From assembly GCA_028688375.1 (NCBI GenBank), contig JAQTYG010000007.1:1-52445 (forward strand): a DNA stretch of 52,445 nucleotides. The letters run 5' to 3'. Below the pieces are notes generated by a model that worked only from the letters and a program-made list of their open reading frames with translations, ran no database searches and was not told where the DNA came from. The DNA comes from Patescibacteria group bacterium. Its GTDB lineage: Bacteria; Patescibacteriota; Patescibacteriia; Magasanikbacterales; GWA2-37-8. Position numbers and translations under genes: made by a program. Below, piece after piece: positions 1 to 52,445 of the stretch (its first letter is position 1; each line of letters opens with the position of its first letter).

Positions 1-1894
1 TCGGGCCTTCGTCTTTCTTTTCTTCAGTTTTTCCCGACGTCGAGTCGGGACCCCGACCTTCCGTCGGGGCTGTTTTCTTATTCTGTTCAGTTTGGTACAT
101 TTTCATCCCCACCGCCTGCGCCGACTTGGACAGCGCTTCACAAGCCTTTTTCATGGCCTCTACGTCATCCTTATCTTTTACTTCTTTCACCCACTTCAAA
201 CCTTCTTCCACATTTTTCTTTTCATCGGCGGTAATATCAATCTTTTTCTCTTCCACTTCTTTCATCATTTTTTCGGTGGTATAAACCATCGTATCGGCGA
301 TGTTTCTAGACTCAATCAATTCCTGTTTTTTCTTGTCTTCGGTGGCGTGCGTTTCCGCTTCTTTTTTCATTTTCTCCACTTCATCCTTGGACAAGCCGGA
401 GGACGCCTCAATGCGGATTGATTGTTCTTTGTTGGTGGCTTTGTCTTTCGCCTTCACGTTCAAAATGCCGTTGGCATCAATGTCAAAAGTCACTTCCACC
501 TGCGGGACGCCACGCGGAGCCGGCGGAATGCCGTCCAGCATAAACCGGCCGAGGGTTTTGTTGTCGCCGACCATCGGACGTTCGCCCTGCAGTACGTGAA
601 TCTCCACGCCCGGCTGATTGTCGGCCGCGGTGGAAAACACCTGCGTCTTGGAAGTCGGAATGGTAGTATTGCGCTCAATCAATTTGGTCATCACTCCGCC
701 CAGGGTCTCCAAGCCGAGCGACAATGGCGTCACATCCAAAAGCAAAATGTCTTTCACTTCGCCTTTAAGAATACCACCCTGCACGCCGGCGCCGATCGCC
801 ACCACTTCATCCGGATTGACGGTGATGTTCGGCTTCTTGCCGAAAAACTTTTCCACGGTGGATAAAACCAAAGGCATACGGGTCATACCGCCAACCAACA
901 CCACTTCGTTGATATCTTTGGTTTCCAATTTGGCGTCAGACAGAGCGTTGCGCACCGGGCCAAGAGTTTTCTCCACCAAATCACCGACCAATTCTTCCAG
1001 TTTGGCGCGGGTTAATTTCATTACCAAATGCTTCGGGCCGGATGAATCGGAAGTGATAAACGGCTGATTGATTTCTGATTCTTGCGCGGTGGACAATTCA
1101 ATCTTGGCTTTTTCCGCCGCTTCTTTGATGCGCTGAAGCGCCAGATTATCTTTGCTCAAATCAATCCCCTGGTCGCGTTTGAATTCATCCAAAATCCACT
1201 GAATCAAGACCTGGTCAAAATCATCACCGCCAAGATGGGTGTCGCCATTGGTGGAAAGCACCTGAACGTTATCCGGCGCCACTTCCAAAATGGAAATATC
1301 AAAAGTCCCGCCGCCTAAATCGTAAACGGCGATCTTCTGTTCGGTCTTTTTATCAAAGCCGTAAGCCAGAGCGGCCGCAGTCGGTTCATTGATGATGCGC
1401 AGCACGTTCAAACCGGCAATCACGCCGGCGTCTTTGGTCGCCTGGCGCTGGGAATCGTCAAAATACGCCGGCACGGTAATAACCGCGTCGGTAATTTTTT
1501 CACCCAGGCGCTCTTCCGCGTCTGATTTCATTTTGCCGAGAATCATGGCGGAAATTTCCTGCGGGCTGAACTCTTTTCCCTGAAGCACTACCTTAACACC
1601 TTCACCGGCCTGCACGATTTTGTACGGCATCAATTTCAAATCGCGTTGCACTTCGGCATCATTAAAATGACGGCCGATTAAACGCTTGATGGAATACAAA
1701 GTGTTTTCCGGGTTGGTGACGGCCTGGCGTTTGGCTAGTTGGCCGACCAGACGTTCACCGGATTTGGAGATGGCCACGATTGACGGCGTGGTCCGCGCTC
1801 CCTCTTTATTTTCCAACACCTTCGGCTGACCGCCTTCGATGATAGCCATGCAGGAATTGGTGGTACCGAGATCGATTCCTAATACTTTGCTCAT
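1..1894 (-). CDS. dnaK: Molecular chaperone DnaK (3' end runs off the window)
   Basis: Reverse-strand translation from ATG at 1894: [79 protein letters not shown]; no stop before position 1. Confidence 0.97.
31..71. repeat. Palindromic repeat (CCCGAC...GTCGGGACCCCGACC...GTCGG) inside the dnaK C-terminal tail
   Basis: Same motif order as the intergenic copy at 30775-30842. Confidence 0.6.
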
Positions 1895-1921
1895 ATATAA
1901 AAAATAATTATTATATATTGA

Positions 1922-2467
1922 TTAAATCTTGTTAAAATCCTCCTGCGAAATTGACCAGTCAACTTTTTTTATTTCTGTAAACTGTTCCAAATTTTTCTCA
2001 ACGAATGGCTGCCAGGTGCAAAGATAGATTGAAACACCGGCCCAGCCGTCGGTCGGTTTAATATATGCAGTGCCGCTCGCCACTTTGATATAACCTACGG
2101 TATCAGCTAAATTAGGAGAAAAACCGGCTTCTATCGCGGCCCGCCTTATTGTTTCATTAATAAGAGCGCTTCGTGAAAAATTGCCGCCAAAATATCCGAA
2201 CGAAGATGTTACCATCTTGGTCAATGAATTTTTGTAACCCGCGCTATCCATGTCAGCTCCGTTGCAGTATTTCAGTTTATCGTCCGGGCCGTTTGGCGAC
2301 ACAAAATATGAAATGTTGACGTCAACCGAAGCATCGAGCTTGGCCGTCGCAACGGCTTTTTTTTGTTCCGCCGTCATACCGGAACTGTCTCTGGCGGTAT
2401 TAGCGCAGCCAAAACCGGTGAAAATTAAAACGCTTACGACCGCTACCGCAAGAAATATTTTTTGCAT
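1922..2467 (-). CDS. Putative lipoprotein of unknown function
   Basis: Signal peptide with lipobox-like LIFTGFGC at N-terminus; lies between grpE and dnaK. Confidence 0.75.
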   Translation of the reverse strand: MQKIFLAVAVVSVLIFTGFGCANTARDSSGMTAEQKKAVATAKLDASVDVNISYFVSPNGPDDKLKYCNGADMDSAGYKNSLTKMVTSSFGYFGGNFSRSALINETIRRAAIEAGFSPNLADTVGYIKVASGTAYIKPTDGWAGVSIYLCTWQPFVEKNLEQFTEIKKVDWSISQEDFNKI

Positions 2468-2478
2468 ATAAATTAAAT

Positions 2479-3363
2479 TTATTTTGCAACGATAACTTTA
2501 GCCGCTTTAATCACCCGGCCACCCATGGTATAGCCGCCGGAAATCTCTCTAATTATTTCATCTTCCTCGGCGTTATCGGACGGCTCGTGGCCGACCGCTT
2601 CGTGCAATTCCGGATTAAACTTTTCACCCACGGTTTTTATTTCTTCCACGCCGTGATTTTTTAAAATATCGGCAAATTGTTTGAGGACATGTTTTACTCC
2701 ATCCATCCAAGCGTCTGGATTCCCGCCTTCGCGGGAATGACAAGTAACGGCCGTTTTCAAGTGTTCATACACCGGAATAAACTCCTCCAAAATCTGCTGT
2801 TCGCTCATTTGCGCCCACTCGGCCCGGCGCGTAGCGGTTTCTTTTTGTAAATTTTGATAATCAGCCAGCGCTCTGTGCCAATTAGTTTTGTATTCTTCCG
2901 CCGTACCGCCGTTATTCTTTTCAAAATGTTTAATGAAATTATTCAGCGTCGTGCCGGTAAACGGGTCAATTTTATATTTCTTATCCGCCAAAACTTCTTT
3001 CGGATCCACCCAAACCCATTCACTCATCTCATCGCTGGCCTTTAATTCTCCACCGCACATGTGCGCGGCAAAATCCAAGAAAATAAAATGGGCCTGGCGG
3101 TGAAAAAACTTCGGCGCAATGGCTTCCTGAAAACCAAGATACTCCACCCGGTCAACCTCTAAACCGGTCTCTTCCATCACTTCACGCTTGTTGGCATCCT
3201 CGCAGGTTTCGCCCAGCTCCACGTGTCCGCCGGGAATATGCCAGCGCTCGCCCCACTTGGGCGAACGAACCAACAGTACCTGGCCCTCGTCGTTGTAAAT
3301 CAACGTGCCGACAGTCGGCTCGGGATAGGTTTGCTTCCATTCAGGATTATATTCAGCCGGCAT
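2479..3363 (-). CDS. grpE: NUDIX hydrolase-GrpE fusion protein
   Basis: N-term NUDIX box GGHVELGETCEDANKREVMEETGLE; C-term GrpE-like YQNLQKETATRRAEW...FNPELHEAVGHEP...GYTMGGRVIKAAKVIVAK; between hrcA and dnaK. Confidence 0.88.
   Translation of the reverse strand: MPAEYNPEWKQTYPEPTVGTLIYNDEGQVLLVRSPKWGERWHIPGGHVELGETCEDANKREVMEETGLEVDRVEYLGFQEAIAPKFFHRQAHFIFLDFAAHMCGGELKASDEMSEWVWVDPKEVLADKKYKIDPFTGTTLNNFIKHFEKNNGGTAEEYKTNWHRALADYQNLQKETATRRAEWAQMSEQQILEEFIPVYEHLKTAVTCHSREGGNPDAWMDGVKHVLKQFADILKNHGVEEIKTVGEKFNPELHEAVGHEPSDNAEEDEIIREISGGYTMGGRVIKAAKVIVAK
2717..2741. repeat. Palindromic repeat GGATTCCCGCCTTCGCGGGAATGAC inside grpE
   Basis: Translates in frame as CHSREGGNP; other copies at 32566, 43053 and 43288. 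Confidence 0.9.
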
Positions 3364-3367
3364 AAAA

Positions 3368-4054
3368 TTACATTAATTCTTTAACGCGGTTCATTAACGC
3401 GTAGTTGCGGGAATAATCCATGCGCATCGGCCCGATCATTACCAGCAGACTGCCCTCGTCGCGATTGAACGCCAGCGCGGCCAGCATATTGCCGAAATCG
3501 TGTTCTTTGCCCAATAAAAATTTCGGCATATCATAAAACCCATCGTCTTCAAAAAACTGATTTAAACACTGGTCGCAGTGATCCAAAATTTGCGACAGGT
3601 CAGCCACCAGCTCCAAAGCGCGGAACTCGGGTTTGGCGAACAAATTGGACAGGCCGGCGAAATATACTTTATTCGGAGACGGCGCAAAAAAAACCGTTTC
3701 TCCCGAGAGCTCCGCCAGCGTTCTGGCCAAATGTTTGTATTGAAGCTCCGGATCGGTCGCCTCTTTCAAACTCATACCGAGAACATCGTTGTCTTTTTTA
3801 GAAATTTTAGCTTTGGCCAAATCCAAATTTTTCAAATAAAACCGATAACCCTTTTCCGTCGGCACTCGGCCGGCGCTGGTATGCGGATGCGTCAGATAGC
3901 CTTCTTCCTCCAAGGCGCGCAAATCGTTGCGGATGGTCGCCTCGCTCCAATCCAAGCCCGCTTCGGAAATTAAAAACCGAGAACCGATGGGTTCGGCCGT
4001 GGTGATGTGACTTTCAATCACTAAATTTAGAAGTTGTTTTTGACGTTCGTTCAT
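3368..4054 (-). CDS. hrcA: Heat-inducible transcription repressor HrcA (short form)
   Basis: N-term winged helix (TTAEPIGSRFL...ATIRNDLRALEEEGYLTHPHTSAGRVPTEKGYRFYL); C-term GPMRMDYSRNYALM; CIRCE directly upstream. Confidence 0.9.
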   Translation of the reverse strand: MNERQKQLLNLVIESHITTAEPIGSRFLISEAGLDWSEATIRNDLRALEEEGYLTHPHTSAGRVPTEKGYRFYLKNLDLAKAKISKKDNDVLGMSLKEATDPELQYKHLARTLAELSGETVFFAPSPNKVYFAGLSNLFAKPEFRALELVADLSQILDHCDQCLNQFFEDDGFYDMPKFLLGKEHDFGNMLAALAFNRDEGSLLVMIGPMRMDYSRNYALMNRVKELM

Positions 4055-4064
4055 ACCCTGTATT

Positions 4065-4091
4065 TTATCACTCTACTGCTTTGAGTGATAA
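4065..4091. promoter_or_regulatory. CIRCE operator TTATCACTC-N9-GAGTGATAA
   Basis: Perfect 9-9-9 inverted repeat just upstream of hrcA, overlapping the -10. Confidence 0.9.
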
Positions 4092-4118
4092 TATACCAGA
4101 GCTTATCCACAGTGTCAA
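4090..4118 (-). promoter_or_regulatory. Sigma70-type promoter of the hrcA operon (TTGACA-N17-TATATT)
   Basis: Minus strand TTGACActgtggataagctctggTATATT. Confidence 0.85.
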
Positions 4119-4159
4119 CCCCTCACTCAGCCCCGCATTTTGCGGGGCTGAGTGAGGGG
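4119..4159. repeat. Perfect 19-bp-arm hairpin CCCCTCACTCAGCCCCGCA/TGCGGGGCTGAGTGAGGGG
   Basis: Outer CCCCTCACT/AGTGAGGGG shared with repeats at 11883, 24842 and 25476. Confidence 0.85.
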
Positions 4160-4184
4160 CCGGGACCCCTTCATGGAAACAATC

Positions 4185-4206
4185 AAAAACCCCCATTTCT
4201 GGGGGT
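4185..4206 (-). terminator. Rho-independent terminator after the SPFH gene
   Basis: Minus strand GACCCCCagaaatGGGGGTTTTTG. Confidence 0.8.
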
Positions 4207-4227
4207 CTTTATTTTATTTCTTCTTCG

Positions 4228-4809
4228 TTATTCCTTATTACCGCTGATTATCTGTATTTCGCTTAACAGCACGTTTTCCACATAAATACCGCGCGGGTAA
4301 AAAATGCTTTCCAATTCATGTTTCAGTTGTTCCTCCACTTCATCGCGCCGAGCGCCGATAATATCTTGATAATTAAAGCGGGAGAACACCATGCGCACGC
4401 GGCTGCGAATGGTCGGCCGAACAATTTTTTCCACAAAATCTTCGCCGATGGTTTGCCAAATTGACGGTACCTGATGGACGTCTAAACGAAGCAAAATCGT
4501 CCCCTCCACGCCCACGCGCTTGTTGTCCAAAGTAATAGCGGCAATCGGAATATCGCCCAAGGCGCGCGCCAGTTCCACGTTAAATTGTCGGTTGACACTG
4601 TACTCCAATGTTTGAGTGTTGAACAATTTGGCTTTCTGCCAAAAAGGAATTTTTAAATGTAAGCCCGGAGTTAATACTTTTTTCAAAACACCGCGGCCCA
4701 TATCATAAACGCAAGCCACATAACCGGGCGGCACGTGAATAAAAAAGCCCTTGAGGACGTCCTCGACCACGAATGAATACATTAATTTGTCCAGTGAATC
4801 TCCAGCCAT
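4228..4809 (-). CDS. SPFH/Band 7 domain protein
   Basis: VPPGYVACVYDMGRGVLKKVLTPGLHLKIPF...; prohibitin-like pattern. Confidence 0.8.
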   Translation of the reverse strand: MAGDSLDKLMYSFVVEDVLKGFFIHVPPGYVACVYDMGRGVLKKVLTPGLHLKIPFWQKAKLFNTQTLEYSVNRQFNVELARALGDIPIAAITLDNKRVGVEGTILLRLDVHQVPSIWQTIGEDFVEKIVRPTIRSRVRMVFSRFNYQDIIGARRDEVEEQLKHELESIFYPRGIYVENVLLSEIQIISGNKE

Positions 4810-4810
4810 A

Positions 4811-5530
4811 TTAAGGGTGTTTTACCGCATTTTCCGGCTCTTTGGGAGCGGGAAAAATAATCCATCTGATGAAGGCCAATGTATCAGAAAAGACCATACT
4901 TGTCAAGATGAAGAGAGACTTGGCCATCGGCAAAATCCAGAGGGCGACAAAAACAAAAAGCGGAAATAAAACGAGAAAAATCGCCTCGGATTTTTCCCAT
5001 TTTTTGTCGGTGAATTTTTCCAAAAAAATAGAGACGAGGAGATAAGCGGCGCAAATACCGGCCCACAACGCGTCGTGATATACCCCGATGTTGTGCCCGA
5101 AGAAAATATTATTTATCGCGCCCGGGAAACTGACGGTGCCATAAAGCACTTTGACCAGTCGTTCGCCGAAAATACCGCTAATGAAAACTTGATACAACAA
5201 AATTAAAACCAGAAGCTGGATGCCCAGCACCGTGACTTTGGCCCAAGGAGAAATCCGGTTGGCGCGCATAATGCGCCGATATTCCTCGTTCTGCGCCACC
5301 CGATCATTTTTGAACGACTCCGCGGTTTTTTGCGCCTCTTGTTCAATCTTTTTTTGTCGCGCGCTATCGCGCTGAGCGATTAAGGATAACGGTAAAAGAA
5401 CCAAACGTAAACAAACGGTCAAAATGATCACCGCCCAGCCCATGTTCTGTCCGGCTAAACTGTTGTAGATCCAAACCAGCGCGTTTAAAAGCGGCTGATA
5501 CAGGAAACTAAACCAAAAGACGGCTAGCAT
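4811..5530 (-). CDS. yidC: Membrane insertase YidC/Oxa1 family (short form)
   Basis: FLYQPLLNALVWIYNSLAGQNMGWAVIILTVCLRLVLLPLSLIAQRDSARQKKIEQ. Confidence 0.9.
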   Translation of the reverse strand: MLAVFWFSFLYQPLLNALVWIYNSLAGQNMGWAVIILTVCLRLVLLPLSLIAQRDSARQKKIEQEAQKTAESFKNDRVAQNEEYRRIMRANRISPWAKVTVLGIQLLVLILLYQVFISGIFGERLVKVLYGTVSFPGAINNIFFGHNIGVYHDALWAGICAAYLLVSIFLEKFTDKKWEKSEAIFLVLFPLFVFVALWILPMAKSLFILTSMVFSDTLAFIRWIIFPAPKEPENAVKHP

Positions 5531-5536
5531 AATTTT

Positions 5537-6301
5537 TTATTTTTCGTAAAGTTCAACACTCAAAATTTTAACCGGCGTAACCGGGCTGGAACTTTCTCCG
5601 GAAGCGCCCGCCGTGACCGGCGCTTGAGCGATTTTGTCCACCACTTCCAATCCTTGAATCACGTACCCGAAAATAACGTAATTTTTCGGCAAGGCGTAAT
5701 CTTGGTGCATGATAAAAAATTGGCTACCGTTGGTGTTCGGGCCGGAATTGGCCATGGCCATGGTACCGCGGGTGTATTCCCCGTCAAACGGTTCATCGGC
5801 AAACTGGTAACCCGGACCGCCGGTACCGTTGCCCAATGGGTCTCCGCCTTGAATCATAAAACCTTTTATCACCCGATGAAAAATCGTATTATCATAAAAC
5901 TTCTTAGCCGCCAAAGTGATGAAATTATTAACCGTAATCGGAGTCTTGTCGGCGGTAAATTCCACGGTCATATCGCCGGCGTCGGTTTTAAGCACGGCGT
6001 AATATTTTTTTGTTTTATCGATTACCATAGTTTGCGTGTTATTAGTTGCCCCGGCGGTTAAATCGTCGGCGGCGGATTTTTGTTGCAATACCGGCGAAGC
6101 CTCGCCCGGTTTGGCGATGCCGTTAGCGACTTCATCCAAACGGCCTTCCAGTACTTTTTGGCTGTCGGAAAAATCGGCGGATACCTCGTCGCTGGTGGCC
6201 GGCACACCCGGGGTTTGGTAATCCCCGCTAAACAAGCTACAACCGGAAAAAAACAGCAAAGCCGTAAACAATAACAATGCTCTAAAATAGCGCATAGTCA
6301 C
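5537..6301 (-). CDS. Cyclophilin-type peptidyl-prolyl isomerase lipoprotein
   Basis: Lipobox LFFSGCSLF; FHRVIKGFMIQGGDPLGNGTGGPGYQFADE; NSGPNTNGSQFFI. Confidence 0.92.
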   Translation of the reverse strand: MTMRYFRALLLFTALLFFSGCSLFSGDYQTPGVPATSDEVSADFSDSQKVLEGRLDEVANGIAKPGEASPVLQQKSAADDLTAGATNNTQTMVIDKTKKYYAVLKTDAGDMTVEFTADKTPITVNNFITLAAKKFYDNTIFHRVIKGFMIQGGDPLGNGTGGPGYQFADEPFDGEYTRGTMAMANSGPNTNGSQFFIMHQDYALPKNYVIFGYVIQGLEVVDKIAQAPVTAGASGESSSPVTPVKILSVELYEK

Positions 6302-6360
6302 TAAAAAATACGTAAATTAGGTTCGCTTATCTAATATAATAGCTTAAATAAGCAAAAAAG

Positions 6361-6396
6361 AAAAGCCCGGTAGAATGCCTTCGGCCTCTACCGGGG
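6361..6396 (-). terminator. Terminator of the 133-aa solitary gene
   Basis: Minus strand CCCCGGTAGAggccgaaggcatTCTACCGGGctttt. Confidence 0.75.
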
Positions 6397-6461
6397 AAAC
6401 CCGGCAAAGTACCGTTAGAGATTCTACCGGGGTTGCTAACCGCCCGTTTTTCTGCATGCGC

Positions 6462-6863
6462 TCACACCATTCCCTTCCTTCTCAGCCTCTGGCTGACGCC
6501 GCGTTTGCTCTCGTGGACGCATCGGTCATGACCTCCGGCCCAGCGGTCGCGCACCCTTTTGGGCAACGGCAGATGGCGCCTGGTGGCGCGGAGCTGTTTG
6601 AGAGCATCGATCACTTCTCCGGCGGGGATCCAGCCTTCAACGATGAAGGCCGCGAGTTCTCCCCAGAGCTCCGACAAAACATCCGAATGGACCGAGAGCG
6701 ACGGAGCTTTAGGGTGGGACGAGGCCCGAGCCAGGAGCTCGCGCAGCACCCCCCTGGCGCTGGTCTCGTCAAGCAGATGGTTGCGGATGTCGTCCCTGAC
6801 CGCAAACCACCAAGCATGAGGACTGCCCAGAACACTAACCGAGATACCCACAAACGTCGCCAT
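6462..6863 (-). CDS. Solitary small protein of unknown function (133 aa)
   Basis: AAGGAGG SD before ATG; G+C-rich codons; own upstream promoter-like sequence and downstream terminator. Confidence 0.65.
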   Translation of the reverse strand: MATFVGISVSVLGSPHAWWFAVRDDIRNHLLDETSARGVLRELLARASSHPKAPSLSVHSDVLSELWGELAAFIVEGWIPAGEVIDALKQLRATRRHLPLPKRVRDRWAGGHDRCVHESKRGVSQRLRRKGMV

Positions 6864-7010
6864 TTTTTGCCTCCTTTCTGGCGGACGGTTAAACGCCTGA
6901 CGCGCAGAATTACGCGTTTCGGCGCGAGAAAAAGAACCACCTATAATTTACCACTTTTTTGACCTGGTTGAAAGATTAAAACAAAAAATTCCTTTTTAGG
7001 GAATTTTTAC

Positions 7011-7029
7011 GCGGAGAGAGAGGGATTCG
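7011..7029 (-). pseudogene. tRNA-Ser 3'-end remnant
   Basis: gcggagagagagggattcg identical to the 3' end of the intact tRNA-Ser at 7178-7196. Confidence 0.7.
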
Positions 7030-7128
7030 CGTCCTGGGTGCCCGAAAATATGCCACTGGCATATTTTCGTCATCTCGGCTTCGCCCTACGGGCTCGCCTC
7101 ATTCGCACCCTTCGAATCCCTCTCTTTC
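7030..7128. repeat. Long hairpin element continuing the tRNA-Ser 3' remnant into an inverted copy
   Basis: gagagagggattcg (7016-7029) versus cgaatccctctcttt (7113-7127); inner CGAAAATATGCCactGGCATATTTTCG. Confidence 0.7.
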
Positions 7129-7137
7129 TACACAACC

Positions 7138-7175
7138 GTTAACAAAGCACCGCCTTAAGGCGGTGCTTTGTTAAC
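7138..7175. repeat. Perfect 38-bp palindrome gttaacaaagcaccgccttaaggcggtgctttgttaac
   Basis: Direct reading; could act as a terminator downstream of tRNA-Ser. Confidence 0.9.
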
Positions 7176-7178
7176 GAG

Positions 7179-7263
7179 CGGAGAGAGAGGGATTCGAACC
7201 CTCGATACCTTGCGGTATACATGCTTTCCAAGCATGCGCCATCGACCACTAGGCGACCTCTCC
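7179..7263 (-). tRNA. tRNA-Ser(GGA), intact
   Basis: GGAGAGG/TCTCTCC acceptor; anticodon loop cttGGAaag; T-arm GAGGGTTCGAATCCCTC; long variable arm. Confidence 0.93.
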
Positions 7264-7509
7264 TGGTATATTTTGTAACAAAAATTTTATTCTTTCCCTA
7301 CCTTTTCCTGATTTTAAAAATAGTTCTTCTCGTTTTGCATCTTCTTCTGACAGAAACGCTTCATAATAGATTAATTTCCAGGGTATACCTCTGGCGGTAA
7401 AAGGAGACCTCTTGCTATTGTGGTAACTCATCCTTTGTTTTAAATCAGTAGAATATCCGATGTATTTTTTATCTAACTTTTCGCTATAAATAATATAAAC
7501 GTAATACAT
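7249..7509 (-). CDS. Small GIY-YIG endonuclease-fold protein; 3' end overlaps tRNA-Ser
   Basis: MYYVYIIYSEKLDKKYIGYSTDLKQRMSYHNS...KLIYYEAFLSEEDAKREELFLKSGKGR; last codons CCA GGA GAG GTC GCC TAG lie in the tRNA 5' end. Confidence 0.85.
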   Translation of the reverse strand: MYYVYIIYSEKLDKKYIGYSTDLKQRMSYHNSKRSPFTARGIPWKLIYYEAFLSEEDAKREELFLKSGKGRERIKFLLQNIPGEVA

Positions 7510-7517
7510 ATTAATAA

Positions 7518-7605
7518 GCGCCATCGACCACCCCGCCCTCAGCCCAAGGCTGATGGGCCTTGGGCCCAAAGGCGGGTTCGCCTAGGGCGAATAGGCGACC
7601 TCTCC
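7518..7605 (-). pseudogene. tRNA-Ser 5'-half remnant with ~60-bp palindromic insertion in the D-loop
   Basis: GGAGAGGTCGCCTA-[insert]-TGGTCGATGGCGC matches intact tRNA GGAGAGGTCGCCTAGTGGTCGATGGCGC. Confidence 0.85.
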
Positions 7606-8385
7606 TGATGTATTTTTTTGTTTTCCGATTTTACTCTTTAACAGCGCAAAAGTCAACCCCAAAAACAACACCGCCATCCCCCACTGCGCCGGGGTTAAAC
7701 TGGCGTAGCGAATATCAGCGCCGAGTAAATCCGTCGCCCGCAAAAAATCCAACGCAAACCGGGCGACAGCATAAATCAAAAACGACACGACAAACAGCCG
7801 GCCCGGATGCTGAAGAAATTTCTTATAAAAAATCAAACAAACAACAAAAATAAATAGCGCCAACAGCGACTCGTACAGCCCCAAATCATGCCGAGCGCCA
7901 GCCGGGAAATTCACCGTCAGAAAAAAATCAGACAACCGCCCCGGGTGGTCATGAATAAGGAAACAACCGACGCGCCCGATCGCCCAACCCGGCCACATCG
8001 CTAAAGTCATAATATCCAAATACGGCAAAAAATCTTTTAATTTAATTTTTTTTGCGCGCGCCACGGCCCAAATCGCCACGGCCGCGCCGAGCAACGCCCC
8101 CAACGAAGACGCTCCGCCATGCCAAACCTTAAAAATTTCCGTCGGCTGAGCCAGAAAAAACGCCGGTTCATAAAAAATCACATAAAAAATCCGCGCGCCG
8201 GCCAGACCGCCGACCAAGCCCCAAGCAAAAATATCTAAAATAATGTCCGAGGACAACGCCATTTTTTTAGCCCACCGCCGGGACAACCACAGCGTTGTCA
8301 GCGCGCCGAGCGATACCAAAAGCCCCCAAACCTGAATGGTTAAAGGGCCAAGGTTGATGGTATGAAATTCAAAATAAGGAATCAT
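7582..8385 (-). CDS. lgt: Prolipoprotein diacylglyceryl transferase
   Basis: MIPYFEFHTINLGPLTIQVWGLLVSLGAL...GRVGCFLIHDHPGR. Confidence 0.92.
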   Translation of the reverse strand: MIPYFEFHTINLGPLTIQVWGLLVSLGALTTLWLSRRWAKKMALSSDIILDIFAWGLVGGLAGARIFYVIFYEPAFFLAQPTEIFKVWHGGASSLGALLGAAVAIWAVARAKKIKLKDFLPYLDIMTLAMWPGWAIGRVGCFLIHDHPGRLSDFFLTVNFPAGARHDLGLYESLLALFIFVVCLIFYKKFLQHPGRLFVVSFLIYAVARFALDFLRATDLLGADIRYASLTPAQWGMAVLFLGLTFALLKSKIGKQKNTSGEVAYSP

Positions 8386-8388
8386 TTT

Positions 8389-9723
8389 TTACTTCAAATA
8401 AGCAATCACATCTTCCGGACGATTGATCACTCTTACCAGATCCTGATCGCCGTGACTAATGGTCTTAAATTCAGTATAAAGTTTGTTGATAAAATCAGTC
8501 AACGGTTGCCAAAATTCATTATCGTAAAGCATTAACGGCATCGGTTCCATTTTGCCGGTTTCCACCAACGTCAGCAATTCAAATAATTGGTGCATGGTGC
8601 CGAAACCGCCGGGGAAAAAAACGAAGCCACGGGACGGCGCGGTGATGATTAGTTTGCGCACAAAGGGAAAAGAGAAGCCGATGGAACGAGTCAAATAATT
8701 ATTGCGCCGTTCCATTGATTTAACGCGCATATTGATACCAATACTCTCTCCCCCGCTTTCATAAGCGCCTTTGCTGGCCGCTTCCATGATACCGGTACCG
8801 CCACCGGTGACCACGGCATATTGATTTTTCGCCAGCAATTTTCCCGTGTCATAGGCGGCATTGTAATATTTGGAACCGGCCAAGATGCTTTTGGTGCCGA
8901 GCACGGTGACGTCGTTTTTCACTTTTGTCAAAAACTCAAAACCGTCCACCAATTCGGACATGATGCGGAAGATACGCCATTCGGCTTCATGTTTTTCCGC
9001 GCCTTGCGGGCTATTAATATTGGGGCGGTCGGTGGTATTTTTGATAAACTCAAAAGCCGATTCGGCGTCATCCACCACCTGCCATTTGTCCAAATCAGCC
9101 TCATTCAATGAGCCGACGGTGGCGGCGGATTTTTTCCGCATAAAATCAACCAGCGGACGCCAAAATTCCGAACCGACTAAAATAATCGGCACGTCCGGCA
9201 TGTGCCCCATTTCAATCAAATCCACTACTTCAAAAAATTCATCCATGGTGCCGAAACCGCCGGGGAAAAAAACGAAAGCGTTGGCCGGCGAGGTAAGCAT
9301 CACCTTACGAGTGAAAAAATAATAAAAAGCGGCGGATTTTTTGACGAACGGATTAATCCGCTGTTCAAACGGCAATTGAATATTCAAACCGACCGAATTA
9401 CCGCCGGCTTCGTAGGCGCCCTTATTGGCCGCCTCCATGATGCCCGGACCGCCACCGGTGATGGTGGTAAAACCGTTTTTGCCCAAAAGTCGGCCGAGCT
9501 CTTCGGCGATTTTATAATATTTGGTATTTGGTTTTAAACGCGCCGAACCCAGCACGGTGACTTCATTTTTTAATTCGCCTAAAAATTCAAAGCCCTCCAC
9601 AAATTCCGACATGATGCGGAAAATGCGCCAGGATTCTCGGTAATCCACCATCTCGCCGGTGGTAACTAATTTTTTCTCGTTGTCTTCCACCGCGGGCTCA
9701 GCTGATTTTATTTCTTCCTCCAT
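8389..9723 (-). CDS. Tandem two-domain LOG/lysine-decarboxylase-like protein
   Basis: Two homologous halves, each with TGGG(P/T)GIMEAA(N/S)KGAYE and FVFFPGGFGTM; ATG at 9723 (MEEEIKSAEP). Confidence 0.88.
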   Translation of the reverse strand: MEEEIKSAEPAVEDNEKKLVTTGEMVDYRESWRIFRIMSEFVEGFEFLGELKNEVTVLGSARLKPNTKYYKIAEELGRLLGKNGFTTITGGGPGIMEAANKGAYEAGGNSVGLNIQLPFEQRINPFVKKSAAFYYFFTRKVMLTSPANAFVFFPGGFGTMDEFFEVVDLIEMGHMPDVPIILVGSEFWRPLVDFMRKKSAATVGSLNEADLDKWQVVDDAESAFEFIKNTTDRPNINSPQGAEKHEAEWRIFRIMSELVDGFEFLTKVKNDVTVLGTKSILAGSKYYNAAYDTGKLLAKNQYAVVTGGGTGIMEAASKGAYESGGESIGINMRVKSMERRNNYLTRSIGFSFPFVRKLIITAPSRGFVFFPGGFGTMHQLFELLTLVETGKMEPMPLMLYDNEFWQPLTDFINKLYTEFKTISHGDQDLVRVINRPEDVIAYLK

Positions 9724-9736
9724 ATTCGTATATTTA

Positions 9737-11164
9737 TTACTGGTTAATTTCCAGGTGATGCCCCAAACGTAAAATAACGCTTTCCCCCATCCGCGGGCCA
9801 ATCAGTTGCGCGCCCACCGGCAAACCGGCTTTGGTAACACCGGCCGGCACGGATAACGCCGGCACGCCGGCTACAGCCGCCGGACTGACAAAAATATCGG
9901 AAAGATATAAGGCCAGTGGGTCGCCGGCTTTTTCGCCAAGACCGAAAGCCGGAAACGGCGAAGTCGGAGTAATTAAAGCGTCAACTTTTTTAAACACTTC
10001 ATCAAAATCACGTTTAATTAATGTCCGCACTTTCTGCGCTTTCTTATAATAAGCATCATAATAACCGGCGGACAAAGCATAAGTGCCGATCAAAATGCGC
10101 CGTTTTACTTCTTCAGGAAAACCGGCGGCGCGAGATTCGGCATATAGGTCAAATAAATTTTTTGTTTTGGCGCGGACGCCGTAACGCACACCGTCCAATC
10201 GGCCGAGGTTGGAGCTGTCTTCGCTCGGCACGAGAATATAATAAGCGGCAATGGCGTATTTAGTATGGGGCAAACTGACTGACACAATTTTACAACCAAG
10301 TTTTTTCAGCGCGTCAATTTTCGCGTCAATTATTTTTTCCACTTCCGGGTCAATGCCTTTAACATTAAAATATTCGACCGGCACGCCCACCGTCATGCCT
10401 TTGACGCTTTTCTCCAACTCTTCGGTATAAGCCGGCACGGCATCAGTCACGGTGGTGGCGTCTTTCGGGTCATGGCCGGCGATAACTTCCATGATCAAAG
10501 CCAGGTCTTCCACTGTTTTGGCCATCGGACCGACCGTATCTAAAGAAGAAGCCATCGGCATAATGCCGTAGCGAGAATTCCGGCCGTAACTGGGGCGCAA
10601 ACCGGCCACCCCGCAAAAACTGGCGGGCTGACGAATGGAACCGCCGGTGTCCTCGGCCACAGCATAAATACACTCATGGTCGGCCACAGCCGCCGCTGAA
10701 CCGCCGGAGGAACCGCCGGCCACTTTGGTTTCATCAACCGGATTACGCACCGGTCCGTACATACTGTTTTCATTGCTGGCGCCATGCCCGAAAGCATCGC
10801 AATTATTTTTTCCGATAATTATTCCGCCGGCAGAACGGATTTTTTTAATCACCGTTGCTTCATAAGGCGCGGTATAGTTATCCAAAATTTTGGCCGCCCC
10901 GGTGGCCCGCATCCCGGCCACGCAAATCGCGTCTTTAACACCAAACGGAATACCGGCCAGCAGGTTAGAATTATTATTTATTTTTTTATCCGCCGCGGTA
11001 GCATCGGCCAGCGCCTCATCTTCGGCGACGGTAATAAAAGCATTCAGCGTTTTATTGCGCTTTTTTATTTTCGCCAAACAAGCCTCGGTTAATTCCACCG
11101 CGCTAAATTCTTTTTTCCGCAAACCGGCGCTCGCCGTTTTAATTGTTAATTCATTTAGATTCAT
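9737..11164 (-). CDS. gatA: Asp/Glu-tRNA amidotransferase subunit A
   Basis: AGIPFGVKDAICVAGMRATGAAKILDNY...GGSSGGSAAAVA; amidase signature. Confidence 0.96.
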   Translation of the reverse strand: MNLNELTIKTASAGLRKKEFSAVELTEACLAKIKKRNKTLNAFITVAEDEALADATAADKKINNNSNLLAGIPFGVKDAICVAGMRATGAAKILDNYTAPYEATVIKKIRSAGGIIIGKNNCDAFGHGASNENSMYGPVRNPVDETKVAGGSSGGSAAAVADHECIYAVAEDTGGSIRQPASFCGVAGLRPSYGRNSRYGIMPMASSLDTVGPMAKTVEDLALIMEVIAGHDPKDATTVTDAVPAYTEELEKSVKGMTVGVPVEYFNVKGIDPEVEKIIDAKIDALKKLGCKIVSVSLPHTKYAIAAYYILVPSEDSSNLGRLDGVRYGVRAKTKNLFDLYAESRAAGFPEEVKRRILIGTYALSAGYYDAYYKKAQKVRTLIKRDFDEVFKKVDALITPTSPFPAFGLGEKAGDPLALYLSDIFVSPAAVAGVPALSVPAGVTKAGLPVGAQLIGPRMGESVILRLGHHLEINQ

Positions 11165-11457
11165 AGTTGCTCTTCGGCGAAAACTCCCGGCACTTTTAAT
11201 TCGCCGGCATAAACCTCAGGCATCTGCGCCATCAATTCTTTTTTATTATCCGCCGGCACGGCTATGTCTTCTCGCATCACATTGGATAACCCTGTCACCT
11301 GCGCCGTCGGTTCCACGTCATCGGTATTAACTTCATTTAAAATTTTCATATAATCCAAAACCGCCGTCATGGTGGCGGCGTGCCGGCGTTCTTCCGCCGG
11401 GGTCAGTTTAATTCGCGCCAATCGCGCGATTTTCTTCACTTCTTCAAGGGAAATCAT
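11161..11457 (-). CDS. gatC: Asp/Glu-tRNA amidotransferase subunit C
   Basis: MISLEEVKKIARLARIKLTPAEE...LNEVNTDDVEPTAQVTGLSNVMREDI. Confidence 0.93.
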   Translation of the reverse strand: MISLEEVKKIARLARIKLTPAEERRHAATMTAVLDYMKILNEVNTDDVEPTAQVTGLSNVMREDIAVPADNKKELMAQMPEVYAGELKVPGVFAEEQL

Positions 11458-11495
11458 GCAGGTAATATACCAAAAAAAATCTCGACTGGCAACAA

Positions 11496-11521
11496 TTTTA
11501 AAACGCAACCGGACGGTTGCG
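11496..11521 (-). terminator. Terminator of the 84-aa zinc-ribbon gene
   Basis: Minus strand CGCAACCGtcCGGTTGCGttttaaaa. Confidence 0.8.
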
Positions 11522-11534
11522 CAAAGGGCGTGTT

Positions 11535-11786
11535 TTAACTGCATTTGGGGCAGGGCAAACCCGGTTGAAAGGTGGGAGGTGGACAATGGCAGAGGGGGCA
11601 GCCGCGAGCGAAATCAGTATTGTATGGCTCGGCGGTAAGTTCCGCCAAGGCTTCCGGGCAAAACATCTGCCGATAAGCGCAAAACCTGATCGCCTGTTCG
11701 GCCGTGAACCCCGGGGCTAACCACAGGGTTTTCTCCCCTTTTTGGAAGATTTGAAACCACATTTTCTTTTTTTTCTGTATTCTCGC
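11535..11786 (-). CDS. Solitary small Cys-rich protein with C-terminal zinc-ribbon-like motif; TTG or internal ATG start
   Basis: CPLCHC...CPKC; GAAAGGA SD; TTGACA-N17-TATGTT upstream; start position approximate (TTG at 11789). Confidence 0.6.
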   Translation of the reverse strand, partial: ARIQKKKKMWFQIFQKGEKTLWLAPGFTAEQAIRFCAYRQMFCPEALAELTAEPYNTDFARGCPLCHCPPPTFQPGLPCPKCS

Positions 11787-11882
11787 CAAGGGCTGGTCCT
11801 TTCTTGGTTCAGAAAGAGCGAACTTGAGCCAAACATACTATATTTGGAGCGATTTGTCAACCTTGATACGGAAGGGCTTGAC

Positions 11883-12006
11883 CCCTCACTCAGAAATCGC
11901 AGTGTTTCGTGTTATTAGAAAAACAAGGTTCCGGCAAAAATTTTAATTTTGTCAACATTATATATCTTACACGCAAAATTTTTCAAAAGCGATTTCTGAG
12001 TGAGGG
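11883..12006. repeat. Inverted repeat CCCTCACTCAGAAATCGC ... GCGATTTCTGAGTGAGGG enclosing ~88 bp
   Basis: Perfect 18-bp arms; member of the CCCCTCACT/AGTGAGGGG family; lies between divergent promoters. Confidence 0.9.
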
Positions 12007-12008
12007 AC

Positions 12009-12037
12009 TTGACAGGGCTGGCGTTTTCTGGTTAAAT
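12009..12037 (+). promoter_or_regulatory. Promoter TTGACA-N17-TTAAAT
   Basis: Directly downstream of the inverted repeat arm. Confidence 0.7.
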
Positions 12038-12107
12038 ACGTCGTTAAGAAACCACGCACCAACCAACGCCGTTCTTTTCAAAAAAGGAGGCAGAAAGAGA
12101 GTCCCTA

Positions 12108-12401
12108 ATGCACAGTGAACAATTGGTCTGCAGTGTCGTCCGGACGGGTATGCCGATCGAATGGAAACGATTTTCCGTCATCCTGCCGAAAAAGCCCGTG
12201 CTCGTCCAGGGCAACAGCATGAACATGGACGTGGAAATCGCCGGTTGCGAAGTTCCCGGTCGCGGGTTCATCGCCGACATGTTCAAGCCGGGAAAGATCC
12301 GGGCGCGCGTCGAGTACGATGGTCGGCTTCGGTACGGCTGGATCGAGTGGAACCCGGAGGAGAAGATGCACGTCTTCGTAGCCGGCCCGCTCGACCGGTG
12401 A
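12108..12401 (+). CDS. Solitary small protein of unknown function (97 aa)
   Basis: Own promoter, boxA-like leader CCGTTCTTTTCAAAA, AAGGAGG; plus strand among minus genes; terminator at 12447-12490. Confidence 0.65.
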   Translation: MHSEQLVCSVVRTGMPIEWKRFSVILPKKPVLVQGNSMNMDVEIAGCEVPGRGFIADMFKPGKIRARVEYDGRLRYGWIEWNPEEKMHVFVAGPLDR

Positions 12402-12446
12402 CAGGAGGAGAACAACAATGAAGCGGAGGACAAGGACTCCCGAACA

Positions 12447-12490
12447 AGCCCCGATTAACGCGTACGGTGCGCGCGCTAATCGGGGCTTTT
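12447..12490 (+). terminator. Rho-independent terminator of the 97-aa gene unit
   Basis: AAGCCCCGATTA...TAATCGGGGCTTTT. Confidence 0.85.
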
Positions 12491-12499
12491 CAATTTAAA

Positions 12500-12520
12500 A
12501 ACCCGCTGAAGAGGCGGGTT
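12500..12520 (-). terminator. Terminator of the nitroreductase gene
   Basis: Minus strand AAACCCGCCtcttcaGCGGGTTTTT. Confidence 0.8.
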
Positions 12521-12525
12521 TCATT

Positions 12526-13020
12526 TTACCAATTTTCGTAATGAATTTTTCTGATATCAAAGTCAGCATCGCCGTGCGGTACCGGCGGTTTGGCCGGCCG
12601 GCCGAAAGGCAAAATGTTGATGATGAGAAAATTATTGGGAATATTCAGAAGCGTTTTTACTTTCTTCGCCCATTGGTCGGTTAAATTTTTCCAGACCGAA
12701 CCTAAACCCAGCGCCGTGGCCTGCAAAAACATGTTCTCCGTGGCCACCGATAAATCCTGCACCGGTAAAATGGACTTGCCGGTATCAATCGCCGGAATAA
12801 TTAAAACCGGCGCCCGGCGGATAAATTCCTGGCCGATTATTTTAAAAATGGCTTCTTTAATTTCCTGTTTTTGGATCACAATAAAATTAACCGCGTGACT
12901 GGACATGGCGGTCGGCGCGAACTGTCCGGCTCTAATGATGTCCGCTATCGCCTCTTCGCTTACCGGCTCGTCTTTAAACTCTCGAACCGAACGGCGGTTG
13001 GCAATTTCTTTCAAAATCAT
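12526..13020 (-). CDS. Nitroreductase family protein
   Basis: MILKEIANRRSVREFKDEPVSEEAIADIIRAGQFAPTAMSSHAVNFIVI. Confidence 0.9.
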   Translation of the reverse strand: MILKEIANRRSVREFKDEPVSEEAIADIIRAGQFAPTAMSSHAVNFIVIQKQEIKEAIFKIIGQEFIRRAPVLIIPAIDTGKSILPVQDLSVATENMFLQATALGLGSVWKNLTDQWAKKVKTLLNIPNNFLIINILPFGRPAKPPVPHGDADFDIRKIHYENW

Positions 13021-13051
13021 AATTAAAATTATTATTTTAATTATAACAACA

Positions 13052-13080
13052 TTGACAAAAATAGCCAAATTTGTTAAAAC
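13052..13080 (+). promoter_or_regulatory. Promoter TTGACA-N17-TAAAAC followed by boxA-like ACGCTCTTTC
   Basis: ttgacaaaaatagccaaatttgttaaaac ... caacaacgctctttcggttc ... agaggaggg. Confidence 0.65.
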
Positions 13081-13133
13081 ACAGCCAACCAACAACGCTC
13101 TTTCGGTTCATTCAACCCAGAGGAGGGAAAAAC

Positions 13134-13604
13134 ATGGGAAAAATAGAAAGGGACAAGGACTTCAGTCTGAGTCGGGCCATGCCGCAACTCAAGGAATTCA
13201 TGCGGCGGCCGATTCACACCGTGAACGTGGCCATCGTGGACGATAGCGCCATCGCGACCAGTGGCATCCTCGAGATCCTGGAATGCTGGCCCTACATCAT
13301 CACCCACATGTTCGTTCAGCACGAAGGTTGCTACCCGGACATCAGCTGTCGGCACGACATCGTGCTCCTGGACGAGAGCATGGACGAGCTCACCGGCACC
13401 GCCGTCGTCGAGAGGCTGCAGGGCCTTGGCTTCCCCGGCCTTATCGCCTCCATCAGCAAAGACAAAGAAGCGCCCGCCTGGGCCAAGCCCAACTTCCACT
13501 TTCCCTACAAGGTCCACACCACCGTCTCCTTCGAGGCGGCCGCCTCGTTCGTCTACTGGATAAACGAGCTGATCGAAGAGGTGGAGCGGGACCGGATGGA
13601 CTAA
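13134..13604 (+). CDS. Solitary CheY-like receiver (REC) domain protein
   Basis: VNVAIVDDSAIATSGILEILE...HDIVLLDESMDELTGTAVVERL...LIASISKDKEAP; strong AGGAGGG SD. Confidence 0.75.
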   Translation: MGKIERDKDFSLSRAMPQLKEFMRRPIHTVNVAIVDDSAIATSGILEILECWPYIITHMFVQHEGCYPDISCRHDIVLLDESMDELTGTAVVERLQGLGFPGLIASISKDKEAPAWAKPNFHFPYKVHTTVSFEAAASFVYWINELIEEVERDRMD

Positions 13605-13633
13605 CCGTCGCGCCCGGACGCGGCACAACACAA

Positions 13634-13675
13634 AAGCCCCTCGGCGTATTACGTCGGGGGGCCCTTAATTTTTGT
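13634..13675 (+). terminator. Terminator of the REC-like gene
   Basis: aagcccctcggcgtattacgtcggggggcccttaattttt. Confidence 0.75.
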
Positions 13676-13698
13676 AGAGTGTTTTATAAGTTTAATTA

Positions 13699-14352
13699 CT
13701 ATCGCGGCGGGACATCTGAAGGCGTTGTTGATGACGCGTCAGGACGCGCGAATTGCGGCGTGGAGGTCGGCATATTAAACACGCCGGTCTTATCCGAATA
13801 AAAAACTATTTTTGAACCACCGTCGGCTAATTTTAATACCAAACCAAACTTGTCTATTTCCAAAATCTCGCCGGAAATTCTGGTTTGCCCGGCTGAGCGA
13901 TTTATTCTTTGCCCGTCAGAAGGAGGGCCTGCCCGACCATCCAACCGGTCTCCGCCATCGCGGCGCTGCCACTGGCCGGTATCGCCGGATGTTGGTTGAA
14001 AATTTTGTGGCGCTTCTTGCGCGTTAGGCATAGTGCTTGAGGCGAATCTTCCGGAGCTGGAACGAAATTCTTGGCCAAATATCGGCATTTCGCCGAGCAT
14101 AATGTTCAGCGCGCTCACCGTACCATCGGCGTTGGTCGTGCCCATAATAGTAATTTTTTTACCAACCGCCAGATATTCAATACTGGTCGGCGTACCGAAA
14201 TTCACACGTCCGGTACTGGAACTGCTTCTATCACCGTTATTTTGGCGCGGGGGAAAATTACCATTCTGATTTTTAGAATTTTCTACGGCGCAACCAGTCG
14301 CCACCAGCGCAACGGCTGAAAAAATTAAAAATATAATGATGTATCTGCGCAT
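13699..14352 (-). CDS. Putative lipoprotein (DUF5666-like)
   Basis: Lipobox VALVATGCA; repeated short beta-rich segments (GRVNFGTPTSIEYLAVGKKITIMGTTNADG...). Confidence 0.65.
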   Translation of the reverse strand: MRRYIIIFLIFSAVALVATGCAVENSKNQNGNFPPRQNNGDRSSSSTGRVNFGTPTSIEYLAVGKKITIMGTTNADGTVSALNIMLGEMPIFGQEFRSSSGRFASSTMPNAQEAPQNFQPTSGDTGQWQRRDGGDRLDGRAGPPSDGQRINRSAGQTRISGEILEIDKFGLVLKLADGGSKIVFYSDKTGVFNMPTSTPQFARPDASSTTPSDVPPR

Positions 14353-14454
14353 AAAATTTATATCGTTAAACCGTTTCCGCCCGAGGCGGATCCGCCTGCC
14401 GGCGAAAAAATTATTATTTTGTTAAACTGCTAATTGTTTATTGTTAATTGATAA

Positions 14455-15678
14455 TTATTGATAACGTAAAGCGTCAATCGGGTCCAGTTTGGCGGCACGC
14501 CTTGACGGATAATAACCAAACACAACACCGACCAAAGTTGATACTCCGACCGACAACAACACCGACCAAAGAGTAATGACCGTGGTTAAACTCCCCAATT
14601 TTCCGATTAACAACGACGCCCCCCAGCCGACAATTATTCCTATAATGCCGCCAATGAATGTCAGCGACACTGATTCGGCTAAAAATTGGCTGCTGATATC
14701 GTTGCTGGTGGCGCCGAGTGACTTGCGCAAACCGATTTCTCTGGTACGTTCGGTTACCGTGGTCAACATCATGTTCATAATTCCGATACCGCCGACCAAA
14801 AGTGAAATGCCGGCAATGGCGGCCAAAAGCAAGGTTAAAGTATCAGCCACGGATGACATGGCGCTTAACATGTCGGCTTGGTTCATGATGCTAAAATCCG
14901 CTTGAGTCGCGTCGGCAATGCGGTGGCGCTGCAGTAACAGCTCCTGGACTTGCGCTTGGACAAAACTCATCAAATCAGCCGATGACACCTGAATATTTAT
15001 GTTGCTGATTGATTGATTGCCGATAATATATTGCTGGGCGGTGGCTAACGGTATGTAAATTAAATCATCGGAACTGCCCATCCCAGTGCCGCCTTTGGCT
15101 TTAGTCACGCCAATGACGGTAAATTCCTGGCCGCTTATTTTTATTTTCTGTCCGACCGGATTTGCCTCAACGTCGAATAAGTCGTCGCGCGTAGTCGGCC
15201 CGAGAACGGCGACTTTCGCCCTGGATTTTATCTGCTGGTCGGTAATTTGCGCGCCCAATTCCATCTCAATATTTTTTATGCCGAAATAACTTGTATCAAT
15301 GCCATAAATACTAGTGTTGGTATTTTTTCCTTTCACCGCCACCTGTTTACGCGCACTAACTGTCGGGGCGACGGCGGTGATATCTGTAACGCCGGTTTTA
15401 ATCGCTTCCGCGTCCTCAAGCGTTAATGTCTGCGATGAGCCCATTCCACCGCGCACAATATTGCCGGCCTGTCTTTGTTGGCCGGGCATGACAACCAACA
15501 AATTCGTGCCGAGCGATTCAATGCGGTCGGTAATGCCCTTTGATGTGCCTTGACCAACGGAAATCAAGGCGATTACCGAAGCGATGCCGATAACAATGCC
15601 TAAAATAGTCAAAGCCGAGCGGGATTTGTTTGAGGACATTGAAAAAATTGTTTCTTCGAATAAGTCGGAAAAAATCAT
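14455..15678 (-). CDS. MacB/FtsX-like ABC transporter permease
   Basis: NKSRSALTILGIVIGIASVIALISVGQG...TREIGLRKSLGAT; PSRRAAKLDPIDALRYQ C-term. Confidence 0.93.
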   Translation of the reverse strand: MIFSDLFEETIFSMSSNKSRSALTILGIVIGIASVIALISVGQGTSKGITDRIESLGTNLLVVMPGQQRQAGNIVRGGMGSSQTLTLEDAEAIKTGVTDITAVAPTVSARKQVAVKGKNTNTSIYGIDTSYFGIKNIEMELGAQITDQQIKSRAKVAVLGPTTRDDLFDVEANPVGQKIKISGQEFTVIGVTKAKGGTGMGSSDDLIYIPLATAQQYIIGNQSISNINIQVSSADLMSFVQAQVQELLLQRHRIADATQADFSIMNQADMLSAMSSVADTLTLLLAAIAGISLLVGGIGIMNMMLTTVTERTREIGLRKSLGATSNDISSQFLAESVSLTFIGGIIGIIVGWGASLLIGKLGSLTTVITLWSVLLSVGVSTLVGVVFGYYPSRRAAKLDPIDALRYQ

Positions 15679-15683
15679 GTTTG

Positions 15684-15780
15684 CCCTGTTAAATAAACTT
15701 ATTTTATATTTCCCCGTTAATTTATATTATTCGCGCATTCCGACGCAAATCTTTCTAAAAAATAATTATTTAACAGGGTG
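15684..15780. repeat. Inverted-repeat element CCCTGTTAAATAA...TTATTTAACAGGG
   Basis: Related to the element at 19613-19720; supplies the stop codon of the upstream ATPase gene. Confidence 0.75.
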
Positions 15781-16453
15781 AATCAGAAATAATTTCTCCG
15801 TCTTTTATTTCAATAATTCTTTTTGCGTGCTCGGCCACGTGCTTGTCATGAGTAATCAAAATAACGGTGTGTCCGCTTTCTTTGTTCAATTTTTGAAATG
15901 TGTCCAGCACGACAGCGCCGGTTTTGGAATCAAGATTGCCGGTCGGTTCATCGGCCAAAATAATGCTTGGGTCGTTGATTAGAGCGCGAGCAATGGCGAC
16001 GCGCTGCATTTGTCCGCCGGACAATTGATTGGAGAGATGCGTCCATTGGTCGGTCTCCAAACCAACGGCATTAAGGGCTTTTTCCGCCTTGGCACGGCGC
16101 GTGGCTTTGGGAACATGGCCGTTGTAAATTAAAGGCAGAATGACATTGCGCAAAACAGTGGAACGCGGCAGAAGATTGAATGACTGAAAAACAAAACCGA
16201 TTTTCTCCGACCGAATGGCGGCCATTTCTTCTTCCGATAAATCAAACACATTTTTACCGTCAAGAAAATATTGTCCGCTGGTCGGCCGGTCTAACGCGCC
16301 GAGGATGTGCATCAAAGTTGATTTGCCGGAACCGGATGGGCCCATAATCGCCACGTACTCCCCTTCCCCAATTTCAAAACTAACGTCTTTAAGCACGGAG
16401 GTTCTCGTGCCGCCGACAAAATAACTTTTTGTGATTTTTTCACATTTAATCAT
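15770..16453 (-). CDS. MacB-like ABC transporter ATP-binding protein
   Basis: Walker [10 protein letters not shown]; signature [15 protein letters not shown]; Walker [14 protein letters not shown]. Confidence 0.95.
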
Positions 16454-16473
16454 ACTCGGTAGAAGAATTTTTA

Positions 16474-18231
16474 TCAGTCGCGCGGTCCGCCGAACATCAT
16501 TCCGCCCTGAACGCGATTAGTTGACTGCGCGGCCGCGCCAACGCCGGCGGTGGTAGCGCCAGTAACCGTCTGTGTCACCACTTCATCACCTTCGTTTAAG
16601 CCGGAAACAACTTCAGTCATTGTATCGTTTGAGTCACCGGTGGTAATCGGGGTTTTTTGCGGCGTACCGCTGGCCATTACTTCAACATAACTTGCGCCAT
16701 TTTGGGTTTTTATCGCCGAGGTGGAAATCATCAGCACATCGGGCTTGCTGTTCAAAATAATATTAACTGTGACGCTCATGCCCGGTTTGATTCTGTCGTC
16801 TTGCACGTCAAAACCGATTTTAACATTATAGCTAACCACGCCCTGACTGACGGTTCCGATGGTGTCAATTTCAGCCACTTCGCCGGTGATGCTCAAACCG
16901 TCAATGGCGTCAAAAGTGATTGTCGCTTTTTGGCCGGTCTTAACCTTGGCCACGTCAATTTCATTGAGCGCGACGGTAGCGATGCGTTGTTTGGTGATAA
17001 GCGTTCCAAGCGAAGCGCCGGACGAAATCGGATCGCCTTTTTTCGGAGTGAAAGCCGCCACCACGCCGTCAAAAGGCGCGCGCACGTAATAATCGGCCAA
17101 CTTTTCTCTGGCGTCCAAAAGCGAATTTTCGCGCTGTTCAACGGTAAGTTGAGCCGACCTTAAATCCAGCGGGTCAGTTCCGGCTTTTAAGTCGGCGAGA
17201 GAAATTATTTTTTCGGCAATACTTCGGTCGGCATTAATAATTTGATTTTTTGTGTTGCTTATTGTTTGTTTTGCCGACAAAAGACCTGATAAATGAGAAT
17301 TGGTCGTGCCGGTATAAGTTTCCAATGTATTTTGATGTGTGGTCATTAAAGTCGGGACGGTAACGGTGCGGCTGGGCGATTGTTCAATCATATCTTGGAC
17401 GTAATCAAGAAAATTTTTGAAATTCTTCACTGTATCCGCGACCAATTTCGTCATTTCATAAACGTCCGCGACGAGCGCGTCCACGGTAGAACTGCTGGAA
17501 GCCCGAGAGGCCGATTTATAATCGTCAAAAACAATATCAAAGCTGGCGCGCGCGATTTTGTACGAGGCGTCAAGATTGTCCCGGTAACCGGTCACCTTAA
17601 TACGGTCGGCCTCGCCGCTCCCGCTTCCGCGATTGGCGTAATAATCAAGATTTGACTGATTGGCTTCAAAATTATTTCCATAAATCATGCTGTTCAAACC
17701 CGAAATAACGGCCGGCATATCCAAAAAAGCGTTAGAGACGGACGTAAACCCGTCTTCATAGGCCTTATTCAAATTGTCTTCATATTGGCGTTTTGATTCC
17801 TCCGCCTGCGCCAAAGAATTTTCGTATTGAAGCAGAGTGAGCGGGTCAGCGGCCTCTGTTAATTTAAACAGCGATATTTTCGCCGAATCCAGATTGGCTT
17901 CCGCATCGCGGACGGTTTTAAGAGCGTCGCGCGCGCTCAACGAAAGCAACAAGGCGCCGGCTTTAACCTCCTGTCCGATTTTCGTATTGATGGAAACAAC
18001 ATCTCCGGAGGTTTTGGCCTTAATATCAACCTGATTGGAAGCGGAAACCTGCCCGGTTCCGGTGATGGAGGAAATCAAAACTCCGCGCTCGGCTTTGACG
18101 ATGACATAACGGACCGGCATGGCGGCCAGAAAAAATTTTTGCCAGCCGTAATATCCGCCGAACACGACGACGGCCAAAATAATTAACGTCCTAATCTTGT
18201 GCTTCATTATAAGGCCGAGAAATTTTTTCAT
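16474..18231 (-). CDS. HlyD/MacA-like periplasmic adaptor subunit
   Basis: GQVSASNQVDIKAKTSGDVVSINTKIGQEVKAGALL...YYVRAPFDGVVAAF. Confidence 0.9.
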   Translation of the reverse strand: MKKFLGLIMKHKIRTLIILAVVVFGGYYGWQKFFLAAMPVRYVIVKAERGVLISSITGTGQVSASNQVDIKAKTSGDVVSINTKIGQEVKAGALLLSLSARDALKTVRDAEANLDSAKISLFKLTEAADPLTLLQYENSLAQAEESKRQYEDNLNKAYEDGFTSVSNAFLDMPAVISGLNSMIYGNNFEANQSNLDYYANRGSGSGEADRIKVTGYRDNLDASYKIARASFDIVFDDYKSASRASSSSTVDALVADVYEMTKLVADTVKNFKNFLDYVQDMIEQSPSRTVTVPTLMTTHQNTLETYTGTTNSHLSGLLSAKQTISNTKNQIINADRSIAEKIISLADLKAGTDPLDLRSAQLTVEQRENSLLDAREKLADYYVRAPFDGVVAAFTPKKGDPISSGASLGTLITKQRIATVALNEIDVAKVKTGQKATITFDAIDGLSITGEVAEIDTIGTVSQGVVSYNVKIGFDVQDDRIKPGMSVTVNIILNSKPDVLMISTSAIKTQNGASYVEVMASGTPQKTPITTGDSNDTMTEVVSGLNEGDEVVTQTVTGATTAGVGAAAQSTNRVQGGMMFGGPRD

Positions 18232-18257
18232 ACTTACTCTATTAAATAAGTTTTTTA

Positions 18258-19034
18258 TTAAAAATTCGGAAGAGGAGGCGTGCGCGGCATAAATTCGCCG
18301 AAACGGCGGTGTACTCCGCGGCGAATCATCGGCATTTCTCCTTCGCCGACGATACGCAAACTCTTGGCCATAAAAATTTTGTCCCGGCGTTCGCCCACCA
18401 CAATCACAAACTGGCCGGCTGACAACGGCGCTTGAAGCGGAAATTCAAGATGGGATAAATCAACCACGGTTATATCGCGCGGACTTTGGATGTTTATATA
18501 ATTTTCTCCCAATTCAATAATGCGGCCGGCAGTTCCCCCGGTGCGTTCGTCAAGGCCGTGCCCTAAAAATGGACGGAAAAACATACCATCCGGATGCGGA
18601 CCGAAAGCGCGCCGTTCGATGCGTTCGGCGATGTCGGTAAATGTCAAGATAACTCCGATAATCAAAATAAAACAAACCAAGCCAATGGCGATCCGGCCAA
18701 ACGGTTTTTTGTATAAATATCCGCCTCTTTTGACAATCAACGCGGCGGCAAAAACAAGAATGATTAAACCCGCGACCAGCGCGTATGGAAAAGATTCCAA
18801 AAAAGCGAATACGCCCAGACTGCCAAAACTAAGATAACCAATATTATCGGAGGCCTTGAGGTAAAAAAGCGCCAAATTAAAAAACAACACGGCTAGCATG
18901 ACGGAGAGCGCGAGCGCGCTGCCCAACCCGAGTTTTTCCGCCAAAAAAATATATTTTGAGCGCAACTTTACGCGCCCGGTTTTGATTTGTAACATTACTT
19001 TTTCTTCAACATTATTTTTTTCCATATGCTTCAT
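18258..19034 (-). CDS. Membrane protein of unknown function in the sigma factor/MacAB operon
   Basis: Several TM segments plus C-terminal beta domain; overlaps the sigma factor gene. Confidence 0.7.
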   Translation of the reverse strand: MKHMEKNNVEEKVMLQIKTGRVKLRSKYIFLAEKLGLGSALALSVMLAVLFFNLALFYLKASDNIGYLSFGSLGVFAFLESFPYALVAGLIILVFAAALIVKRGGYLYKKPFGRIAIGLVCFILIIGVILTFTDIAERIERRAFGPHPDGMFFRPFLGHGLDERTGGTAGRIIELGENYINIQSPRDITVVDLSHLEFPLQAPLSAGQFVIVVGERRDKIFMAKSLRIVGEGEMPMIRRGVHRRFGEFMPRTPPLPNF

Positions 19035-19593
19035 CGGATAATAATTGTTTTAATATTTTTTTCCCGCGGGCGATGAGGGTGCCGACGGTGTTTCGAGGCA
19101 AACGAAGTATATCGCTGATTTCTTCGTAGGTTTTTTGTTCAAAAAAATACAATATGATCGGTTCGCGGTATTTATCATTCATTCGCGAAAGCCCCAACTC
19201 GATTTTTGATTTTAAAATTTTTGAGTCAATTTTTTCTTTGATATCGGTTTTTTCATCAATCAACTCCCATTCTTGGTCATCGAGCGAAACGGATTCTTTG
19301 CGGTATTTTTTGATGTGATTGAGCGCCTCATTGTGAGCGATGCGATAGACCCAGGGTGAAAATTTTTTGTCGGCGTCAAAATCATACAAGTTGCGGTAGG
19401 CCTTGATAAAAACATCCTGAAGTACATCTTCAAGCTCGTCGCCGCTTTTTATGAATTTTCTTAAATAATGAGACAATTTTGTTTGGTAGCGCCGGATAAT
19501 TTCGCTGAAATATTCTTTTTCCACCTCCCTAACGACGATTACCAGCTGCTCATCGCTCAAATTTTCAGGCATGGGCATACGGATATAATACAA
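19012..19593 (-). CDS. ECF-type RNA polymerase sigma factor
   Basis: DELEDVLQDVFIKAYRNLYDFDADKKFSPWVYRIAHNEALNHIKK...TYEEISDILRLPRNTVGTLIARGKKILKQLL. Confidence 0.93.
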   Translation of the reverse strand: MYYIRMPMPENLSDEQLVIVVREVEKEYFSEIIRRYQTKLSHYLRKFIKSGDELEDVLQDVFIKAYRNLYDFDADKKFSPWVYRIAHNEALNHIKKYRKESVSLDDQEWELIDEKTDIKEKIDSKILKSKIELGLSRMNDKYREPIILYFFEQKTYEEISDILRLPRNTVGTLIARGKKILKQLLSDEAYGKK

Positions 19594-19612
19594 TTGAAAG
19601 CAAAAAATTATT

Positions 19613-19720
19613 TCACCCTGTTAAATAATCCGCTCTTGGCAAAATTTAACGGGGAAAACCCTGTTAAACAAAAATTTTTACATTTCCCTGTTAATTTGAC
19701 GGGCTATTTAACGGGGTAAA
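19613..19720. repeat. Repeat element with multiple TTTAACRGGG/CCCYGTTAAA half-sites upstream of the sigma factor gene
   Basis: caccctgttaaataatcc...aaccctgttaaac...tccctgttaattt...ctatttaacggggt. Confidence 0.75.
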
Positions 19721-19768
19721 ATTGGTTTATATCTTAGCCTAAAACTGACAAAAAAGCCAATAAAACAG

Positions 19769-19796
19769 CACCACCGAGAAATAAGTTCGGTGGTGT
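19769..19796. terminator. Hairpin terminator agcaccaccgagaaataagttcggtggtgtt
   Basis: 9-bp stem CACCACCGA/TCGGTGGTG. Confidence 0.65.
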
Positions 19797-19899
19797 TAAT
19801 TTTTGCAGGGGGTGTAAGCCCGGCACAAAGCGCTTCGCCCGAGCAGAATCTCAAAAATCTCTGTCGGGCTTCACACTTATTTCTATGGTATTTTTACTT

Positions 19900-21084
19900 T
19901 TATTTCGCGCCGAGCGTTTCCTTAAAATACATCCACAGACCGCCTAAACTCCACAGCAACACCGCCAGCGACAATAAACAGCCGAGCACGGGGATGATGA
20001 AAAGTAAATAACAAATTAACACCCCGAGCAAAGCCGGGCCGTACAATGATTTGCCGGTTCGGTTGAATCGGCTCATCAGTTTTTCGCCGATGGCCATCGC
20101 GCCGATGACTTTCGCCAATATCATTGCCGTCAGCCAAATTAAACCAAGAACACCGGCCACAGGCAAGCCGATAATCGTGATGGCCGCAAACAAACAAATC
20201 ACCGGCACCACGATAAGCAAGACCGCGCCCCAACCAAACGCCGCGCCAACGTGGGCGGACATTTTTTCGGAAATCCCGTTCAATCGGCGACCGAATATCG
20301 CCACTAAAATCGCGGCTAAAATCAAAGCGCCGAACAAAGCGATGATGCGCGTGAACACCCAAATGCCGGCCAAAGCACCGGCGCCATTTTTATTGGTTTT
20401 ATGCTCAACATTTTTTACTTTCGGTTCCAAACGGACTACCCCGCCGGTGACTGTGCCGTCGTTGGTAAATTTTACGTTTTGATCGGCGCGATAACTCAAG
20501 GCGCCGGCAATGACCGCGTTTTTACCGATAGCCAAATTGCCGCACGGCTGATCTTTTTTCGCTGAATTGCAGGATAAATCCAAACTGACATTTTTACCCA
20601 CCGGACCGTCAATCACAACACTGGCTCCGCCACCGACAATTTCTCCACCGATTTTACCGCGCGCGTCCACACTGGCCGCCGCCGCCAAAACGTCGCCGCC
20701 GATTTCGGATTTAGAACCAAAAATTACGCTGGCGCCGAAAGCCATGACATTACGGCTGATTTTATTAGTGATATTGATTAGATTTCCGGCAGAACGCACA
20801 TTGCCGCCGACTTCACCATTGATATTGATGGCTTGCCCGACGCAAAGCACGTCGCCCGATACCGGGCCATTGATAATTATGTTTTGTCCGGCGCAAAGGA
20901 TATCGCCATTCACCGCGCCGTCCACGGTAATGTTTTGTCCGGCAACGTAAAAATTACCCTCAATCGTTTGGTCGGCCGAAATATACACCGACTGCTCGGC
21001 TTTGACGCTAAACGCCTGCGCGTCGGCGGTAAAAAACAAACCCCCACTCACAATCAGCGCCGCGACGAGAAATTTCATTTTCAT
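19900..21084 (-). CDS. Membrane protein with bactofilin/polymer-forming-like repeats
   Basis: QTIEGNFYVAGQNITVDGAVNGDILCAGQNIIINGPVSGDVLCVGQ, then multiple TM helices. Confidence 0.75.
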   Translation of the reverse strand: MKMKFLVAALIVSGGLFFTADAQAFSVKAEQSVYISADQTIEGNFYVAGQNITVDGAVNGDILCAGQNIIINGPVSGDVLCVGQAININGEVGGNVRSAGNLINITNKISRNVMAFGASVIFGSKSEIGGDVLAAAASVDARGKIGGEIVGGGASVVIDGPVGKNVSLDLSCNSAKKDQPCGNLAIGKNAVIAGALSYRADQNVKFTNDGTVTGGVVRLEPKVKNVEHKTNKNGAGALAGIWVFTRIIALFGALILAAILVAIFGRRLNGISEKMSAHVGAAFGWGAVLLIVVPVICLFAAITIIGLPVAGVLGLIWLTAMILAKVIGAMAIGEKLMSRFNRTGKSLYGPALLGVLICYLLFIIPVLGCLLSLAVLLWSLGGLWMYFKETLGAK

Positions 21085-21176
21085 AAATATGAGTTAAGCG
21101 AACGCAAAAAATTTTGCGCCTCGCCTGTTTAATATTTCAATAATACATCGCGCTTGCTCGGTTTTTCTTACAGTCA

Positions 21177-21542
21177 TTATTTCAGCACTTTTTTCACTTC
21201 TTTCACGATTTCTTCCAAAGTATAATGCGCCTTGATAAAATACGCCTTAATGCCCAGCGCCGTACAGCGGGCAATGGAATCGGCGTCGGATTTAACGGTA
21301 GAAATCAAAACCGGGATATCTTTCAGCTCATCATCCTTTTTCATGACGGTCAAAACCTCTTCTCCGGATTTTTTCGGCATCAACAAATCCAACAGCACCA
21401 AATCAGGCTTAAATTGCTTGGCTTTCACCAGAGCATCCTCTCCGTCTACCGCGATCAAGGTCTCAAAACCATTGTCCACAAGAGCCGCGTTGACGGCCTT
21501 TGACAAAATATTGTCGTCTTCCACAATAAGTACTTTGCGCAT
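21177..21542 (-). CDS. Response regulator (single receiver domain)
   Basis: KVLIVEDDNILSKAV...PDLVLLDLLMPKKSGEEVL. Confidence 0.95.
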   Translation of the reverse strand: MRKVLIVEDDNILSKAVNAALVDNGFETLIAVDGEDALVKAKQFKPDLVLLDLLMPKKSGEEVLTVMKKDDELKDIPVLISTVKSDADSIARCTALGIKAYFIKAHYTLEEIVKEVKKVLK

Positions 21543-21562
21543 AATAAAAAATTAATAATCAA

Positions 21563-23467
21563 TTATGCTGTTGGTAAAAAAACATAAAAAGTTGAGCCCT
21601 TGTTTTCCTTGGTTTCACACCATATCCGACCCTTGTGCTTGTCAACAATATATTTGGCGATATAAAGACCCAAACCGGTGCCTCCTTCGGTGGACATGAC
21701 GTTTTCACCGCGAAAGAACCGGTCAAACAATCTGTTGAGCTGGCGCGCCGGAATTCCCGCCCCATTATCTTTCACAAAATAAGTCGCGCCTTCTTTGGTG
21801 ATTTCACAGCCAATGATTATTTTTCCCCCGAATTTCGTGTACTTAACGGCGTTGTTTATCAAATTTATAAAAACCTGGGATATTTTGCTTTTGTCCGCCC
21901 TGGCGACAACCTTTTTCAGGCCGCCATTGAGAAATTCAATCTTGATTTTTTTATTCTGCGCCAACACCATCTGCTCTTTTACGACTTCCGTGACAATGGC
22001 GGAGATGTCTTCTTTTTTCAAAACTACATTATATTTTTCGCCGGCCTCAATGTGCGAAACGTCCAGCAAATCATCCACCAGAGCGACCATTCGGGCGTTA
22101 CCGGTCGCAATCTGCTCAATATAATCTTTTTGTTTGTCAGACAAAACACCGGCTTTTTCCCCCAACAAAAGTTCACAAAACCATTTAATGCCGGTAAGCG
22201 GAGTGCGCAATTGATGCGAAGCGACAGAAACAAACTCCGTTTTCATTTTATCTATCTCTTTGGCTTGCGTGATATCTCTTATAATTGACAACACGGCCGG
22301 TTTACCCTCAAAACTTATCAACGACGCGTTAATTTCCACCGGAAAAGATTTATCGTTTTTTCTCAATAATTCTATCTCATACCTTGGGTTTACTTTCTTC
22401 CCGGCAAGTCTGGCTTTATACCTTTCAAGCACCATTTTTTTATACTTGTCATCAATGAAATTTATAAACGGCTTGTTATACGCCTCCACTTCCGTGTATC
22501 CGACCATGTCAAACATTTGCTTGTTAAAAAATTTCACGCGATTTTCGCACAAAATCACCACCCCGTCATTGCTGCTTTCCACGATTGAGGTGTACAGCGT
22601 TCTGACACGAGACAACTCTTCTTCTGTTTTTTCTCTTTCGGTAATATCTTCTCCCGAGCTTAAAATCCCGATAATCTTTCCGCCCTTATCTTTTAATATG
22701 GAATTGTGCCAGGATAAAAATTTCTTTTCTCCGTTCTTGGCGACTATACTATTCTCGTAATATTCGACAAATTTCAATTTACCATGAATACAATCCCCAA
22801 AAATCTTTTTCACCTCTTCTCTGTTTTCCGCGGGCAAGCAAGTGGTAAACCAATCTTTTCCCAGTAACTCTCCGTTATTATAACCCAAAATCTCATTTCC
22901 CTTTTGATTTATCAAAATAATTCTCCCCTGTTTATCAAGGACGACAATCATCGCCCCGACCATTTTGAGATAATTTTCCGCTTTTTCTCTTTCCGCGCTG
23001 ATTTGTTCCTCAATTTCTTTGTGATGCGAAATGTCGCGCACGATGGCAAAAACCATCGGTTTTCCTTCTTGATATACCAACCTAAAATAAGCTTCCACCG
23101 GAAAAACTGTCTTGTCTTTTCTGACAATGCGACCTTCTGACGTCACCGAACCCTTTTTTAACAAATCTTTGACTATCTTCGGAAAAACAGACCTGGCATC
23201 TTCCTTGAAAATAATTTCTCTTACGCTCTTCCCCAGTAATTCGCCTTTCGTATAGCCCAAAGTTTTGTAAGCGGCCCTGTTGCAGGCAATAAATTTGCCT
23301 TCCAAATGTCCTAAAAAAATAGCATCCGGAGAATGTTCAAACAACGCGCGGAACAGATAACAAAACCCGTACGCCCGCCCAGACATACATCTGTTTCCAG
23401 AACCGCCGTAATCACATGCTTTTTGTTTTTGTATCTTTTTTTTAGGCATGTTATGTCTCGTGGTCAT
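21563..23467 (-). CDS. Multi-PAS sensor histidine kinase
   Basis: Three PAS segments; H-box VSVASHQLRTPLTGIKW; HATPase FVKDNGAGIP...GGTGLGLYIAKYIVD. Confidence 0.95.
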   Translation of the reverse strand: MTTRHNMPKKKIQKQKACDYGGSGNRCMSGRAYGFCYLFRALFEHSPDAIFLGHLEGKFIACNRAAYKTLGYTKGELLGKSVREIIFKEDARSVFPKIVKDLLKKGSVTSEGRIVRKDKTVFPVEAYFRLVYQEGKPMVFAIVRDISHHKEIEEQISAEREKAENYLKMVGAMIVVLDKQGRIILINQKGNEILGYNNGELLGKDWFTTCLPAENREEVKKIFGDCIHGKLKFVEYYENSIVAKNGEKKFLSWHNSILKDKGGKIIGILSSGEDITEREKTEEELSRVRTLYTSIVESSNDGVVILCENRVKFFNKQMFDMVGYTEVEAYNKPFINFIDDKYKKMVLERYKARLAGKKVNPRYEIELLRKNDKSFPVEINASLISFEGKPAVLSIIRDITQAKEIDKMKTEFVSVASHQLRTPLTGIKWFCELLLGEKAGVLSDKQKDYIEQIATGNARMVALVDDLLDVSHIEAGEKYNVVLKKEDISAIVTEVVKEQMVLAQNKKIKIEFLNGGLKKVVARADKSKISQVFINLINNAVKYTKFGGKIIIGCEITKEGATYFVKDNGAGIPARQLNRLFDRFFRGENVMSTEGGTGLGLYIAKYIVDKHKGRIWCETKENKGSTFYVFLPTA

Positions 23468-23480
23468 TATCGCGCGCGCC

Positions 23481-24101
23481 CTACTTCCTCAATCTTTTTC
23501 TCAATTCACTGATTTCTTTTGTCAATTTTACCAATTTTAATTCCCGCTCGGCTATTATTTTGGTCAGTTTTTCCAGCTCTTTGATGCGTTTTTCCAGCTG
23601 TGCGGTGCGCTTTTCCACCGCCCCCTCCAGTCGCTGGGTGTATTCCTCCAATTTCTTTTCCGCCAGCTCCTTGGCCGTGACGTCTTCCATGGCCAAGAGA
23701 ATCAACTGTGGCAATGACTTGTCTCGCGCCCCAAAAATCTGGCGGGCGTTAAGAAAGATGATTTTTCTTCCGATCAACTGAAAATTGTGGTCGACCTCAA
23801 AATCTTTAAAAAAAGTATCCCTGGGCACAATTTCTTCCAACAATCTTTTTAGGGACGGGACGTTCCACTGTTTGTTCCCGATGTCGTAAACATACGCATT
23901 TTCCGTTTCGGCCCGAGAAACTTTAAAGAACTGGTAAAAAGATTCATTGGCCGCCACCACCCGAAGATTTTTATCCAAAATCAAAAACGGCTCTCTGACA
24001 GTGTCCACCACTGTTTTCACGTATGTCCAAGTGGTTTGCCATATTTCGTTGGCTAAACCATTTTTACGACCCGCTGTTTTTTTTATTTTATCTTTTTCCA
24101 T
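23481..24101 (-). CDS. PAS domain protein with C-terminal coiled coil
   Basis: VDTVREPFLILDKNLRVVAANESFYQFFKV; long charged C-term coiled coil. Confidence 0.85.
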   Translation of the reverse strand: MEKDKIKKTAGRKNGLANEIWQTTWTYVKTVVDTVREPFLILDKNLRVVAANESFYQFFKVSRAETENAYVYDIGNKQWNVPSLKRLLEEIVPRDTFFKDFEVDHNFQLIGRKIIFLNARQIFGARDKSLPQLILLAMEDVTAKELAEKKLEEYTQRLEGAVEKRTAQLEKRIKELEKLTKIIAERELKLVKLTKEISELRKRLRK

Positions 24102-24103
24102 AT

Positions 24104-24232
24104 TTTCTAAGGTTGAATTAATAAAAAATTTATTTTTTATTATGAAACCTGACGAAAATTCAAATTTCGCAAAAATTTATATTTCCTAAGGTTGAATGAA
24201 TAAAAAACTTATTTTTTTATTATGAAAAACCG
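24104..24232. repeat. Two ~50-bp direct repeats upstream of the PAS gene
   Basis: tttctaaggttgaattaataaaaaatttattttttattatgaaac versus ttcctaaggttgaatgaataaaaaacttatttttttattatgaaaa. Confidence 0.8.
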
Positions 24233-24446
24233 ACGCCTTTCTCCGCACGCTTAGCGTCTTTTAACATCGACGGTTTCCGAGCGCGCTGGTTTCTCGCGTT
24301 TTTAAATATAAAAACCCCCCTTTCTTTCTCCTTCTGGCCCAGACCTTATTGCCTATATTATAGCCCTAAAAGACATGCCGAACAAGGCCGCGAGGCATGC
24401 TTTCTAATTTGTCAAGGGGGGTGGCTGCTCCCTCCGTAATATTCAT

Positions 24447-24470
24447 AAAACCCGGCTTTCGCCAGGTTTT
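24447..24470 (-). terminator. Terminator downstream of tRNA-Trp
   Basis: Minus strand AAAACCTGGCgaaaGCCGGGTTTT. Confidence 0.75.
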
Positions 24471-24479
24471 GTTAAGTTG

Positions 24480-24550
24480 CAGGGGGTGTAGGAATCGAAC
24501 CCACGCAGGTGGTTTTGGAGACCACCGTACTACCACTATACGAACCCCCC
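24480..24550 (-). tRNA. tRNA-Trp(CCA)
   Basis: Minus strand GGGGGGTTCGTATAGTGGTAGTACGGTGGTCTCCAAAACCACCTGCGTGGGTTCGATTCCTACACCCCCTG. Confidence 0.92.
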
Positions 24551-24593
24551 ATTTTAAAGAAGCGACGTTTGGGCGCCGCCCCTTAAAATTTTA

Positions 24594-24758
24594 TCACTTG
24601 GTTTCCTTGTGCGCCAAGTGCTTTTTGCAGTGGCGGCAATATTTCTTTATTTCCAAGCGAGTCTTCAGCAGCTTTTTGTTTTTGCGACTGAAATAATTAA
24701 CGCGCTTGCACTCGGAACACTCCAACTTGATCATGTTCTCTCTTTCTTTTGACGGCAT
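24594..24758 (-). CDS. rpmG: 50S ribosomal protein L33
   Basis: [54 protein letters not shown]. Confidence 0.93.
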
Positions 24759-24841
24759 ATTTTCTAATTATTAATTTATATTGTGAGACGCTGAGCGTCT
24801 CTGCAACAACGCCGAGCGTTGTGGGCAGGCTAGGATTTTCA

Positions 24842-24994
24842 CCCCTCACTTGCCCCATGTTAAGTGGGTGGACTAGGATTCGAACCTAGGAAGGCGGAGC
24901 CAGCAGATTTACAGTCTGCCCCAGTTGACCACTTTGGTATCCACCCATAAAAAATTATTTTTATCGCGAACAAATGAACGGGCAAGTGAGGGGC
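24842..24994. repeat. Inverted-repeat-bounded insert (CCCCTCACTTGCCC ... GGGCAAGTGAGGGG) carrying tRNA-Tyr
   Basis: 14-bp terminal inverted repeats; sits in the T-loop of the outer tRNA-Tyr. Confidence 0.85.
24865..24946 (-). tRNA. tRNA-Tyr(GTA), intact, intronless
   Basis: GGGTGGA/TCCACCC acceptor; anticodon loop ctGTAaa; T-arm CTAGGTTCGAATCCTAG; long variable arm. Confidence 0.93.
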
Positions 24995-25023
24995 GGGCCT
25001 AGGAAGGCGGAGCTAGCAGATTT

Positions 25024-25223
25024 CACTAACCCAAAAGTTTCCTTTTGGCATGGACTATATCTTTACCCGCGAGGGGTACTTTGGTATCTAGTCTCTACGG
25101 CGCCCCAATTAAAATTAAATCGGGTTCCCACGGTATTGGCATGTCCGCCGTCGGCGGATTTAGCTTTCACCGTTATCCCAAAGAGTTTCATCTCAAGGTT
25201 GCCCTTGGGAGCTGCAATTATTT
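25024..25223 (-). ncRNA. Group I intron inserted in the tRNA-Tyr anticodon (between U35 and A36)
   Basis: P-like AACGGUGAAAGCUAAAUCCGCC; Q-like CAAUACCGUGGGAACCC; R-like GCCGUAGAGACUAGAU; S AAGAUAUAGUCC; P1 CUGU/GCAG with U-G pair at the 5' splice site; 3' terminal G. Confidence 0.88.
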
Positions 25224-25280
25224 ACAGTCTGCCCCAGTTGGCCACTTTGGTACCTGCCCAAAACAAATTTTTTTCCTCCG

Positions 25281-25320
25281 AGCCACCTGTCGGGCTCGGA
25301 CCGACGACCTACGGTTTACC
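25281..25320 (-). pseudogene. tRNA-Thr(GGU)-like 3'-half remnant
   Basis: GGTAAACCGTAGGTCGTCGGTCCGAGCCCGACAGGTGGCT aligns without gaps to the 3' half of the intact tRNA-Thr(GGT) at 30675; no matching 5' half. Confidence 0.7.
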
Positions 25321-25336
25321 TGCCCGACACGCCTAG

Positions 25337-25409
25337 AGCCGTCTCTCGGATTCGAACCGAGGACCTTCACTTTACAAAAGTGTTGCTCTGCCAGCTGAGC
25401 TAAGACGGC
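25337..25409 (-). tRNA. tRNA-Thr(TGT)
   Basis: GCCGTCT/AGACGGC acceptor; anticodon loop TTTGTAA; T-arm CTCGGTTCGAATCCGAG. Confidence 0.92.
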
Positions 25410-25446
25410 ACGGCGCATTTTTAGCATTAAAACACATGCGAGGCAT

Positions 25447-25475
25447 AATATACCATATTTTCACGTTATAGTCAA
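25447..25475 (-). promoter_or_regulatory. Promoter of the tRNA-Thr/tRNA-Tyr cluster (TTGACT-N17-TATATT)
   Basis: Minus strand TTGACTataacgtgaaaatatggTATATT. Confidence 0.8.
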
Positions 25476-25517
25476 TCCCTCACTCCGCCCGCATTTTATA
25501 CCAGACTGGGTGAGGGG
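25476..25517. repeat. CCCTCAC...GTGAGGGG hairpin adjacent to the tRNA-Thr promoter
   Basis: tccctcactccgcccgcattttataccagactgggtgagggg. Confidence 0.7.
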
Positions 25518-25560
25518 CCCGGTCTACGAGCGATTCCAGGGCTTTAACCGCTAAACAAAT

Positions 25561-25581
25561 CGCCCCGCACGATGCGGGGCG
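25561..25581 (-). terminator. Terminator of the large surface protein gene
   Basis: cgccccgcacgatgcggggcg hairpin. Confidence 0.75.
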
Positions 25582-25605
25582 ATATTTACTTCTTTTTCCT
25601 CTATT

Positions 25606-28600
25606 TTATCCCTGCGTCTTATCCGTCAACGCCTTGATCTCGGCGGTGATGGTGGCGCCCTTGGTCATGCCCTCAATGGCTGAGGCCGAGAGGGTGCGGA
25701 TGAACTTGGTCTGGAAGCCGTTGGCGGTTAAGCCGGCGGCGGTGACTTCCCGGAGCTGGTTGTCGGTGTCCACGTAGTAAGTGACGGTGCCGACTTTAAT
25801 CAGCATGCCCGGATGGGGTTTGGCCGTGGTGACATCGGTGCCACGATTGACGTAATGGGGCCAGAACGGATCGGCGACGGTCATGACCTTGTAAGCGGCG
25901 CCATAGAGCGAGGTGGCCAGGGCCGGGGTGATTTTAGCCAACTTGTTGCTCGGTTCCACGACGTACAATTGGTCGGAGGAGGCGCGTTTAACCACGTAAG
26001 AACCCGGGTGGTAGTTGACCGCGGCCGGATAGGAGATTGGGACATTCAATGAGTCAAAACAGGTTTGAGAGATGGTCTGATATCCGCCATAGGTCGGGCG
26101 CCAGGATTTAAACTCATCGCCGGAGGGGAAGTAGAGAATCTTTAAGGCGCTGTTCACGGCGTAGATGGCCGGTTTGCCGGATACTTTGACCATGTCGCCA
26201 GCCACTAAGGTCGGACAGCCCACGCCACCGGCCGGCGGAGCGACCACATCACCGGTGATGTTCTTGGTCAGGGTGACGGTTTGGACGGCGGAGTCGCCAC
26301 CGGAAGCAGAACGGAATTTAACATAAATGGTCTTGGCGCCATTGCCCGCGGACAAGGTGAAGGACTTGGAAGCGGCGTAGGTCTCCCAGGTACCGCCGGC
26401 GAAGGCGGAATTTTCCGAGATGGCCACCAGGGAAGCGTTAGTCGCGCTGAGCAACAGGGTTACGGCCGGAGTGGTCACGGTGGTGCCACCGCTAACGGTG
26501 ACCGCCGGACTGCCTAACACCGGGTAAGTGATATTGACACTGCCGCCGCCACCGGTGGTGCCGGAGCCGGTGCCGCCGGCGGAGTAAGCGGTGCCATAGA
26601 AGGACGCGGTGTCTGAACCGGTATCAGTGCTGTCTTTGGAATCAGTGTAAGCCAGGGTGAGCGCGCCGGAACCGGATACTTGCAAGGTGCCGTCATTGGC
26701 CGCGGCCACGGCGGCCACGCTGAACGGGATGGCGGCGCTGCGGAAGATGCCGGTATCAACGCCGGTTTCCGTTAAGGTTATGGCCTCGGAATCCGAGCGG
26801 GTGTTTTCCGTTAAGGTGATGGAAATGGTCTCCACCAAATTGGCGTACTTGTTCGCGTCTTGTTCTTCCACTGTCACATAGGCGGAGTTGGTGCCAGTGT
26901 TCAACAAGGCCACTTCCGTGCCGGAACTGTCGGTGATTTTGGATGATTCGTGGGTGTGGATAATGACACCGAGTTCCGTGGTGGTGGCGTTGTTGTTGTA
27001 GGTGCCGGCGGCGTACAACAGCCCATCGGCAAACAAGGTGGTGGTGCCGTTGTTGGTGAAGGCGCCGGTGGAGGTGGTTTGCAGACCGAGCATGTAGATG
27101 CCGGAACCCAGGGTCAGGTCATAGTAGGAGGCGACCGTGGTGGTGACCGGGCCGGAACCGGTGTAGCGGACATCGGAAGTGCCCGGAGTGAAAGTGCCGG
27201 TCTTGATGAACGGCGTGCCATTGGCCGGCAGAGTGAGGTCGTAGGAACCACCAGTCAAGGTCTTGCCGGTATTAATGGTCATGGTGTTGGAACTGGTGAC
27301 ATTGCCGGCTAAAGTAACCGTGCCGGCGATGACCGTGGCGTAAAGCGTGGTGTTGCCGGTGCCACCGAGGGTTTTAGCCGTACCGGTTAAAGTGGTGGTA
27401 CCCGAAGTCTGGGTGATGGTACCCGAGTTGCCGATATTACCGGCGGCCACTAAGTCATAGGTGGATAGAGCCAGCGATCCGCCGGAGTTGACGGTTAAGT
27501 CATTGGTAGTCGTGGCCGAGTTCCCCAAAGTACCGGCCGTATTTACAATCAAATTGTAATACGTGGTGGAGGCGATGGTGGCCGAAGTGGCGCCAGCGTA
27601 AACCACCGTGGAGGTGGAACAGGTAAAGGTGCCGTTCTTAATTAGCGGTACGCCGGTCGCCTTAGACAGGACGATGTTGTAGGTGGCCGCGTCCAGGGTG
27701 CCGTTAACCGGAATCGTGAGGACATTGGTGGTGGTGACGTTGCCGGATAACGTGGCCGTGGAACTGACGGTGAGGTTGTAGTAAGTTCCGGTGGCCACGG
27801 CGTTAACAGCGCCTTCGTAATAGACCAAGGAGGTGGAGGCGGAGAAACTGCCGGTGCCGTTAATGACGAACGGCGCGCCAGAAGCCGCGATTAATTTAAT
27901 AGTACCGGCTCCACCGTTCAGGGAACTGCCGGTGTTGATGGTTAAGTAAGTAGTGGAAGTAACATCGCCCAGGAGGGTGGTGGAACCGCCGATGACCAGG
28001 TTATACAGGTCGGTGATACCGGTACCGCCGAGGGTTTTGCTGGCGCCGGTTGTTCTAACCGTACCGCCAGTTTGAATGATAGACCCGGAGTTCACGACAT
28101 TGCCGGCAGCGGCCAAATCGTAGGTAGATAAATTCAACGACATGCCGGAATTGACAGTCAAGTCACCGGTAGTGGTAACGCTGGCGCCTAAAGTACCGAC
28201 GGTGTTAACGGTCAAACCATAATAGGCTCCGCCCGGAATAGTCGCGTCAGTCGCCCCGGAGAAAATCACCAAGGACGTGGCCGGGGTAAAGGTGCCGGTT
28301 CTGACCAGCGGTGAGCCGGTGGCTTTGGTTAAAAGAATGTTGTAAGCGCCACCACCAACTAATTCTTTATTGGCGCTAATAGTCAAAATATTGGTCGTGG
28401 TCACGCTACCGGCCAAAGTGGTAGTCGCGCCGGAAATGGTTAGGTTAAACAAGGTGGTGTTACCGGTTCCGCCCAAAGTAGCATTGGCGCCACTCATGGT
28501 AACTGTGCCAGACGCTTCCTGCGTGGTCGTACCGGAATTGGCAAGATTGCCGGATAAGGCTAAATCATAAGTGGACAGAGCCATGGTGGCGTTGGCATTG

Positions 28601-30297
28601 ACGGTTAAATTATTGCCCACGGTCAAATTCGCGCTGGGGGTAGCCGTGCCGGCGCCAATGGTTAAATTATAATAAGTGGAAGAAGCGAGAGTGGCGCTGG
28701 AGTTGGTATACATGACATTGGAAGTGGACGCGGTGAAAAGCGCGCCGGTTTTATCCAATGGCGTACCGGTGCCGGGCAGAGTCAAGGTGAAATTCCCCGC
28801 CACTAATTCTCTATCAGCGCTGATTTTTAATTGATTAGTCGTGGTCACGTTACCGGCCAAAGTAGTGGTCGCGCCTTGGATAGTCAAGTTGTAGAGTGTG
28901 GTATTACCGGTACCGCCCAAAGTGACGTTCACGCCGTACATGGTAACCAAACCACTGGCCGCTTGAGTAATAGTGCCGGAATTGGCGATACTGCTGGACG
29001 CCACAAAATTATAGGTGGACAAAGCCAGCGATTTGCCGGAATTGACCGTTAAATTACCGGTGGTGGTCGCGCTATTCCCCAAAGTACCGGCAGTATTAAC
29101 TATCAAGTTGTAGTAGGTGGTAGAAGCAATCGTGGCCGAGGTGCTGCCGGAGTAAACCACGGTAGAAGCGGAACAGGTGAAAGTACCGTTCTTAATCAAT
29201 GGCACACCGCTTTCTTTCGTCAACACGATGTTGTAAGAAGCAGCGTCAAGTGTGCCGTTAACCGGAATGGTCAGGACATTGGTGGTGGTAACATGGCCGG
29301 AAAGCGTGGCAGTGGAACTGACGGTCAGGTTGTAGTAAGTTCCGGTAGCCACGGCATTGACGGCGCCTTCATAATAAACCAAGGAAGTGGAGGCGGAGAA
29401 ACTGCCGGTGCCGTTAATCACAAACGGCGCGCCTGAGGTCTTGGTTAATTTGATGGTGCCGGCTCCGCCGACCAGGGAACTGCCGGTGTTAATCGTTAAA
29501 ACATTGGTGGAGGTAACATCACCCAAAATGGTGGTGGAACCGCCGATGATCAGGTTGTAGAGGTCGGTAATGCCGGTGCCGCCGAGGGTTTTGCTGGCGC
29601 CGGTTGTTCTGACTGAACCACCGGTTTGAACGATAGCGCCGGAGTTTGATAAGTTACCGGCTAAGGCCAAACTGTTAGTACCCAAAATCAAAGTACCGCT
29701 AGAATTTATAGTTATGTCGCCGGTTGTAGTAACATCGCCGGTTACTGTGCGGTCGTTGTCAATAATCAAATTAGGAAACGCAAAACTCGTAAGAGCACTG
29801 GTGGTGACTACTATGGTCTTACTGGCGCCATAAAGTCTAATCGTCGGGCTCGATAATCCGACCCAAGTTCCCGTGGCAATAGTAAAGTTACCGCCTATAT
29901 TCCACACGCCGCTGCCGGTGGTGGAAACAGTACCGCCATTTTGCAAAAAATTGCCTGTGGAGGTGGCCGTGGCCGCGCCAATTGTGATTACTCCGGTGTA
30001 GTCGTTGTTGACGGTAATCGCGGCTGTTGTTGTCATGGTGGCGTCCCAAGTAGCGTAAGTGGTGGTAGCGGCGCCATCAAAAATCAAGTTGCTACCCGCA
30101 ACATCAGCACAAGGACCTTGAGACCCATCATCCCAATTTGTCGCCAAACTCATGAGATGGCTGGTAGAGGCAGTCCAAGTGCAATTCACCGCCTTGGCCG
30201 GCGCCGCATTAAATAAAAACCAGGCCCCGGCGATTAATACCGCCACCATGGCCAGACCGCTCCGGCGAAAGGAAAACATATTTTTTATGTTACTCAT
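25606..30297 (-). CDS. Large repeat-rich secreted/surface (S-layer-like) protein, 1563 aa
   Basis: Signal peptide; many TTTG(D/N)LTVNSG.../LGGTGxTxLYNLxIxGxTTxLxGxVTxTNxLTI repeats; distinct C-terminal domain. Confidence 0.9.
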   Translation of the reverse strand: MSNIKNMFSFRRSGLAMVAVLIAGAWFLFNAAPAKAVNCTWTASTSHLMSLATNWDDGSQGPCADVAGSNLIFDGAATTTYATWDATMTTTAAITVNNDYTGVITIGAATATSTGNFLQNGGTVSTTGSGVWNIGGNFTIATGTWVGLSSPTIRLYGASKTIVVTTSALTSFAFPNLIIDNDRTVTGDVTTTGDITINSSGTLILGTNSLALAGNLSNSGAIVQTGGSVRTTGASKTLGGTGITDLYNLIIGGSTTILGDVTSTNVLTINTGSSLVGGAGTIKLTKTSGAPFVINGTGSFSASTSLVYYEGAVNAVATGTYYNLTVSSTATLSGHVTTTNVLTIPVNGTLDAASYNIVLTKESGVPLIKNGTFTCSASTVVYSGSTSATIASTTYYNLIVNTAGTLGNSATTTGNLTVNSGKSLALSTYNFVASSSIANSGTITQAASGLVTMYGVNVTLGGTGNTTLYNLTIQGATTTLAGNVTTTNQLKISADRELVAGNFTLTLPGTGTPLDKTGALFTASTSNVMYTNSSATLASSTYYNLTIGAGTATPSANLTVGNNLTVNANATMALSTYDLALSGNLANSGTTTQEASGTVTMSGANATLGGTGNTTLFNLTISGATTTLAGSVTTTNILTISANKELVGGGAYNILLTKATGSPLVRTGTFTPATSLVIFSGATDATIPGGAYYGLTVNTVGTLGASVTTTGDLTVNSGMSLNLSTYDLAAAGNVVNSGSIIQTGGTVRTTGASKTLGGTGITDLYNLVIGGSTTLLGDVTSTTYLTINTGSSLNGGAGTIKLIAASGAPFVINGTGSFSASTSLVYYEGAVNAVATGTYYNLTVSSTATLSGNVTTTNVLTIPVNGTLDAATYNIVLSKATGVPLIKNGTFTCSTSTVVYAGATSATIASTTYYNLIVNTAGTLGNSATTTNDLTVNSGGSLALSTYDLVAAGNIGNSGTITQTSGTTTLTGTAKTLGGTGNTTLYATVIAGTVTLAGNVTSSNTMTINTGKTLTGGSYDLTLPANGTPFIKTGTFTPGTSDVRYTGSGPVTTTVASYYDLTLGSGIYMLGLQTTSTGAFTNNGTTTLFADGLLYAAGTYNNNATTTELGVIIHTHESSKITDSSGTEVALLNTGTNSAYVTVEEQDANKYANLVETISITLTENTRSDSEAITLTETGVDTGIFRSAAIPFSVAAVAAANDGTLQVSGSGALTLAYTDSKDSTDTGSDTASFYGTAYSAGGTGSGTTGGGGSVNITYPVLGSPAVTVSGGTTVTTPAVTLLLSATNASLVAISENSAFAGGTWETYAASKSFTLSAGNGAKTIYVKFRSASGGDSAVQTVTLTKNITGDVVAPPAGGVGCPTLVAGDMVKVSGKPAIYAVNSALKILYFPSGDEFKSWRPTYGGYQTISQTCFDSLNVPISYPAAVNYHPGSYVVKRASSDQLYVVEPSNKLAKITPALATSLYGAAYKVMTVADPFWPHYVNRGTDVTTAKPHPGMLIKVGTVTYYVDTDNQLREVTAAGLTANGFQTKFIRTLSASAIEGMTKGATITAEIKALTDKTQG

Positions 30298-30499
30298 ATT
30301 AAATAAGAGTTTATTAATAAATTATTTATTTTTAAAATTAAGTTTTATTTCCTATAGGCATTATATATATAAAAATATTACAAAAAATGATTTTTGTTTT
30401 GAAAAACTACGAAATTTTTCGCAAAGAATTTCTCACCGTTATATTATAGCACATTTTTCGCCTTATTTTAAGGGGCTGTGGATAAGTGACAACGAAACT

Positions 30500-30645
30500 C
30501 CTGCAGGAGTTTCGTTGTCATCCTGCCTGCCCGCCTCTGGCGGGAGCGAACCGCGTCAAAGCGGTGAGCCGAAGGATCCCTTGGGCGATTTCGAAGGGAT
30601 TCTTCGGTCTCCGCCAGCCGGCGAATCCCTCAGAATGACAAAAAC
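30500..30645. repeat. Composite GTCATCCTG...CAGAATGAC palindromic repeat
   Basis: gtcatcctgcctgcccgcctctggcgggag...gggattcttcggtc...cagaatgac; similar units at ~37310-37400 and 43200-43410. Confidence 0.65.
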
Positions 30646-30646
30646 A

Positions 30647-30673
30647 AAATAGGCCCCTAGAAGGGGTCTATTT
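30647..30673 (-). terminator. Terminator downstream of tRNA-Thr(GGT)
   Basis: AAATAGACCCCTtctAGGGGCCTATTT. Confidence 0.75.
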
Positions 30674-30674
30674 G

Positions 30675-30747
30675 AGCCGTTGAGCGGATTTGAACCGCTG
30701 ACCTACTCCTTACCATGGAGTTGCTCTACCAACTGAGCTACAACGGC
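30675..30747 (-). tRNA. tRNA-Thr(GGT)
   Basis: GCCGTTG/CAACGGC acceptor; ACTCC ATGGTAA GGAGT anticodon arm; T-arm AGCGGTTCAAATCCGCT. Confidence 0.93.
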
Positions 30748-30774
30748 GAATTTTTAAACAAGGTATTCTACCAA

Positions 30775-30842
30775 TCCCGACGTCCGCCTTTAAGCGGAGT
30801 CGGGACCCCGACCTCCGACTTTACGTCGGAGCGTCGAGGCTG
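30775..30842. repeat. Palindromic repeat copy related to the one in dnaK
   Basis: tcccgacgtccgcctttaagcggagtcgggaccccgacctccgactttacgtcggagcgtcgaggctg. Confidence 0.6.
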
Positions 30843-30884
30843 AGTTTACCCCGCAGCGTCCCGCTCAGCAGGACTGCTTCGGGG

Positions 30885-31790
30885 CTACAACGGCATCTTC
30901 TCTATCTTTTCCTTAAACTCATTTAGCTTGTGATTTTCCGGGTTTACCAGGCGGAGTTCCTCAAAATTCTTTTCCGCCAGCGTTTTATTCCCGCATATTA
31001 TAGCAGTTTCTATTAACAAGTCAAGATACTTGGGGTTCTTGGGTTCCAGCTCCACCGCCTGGGCGATGGCCTCCAGCGCGATATCCGGCTGGTCGCTTTT
31101 TCGCAATAATTCCGCCAGATGATAAAACCGCGGAGAGAGCGAATCGTTAATTACTGTCGCCTGTTCATAATATTGGATCGCCTCTTCGGTCCTCCCCCGC
31201 TCTTCGGCAATTTCACCCAATTTTACCAATAAATTATCGTCCGACGGCAACAATTTGCTCAAAAAAGCATAGGTCTGAAAAGCTTCGTCCACCGCCCCTT
31301 TGGCCATGTAAGTATCGGCCAAACCGCGGTAAGCCGGCACGGATTTTTTATCCAATTTAATGGCGGCGATATATAGCTCCTCGGCTTTGTCAAAATTACT
31401 TTGCAAAACATGATTTTCCGCCTGCTGTAGCAACTCGCCGATCTGATATTCTTTTTCTCCGGCCGGCATGGCTTTTACTTTTGTTCGGTGCTTCAATAAT
31501 TCTTCGTAATGCAAAAGTTTTTCTATTCGGCCGACATAGACCCGAAATTTCGCTTGCAATTTGCCCCACAGATCAACCAACGGAACCATTTTTTCCGCCC
31601 AAATTTTTTCCGCTTTTTTCCCGCGAGCTTCCAGCCGTCGGCTCAACAGCTCGCGCTTCTTTTTATTTTCCTGCTCTTCGGATAAATTATCCAAATCAAG
31701 ATTGGCCACTTGCGGAAATTTCCGCGTGGCAACCACCGCGACCACGACGAGCGCGGTGACAATAATGGCAAGAAAAATAAAATTATACAT
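30885..31790 (-). CDS. TPR-repeat membrane-anchored protein
   Basis: N-term TM; TPR pattern AYRGLADTYMAKGAVDEAFQTYAFLSKLLPSDDNLLVKLGEIAEERGRTEEAIQYYEQA. Confidence 0.85.
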   Translation of the reverse strand: MYNFIFLAIIVTALVVVAVVATRKFPQVANLDLDNLSEEQENKKKRELLSRRLEARGKKAEKIWAEKMVPLVDLWGKLQAKFRVYVGRIEKLLHYEELLKHRTKVKAMPAGEKEYQIGELLQQAENHVLQSNFDKAEELYIAAIKLDKKSVPAYRGLADTYMAKGAVDEAFQTYAFLSKLLPSDDNLLVKLGEIAEERGRTEEAIQYYEQATVINDSLSPRFYHLAELLRKSDQPDIALEAIAQAVELEPKNPKYLDLLIETAIICGNKTLAEKNFEELRLVNPENHKLNEFKEKIEKMPL

Positions 31791-31792
31791 AT

Positions 31793-32557
31793 TTACGCTT
31801 TGGCTAATTCACCGGCGCGTTTGATGATCTCGCTGAAACTATCCAGCTGGGCCGAGGCATGGCCGATCAACACACCATCGGTCAGCGGACCGATTAAATA
31901 GTCCGCCACGTTGGCCGGTCGGACACTGCCGCCGTAAAGAATTTTGCAATCCACTTTAGGCAAAAGCGCGGTGACAATTTTAGAAATTTTTCCATGCATG
32001 CGCTCGGCCTCGCCCGGGGCGCAAGCGTCACCGGTGCCAATGGCCCAAACCGGTTCATAGGCGATAAAAATTTTCGCGTCGGCGCCCACGGCTAATTTAT
32101 CCAAAGCGGAACGCAATTGAATTTCCACCACTTCTTCGGTTTTGTCCGCTCGGCGTTCCTCGGCGGTTTCGCCGACGCAAATTACCGGCGTTAAACCGAC
32201 CGCCAAAGCCGCTTCCAATTTTTGCCGTACTTCGTGATTGGTTTCGTTAAAAATATGACGCCGTTCAGAATGACCGATTAACGCGTATTCACAGCCGGCT
32301 TCTTTAAACATATTGACCGATACCTCGCCGGTAAAACCGCCTTTATCCACCCAATAGGCGTTTTGCGCGCCGACGGCCAAACCGACGTCTTTCAACACTT
32401 GCCCAACCGGATAAAGCGCCAAAGCGCTGGGGAAAACGGCAATTTTGATTTGCTCCGAATTTTTTTTGGCTTGAGCCGCCAGCGCGTTGGCCAAAATATT
32501 GCTCTCGTCAAAATCAAGATACATTTTCCAGTTGGCAAAAAGATGGATGGTTTTCAT
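31793..32557 (-). CDS. tpiA: Triosephosphate isomerase
   Basis: FANWKMY; ALIGHSERR; AYEPVWAIGTG; ILYGGSVRPAN. Confidence 0.97.
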   Translation of the reverse strand: MKTIHLFANWKMYLDFDESNILANALAAQAKKNSEQIKIAVFPSALALYPVGQVLKDVGLAVGAQNAYWVDKGGFTGEVSVNMFKEAGCEYALIGHSERRHIFNETNHEVRQKLEAALAVGLTPVICVGETAEERRADKTEEVVEIQLRSALDKLAVGADAKIFIAYEPVWAIGTGDACAPGEAERMHGKISKIVTALLPKVDCKILYGGSVRPANVADYLIGPLTDGVLIGHASAQLDSFSEIIKRAGELAKA

Positions 32558-32565
32558 ATTCGAAT

Positions 32566-32590
32566 GGATTCCCGCTTTCGCGGGAATGAC
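32566..32590. repeat. Palindromic repeat GGATTCCCGCTTTCGCGGGAATGAC
   Basis: Same family as 2717-2741. Confidence 0.85.
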
Positions 32591-32594
32591 AAGG

Positions 32595-33869
32595 TTAATT
32601 TAACAATTTGACAATTTTAGTCTTATCCAATGGGCTGATAACAGCCACTCGCGCTTGTTCCGGTTTAAAAATCTGCGCCGCGATTTTTTTGACTTCACCC
32701 AATGTTACTTTTTTTATTTTTTTAAGCGCCTCTTCATAAGTTTCCACTTTAGACGCGAACCAGAACTTTTCCGCAAACCAATCAGCTTGCGCGCTGGAAT
32801 CTTCCATTGTTAGGGCCAACGTGCCGGCCAAATTATTTTTAGCGTCTTCCAGTTCTTTTTTGGACACTAATTGCGCTGTTATTTTCGCACATTCGGCAAA
32901 AATTACATCAAAGGCCTGTTTGAGCCGGCCGACGTCCAAACCGGCGGAAATAGTTACGGCGCCAACATCTCGGTGGGCAAAAGAAGAGGCTCGGATGCGA
33001 TAGGCCAATCCCCTTTTTTCGCGCACTTCCACGAACAAACGCGAGCTCATACCGGCGCCTAAAATGGTCAGCATCACGGCGATGGCATAACGGCGCGGGT
33101 CGTTGTACTTCAACCCGGGAAAACCAATCAGCACATGCGCCTGGTCTATTTTTCTTTTTTGCGCGGATACTCTTTGCGCCAGAGATTTTTTTCCGGACCA
33201 ATTAAATTTAATATAATCATCTTTGCCGATTTTTGCCGTCGCCCGAGTCACGCCAAAATATTTTTGCGCTAATTTATTTATGTCTTTCCCGATATTGCCG
33301 GCGGCTACCAGCACCATATTGGCTGGCGCGTAGGCATCCTTGTAATATTTCCAAAGCTCGGCCCGGCTCATCTTTTTGATGCCGTTTATCGTGCCAGCGA
33401 TATCCCAGCCAAGCGGACGATCGCCGAACATCAGCGCGTCAAACAACCGGTCCACCGCCATGGAGGGATTATCTTCATACATTTTTATCTCTTCAATAAT
33501 CACGCCCTTTTCTTTGGCTATTTCTTCGGCCTCAAATTTAGAATTAAACAGCATGTCCGAAAGGATATCCAAAGCCAGTGCGCGTTTAGCGCCGTCAATT
33601 TTTATATAATAACCGGTATAATCTTTGTTGGTGAAAGCGTTGAATTGCGCCCCAACCGCGTCCAACTCGCGCGAAATATGCAAGGTGGTCGGTCGTTTGG
33701 CCGTGCCCTTAAACATTAGATGTTCCACAAAGTGCGAGGCGCCGTTTATCTTTTTATTTTCATAGCGCGAACCAACGGGCACCATCACCAAAAAAGTGGC
33801 CGCTTTGGTGCCACCAACAGGTACGGAGACAAAATTAAGCCCGTTTTTTAACGTTTTAACTTTCGGCAT
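32595..33869 (-). CDS. M16-family zinc peptidase
   Basis: HxxEH motif GASHFVEHLMFKGTAKRP. Confidence 0.95.
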   Translation of the reverse strand: MPKVKTLKNGLNFVSVPVGGTKAATFLVMVPVGSRYENKKINGASHFVEHLMFKGTAKRPTTLHISRELDAVGAQFNAFTNKDYTGYYIKIDGAKRALALDILSDMLFNSKFEAEEIAKEKGVIIEEIKMYEDNPSMAVDRLFDALMFGDRPLGWDIAGTINGIKKMSRAELWKYYKDAYAPANMVLVAAGNIGKDINKLAQKYFGVTRATAKIGKDDYIKFNWSGKKSLAQRVSAQKRKIDQAHVLIGFPGLKYNDPRRYAIAVMLTILGAGMSSRLFVEVREKRGLAYRIRASSFAHRDVGAVTISAGLDVGRLKQAFDVIFAECAKITAQLVSKKELEDAKNNLAGTLALTMEDSSAQADWFAEKFWFASKVETYEEALKKIKKVTLGEVKKIAAQIFKPEQARVAVISPLDKTKIVKLLN

Positions 33870-33872
33870 AAC

Positions 33873-34127
33873 TTATGATTGCAATGAAGGAAATTTTTTC
33901 TGTTCTTTCAAGCGTCGCAACAAATCTTTCGCGGCTTCGACTTCTCCTTCTTTTACGTTTGCTCTATACGGCAAATCGTACATCAACAATTCTTCCACCT
34001 TGGCTATGTGATCGTCCAAACTCATCGTGCTTTCCGCCTGTTCTAAAGCCGATGAATCTTGTCTGCCCGTATGAAACCGACTCAACAATTCTCCGCTCCT
34101 CTCCCCTCCTAAATTTTTATCTGGCAT
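33873..34127 (-). CDS. Hypothetical small protein
   Basis: ORF between glyS and the M16 peptidase gene, tightly packed. Confidence 0.6.
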   Translation of the reverse strand: MPDKNLGGERSGELLSRFHTGRQDSSALEQAESTMSLDDHIAKVEELLMYDLPYRANVKEGEVEAAKDLLRRLKEQKKFPSLQS

Positions 34128-34131
34128 ATAT

Positions 34132-35505
34132 TTAATTATTATATTTATCTTTTAAATATTCCACGACATTTTTTATCGCTATTCGCTCCTGCTTCATCGT
34201 GTCGCGGTCGCGCACGGTCACCTTTTTATCTTCCAAAGAATCAAAATCAACAGTAATGCAATACGGCGTGCCGATTTCATCCTGCCGGCGGTAGCGCTTG
34301 CCAATGCTTTGGGTTTCATCATAATCAACCATAAAATGTTGACGTAATTCCTGCGCCAGGGGTTTACTCACTTTGGCCAGCTCTTCTTTTTTGGATAGGG
34401 GCAATACCGCCACCTGATACGGCGCCAAGTGTTTGGGAAATTTCATCACCACGCGTTTTTCCGTTTCACCCTCCTCCGACGTAGGGGCGTCTTCTTCATA
34501 ATATGCTTCGAGCAAGGCCACCAGTAACATGCGGTCAATGCCGAAAGACGGTTCAATCACATGCGGTAAAAACTTTTCGTTTGTCTCCGGGTCGGTATAG
34601 TGCAAATCCTGTCCGCTAACTTTTTCATGGCGACTCAGATCAAAATCCGTGCGGTAAGCGATACCATGCAATTCTTTCACCCCAAACGGATATTTGTATT
34701 CAACATCCACTGTGCGCTTGCTGTAATGAGCGCGCTCACCGTCGGGAATCTCGTGCCAAACCAGATTATCCATATCCACCTGCATAATGTCGCGCCACCA
34801 GCGTTTTATTTCACCCAGCCACATCTCAAAGACCTTTTCCCAGTCATTCGGGTGGATGAAATACTCAAACTCGGCGATTTCAAATTCACGGGTGCGGAAA
34901 ATAAAATTGCCGGTGGTAATTTCATTGCGGAAACATTTGCCGATTTGGGCGATGCCAAACGGCAACCGGCGGCGCGTGACCGATTGGATATTTTTAAAAT
35001 TTATAAACATACTGCCGGCGGTTTCCGGACGCAGATAAACCGTGGTGGAGCTGTCTTCGGTGGTGCCGAGAAATGTTTTCAGCATCAAATTGAACGCTTT
35101 CGGTTCGGTCAGTTTGCCGTCGCAATCCGGACAGGTTACTTCGGCCGGGACTTTCACCTGCTCCTTGTCATATTTCGGCGTAATGCCTTTGGCTTCGAGC
35201 AGGTGGTCAATGCGAAAACGATGATGGCATTTTTTACATTCCACCAATTCGTCGCTGAAATTTTCCAAATGGCCCGAGGCCTCCCAGACCCGCGGATTCA
35301 TGATAATGGCCGCATCAAGCGGCACCATATCTTCGCGTTCCTGCACAAAAAATTTCCACCAGGCGTTCTTGATGTTTTGTTTCAGCAAATGGCCGAGCGG
35401 GCCGTAATCCCAACTATTGGCCAAACCGCCATAAATTTCCGAGCCGGGAAAAACAAAACCGCGCCTCTTACATAAGGAAACTATTGTGTCTAAGGAAACG
35501 GGCAT
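34132..35505 (-). CDS. glyS: Glycyl-tRNA synthetase (single-chain class II)
   Basis: CKRRGFVFPGSEIYGGLANSWDYGPLG; FNLMLKTFLGTTEDSSTTVYLRPETAGSMFINFKN. Confidence 0.97.
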   Translation of the reverse strand: MPVSLDTIVSLCKRRGFVFPGSEIYGGLANSWDYGPLGHLLKQNIKNAWWKFFVQEREDMVPLDAAIIMNPRVWEASGHLENFSDELVECKKCHHRFRIDHLLEAKGITPKYDKEQVKVPAEVTCPDCDGKLTEPKAFNLMLKTFLGTTEDSSTTVYLRPETAGSMFINFKNIQSVTRRRLPFGIAQIGKCFRNEITTGNFIFRTREFEIAEFEYFIHPNDWEKVFEMWLGEIKRWWRDIMQVDMDNLVWHEIPDGERAHYSKRTVDVEYKYPFGVKELHGIAYRTDFDLSRHEKVSGQDLHYTDPETNEKFLPHVIEPSFGIDRMLLVALLEAYYEEDAPTSEEGETEKRVVMKFPKHLAPYQVAVLPLSKKEELAKVSKPLAQELRQHFMVDYDETQSIGKRYRRQDEIGTPYCITVDFDSLEDKKVTVRDRDTMKQERIAIKNVVEYLKDKYNN

Positions 35506-35534
35506 ACTGAAAATTTAATTTTTTTGAATAATAA

Positions 35535-35660
35535 CAATTAATGTCAAATTACCAATTCCCAATTTCCAATCAAATCCAAAACCGATAATGTCAAAACCGA
35601 TTTGGATTTTTGATTTTGAGCTTGATTTGACATTGGAAATTGGATATTGGAAATTATTAC
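35535..35660. repeat. AT-rich intergenic inverted repeat (ccaatttccaat...attggaaattgg)
   Basis: accaattcccaatttccaatcaaatcc...tttgacattggaaattggatattggaaatt. Confidence 0.75.
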
Positions 35661-36205
35661 ACCGGGTTTATTTCTTGTTCTTTTTTCTCGCCGATTTGTT
35701 TGATTTGTTCGTTCATTTCTTTCACTAGTTTTTCCAACTCTTCCTGCAAACGATATTTTTCGTCTTCGGTCACATCGCCGTCTTTTTCTCCGCTGTTAAT
35801 CAGCTCGCGCACATCTTCGCGCACTTTGCGCACCGAAATGCGGGCGTTTTCCAATTTCTGATGCAGTACTTTAATTAACTCTTGTCGGCGTTCCACCGTC
35901 AATTCCGGCAAACATAGCCGAATCAAACGGCCGTCATTCACTGGATTAATGCCCAACCCGGAATCGCGAATCCCCTTTTCCACCGCCGCCATCAAACTTT
36001 TGTCCCACGGGTCAATATTCAGCGTTTTCGGGTCGCCGATGGAAATAGAAGCAACCGCCTTTAATGGCTGGCGCGAACCATAAGCCTCAACCAGAATATC
36101 TTCCACCATAGCCGAGGAAGCGCGACCGGTGCGCAAGCCGGAAATGTCTTGTTTCAAGAAATCAATCGCCTTAACAAAATCTTGTTTGAAATCATTAATA
36201 TTCAT
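35657..36205 (-). CDS. frr: Ribosome recycling factor
   Basis: LRTGRASSAMVEDILVEAYGSRQPLKAVASISIGDPKTLNIDPWDKS. Confidence 0.96.
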   Translation of the reverse strand: MNINDFKQDFVKAIDFLKQDISGLRTGRASSAMVEDILVEAYGSRQPLKAVASISIGDPKTLNIDPWDKSLMAAVEKGIRDSGLGINPVNDGRLIRLCLPELTVERRQELIKVLHQKLENARISVRKVREDVRELINSGEKDGDVTEDEKYRLQEELEKLVKEMNEQIKQIGEKKEQEINPV

Positions 36206-36211
36206 AATTTT

Positions 36212-37330
36212 TTAATTCAGCAAAGTAAAGCCCATCAGCAGCACACTATCATTTACCGTATGCACTTTTATCGCCGCCGGAATGGTGTTGGTGGGCAATT
36301 TTTTCGTCACCCAAGTCACACCGCCATCCGTGCTTTTGTAAAAAGTGGAATTGATGTGCGCATTTTTCTCACCGAGAATCGTGCCAGTATAATAAATTTC
36401 TTTTTGATTTTTCGGATTAACGGCAAAACCGTAAATCGCCACCGCGCCGGGCGGGGTCAACAGTTTCATATCCGTCCAAGTAACGCCGGCGTCGTCCGAG
36501 CGCAAAATGCCGTACTTGCTCACCCAAAACAAACTGTTTTTCTGCGCCGGATTAATTAAAATGCGATAAAACGTTTTGCTGTCGTTGAATTTCTTCATTC
36601 CCTCGCGCAAATCAACCCAGGTCGCGCCGTTGTCATCGGTGCGGTAAAGACCGGACCGATAAGTGGCCACGTAAACGCGCGTAGTAGTGGCGGCGCGGTC
36701 CACCGCCAAATCCTGTAATTGCAGATTAAACCGTTTCACCACCTGCCAGCCGCGCCCTTCATCTCGGCTGATTAAAATATCTCCGTTCAATTCCGCGCCC
36801 CAAATTATTTTTTTATTATCAAAAATTCCGATGTCCAGCGCCACCAAACGCTCGCCGGTGCGCGTTTCATTGAACACTTGTTCCCAGGTGCGCGCGCAAT
36901 CAATCGTTTTATAAACACGCGGACCGTCACTGGCGTAAATGGTGCATTTGTCTTTCGGGTCAACCACTAAGGCGTAAATAAACTTGCCGTTCATAAACGG
37001 CACGGCTTGCCAGCTGTCGCCGTTGTTATAGGTGTAATAAAGTCCCTGCCCGCGCGTGGCCAGATAAAAGGCGTTCGGGTCGCTTGGGTCGTCAAAAATA
37101 CGGTAGGTGCGAACGCCGGAAATTGATTTTACGCCCTGGGATGTCGGCAAGGCATTGATTTGCGTCCATTTTTCGCCTTTATCCGCGGAACGAAACACAC
37201 CCATCGGCCCGACAGCCGCCTGTTGGGTGATACAGCTCGCGCCGGTGAAAACCAGAAGACAAACGGCACCCAAAACGATAAATATTTTTTTATGCATAAA
37301 TTTTCTGTCATCCTGATTTTTTTCTGTCAT
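36212..37330 (-). CDS. BNR/Ycf48-like beta-propeller lipoprotein
   Basis: Lipobox VFTGASC; repeated DxGxTW motifs (SADKGEKWTQI, NNGDSWQAV, RDEGRGWQVV, DNGATWVDL, DAGVTWTDM, DGGVTWVTK). Confidence 0.85.
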   Translation of the reverse strand: MTEKNQDDRKFMHKKIFIVLGAVCLLVFTGASCITQQAAVGPMGVFRSADKGEKWTQINALPTSQGVKSISGVRTYRIFDDPSDPNAFYLATRGQGLYYTYNNGDSWQAVPFMNGKFIYALVVDPKDKCTIYASDGPRVYKTIDCARTWEQVFNETRTGERLVALDIGIFDNKKIIWGAELNGDILISRDEGRGWQVVKRFNLQLQDLAVDRAATTTRVYVATYRSGLYRTDDNGATWVDLREGMKKFNDSKTFYRILINPAQKNSLFWVSKYGILRSDDAGVTWTDMKLLTPPGAVAIYGFAVNPKNQKEIYYTGTILGEKNAHINSTFYKSTDGGVTWVTKKLPTNTIPAAIKVHTVNDSVLLMGFTLLN

Positions 37331-37403
37331 CCTGAACTTGTTTCAGGATCCCGTGGGATGCCGAAATAAATTCGGCATGACAGTAAATTCAGAATGACAA
37401 TTG

Positions 37404-38306
37404 TTAAATTTTTAGTAAAACTTGTTCAATTAAAAGCCGCGGATGAATATTGGCGCCGAGCATCTGTTGCGCGTTTCTCAAAGAATCAATGACGCTGGCA
37501 ATTTTTTTAGCGCCGTTTTTTTCCGGCCGCGTCAAAAGTTCACTCCGCCAAAACATAATCCACAAATCCAATATTTTTCTCAACCGGTCGCGGCCGCGGA
37601 TGGCGTCTTCTTTGTCGCCGAACAAATCTTCCACCGCCGCCAGTTTGATGTAAAAAGGACTGTGGTTAATTTTTTTCCAACGCGCCAACTCGCTTTCGTA
37701 TTCTTCCAACGCGCCTTCTTCGTTTAACAATCCGATCGCCCGCCCCGGACGCCCCCAGGCGGCTGACGCGGCTTTGGCGGAGATTTCTTCAGCGTGGCCG
37801 AGTTCGGCCAGCCCGGCTAAAATTTCGCTCTCCGACACCAAAGTAAATTCCATGGTCTGACAGCGCGAACGTACAGTCGCCGGCAATTCTTTGGCATTAG
37901 TGGTTAAAAGAAAAATCAAACTGTGCTCCACCGACTCTTCAAGCATTTTCAACAGCGCGTTGGCCGCTTCTTCATTTATTCTTTCCGCTTCGTCAATCAC
38001 CACCGCTTTCACTCCGCCCAGCCACGAACGATTGCGCAAAAAATCATTTACCGTTCTGGCTTGCGCGATGGAAATATCTTTTTTCAACCGGCCTTTTTTT
38101 TCGTCCACTTCTCTTTCCAGATAAAAAAAGTCCGGATGCGTCAACAACTTGTCCGGCTCGGTTTTAAGGGCTTTGGCCGCCAAATGCTTGGCGACCGTTC
38201 TTTTGCCCACCTGGTCCGGACCGACAAAGCAATAAGCATGCGCTAAACTGTTTTGGGCCAGCGCCGTTTCCAGAAAATCAATGTTTTTGCGGTGGCCGAT
38301 TATCAT
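37404..38306 (-). CDS. holB: DNA polymerase III delta' subunit
   Basis: LAHAYCFVGPDQVGKRTVAKHLA; VVIDEAERINEEAANALLKMLEE. Confidence 0.9.
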   Translation of the reverse strand: MIIGHRKNIDFLETALAQNSLAHAYCFVGPDQVGKRTVAKHLAAKALKTEPDKLLTHPDFFYLEREVDEKKGRLKKDISIAQARTVNDFLRNRSWLGGVKAVVIDEAERINEEAANALLKMLEESVEHSLIFLLTTNAKELPATVRSRCQTMEFTLVSESEILAGLAELGHAEEISAKAASAAWGRPGRAIGLLNEEGALEEYESELARWKKINHSPFYIKLAAVEDLFGDKEDAIRGRDRLRKILDLWIMFWRSELLTRPEKNGAKKIASVIDSLRNAQQMLGANIHPRLLIEQVLLKI

Positions 38307-38353
38307 CAGTAAAACATTAAAATATCGCTGTTTCTAAGCAAAGATATTTTACC

Positions 38354-39490
38354 TTATCGGCCGGCTTCTGACAAGGCCGACCAGGTCAGTTTGGCTGTGT
38401 TTTCCCAGGAAAAAGTCGCGGCTCTGGCCAGACCCAACGCCGCCATTTTTTGCCGTTCGTCTTGATTCGCGAAAATCCGCTCCAGGACAGAGGCAATTTG
38501 TTCCGGGGAATCGGCCGATACATAGAACACGGCATCTCCCCCCGCTTCAACCATACTATTGCCCTCGGAAGCAATCACCGGACAGCCGCAAGCCATGGCT
38601 TCCAACACCGGCAAACCAAAACCTTCGTATTTGGACGGGAAAACCAGCGCTTCGGCCAGATTATATAGTTTGGCGATGTCGGCTTTTGTACCCCAACCGG
38701 GCAAAATAATATCCGCTTTGTGGGGGCTGTGTTCTATTTCCGTCGCGACGTCTTTGTAACCAACTCCCGGAAATCCAACCAAAACCAATTGCGCTTCGTG
38801 TTTTTCTCTAAACAAATTAAAAGCGCGCACAATATTGGCTGTGTTCTTTTTTTCTTCCAACCGGCCGACGGAAATAAAAAACGGCTTGGTGATTTTAAAT
38901 CGCCCGAGAATTTCTTTCTTTGCTTCATCCGGCAGGTCAAACCGCCGATAAGAGAGAGAATCAAAACCAAGCGGCGTCACACGCACCCGACCAGTGTCAT
39001 AATTATACAAGCGTTTCAATTCGTTTTTGCTGAATTCTGACGGCGTTAAAATCAAACGCGCTTTTTTTAGAATTAATCTATTCATTAATTTTAAATACCA
39101 CCGACTGGCCCACCAGGCCGCTTTCGGGTCAACTTCAAACACACTATCGTGAATGGTGGCGACAACTTTTTCCGGACAAATTAACGGCAAAATTTGTGCC
39201 GGCGCGAAAAAAACATCCGGCGGACGATGTAAAAATTCCCACGAAAGACGTGTTTGCGTCCAACCCTTTCTCAATCGCCGTGGCAGTTTCTCCACCCAAG
39301 GCAAAACGCGCGGCTGCCAATTCGGCGGCAAATCAGACAACACGGGCAAAAGCGGCGTCTGGCTATACAAAATTACCCGCACATCGGCGGGTATATTTTT
39401 TTTAAGATGTTGAATTATTTGCCAACAATACTCTTCCACGCCGGTGCGTTTTTCTTTGTTGGCATGGCTGGCTTCAATGCCGATGATCAT
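38354..39490 (-). CDS. Glycosyltransferase family 1 (GT4-like)
   Basis: FFISVGRLEEKKNTANIVRAF; FPSKYEGFGLPVLEAMACGCPVI. Confidence 0.95.
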   Translation of the reverse strand: MIIGIEASHANKEKRTGVEEYCWQIIQHLKKNIPADVRVILYSQTPLLPVLSDLPPNWQPRVLPWVEKLPRRLRKGWTQTRLSWEFLHRPPDVFFAPAQILPLICPEKVVATIHDSVFEVDPKAAWWASRWYLKLMNRLILKKARLILTPSEFSKNELKRLYNYDTGRVRVTPLGFDSLSYRRFDLPDEAKKEILGRFKITKPFFISVGRLEEKKNTANIVRAFNLFREKHEAQLVLVGFPGVGYKDVATEIEHSPHKADIILPGWGTKADIAKLYNLAEALVFPSKYEGFGLPVLEAMACGCPVIASEGNSMVEAGGDAVFYVSADSPEQIASVLERIFANQDERQKMAALGLARAATFSWENTAKLTWSALSEAGR

Positions 39491-39498
39491 AAAAAAAA

Positions 39499-40842
39499 TT
39501 AATACCTATGTCTAAACGCCCTCCTGAACCCGGCATCTTCTGCCTCTTTCACAGTAAATGCGCAGAATTCCCCCTTATGCTTCTCGATGATAGTTCTATC
39601 GTATTGTTGGTCAAAAGGCAAGTGGTAGATTTTTTCTCCATCTCTACCAGAAATATTGCATTTAATTCTTGGAAATTCTCCGACTGGTTCATTTTCTTTT
39701 ATTTCAATACTTAACACATCAGCCATTTCTTTGGCTTTATTTGACAAGACTGTTGAAGTAAAAAATATAGGTCTAAGTTTATTCTCATTTAAAAATTTAG
39801 CAAACTCCTTAAACGTTTTGGGTTTTGTGTTATTTTCAAAATTTTTTATCCAATATTCCATTGTCGTCCCAAATAATTGGAAGACATGCTTTTCGTGTAT
39901 TTCTTTGTACTGTGCCCAATATTTACATTGTACGATACAAACTTCTCCGTTTTTTTTAGCTATAACATCTCTCCCTAAGTCTTCAAACCCATCTATTATG
40001 CCCTTGTATTCAACAGCGTATCCCTTTTGTTCAAATGAATAGCCCACATACATTTCGTAATCTCTTCCAATCGCCCACTTTGATTTATTTCTATTAGATA
40101 GATACCTATCCAACGCTTTTTGATTCCGTACAACTGAAGGCAATTTCTTATATTCTTCGGCGGTCAAAAATTGCCTCGCGCGATCCTCGTTATTTTTTTC
40201 ATCGATATCAGCACTTTCTATGCATACGGGAATATCCTCGTTCTCATTTTCTGCAATCAACTCTGTTAGCCACGGAAATAATTTTTCGTAATAATTAATT
40301 TGATAACTAATAATTTTATTCGATCTTAACAATTCTTTTTTCTCTTCTTTTATCACTCTGACAATCTCGGCGGCTGAAAAGGCGGGGTGGTTTTTCTTTG
40401 CCAAATAGGACTCCCTCTGGAAGTCAAGTAAAGAAAAGTAATCTGCATACGCATCTGCAAGCCAAGGAAATCCCATTGATTTTTGGTTTGCTATTAGCTG
40501 CACTTCTTCTCTGTTTATCTGAATTTCCTCTTTGTCTTTTAAAACTTTTTCATTCCATTGTCTTGCCTCTAAATCTAGCGCATCTTTTGCTTGTTTAATC
40601 TTTTGAGAAAATTCATTCATCTTCTTTCGTGATTCATCTTCCAATCTTGCGTTGTCACTCGCAATTTTTAGTTCCTGCTCTCTTTCTAATCTTCCAAGGT
40701 TATCCAGTTTGGGCTTTAACTCTAAATATTTTTTTGAATTTGAAGATAGTTCTACTATCCAAGAAACAAAACTATACAAGATTATTAAACTGATGATAGC
40801 CGCCCAAAACATAAAAAAAATATAAAAAAATTTTACCAACAA
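39499..40842 (-). CDS. Membrane-anchored coiled-coil protein with Mrr-like nuclease domain and C-terminal sunset-like domain
   Basis: N-term TM; coiled coil; nuclease-like GFEDLGRDVIAKKNGEVCIVQCKYW; C-term CNISGRDGEKIYHLPFDQQYDRT...FCAFTVKEAEDAGFRRAFRHR. Confidence 0.75.
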   Translation of the reverse strand: MLVKFFYIFFMFWAAIISLIILYSFVSWIVELSSNSKKYLELKPKLDNLGRLEREQELKIASDNARLEDESRKKMNEFSQKIKQAKDALDLEARQWNEKVLKDKEEIQINREEVQLIANQKSMGFPWLADAYADYFSLLDFQRESYLAKKNHPAFSAAEIVRVIKEEKKELLRSNKIISYQINYYEKLFPWLTELIAENENEDIPVCIESADIDEKNNEDRARQFLTAEEYKKLPSVVRNQKALDRYLSNRNKSKWAIGRDYEMYVGYSFEQKGYAVEYKGIIDGFEDLGRDVIAKKNGEVCIVQCKYWAQYKEIHEKHVFQLFGTTMEYWIKNFENNTKPKTFKEFAKFLNENKLRPIFFTSTVLSNKAKEMADVLSIEIKENEPVGEFPRIKCNISGRDGEKIYHLPFDQQYDRTIIEKHKGEFCAFTVKEAEDAGFRRAFRHRY

Positions 40843-41741
40843 ATATTCATATCCTCGCCAGTCAATTTCCGCAAATATTTGTTGACGTCATTTTGAACTC
40901 CGACTTCGTCAATCAAGCCGTTTTCCAGAGCCATCTGTCCGAGCATTGACGAACCATCGGCCATCTTTTCCACTTTTTTAGCATCTAATTTTCTGTTTTC
41001 CGCCACATCATTGATGAAATTCTCATGAATAATGTTAACGTCGCGCATCAACAGAGCTCTTTCCTCAGTCGAAAGTTTTTTATCAGGAGCGCCGACGTCT
41101 TTAAATCTGCCACTGCTTAATTCATTATAAAACAAGCCTTCATTTTGATTTTGTTTGGCGTTGTCCAAATACGACATGGTAACACCGATACCGCCAACAT
41201 CCGAATTTTTGGAAGCAAAGATTTTATCCGCACCAGTGGCCGCCCAATAAGCGGACGAGAGCCCAGCGCCCCGAATTAAAACGACCGTCGGCTTTGCCGT
41301 CTCTTTCAGCGCGCGAGCAATTTCCTCACCGGCCACCGGCGAACCGCCGTAAGAATCAATCTCCAACAAAATCGCCTTGATATTTGTGTCCGCTTCGGCT
41401 GATAATATCCCAGAAACGACGCCCTCGGAAGAAACCAGGTCGGCGGTAATATTGCCATTCGCGCCAATGTTTTCTTGAGGAATATATGTGACTAATTCAC
41501 CATGCAACGTTATGCCCGCGACATCACAGTTATCATCAAACGCCTTTTCGACGATCGCGCCACCGGTTGAAAATCCGCCGTCATTTTTTGATACAAGGCC
41601 GTATACGACGTAAAAAGTAAAAATTGAGGAAACCAAAATGGTGGCTATCGTTAAAAACCACGTCACTTTTTTTATTTTAGACCAATTTTTTTTAAAACCT
41701 TCACCGCCGATTGCGTGGGTTATAATTTGTTTGAGGGACAT
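40833..41741 (-). CDS. sppA: Signal peptide peptidase SppA-like S49 protease
   Basis: LLEIDSYGGSPVAGEEIARAL...GAGLSSAYWAATGADKIFASKNSDVGGIGV. Confidence 0.93.
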   Translation of the reverse strand: MSLKQIITHAIGGEGFKKNWSKIKKVTWFLTIATILVSSIFTFYVVYGLVSKNDGGFSTGGAIVEKAFDDNCDVAGITLHGELVTYIPQENIGANGNITADLVSSEGVVSGILSAEADTNIKAILLEIDSYGGSPVAGEEIARALKETAKPTVVLIRGAGLSSAYWAATGADKIFASKNSDVGGIGVTMSYLDNAKQNQNEGLFYNELSSGRFKDVGAPDKKLSTEERALLMRDVNIIHENFINDVAENRKLDAKKVEKMADGSSMLGQMALENGLIDEVGVQNDVNKYLRKLTGEDMNICW

Positions 41742-41775
41742 GTTTGGGGTGTTTAATTAAATGTTTAAAGCAATG

Positions 41776-42324
41776 TTATGGAGAATTCTTGCATTTTATA
41801 TCCTTTGTGAAATACAAAATTCCTGCTCCGATAAATATAAAAATTAAATCGGCTGGGATTCTCCTTGTCTGGAGAATTTTTAACCTTATAGAAGTTGGAA
41901 AAACTCCGTATCTTTTGCATCTGGAAACTTCGTAAGTTTCTACTGGTGCTATTTTAGTAAATCTTATTTTTTGCGCGATCTCCTTTTCCCACTTGACGCA
42001 AGGTTTAATGAAGCTGTAATGATTAAAAGTAAACGCAAAAATTAATAATACAAAAATAATAATCTGAATTGTTTTTTTGGGTGATTTAGCGATAATCTGG
42101 ATTATTTTTTTCGCAAAAATTGATAATACAGAAACGATGGCACGCATTGTTTTATTTGGTGATTTAACCTTCGGTGGTTTGGCGATTGTTTCCTGCCTAT
42201 CTGTCTCGGCGTTTTTGCGCTCCTTTAATTGCTTCTTATTTTTTTCCTCGCAGTCCTCGCAAAGCCCGTCAGACGACAACTCGCAACCATAAGTTGGGCT
42301 ATTACATTGTTTACAATTTATCAT
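41776..42324 (-). CDS. Hypothetical zinc-ribbon membrane protein
   Basis: CKQC...CEDCEEKN N-term; two TM segments. Confidence 0.65.
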   Translation of the reverse strand: MINCKQCNSPTYGCELSSDGLCEDCEEKNKKQLKERKNAETDRQETIAKPPKVKSPNKTMRAIVSVLSIFAKKIIQIIAKSPKKTIQIIIFVLLIFAFTFNHYSFIKPCVKWEKEIAQKIRFTKIAPVETYEVSRCKRYGVFPTSIRLKILQTRRIPADLIFIFIGAGILYFTKDIKCKNSP

Positions 42325-42342
42325 ATAATCATTCGTTTAAAT

Positions 42343-43029
42343 TTATTTTTTGACTTCAAAATCTAAACTAAGTTCTTCGCACGTCCAAAAATCTGAATTC
42401 TTTTCATCCCATTTAACAATTTTTTCCTGATTATCATATCGCCCCTTTTCCCAATCCCTACACCCCGCCGCCTCACGAATTTTTCTTCGTTTTAATTCTT
42501 GTACGTACATATCTTTTGTTAATCCCGTTTTCAATTCTTTTTCCGCACTGAGCCGCGTCATTGAGTGCTTCATTTCAAAAAGAGATTCCCACATCAATTT
42601 CAAACGCGGCAAATGATAACCATTGCTAATAATCGCGATATTAAAACGCTTACTGCTCTGCTTGTTGTTCGTGAGGTATTTTTTAAACGCGCTCAGATTT
42701 CCAGTTGAATCCGGTTTAGAAACAAGACAAATTAATTCTAAATTGGAGATATCGCTATTTTGCGGCCTGTCCATCTCTTTCTTAAAATATATGTACATCG
42801 CCGTTACTTTACTTTGCGAACCGCCTACCAATACCACTCTCTCGGCATCTTTCGCCATCAGAATGGCCGCTTTCATCCTATCTTCCGCTCCCAAGTACAA
42901 TTTCGTGTTTGGTTCAATTTTGTCATTTTCCAAATCCGAAAAAATAATTTTATCGCCTTCAAATCTTGGGTCGCCAGCACAAGGGACGATAAGATAATTA
43001 TATTTTTTGTTTGATATGGATTCTGACAT
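42343..43029 (-). CDS. YdcF/ElyC/SanA (DUF218)-like protein
   Basis: YNYLIVPCAGDPRFEG...AERVVLVGGSQSKVTAMYIYF...SNGYHLPRLKLMWES. Confidence 0.65.
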   Translation of the reverse strand: MSESISNKKYNYLIVPCAGDPRFEGDKIIFSDLENDKIEPNTKLYLGAEDRMKAAILMAKDAERVVLVGGSQSKVTAMYIYFKKEMDRPQNSDISNLELICLVSKPDSTGNLSAFKKYLTNNKQSSKRFNIAIISNGYHLPRLKLMWESLFEMKHSMTRLSAEKELKTGLTKDMYVQELKRRKIREAAGCRDWEKGRYDNQEKIVKWDEKNSDFWTCEELSLDFEVKK

Positions 43030-43052
43030 ACTAATTATTCAAAAAATGTCCT

Positions 43053-43077
43053 GGATTCCCGCTTTCGCGGGAATGAC
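43053..43077. repeat. Palindromic repeat GGATTCCCGCTTTCGCGGGAATGAC
   Basis: Same family as 2717-2741. Confidence 0.85.
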
Positions 43078-43287
43078 AAAAGTGTATAGCTCGACAGATG
43101 TATGTTGAGGACTATCGCGGAATTCCGGCATCATAGCCGGAATGAGCGTAAGGGCGGCGAGACCACAGACGAGGCGACCCGTGTCCGAAACGTACATCTG
43201 ACGAGCGAGACTAAATGCCGAAGGGATTCTTCACTGCGTTCAGAATGACAGGGCTTCGCCACACTACGCCCTGTAAATGCGGGGACT

Positions 43288-43312
43288 GGATTCCCGCCTT
43301 CGCGGGAATGAC
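43288..43312. repeat. Palindromic repeat GGATTCCCGCCTTCGCGGGAATGAC
   Basis: Identical to 2717-2741. Confidence 0.9.
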
Positions 43313-43451
43313 ACCGAGAGATGCTGAAACAAGTTCAGCATGACACGACGCGACAACGCCTAAGGGATTCTTCACTCCGCTTCGCTCCGTTCAGAATGAC
43401 ACAAAAAATCGCTTTGTTTTAATGTTCTCGTGTTTTTATGTTTTAATGACG

Positions 43452-44459
43452 TTATCTTGTAGCCAAAATACTGCGTTTGTAACTATCAATATTTTCCAAA
43501 GCGATACCCGTGCCTTTGGCGGCGCAGAAAAGCGGGTCCTCGGCCACATAAGTCGGCACGCCGGTGGTTTGCACCACCAATTCCGCCAGATTGCGAAGCA
43601 GGGCCGAACCGCCGGTCAAAATAATTCCCTTGTCCATTACGTCGGCGGAGAGCTCCGGCGGCGTATCGTGCAAAACATCCTTAACCGCTTTCATCAACAA
43701 ATCCAATTCATGCTGTAATGCTTCGGTTACGTCGTCGGAAGTGACGGTAACAATGCGGGGCAGACCGGAAACCATATCCTGACCCTTGATATCCACCGTC
43801 AACGGCTTGGAAATAAACATAGCCGAACCGACAGTTTTTTTAATTTCTTCAGCCGTATGCACGCCGACAGCCAAATTATATTTTCGTCTAATATATTCCG
43901 CAATCGCCAAATCGAATCTGTTACCGCCGATTCTAACCGACCCCCAGGCGACAATGCCGCCAAGAGAAATAACGGCGATTTCCGCCGTACCGCCGCCGAT
44001 GTCAATCACCATATGGCCGGAAGCGGCGCCAATCGGAATATCGGCGCCAATGGCCGCCACCAGCGGAGCTTTAATCAGATAAGCGGCGCGAGCGCCGGCG
44101 GCAATAGTCGCGTCAATCACAGCGCGCCGTTCAGTGGAAGTGATGCCCGACGGCACCGCCACCATTACTTCAGGGCGAAAAAGATGCACCCCGCCCAGGG
44201 CTTTATTGATAAAATAGCGCAACATCGCTTCCGTGGTTTTGTAATTGGCGATGACGCCTTCTTTAAGCGGATGTTCGGCGGAAATGGAATCGGGCGTCCG
44301 GCCAAGCATGTCTTTGGCTTCCAAACCGACCGCCAAAATTTTTCCGTCATTTTTAGAAATGGCCACCACGGACGGTTCATTAATCACCGTCCCCTTTTTC
44401 GGGACGTACACGCGCACATTATTTGTGCCTAAATCAATACCGATTTTCTTGATAAACAT
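43452..44459 (-). CDS. mreB: Rod-shape-determining protein MreB
   Basis: IGIDLGTNNVRVYV; MVIDIGGGTAEIAVISLGGIV; GIILTGGSALLRNL. Confidence 0.97.
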   Translation of the reverse strand: MFIKKIGIDLGTNNVRVYVPKKGTVINEPSVVAISKNDGKILAVGLEAKDMLGRTPDSISAEHPLKEGVIANYKTTEAMLRYFINKALGGVHLFRPEVMVAVPSGITSTERRAVIDATIAAGARAAYLIKAPLVAAIGADIPIGAASGHMVIDIGGGTAEIAVISLGGIVAWGSVRIGGNRFDLAIAEYIRRKYNLAVGVHTAEEIKKTVGSAMFISKPLTVDIKGQDMVSGLPRIVTVTSDDVTEALQHELDLLMKAVKDVLHDTPPELSADVMDKGIILTGGSALLRNLAELVVQTTGVPTYVAEDPLFCAAKGTGIALENIDSYKRSILATR

Positions 44460-44460
44460 A

Positions 44461-45945
44461 TTATTTCGTTCTTACCTCAAAATCCAAGTCGGTTAAAAGC
44501 GTCGTGCTGTAATCGTAACGGTTGTCGCCATGATTATGTTGGCTTTCTCCCGGCGCGGCGTATGCTAGTTGTTTAGCAAAATTAAGCCCTAATGTCAACC
44601 GGACGTTGTTTGTGCCGAGTTGTTTCTGCACCAGCAAACGATAATCATTGGCTTTTAGCCGTTCCAACACTTCCGGCGCGACATAATATTCAAAAGACAA
44701 CTCTCCGGTTTTGCCCGGTTCAATGGAAATAAAAGCGCCAAACCAGCGTCGGCCGTTTTCTATGCCCTGGTCAATCGGGCCGGGTTCTTTGCTCCAGTCC
44801 TCTTTCATCGAGCCAGTCGCCCGAATCAGCTGGCTGCCAGCCGGCACAAATACTCGGGCATAATCGCGATAGCGGGTGGTGCGCCAATCAAATTTGCCAT
44901 GATGGACGAAGGTCATTTTTACTTTCGCGATATATTTTCCATCCGCCGCCGGTTTAATTTCATAGCTCAGTGTGCGGTCGATAGCCACATCGGTTTTTAA
45001 TGCCCCAAGATTGGCATCGGCCCAAAGCAAATAATCAAAATTTTCATTAGACATCGTTCCGTCCCAATGTTTGGCCGCAAAGACGCTTTGATAATCCTTA
45101 TTTTCCGAATACATTATCATTTGTTTGTCTTTAAGCATACGCTCCACCAAATCCTTGTAAGCGCCCCAGTTGGTCAGGGCGCTTTTGGCCGTGCTCATAA
45201 TCACGCTCTTGGCCAAATCAACCAGCATTTTTTTGCGTTCGTCAACGGTAATCCCCTTTTTGGCAAAACCGTATTCCACTTCGTATTCAAGTTTTTCCGT
45301 AAAATTGTCCGCGGTAAATTCTTCGCCATTTACGCTCACCGGGCCGGTAATTTTTAAAAGCTCTTCAATCAATGTCGGCGTAAAACCAATAACAGTATGT
45401 ATTTCTTCAGCCGCCGTGCCCTTTTCTTTGCGATATAATTCTAATGATTTAGCCGCGGACACGGCAAAATCCGGCGACCAGTTGGAATCGCGGAAATACC
45501 AACGTTCCAAGCCGAGAAATTGTTTGATTGGCGTCGGCGGGATTGAAGGAAAATCCTTGGGCGCTAAATTGTCCAAAATTTCCGTGCCTTCCACTTTTAA
45601 CACTTCGGGATAACCCTCGCCCATCTTGACCACCGCGTAGGTGCCGATAAAACCTCCACCCGGACGTAATTCGGTATTATTCAAAAAAAGAATCAAATAA
45701 GTTTGCGGCTCTTGAAAACCGAAAAATTCCTGCACAAAGGAAAGCTGTTTGGCTTGTTCTTCCGCTGCCGGTGAACCGGCTGGCGCCGCCGGCCCGCCAG
45801 CGCTGATAAAACGACGACCTACCTCGCTGACTATTGTTTTTTGTAATCCGCCGGAACGATACCAGAAAAAAACAAAAGAACCCGCCGCCGTCAACAGGGC
45901 GAGAATGGTCAACAAAGCAATTTTAATGAATTTTCCGAAAGTCAT
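44461..45945 (-). CDS. DUF4012-like membrane protein
   Basis: N-term TM; YLILFLNNTELRPGGGFIGTYAVVKMGEG...DSNWSPDFAVSAAKSLELYRKE. Confidence 0.85.
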   Translation of the reverse strand: MTFGKFIKIALLTILALLTAAGSFVFFWYRSGGLQKTIVSEVGRRFISAGGPAAPAGSPAAEEQAKQLSFVQEFFGFQEPQTYLILFLNNTELRPGGGFIGTYAVVKMGEGYPEVLKVEGTEILDNLAPKDFPSIPPTPIKQFLGLERWYFRDSNWSPDFAVSAAKSLELYRKEKGTAAEEIHTVIGFTPTLIEELLKITGPVSVNGEEFTADNFTEKLEYEVEYGFAKKGITVDERKKMLVDLAKSVIMSTAKSALTNWGAYKDLVERMLKDKQMIMYSENKDYQSVFAAKHWDGTMSNENFDYLLWADANLGALKTDVAIDRTLSYEIKPAADGKYIAKVKMTFVHHGKFDWRTTRYRDYARVFVPAGSQLIRATGSMKEDWSKEPGPIDQGIENGRRWFGAFISIEPGKTGELSFEYYVAPEVLERLKANDYRLLVQKQLGTNNVRLTLGLNFAKQLAYAAPGESQHNHGDNRYDYSTTLLTDLDFEVRTK

Positions 45946-47432
45946 ACATTAGCTCTCTTTTTAGCCGAGACATTAAATCCGAGATATCGGCCAAACATCA
46001 AATGAGTAACCGCGTCAATGCAGGGTAAAGAGGAAAAGAGAATCAGGGAAACCGGCAAAAGAATCCATTGCGCCAGCATGATTAGATATTTGTAGCGCGG
46101 ATGGCCGACCGGCCGGCGCGGTAAAATCAGCATACTCAAAATAGCGGAGACAAACAAACCGACCATAGCCAGAGTCATCATAATTTCCAGCACATGCGGA
46201 GTGTTAAAAAACAGGGCGCTTTGGCGGACCGAATCTCCGGCCACGTACAAGGGCAAACGGCCAAGCAAAGTGATTAAAATAGCCACCATCGCCCAGCTCC
46301 ACTTCCCTTCCCACTCGCGGAAGACGGCAAAAAACTTCTTCCAGCGGGATATTTCCGGATGCTGACGCGACTGCCATATCAAATATGGAATGTGCTCCAC
46401 GCCCCAAGCCCAGCGCCTTTGCTGATAATACAAATTCTTTAAACTTTTAAAAAATTTGTCATCACGCGCCGTGTCCATGGATACCGGGATATACAGCGGC
46501 GTCACTTCATAATCGCCGCCGTAGCGCAGCCAGCACTGAAAAAATATGCGCGAGTCCTCGCTGACAATATCTTTGGCATGCCCGCCGCAATCCATTAGCG
46601 CCTTAAAACTCATGCTATGAGAAGAAAAAGTCACCAGATTATCCAAACGGGCCAAACTGAACAGCGTCCAAAAAGTGGTACCGAACGCCATCACGCGCAA
46701 AAAAGACGGGGATTCCCAAAGATTATTGTTATACAAAGTAACCGGTTGAAAAGAACTATGGCTCGGTCGCGGGTGACGGCAATACATGTAATTCAAATGC
46801 GAAATATATTCCGGGTGCACCACCGTATCCACGTCAAAAGCCGAAACAATTATATCTTCATAGGCCCAGCCGCGGCGGTCGGCGTATTTTTTAAATTCAA
46901 ATTCGGCGTAATGCAAATTGGAACCCTTGCCGGCAATTTCCCCCGGTAAACCGTCGGGGTGGGTAAAAAATAGAAGGTCGGCGAATTTCCCTGAATAATT
47001 TTCTTTTATTTTTATTTGCAATTTATCCCAATGTTCTTGTTGGCGCGCTTCACCGGAAAAAACTACATAAAGCAAGCTGGATGGATAAGTGGAAGCGAGC
47101 AGGGCATCTAGTGTCGCTTCGACCACCTCATATTCTTCATTGTAAACCGGCAAAAAAATCGCGTTCTTTTTTCTTTGCCAATCGGGAAACTCTTTTTTTG
47201 TCATGCTCAACCAATCGGTGCGCATAGCGCGGCGAAGCCTGGTCCAAGAAAGAACCAGATAAAAAGAAAAGTAAATTACTCGTAATACCCAGTAGATGTC
47301 GAAGACGATAATAAAATATATCATCCAGAGCGGCCTGACAAAAGACAGTACTACACCCAAAATTAACGTCAGCCAAATGCTAAAGCCGGGCAAAATTTCG
47401 TATAATCTGTACTTGTGATAATCGGAAAGCAT
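45942..47432 (-). CDS. Glycosyltransferase family 2 membrane protein
   Basis: AIFLPVYNEEYEVVEATLDALLASTYP; FDVDTVVHPEY; QQRRWAWGVEH. Confidence 0.93.
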   Translation of the reverse strand: MLSDYHKYRLYEILPGFSIWLTLILGVVLSFVRPLWMIYFIIVFDIYWVLRVIYFSFYLVLSWTRLRRAMRTDWLSMTKKEFPDWQRKKNAIFLPVYNEEYEVVEATLDALLASTYPSSLLYVVFSGEARQQEHWDKLQIKIKENYSGKFADLLFFTHPDGLPGEIAGKGSNLHYAEFEFKKYADRRGWAYEDIIVSAFDVDTVVHPEYISHLNYMYCRHPRPSHSSFQPVTLYNNNLWESPSFLRVMAFGTTFWTLFSLARLDNLVTFSSHSMSFKALMDCGGHAKDIVSEDSRIFFQCWLRYGGDYEVTPLYIPVSMDTARDDKFFKSLKNLYYQQRRWAWGVEHIPYLIWQSRQHPEISRWKKFFAVFREWEGKWSWAMVAILITLLGRLPLYVAGDSVRQSALFFNTPHVLEIMMTLAMVGLFVSAILSMLILPRRPVGHPRYKYLIMLAQWILLPVSLILFSSLPCIDAVTHLMFGRYLGFNVSAKKRANV

Positions 47433-47436
47433 GGGC

Positions 47437-47573
47437 GAGAATTTTCAATTTACAATTCTCAATTTTCAATCAATGCGCCAATTTTTTAATTTTACAATCC
47501 ATTGACGTTGGCGACCGATGTTTGAAAATTGCGACATTGGAAATTGATTGAAAATTAGAAATTGAAAATTTAT
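47437..47573. repeat. AT-rich intergenic inverted repeat
   Basis: attttcaatttacaattctcaattttcaatcaatg...cattggaaattgattgaaaattagaaattgaaaat. Confidence 0.8.
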
Positions 47574-47959
47574 ACTTTCGGACTAGTTCCGCCGATGTTT
47601 GCCTCGCCGCTGTATTTGGCGCTGATATAAACCCCGATTTTGGCTTGCTTTAACTTTTTATCCACCAGTTTAAAATCCGCTTCTGTTACCCCAACTACCG
47701 GTATGGCCAAGGCATAAGCCAGGGTATTGGCCACGGTTACGGCGATGCGCGTGGCGGTAAAACGCCCGCGGCCGATGACCACGGCCACTCCGGACAAATC
47801 AGTCAGGTGTTTTTTTTGTTTTGACAAAAGCGCTTCCAAAAAAACCAAAAGCGGTTTGGGGCGAACGGTTTGCGAAAAAACAAATTTTTTCCAACCGTCC
47901 GAAATTGACAGACAAAAAACCACCTGGTCCTCCAATGAGTTGTCAATCAATAACTTCAT
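47570..47959 (-). CDS. tsaB: TsaB-like tRNA threonylcarbamoyladenosine biosynthesis protein (short)
   Basis: MKLLIDNSLEDQVVFCLS...LSGVAVVIGRGRFTATRIAVTVANTLAYALAIPVVGV. Confidence 0.85.
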   Translation of the reverse strand: MKLLIDNSLEDQVVFCLSISDGWKKFVFSQTVRPKPLLVFLEALLSKQKKHLTDLSGVAVVIGRGRFTATRIAVTVANTLAYALAIPVVGVTEADFKLVDKKLKQAKIGVYISAKYSGEANIGGTSPKV

Positions 47960-47966
47960 AGTGAAA

Positions 47967-48092
47967 ATTCCAAACCCCAATTACCAATGACCAAATAAAT
48001 CGCACGAAAATCCTAAATCACAATTTAACGATTTTGAAAATTAGAGTTTGGGGTTTATTTGGGATTTGGGAATTGGTCGTTGGACATTATAA
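47967..48092. repeat. AT-rich intergenic inverted repeat
   Basis: ccaaaccccaattaccaatgaccaaataaat...tttggggtttatttgggatttgggaattggtcgttgg. Confidence 0.75.
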
Positions 48093-48151
48093 CCTAATTA
48101 TTCCGTACTGCATCAACACCACGTATCTGTGTTTTTCTCGCATTCTTATTT

Positions 48152-48751
48152 TCACCGCGACAACTGATACTCATCCACCGCCAAGAGGTGTTTGGCTTCA
48201 AATAAATTGTACAAAAAGCGGTCGCCGATTTCACGACGCTCAACGAACTCTTTCTCCGTCATAATGGTATAGCGGATCTCCCGATTGACGCTTCTTTCAA
48301 ACTCATGCACCAATTTAAGCAATACTTGCGGCTTGACGTGGCCCACCACCAGCATATCGGTTTCCGCCTCTTTGTCGCCGGTAAAAAATCCGGTTAAAAG
48401 CAAGAAGCCGATTTTTCCGGCCCGGGTCCTAACCTGTTCCACAAATTCACGCTCTTCCAAAATCTGTACCTTAACCAACAAATCGCGCAGTTCCGGATAA
48501 ATCAAAGAATCGGTTTTAAGCCGGAAATATTTAAACCGTTCCCCGCCGGTGTGGCCGCCTTCCCCCTTTTTCAAAACCACCGCGTTAACCAGCCCGACTT
48601 TTTCCAAATTGGTCAATTCGCGCCGCACGGCATTGAGCTGGACGCCGGCCATTCTGGCCAATTCGCGCACGTAAAAAAATTTGTCCGGCCAAGACAAAAA
48701 AATCTGAAGCAACTTCAAACGGGTCTTTGAGCCAAAAAGGTGTTCAATCAT
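48152..48751 (-). CDS. Winged-helix transcriptional regulator
   Basis: MIEHLFGSKTRLKLLQIFLSWPDKFFYVRELARMAGVQLNAVRRELTNLEKVGLV. Confidence 0.85.
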   Translation of the reverse strand: MIEHLFGSKTRLKLLQIFLSWPDKFFYVRELARMAGVQLNAVRRELTNLEKVGLVNAVVLKKGEGGHTGGERFKYFRLKTDSLIYPELRDLLVKVQILEEREFVEQVRTRAGKIGFLLLTGFFTGDKEAETDMLVVGHVKPQVLLKLVHEFERSVNREIRYTIMTEKEFVERREIGDRFLYNLFEAKHLLAVDEYQLSR

Positions 48752-48945
48752 AAAATATCAATAACCAATGACCAAGAGGCAAGAAACAAAAATGGCCAAA
48801 AAATTCGCCACCTACCAGCTTGCCGGCTTATCCGCTATTAGCTTACTGGCTTATTAACTTAAACCGGCTTTTTAGCTTACTTGCTTGCTTGCTTATTAAA
48901 TAGTATAATAAAAAAAACCGTAAAAGTCAAAATGACCTAAATTCT

Positions 48946-51198
48946 ATGGACCAAACGCTTAAACTCAATGAATTCTTCGTTGAGGGCGACAACCAAGAGC
49001 TGTCGCACGTACTGCTTCACGTCATTCAACCCTCCACCGAAGAAGAGGAAAAAGACAAGGGATATTTTTTTGCCGTTTGTGAAATAAACGACGGCGAAAA
49101 AGAAGACGCCTACAATCTTCAGCAAATTATCGACCGGATTGAAAACAGTTACTATGAAACACCGAGCGAGCCCGGCAAAAACACCTTGGAGGCGATTTTA
49201 GAAAAAATCAATAAAGAAAATTTTTCTCTGGCCGGACCGGAGGCGGAATTAACCTGCCTGATTGGCGCTCTGCGCGGCAATGAAATAACTTTTTCTTTTC
49301 GCGGCGAACCGGGAGCTTTGCTTTTTTATAAAAACAAAGAGGGCGGTTATCAAAAAATGGATTTAGTGGCGGCCAATCAGGAAGAAGACGAGGAAGACAA
49401 ACTATTCTCACAAATCATTCAGGGAAAGATCAGCGGCGGCGATTATTTTATCGCCGTTTCCAAACATGTAGCCGACTGCTTCGACCACGACCGGTTGCAA
49501 AAAATAATTACCGGCCGCGCGCCGGAACAAAGCGTCGGACACCTGGAAAAAGTACTATCCGGCATGGATAACGGCTATTCCTACGGCGGTTTGATTATAC
49601 ATTTTGATAAACAAGAGGCAGCGGCCGCGCCGACAGCCAAAATCGATAAGTCGGCCGAACGGAACGCCCTGTTTGAAACCGAACAAAAGACCGCCCGCAC
49701 TTTGTCTCCTTCTCTTTTTGATAACATCAACACCAAAGCCAGGACGGAAGAAAATGACGAAGAAACGGACGAGGAAAAACCGGCCGAAAAACCAACACCG
49801 ACAGCGGCGCAAATAAATATGGCTCATCTGCGCCAACGTACGGCCACGCGACAAGTTGGAGAGGCGGGTGGCCTGACTAATACTCTATCTATTATTTGGA
49901 AGGGGCTAAAATACGCCGGTTTAGGTATCTATTACTTTTTCTTTTTTCTGGCAAAATTTGTGGTAGGTATCGGTCGTTGGTTGATTATGCTTTTTATGGT
50001 GGCGACCAATTTACAAAATCGCCGCCGGACGATTTTAGACGCTTGGGGACAAGATTGGAACGATTTTAAACAACGTTTAAAAAATCTGCCGCTCATCACC
50101 AAGATACTGGGCGCGGCCTCTATTATTTTCGCCGTGATTTTCGCCGGCAGTATCGTTTATTTACAGGTGGCGAAAAAACAAGCGGCCGATAATCGTATTT
50201 ACCAAGAATCTTTTCAAACCATTAAAAATACCACTGACGCGGCCGAGAGCGCGATGATCTACGGCGATACCGACGGCGCTCAGCGCGAGTCAATCAAAGC
50301 GCGCGACCTGCTGGCTGTTTTTACCTGCCAACCGGAAGATAAAAATACCTGCGATGATATTTCCTCCCGTTTGGCCGCGCTCACCACCAAATTGCGCAAG
50401 CTGGACACTCTGCCGATGAATTTAATCGTGGATTGGCAGACGCTCGGCTTAAAAGCGGAAAAAATATATAAAATTGATAATAAAATTTTAGGGATATCTT
50501 CTTCCAGCCCGGTAGTATTGGTTTACGACTTGCTAACCAAAGAAAATAAAACCGTTTCTCCAATGGAAAGCAGTTTGAGCGGGTATATTTCCGCTTCCGT
50601 ACCCAAAGAAAACGATTACGTTGCTTTGCTGGCCGATGATGCCAAAACCGTGATGCAGTATGACCCCAAAACGAACAGTTTGAAAAAGGCGGAAATAAGT
50701 TACTCTTCAACTCAACCGCAAATAAAAGGGCTGATCGTTTACAACCGCCGGCTCTATACGCTAGACGCGTCAGCCAATCAAATTTATCGCCATGATGCCA
50801 CCAAGGCGGGCTACGGTTTGGGCAAGGACTGGCTCAAAGACAATAATTTTAATCTGCGCGACGGCATTGATATGACAGTGGACGGCGATATGTTTGTCTT
50901 GAAATCCAACGGAGAAATATTCAAATTTACCCAAGGCGTACGGGTGGATTTTACCGTCCAGGGTGTTGACCCGGCGTTAACCGGCGGTGACGAAATTTGG
51001 ACCTACACCGACCTGAACAATCTTTACGTCCTGGACAGCGTTAACAAACGCCTGATTGTGCTGGATAAAACCGGAAAGCTGGTGCGCCAAATCACCGGCG
51101 CCGAACTGGCCGCTCCGACCGGCATGGTGGTGGAAGAAACAAAAAATAGCGCTTATATTTTAGACGCGAATAAAGTTTACCAGCTGAACCTGAAGTAA
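48946..51198 (+). CDS. Membrane protein with PP2C-like N-terminal region and C-terminal propeller-like region
   Basis: 750-aa ORF; N-term phosphatase-like pattern (GYFFAVCEINDGE...GEPGALLFYKN...GDYFIAVSKHV); central TM segments; repetitive beta C-term. Confidence 0.75.
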   Translation: MDQTLKLNEFFVEGDNQELSHVLLHVIQPSTEEEEKDKGYFFAVCEINDGEKEDAYNLQQIIDRIENSYYETPSEPGKNTLEAILEKINKENFSLAGPEAELTCLIGALRGNEITFSFRGEPGALLFYKNKEGGYQKMDLVAANQEEDEEDKLFSQIIQGKISGGDYFIAVSKHVADCFDHDRLQKIITGRAPEQSVGHLEKVLSGMDNGYSYGGLIIHFDKQEAAAAPTAKIDKSAERNALFETEQKTARTLSPSLFDNINTKARTEENDEETDEEKPAEKPTPTAAQINMAHLRQRTATRQVGEAGGLTNTLSIIWKGLKYAGLGIYYFFFFLAKFVVGIGRWLIMLFMVATNLQNRRRTILDAWGQDWNDFKQRLKNLPLITKILGAASIIFAVIFAGSIVYLQVAKKQAADNRIYQESFQTIKNTTDAAESAMIYGDTDGAQRESIKARDLLAVFTCQPEDKNTCDDISSRLAALTTKLRKLDTLPMNLIVDWQTLGLKAEKIYKIDNKILGISSSSPVVLVYDLLTKENKTVSPMESSLSGYISASVPKENDYVALLADDAKTVMQYDPKTNSLKKAEISYSSTQPQIKGLIVYNRRLYTLDASANQIYRHDATKAGYGLGKDWLKDNNFNLRDGIDMTVDGDMFVLKSNGEIFKFTQGVRVDFTVQGVDPALTGGDEIWTYTDLNNLYVLDSVNKRLIVLDKTGKLVRQITGAELAAPTGMVVEETKNSAYILDANKVYQLNLK

Positions 51199-51210
51199 AC
51201 GCCAAAAATT

Positions 51211-51246
51211 AAAAAACCCTCCGACATGATCGGAGGGTTTTGTTTT
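51211..51246. terminator. Bidirectional terminator between the 750-aa gene and corA
   Basis: aaaaaaCCCTCCGAcatgaTCGGAGGGttttgttttt. Confidence 0.9.
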
Positions 51247-52176
51247 TTATAGCCATTTTTTTCTTTTGAAAATCCCAATCATGATCAACACACCAATGAT
51301 CATCAACCCGCAGATAATCCAAAAACCATAAGGCAAATCCACCAACGGCCGGCCGCTGGCGTCAATGGTAAACACCGTGGCGATTAAAGTGAGAGGAAAT
51401 GTTACCACTGAAATTACCGTCAGGGTTTTCATCACTTCGTTGGTGCGAAGATTAACAATAGATTCGTTGGTTTCATGCAGGGCGTTAATACTCTCCCGCT
51501 GGCTTTCCAGCATGTGCCAAATTTCATTGGTAAATTCTCTGATATTGTTGATGTAATTTTGGTAAGCCATCAAATCCAGCTCCCGCCCGCTGTACATAAT
51601 CAATCGCTCCAAAACCGTGCGATGCCCCTGCATGGTGCGGCGGAAAGTGACGATGCTGGTTTTCAGGCGTAAAATTTCCTCGGCCATTTCCCGTCCGGGA
51701 ATTTTTCCGAATAATTTTTTATCCACCGTGTTTATATCCTCGTTGACGTGGAGCAAAATCGGAAAAATCGCGTCCAATAAACGGGTCAAAAGTTCAAATA
51801 AAATGTGTACCGCCGTGCCGCTGAAAAATTCTTTTTTAACGGCTTGACTTTTCCGGCATTCATTGAAAAAATTCTCCAACACCGACAGTTTTGAATCGTG
51901 CACGGTAATTAAAAAGTTAGCCGAGAGGAAAAAGTCAATCTCGGTGAAGCCGAGCCGACGAGTGGTGCGGTCAAAAATCGGAAAATGCAGCACCATGAAA
52001 TAATAATCGGGCCGCTTGACAATTTTCGCGCGCTGAAAAGGCGGCAGACTCTCTTTGATATCCTGAACGGACAAATTAAATCTTTTTTGAATCTGCGTCA
52101 ATTCTTTTTCGGTTTGTCGAGAGACGTTAACCCAAAGCAGGCCGTCGTGCTCCACTTCGCGAATGTGCTGAGGCAT
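51247..52176 (-). CDS. corA: CorA-like magnesium transporter
   Basis: C-term TM pair with YGFW in place of GMN-like segment (DLPYGFWIICGLMI); MKTLTVISVVTFPLTLIATVF; N-term HDSKLSVLENFF. Confidence 0.9.
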   Translation of the reverse strand: MPQHIREVEHDGLLWVNVSRQTEKELTQIQKRFNLSVQDIKESLPPFQRAKIVKRPDYYFMVLHFPIFDRTTRRLGFTEIDFFLSANFLITVHDSKLSVLENFFNECRKSQAVKKEFFSGTAVHILFELLTRLLDAIFPILLHVNEDINTVDKKLFGKIPGREMAEEILRLKTSIVTFRRTMQGHRTVLERLIMYSGRELDLMAYQNYINNIREFTNEIWHMLESQRESINALHETNESIVNLRTNEVMKTLTVISVVTFPLTLIATVFTIDASGRPLVDLPYGFWIICGLMIIGVLIMIGIFKRKKWL

Positions 52177-52365
52177 AATTGGAATATAGAATTTAGAATA
52201 ATGAATTTAGAAAGTGAAGATTGGAGTCGGCGATTCTCTCCCGCAAAATTCCAAATTCCCCATTCAAGATTCATCACGTTTATAGTATACCACATTTTCC
52301 ACCTGGGCTCAAAATTATTTTTTTCCCCTTGTCCCCCCGCCCCCTCTTTGGTATAGTATCCCCAT

Positions 52366-52445
52366 ATGTCCGAACACCGCCCCTCGCCCGAAGCCAGAGA
52401 TGCGAACTCCTTTGACTACTGGCTGGATACCGAGGTGAAAAAGCA
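52366..52445 (+). CDS. 5' end of an unidentified ORF (runs off the window)
   Basis: ATG at 52366: MSEHRPSPEARDANSFDYWLDTEVKK. Confidence 0.5.
   Translation, partial: MSEHRPSPEARDANSFDYWLDTEVKK

Follow-up and report, generated by a model that had tools for sequence, protein, structure and literature searches.

The window analysed here is the whole stretch of 52,445 nucleotides from a Patescibacteria group bacterium (contig JAQTYG010000007.1 of assembly GCA_028688375.1). Between 24.8 and 25.4 kb, its minus strand carries in order tRNA-Thr(TGT), a tRNA fragment, the 5' half of an outer tRNA-Tyr, a 200-nt insert, the middle of the outer tRNA-Tyr, an intact tRNA-Tyr, the 3' end of the outer tRNA-Tyr, and rpmG. 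The features of this locus are as follows.

25336–25409, minus strand: tRNA-Thr(TGT), the upstream neighbour in a conserved Thr-Tyr-rpmG cluster
25280–25325, minus strand: chimeric fragment identified by local alignments, the 5' end of tRNA-Tyr (GGGCAGGTA) followed by the 3' half of tRNA-Thr
25224–25259, minus strand: 5' exon of the outer tRNA-Tyr, from the acceptor 5' strand GGGCAGG to U35, orthologous by sequence to the tRNA-Tyr (GGGCAGG...) of genome G001
25024–25223, minus strand: group I intron of 200 nt with a terminal G and no ORF of its own, identified by its match to RF00028, by alignment and covariation with 14 others, and by an exact empty site
25178–25183, minus strand: 5' strand of P3 (CUUUGG), pairing with CCAAAG at 25079–25084; double-sided changes in 3 of 6 pairs, 100% of cells paired
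25089–25093, minus strand: 5' strand of P7 (GACUA), pairing with UAGUC at 25053–25057; invariant in 15 of 15 introns
24998–25023, minus strand: exon 2 of the outer tRNA-Tyr, from A36 to the T-stem 5' strand (AAATCTGC...CTAGG); 96% identical to the inner copy
24835–24997, minus strand: second insertion with T-loop remnants, 163 nt between the outer T-stem strands, recognized by sequence and fold; absent in relatives, in which the T-loop is intact
24980–24993, minus strand: left arm of a perfect 14-bp inverted repeat that encloses the inner tRNA
24864–24946, minus strand: inner, intact and intronless tRNA-Tyr(GTA), called by ARAGORN and by Rfam RF00005 (56.8 bits); searches of the genome itself gave no other intact copy
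24842–24855, minus strand: right arm of the inverted repeat
24822–24834, minus strand: 3' end of the outer tRNA-Tyr, CCTAGCCTGCCCA, comprising the 3' strands of T-stem and acceptor stem and the discriminator A; it forms 12 of 12 Watson-Crick pairs with the 5' strands CTAGG and GGGCAGG, and rpmG comes next, as in G001

The cluster is adjoined by an ORF of 1563 codons (25606–30297), which is repetitive and probably encodes a secreted protein.

A group I intron within the anticodon of tRNA-Tyr

The 200-nt insert is a group I intron, located between U35 and A36 in the anticodon of the outer tRNA-Tyr(GUA). A sequence-only reading of this DNA had claimed such an intron and proposed an Infernal search with the Rfam model RF00028; on the minus strand this gave a match at 25031–25234 of 58 bits, above the gathering threshold of 50 (E = 3.3e-12). 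The claim is supported by the Rfam score, by the sequence of the core, by covariation and by a naturally occurring allele that lacks the intron, and every segment that the reading had named was found where it had placed it. It had further stated that removal of the 200 nt exactly restores sequence of the intact tRNA-Tyr. Excision of 25024–25223 indeed joins ...GACTGT to AAATC..., and the resulting fusion of GGCAGACTGT to AAATCTGC matches the intact copy at 24864–24946. Plus-strand ORFs that run across the intron were rejected as apparently spurious antisense frames of the tRNA genes.

The structure was examined in an alignment of 15 introns, comprising that of the window and 14 homologues. Helices P1 to P9, including the pseudoknotted P3/P7, account for 47 pairs, with 96.2% of the cells paired and double-sided changes at 25 pairs. 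None of 500 shuffled controls reached the observed covariation, and slid controls were only 32–45% paired, far below the alignment itself. P3, which is part of the pseudoknot, has its three doubly changed pairs without a single break in the 15 introns. The U.G pair of P1, P4, P7 and the terminal G do not vary among the 15; the search pattern that found the homologues had included part of P7 as well as the terminal G, but not P1, P3 or P4. The proposed U.G pair at the 5' splice site (CUGU/GCAG) and the terminal G are thus borne out as invariant features. Minimum-energy folding of one sequence did not recover the whole core, as is expected for a pseudoknotted ribozyme.

Inspection of the alignment revealed a GAAA loop at L9 in 15 of 15 introns, a GNRA loop at L2, and, in most of the 15, a tetraloop-receptor-like motif in P5 (of the form GCUAAG...UAUGC). 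Based on established knowledge of the Azoarcus ribozyme, we take this combination to mark the IC3 type, and these motifs therefore point to an IC3, Azoarcus-like tRNA intron without an ORF. The hairpin UCCGCCgacGGCGGA, previously described as P5-like, does belong to the P5 region, but in detail it is the P5 extension (P5a). The window's intron departs from its homologues by a C/A mismatch in P2 and an additional A in J2/3, because of which its splicing may be weakened.

By analogy with the family, the internal guide GCAG would pair with the exon CUGU in the precursor, and an external guanosine bound in P7 would cut after U35. U35 would then be joined to A36, and the intron would leave with its terminal G.

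Distribution in Patescibacteria and dependence on splicing

A pattern built from P7 and the 3' exon of tRNA-Tyr was run over about 85,000 species genomes and yielded 17 matches. Three of these (L063, L065 and L071) were discarded as not being tRNA-Tyr introns; the other 14 are introns of the window's kind, inserted at the corresponding position of tRNA-Tyr. The search of related genomes that the earlier reading had suggested thus located the intron, at an identical position, in 14 other species genomes. The host records are named Moranbacteria/Moraniibacteriota, Yanofskybacteria, Magasanikbacteria, Peregrinibacteria, Peribacteria and Parcubacteria. The description of the site as unusual consequently stands against the classical list of bacterial tRNA introns, but not within the Patescibacteria, where the same intron and site occur in at least six named lineages. 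Removal of the intron in silico produced a perfect tRNA-Tyr by ARAGORN in 13 of the 13 introns that have a complete 3' half, this set omitting L072, whose 3' half is cut by the contig end, and the window's own intron with its broken host.

Within the window's order the intron occurs sporadically: a model of the tRNA-Tyr intron gave scores above 210 bits in 5 of 86 genomes. A sixth tRNA-Tyr intron, in G043, scores 124 bits and has a large P8; the P8 loop at this locus (L095, G043:C16) is greatly enlarged. The intron tree departs from a clean host taxonomy in that it places the window's intron together with the one from G056, a genome of another family, with modest support inside the group. Two genomes of one genus, G003 and G006, have tRNA-Tyr exons that are identical letter for letter, G003 without and G006 with a 185-nt intron at U35/A36. 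Judged by this comparison of sequences, the pair is a natural empty site, and it makes gain or loss of the intron directly testable. At another locus (L096, G051:C34) a tRNA-Tyr intron stops at NN and the sequence resumes as the 3' half of tRNA-Thr, which represents either an assembly gap or another Tyr/Thr chimera.

We also searched the draft genomes that carry the intron for an intronless tRNA-Tyr, using the anticodon sequence RACTGTAAATCYG as an exact pattern. RACTGTAAATCYG was absent from the intron-bearing genomes except for the inner copy in the window's own genome and one match in G034, where ARAGORN calls no tRNA. By this pattern search, the other intron-bearing genomes seem to have no tRNA-Tyr besides the interrupted one; therefore splicing is presumably essential there, provided that the drafts are complete, and would restore what is apparently their only tRNA-Tyr. 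Tyrosine decoding in many Patescibacteria thus probably hangs on ribozyme splicing of a single gene. Such interrupted tRNA-Tyr genes are missed by tRNA finders that lack an intron mode.

The outer gene and the tRNA-Tyr nested within it

The sequence-only reading had spoken of an outer tRNA-Tyr without spelling out that this gene has a further interruption, in the T-loop. The T-stem strands CTAGG and CCTAG of the outer gene now lie 163 nt apart, the TTC of the T-loop is missing, and exon 2 has one A/C mismatch in the stem of the V-arm. When the intron was removed and the insert kept, ARAGORN called the inner tRNA only, so that the outer gene fails as a complete cloverleaf; when the insert was removed as well to leave the loop TGAAAAT, the outer tRNA was accepted. 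The inner copy is the only intact tRNA-Tyr found by searches of the window's genome. This nested arrangement is known from one assembly, a draft in 33 contigs.

Comparison with other genomes identifies the older of the two genes. In the window's family, tRNA-Tyr usually adjoins tRNA-Thr(TGT), often close to rpmG and tRNA-Trp. G001 has a single uninterrupted tRNA-Tyr at the orthologous locus, and its rpmG protein and the window's are nearly identical at the N-terminus. Because this locus has the same acceptor stem as the outer gene (GGGCAGG/CCTGCCC) and the same rpmG neighbour, the outer gene is taken to be the ancestral one. In the chimera at 25280–25325, nine bases from the start of tRNA-Tyr run on into the 3' half of a tRNA-Thr; as read from its alignments, this fragment is left over from duplication and deletion that affected the cluster. 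Allowing up to one mismatch, the genome contains no further copy of the 14-bp repeat, and none was present in the other loci that were fetched. A repeat-family transposon is not supported as the source of the inverted repeat, since the 14-mer does not recur in the genome and no target-site duplication is visible.

Taken as a whole, the locus is very likely a group I intron in an outer tRNA-Tyr whose T-loop was probably split later by an insert bearing an intact tRNA-Tyr. The cell most likely relies on the inner gene now, and the outer gene is probably a young pseudogene in which the intron is stranded. In the outer transcript the intron would very probably still splice, the product probably being no working tRNA. 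With its host broken and an intronless tRNA-Tyr inside, the window may represent an escape from dependence on splicing.

Several other explanations were weighed against this one. The locus could be the remnant of a tandem array of three tRNA-Tyr copies, the first cut after the T-stem 5' strand, the middle one intact and the last reduced to its 3' end, with no insertion into a T-loop at all. In favour of this, the Tyr/Thr chimera demonstrates past duplication and deletion in the cluster, pairing between strands would be expected of any copies of a single gene, and leader and body are alike in the inner and outer copies. Two independent truncations would not, however, be expected to leave a perfect 14-bp repeat exactly around the inner unit, and the outer 3' end lies at the orthologous place ahead of rpmG; we regard this origin as unlikely, though a serious contender. 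A different possibility is that both tRNAs are made, the inner one being released by RNase P and 3' processing, and the outer one becoming functional after splicing once the T-loop insert is removed or with a nick left on an extended T-arm. The fully paired outer acceptor and T-stems (12 of 12), the lengthening of the T-arm helix by the inverted repeat, and the ARAGORN score of the outer tRNA with the loop TGAAAAT are compatible with this. Against it, neither side of the insert retains the TTC consensus of the T-loop, there is a mismatch in the V-arm stem, a complete tRNA-Tyr is already present, and we know of no ligation route for such a T-loop gap, so that functional use of both genes seems very improbable.

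The remaining explanations concern the intron itself. It might be a degenerate remnant that no longer splices, as could be supposed from its probably dead host and from the small departures in P2 and J2/3. Its core, guide, splice-site pairs and helices P3 to P9 are nonetheless intact, and its 58 bits against RF00028 exceed the 54.9 bits of G006 and the 49.5 bits of G007, both of which lie in otherwise normal tRNA-Tyr genes; loss of splicing is accordingly improbable. That there is no intron, and that the core motifs arose by chance or belong to some other inserted RNA, was discarded as having next to no likelihood given the Rfam match, the covariation, the exact empty site in congeners and the recurrence at one site in six lineages.

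A neighbouring HTH gene and known intron systems

Of 16 intron-bearing tRNA-Tyr loci, 7 have an ORF of approximately 200 codons, encoding a helix-turn-helix (HTH) protein, directly upstream of the tRNA and on its strand, at 4–138 nt from the 5' end of the tRNA and in one case overlapping it by 14 nt; 9 of the 16 have this ORF within 1.4 kb. In the window's family, 21 intronless loci were compared; the HTH ORF was upstream in none of them and downstream in two. Fisher tests of the association between ORF and intron gave p = 0.001 and 0.003 for these 16 versus 21 loci, which are not phylogenetically matched, so that the association is suggestive. The HTH ORFs at six intron-bearing loci (L072:254–859, L066:1724–2347, L060:1428–2060, L061:4081–4692, L062:5688–6326 and L095:797–1471) end within about 12 nt of the 5' end of tRNA-Tyr or overlap it. 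Some relatives of the ORF sit in loci fetched for tRNA-Phe introns. Beside the window's intron the HTH gene is absent; four distant relatives occur elsewhere in the genome.

The HTH of the encoded protein is at its N-terminus, and its C-terminal domain contains the motif LLIAGxMLYYGEGAK. In Pfam and NCBIfam, most matches were weak and of HTH type, and the C-terminal half had no convincing one. The AlphaFold model of the protein is confident (pLDDT 89.5); Foldseek found no significant match to it among solved structures in the PDB, and weak matches to LAGLIDADG proteins in a viral library. The protein is possibly of LAGLIDADG type.

Group I introns in bacterial tRNA genes are a known kind (PMC4033280, PMC3984707, PMC5733544), for which the hosts given are Leu, fMet, Ile and Arg, and in cyanobacteria also Gly and Lys, Tyr being absent there (PMC4033280, PMC5733544, PMC8450103). 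The window's intron resembles the IC3 introns of Azoarcus tRNA-Ile(CAU), cyanobacterial tRNA-Leu(UAA) and Agrobacterium tRNA-Arg(CCU) in its length of about 200 nt, its lack of an ORF, its place in the anticodon loop, the U.G at the 5' splice site, the terminal G, the GNRA loops L2 and L9, and the tetraloop-receptor-like motif of P5. It differs from them in its host tRNA-Tyr(GUA), its site at U35/A36 and its phylum, the Patescibacteria, and thus adds a host to the bacterial tRNA introns. A 2025 preprint by Nakagawa et al. (bioRxiv 10.1101/2025.07.03.662931) reportedly describes tRNA group I introns of Patescibacteria, and its title is said to name a novel insertion site, possibly U35/A36 of tRNA-Tyr; it probably covers this class of introns. 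The window's intron shares phylum and class of host gene with such introns, but a second insertion in the T-loop with a nested tRNA appears nowhere in the literature examined. As far as we have checked that literature, it describes neither the nested replacement tRNA nor the HTH ORF beside the tRNA genes, although the HTH ORF may fall within the work of Nakagawa et al. 2025.

tRNAs with group I introns are also mentioned for mostly CPR genomes by Lui et al. 2021 (PMC8172020). The group I introns of CPR rRNA genes, which often contain LAGLIDADG genes, were treated by Tsurumaki et al. 2024 (PMC11270868), a paper that leaves tRNA genes aside. Phylum and a structural RNA gene as host are common to these rRNA introns and to those described here; the former are in rRNA and often have an internal LAGLIDADG gene, whereas the latter are in tRNA and lack an ORF. 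Another parallel may be the collaborative homing of phages, in which a free-standing endonuclease acts with an ORF-less intron (PMC3984707). Both have an ORF-less intron and a separate gene for a DNA-binding protein, possibly a nuclease, which here lies within 1.4 kb at 9 of 16 loci. The differences are that the host is a cellular tRNA gene rather than a phage, that the protein here is a putative nuclease, and that the gene is missing beside the window's intron. Based on this analogy, homing of the tRNA-Tyr intron in trans by means of the neighbouring HTH gene is plausible, and the HTH protein suggests how an ORF-less intron could spread among tRNA genes. The fuller proposal is that these introns were moved in trans by a free-standing, LAGLIDADG-like HTH protein encoded flush with the tRNA 5' end, and that the window, with this gene lost and its tRNA replaced by a nested intronless copy, is near the end of the homing cycle; we offer it tentatively and consider it rather doubtful.

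Two further RF00028 matches in the window's genome (L003 and L004, G000:C32) lie on a contig with 23S rRNA-like flanks. Additional loci were flagged at L002 (G000:C22:91100–91362), L005 and L028, one of this kind being in the window's own genome.
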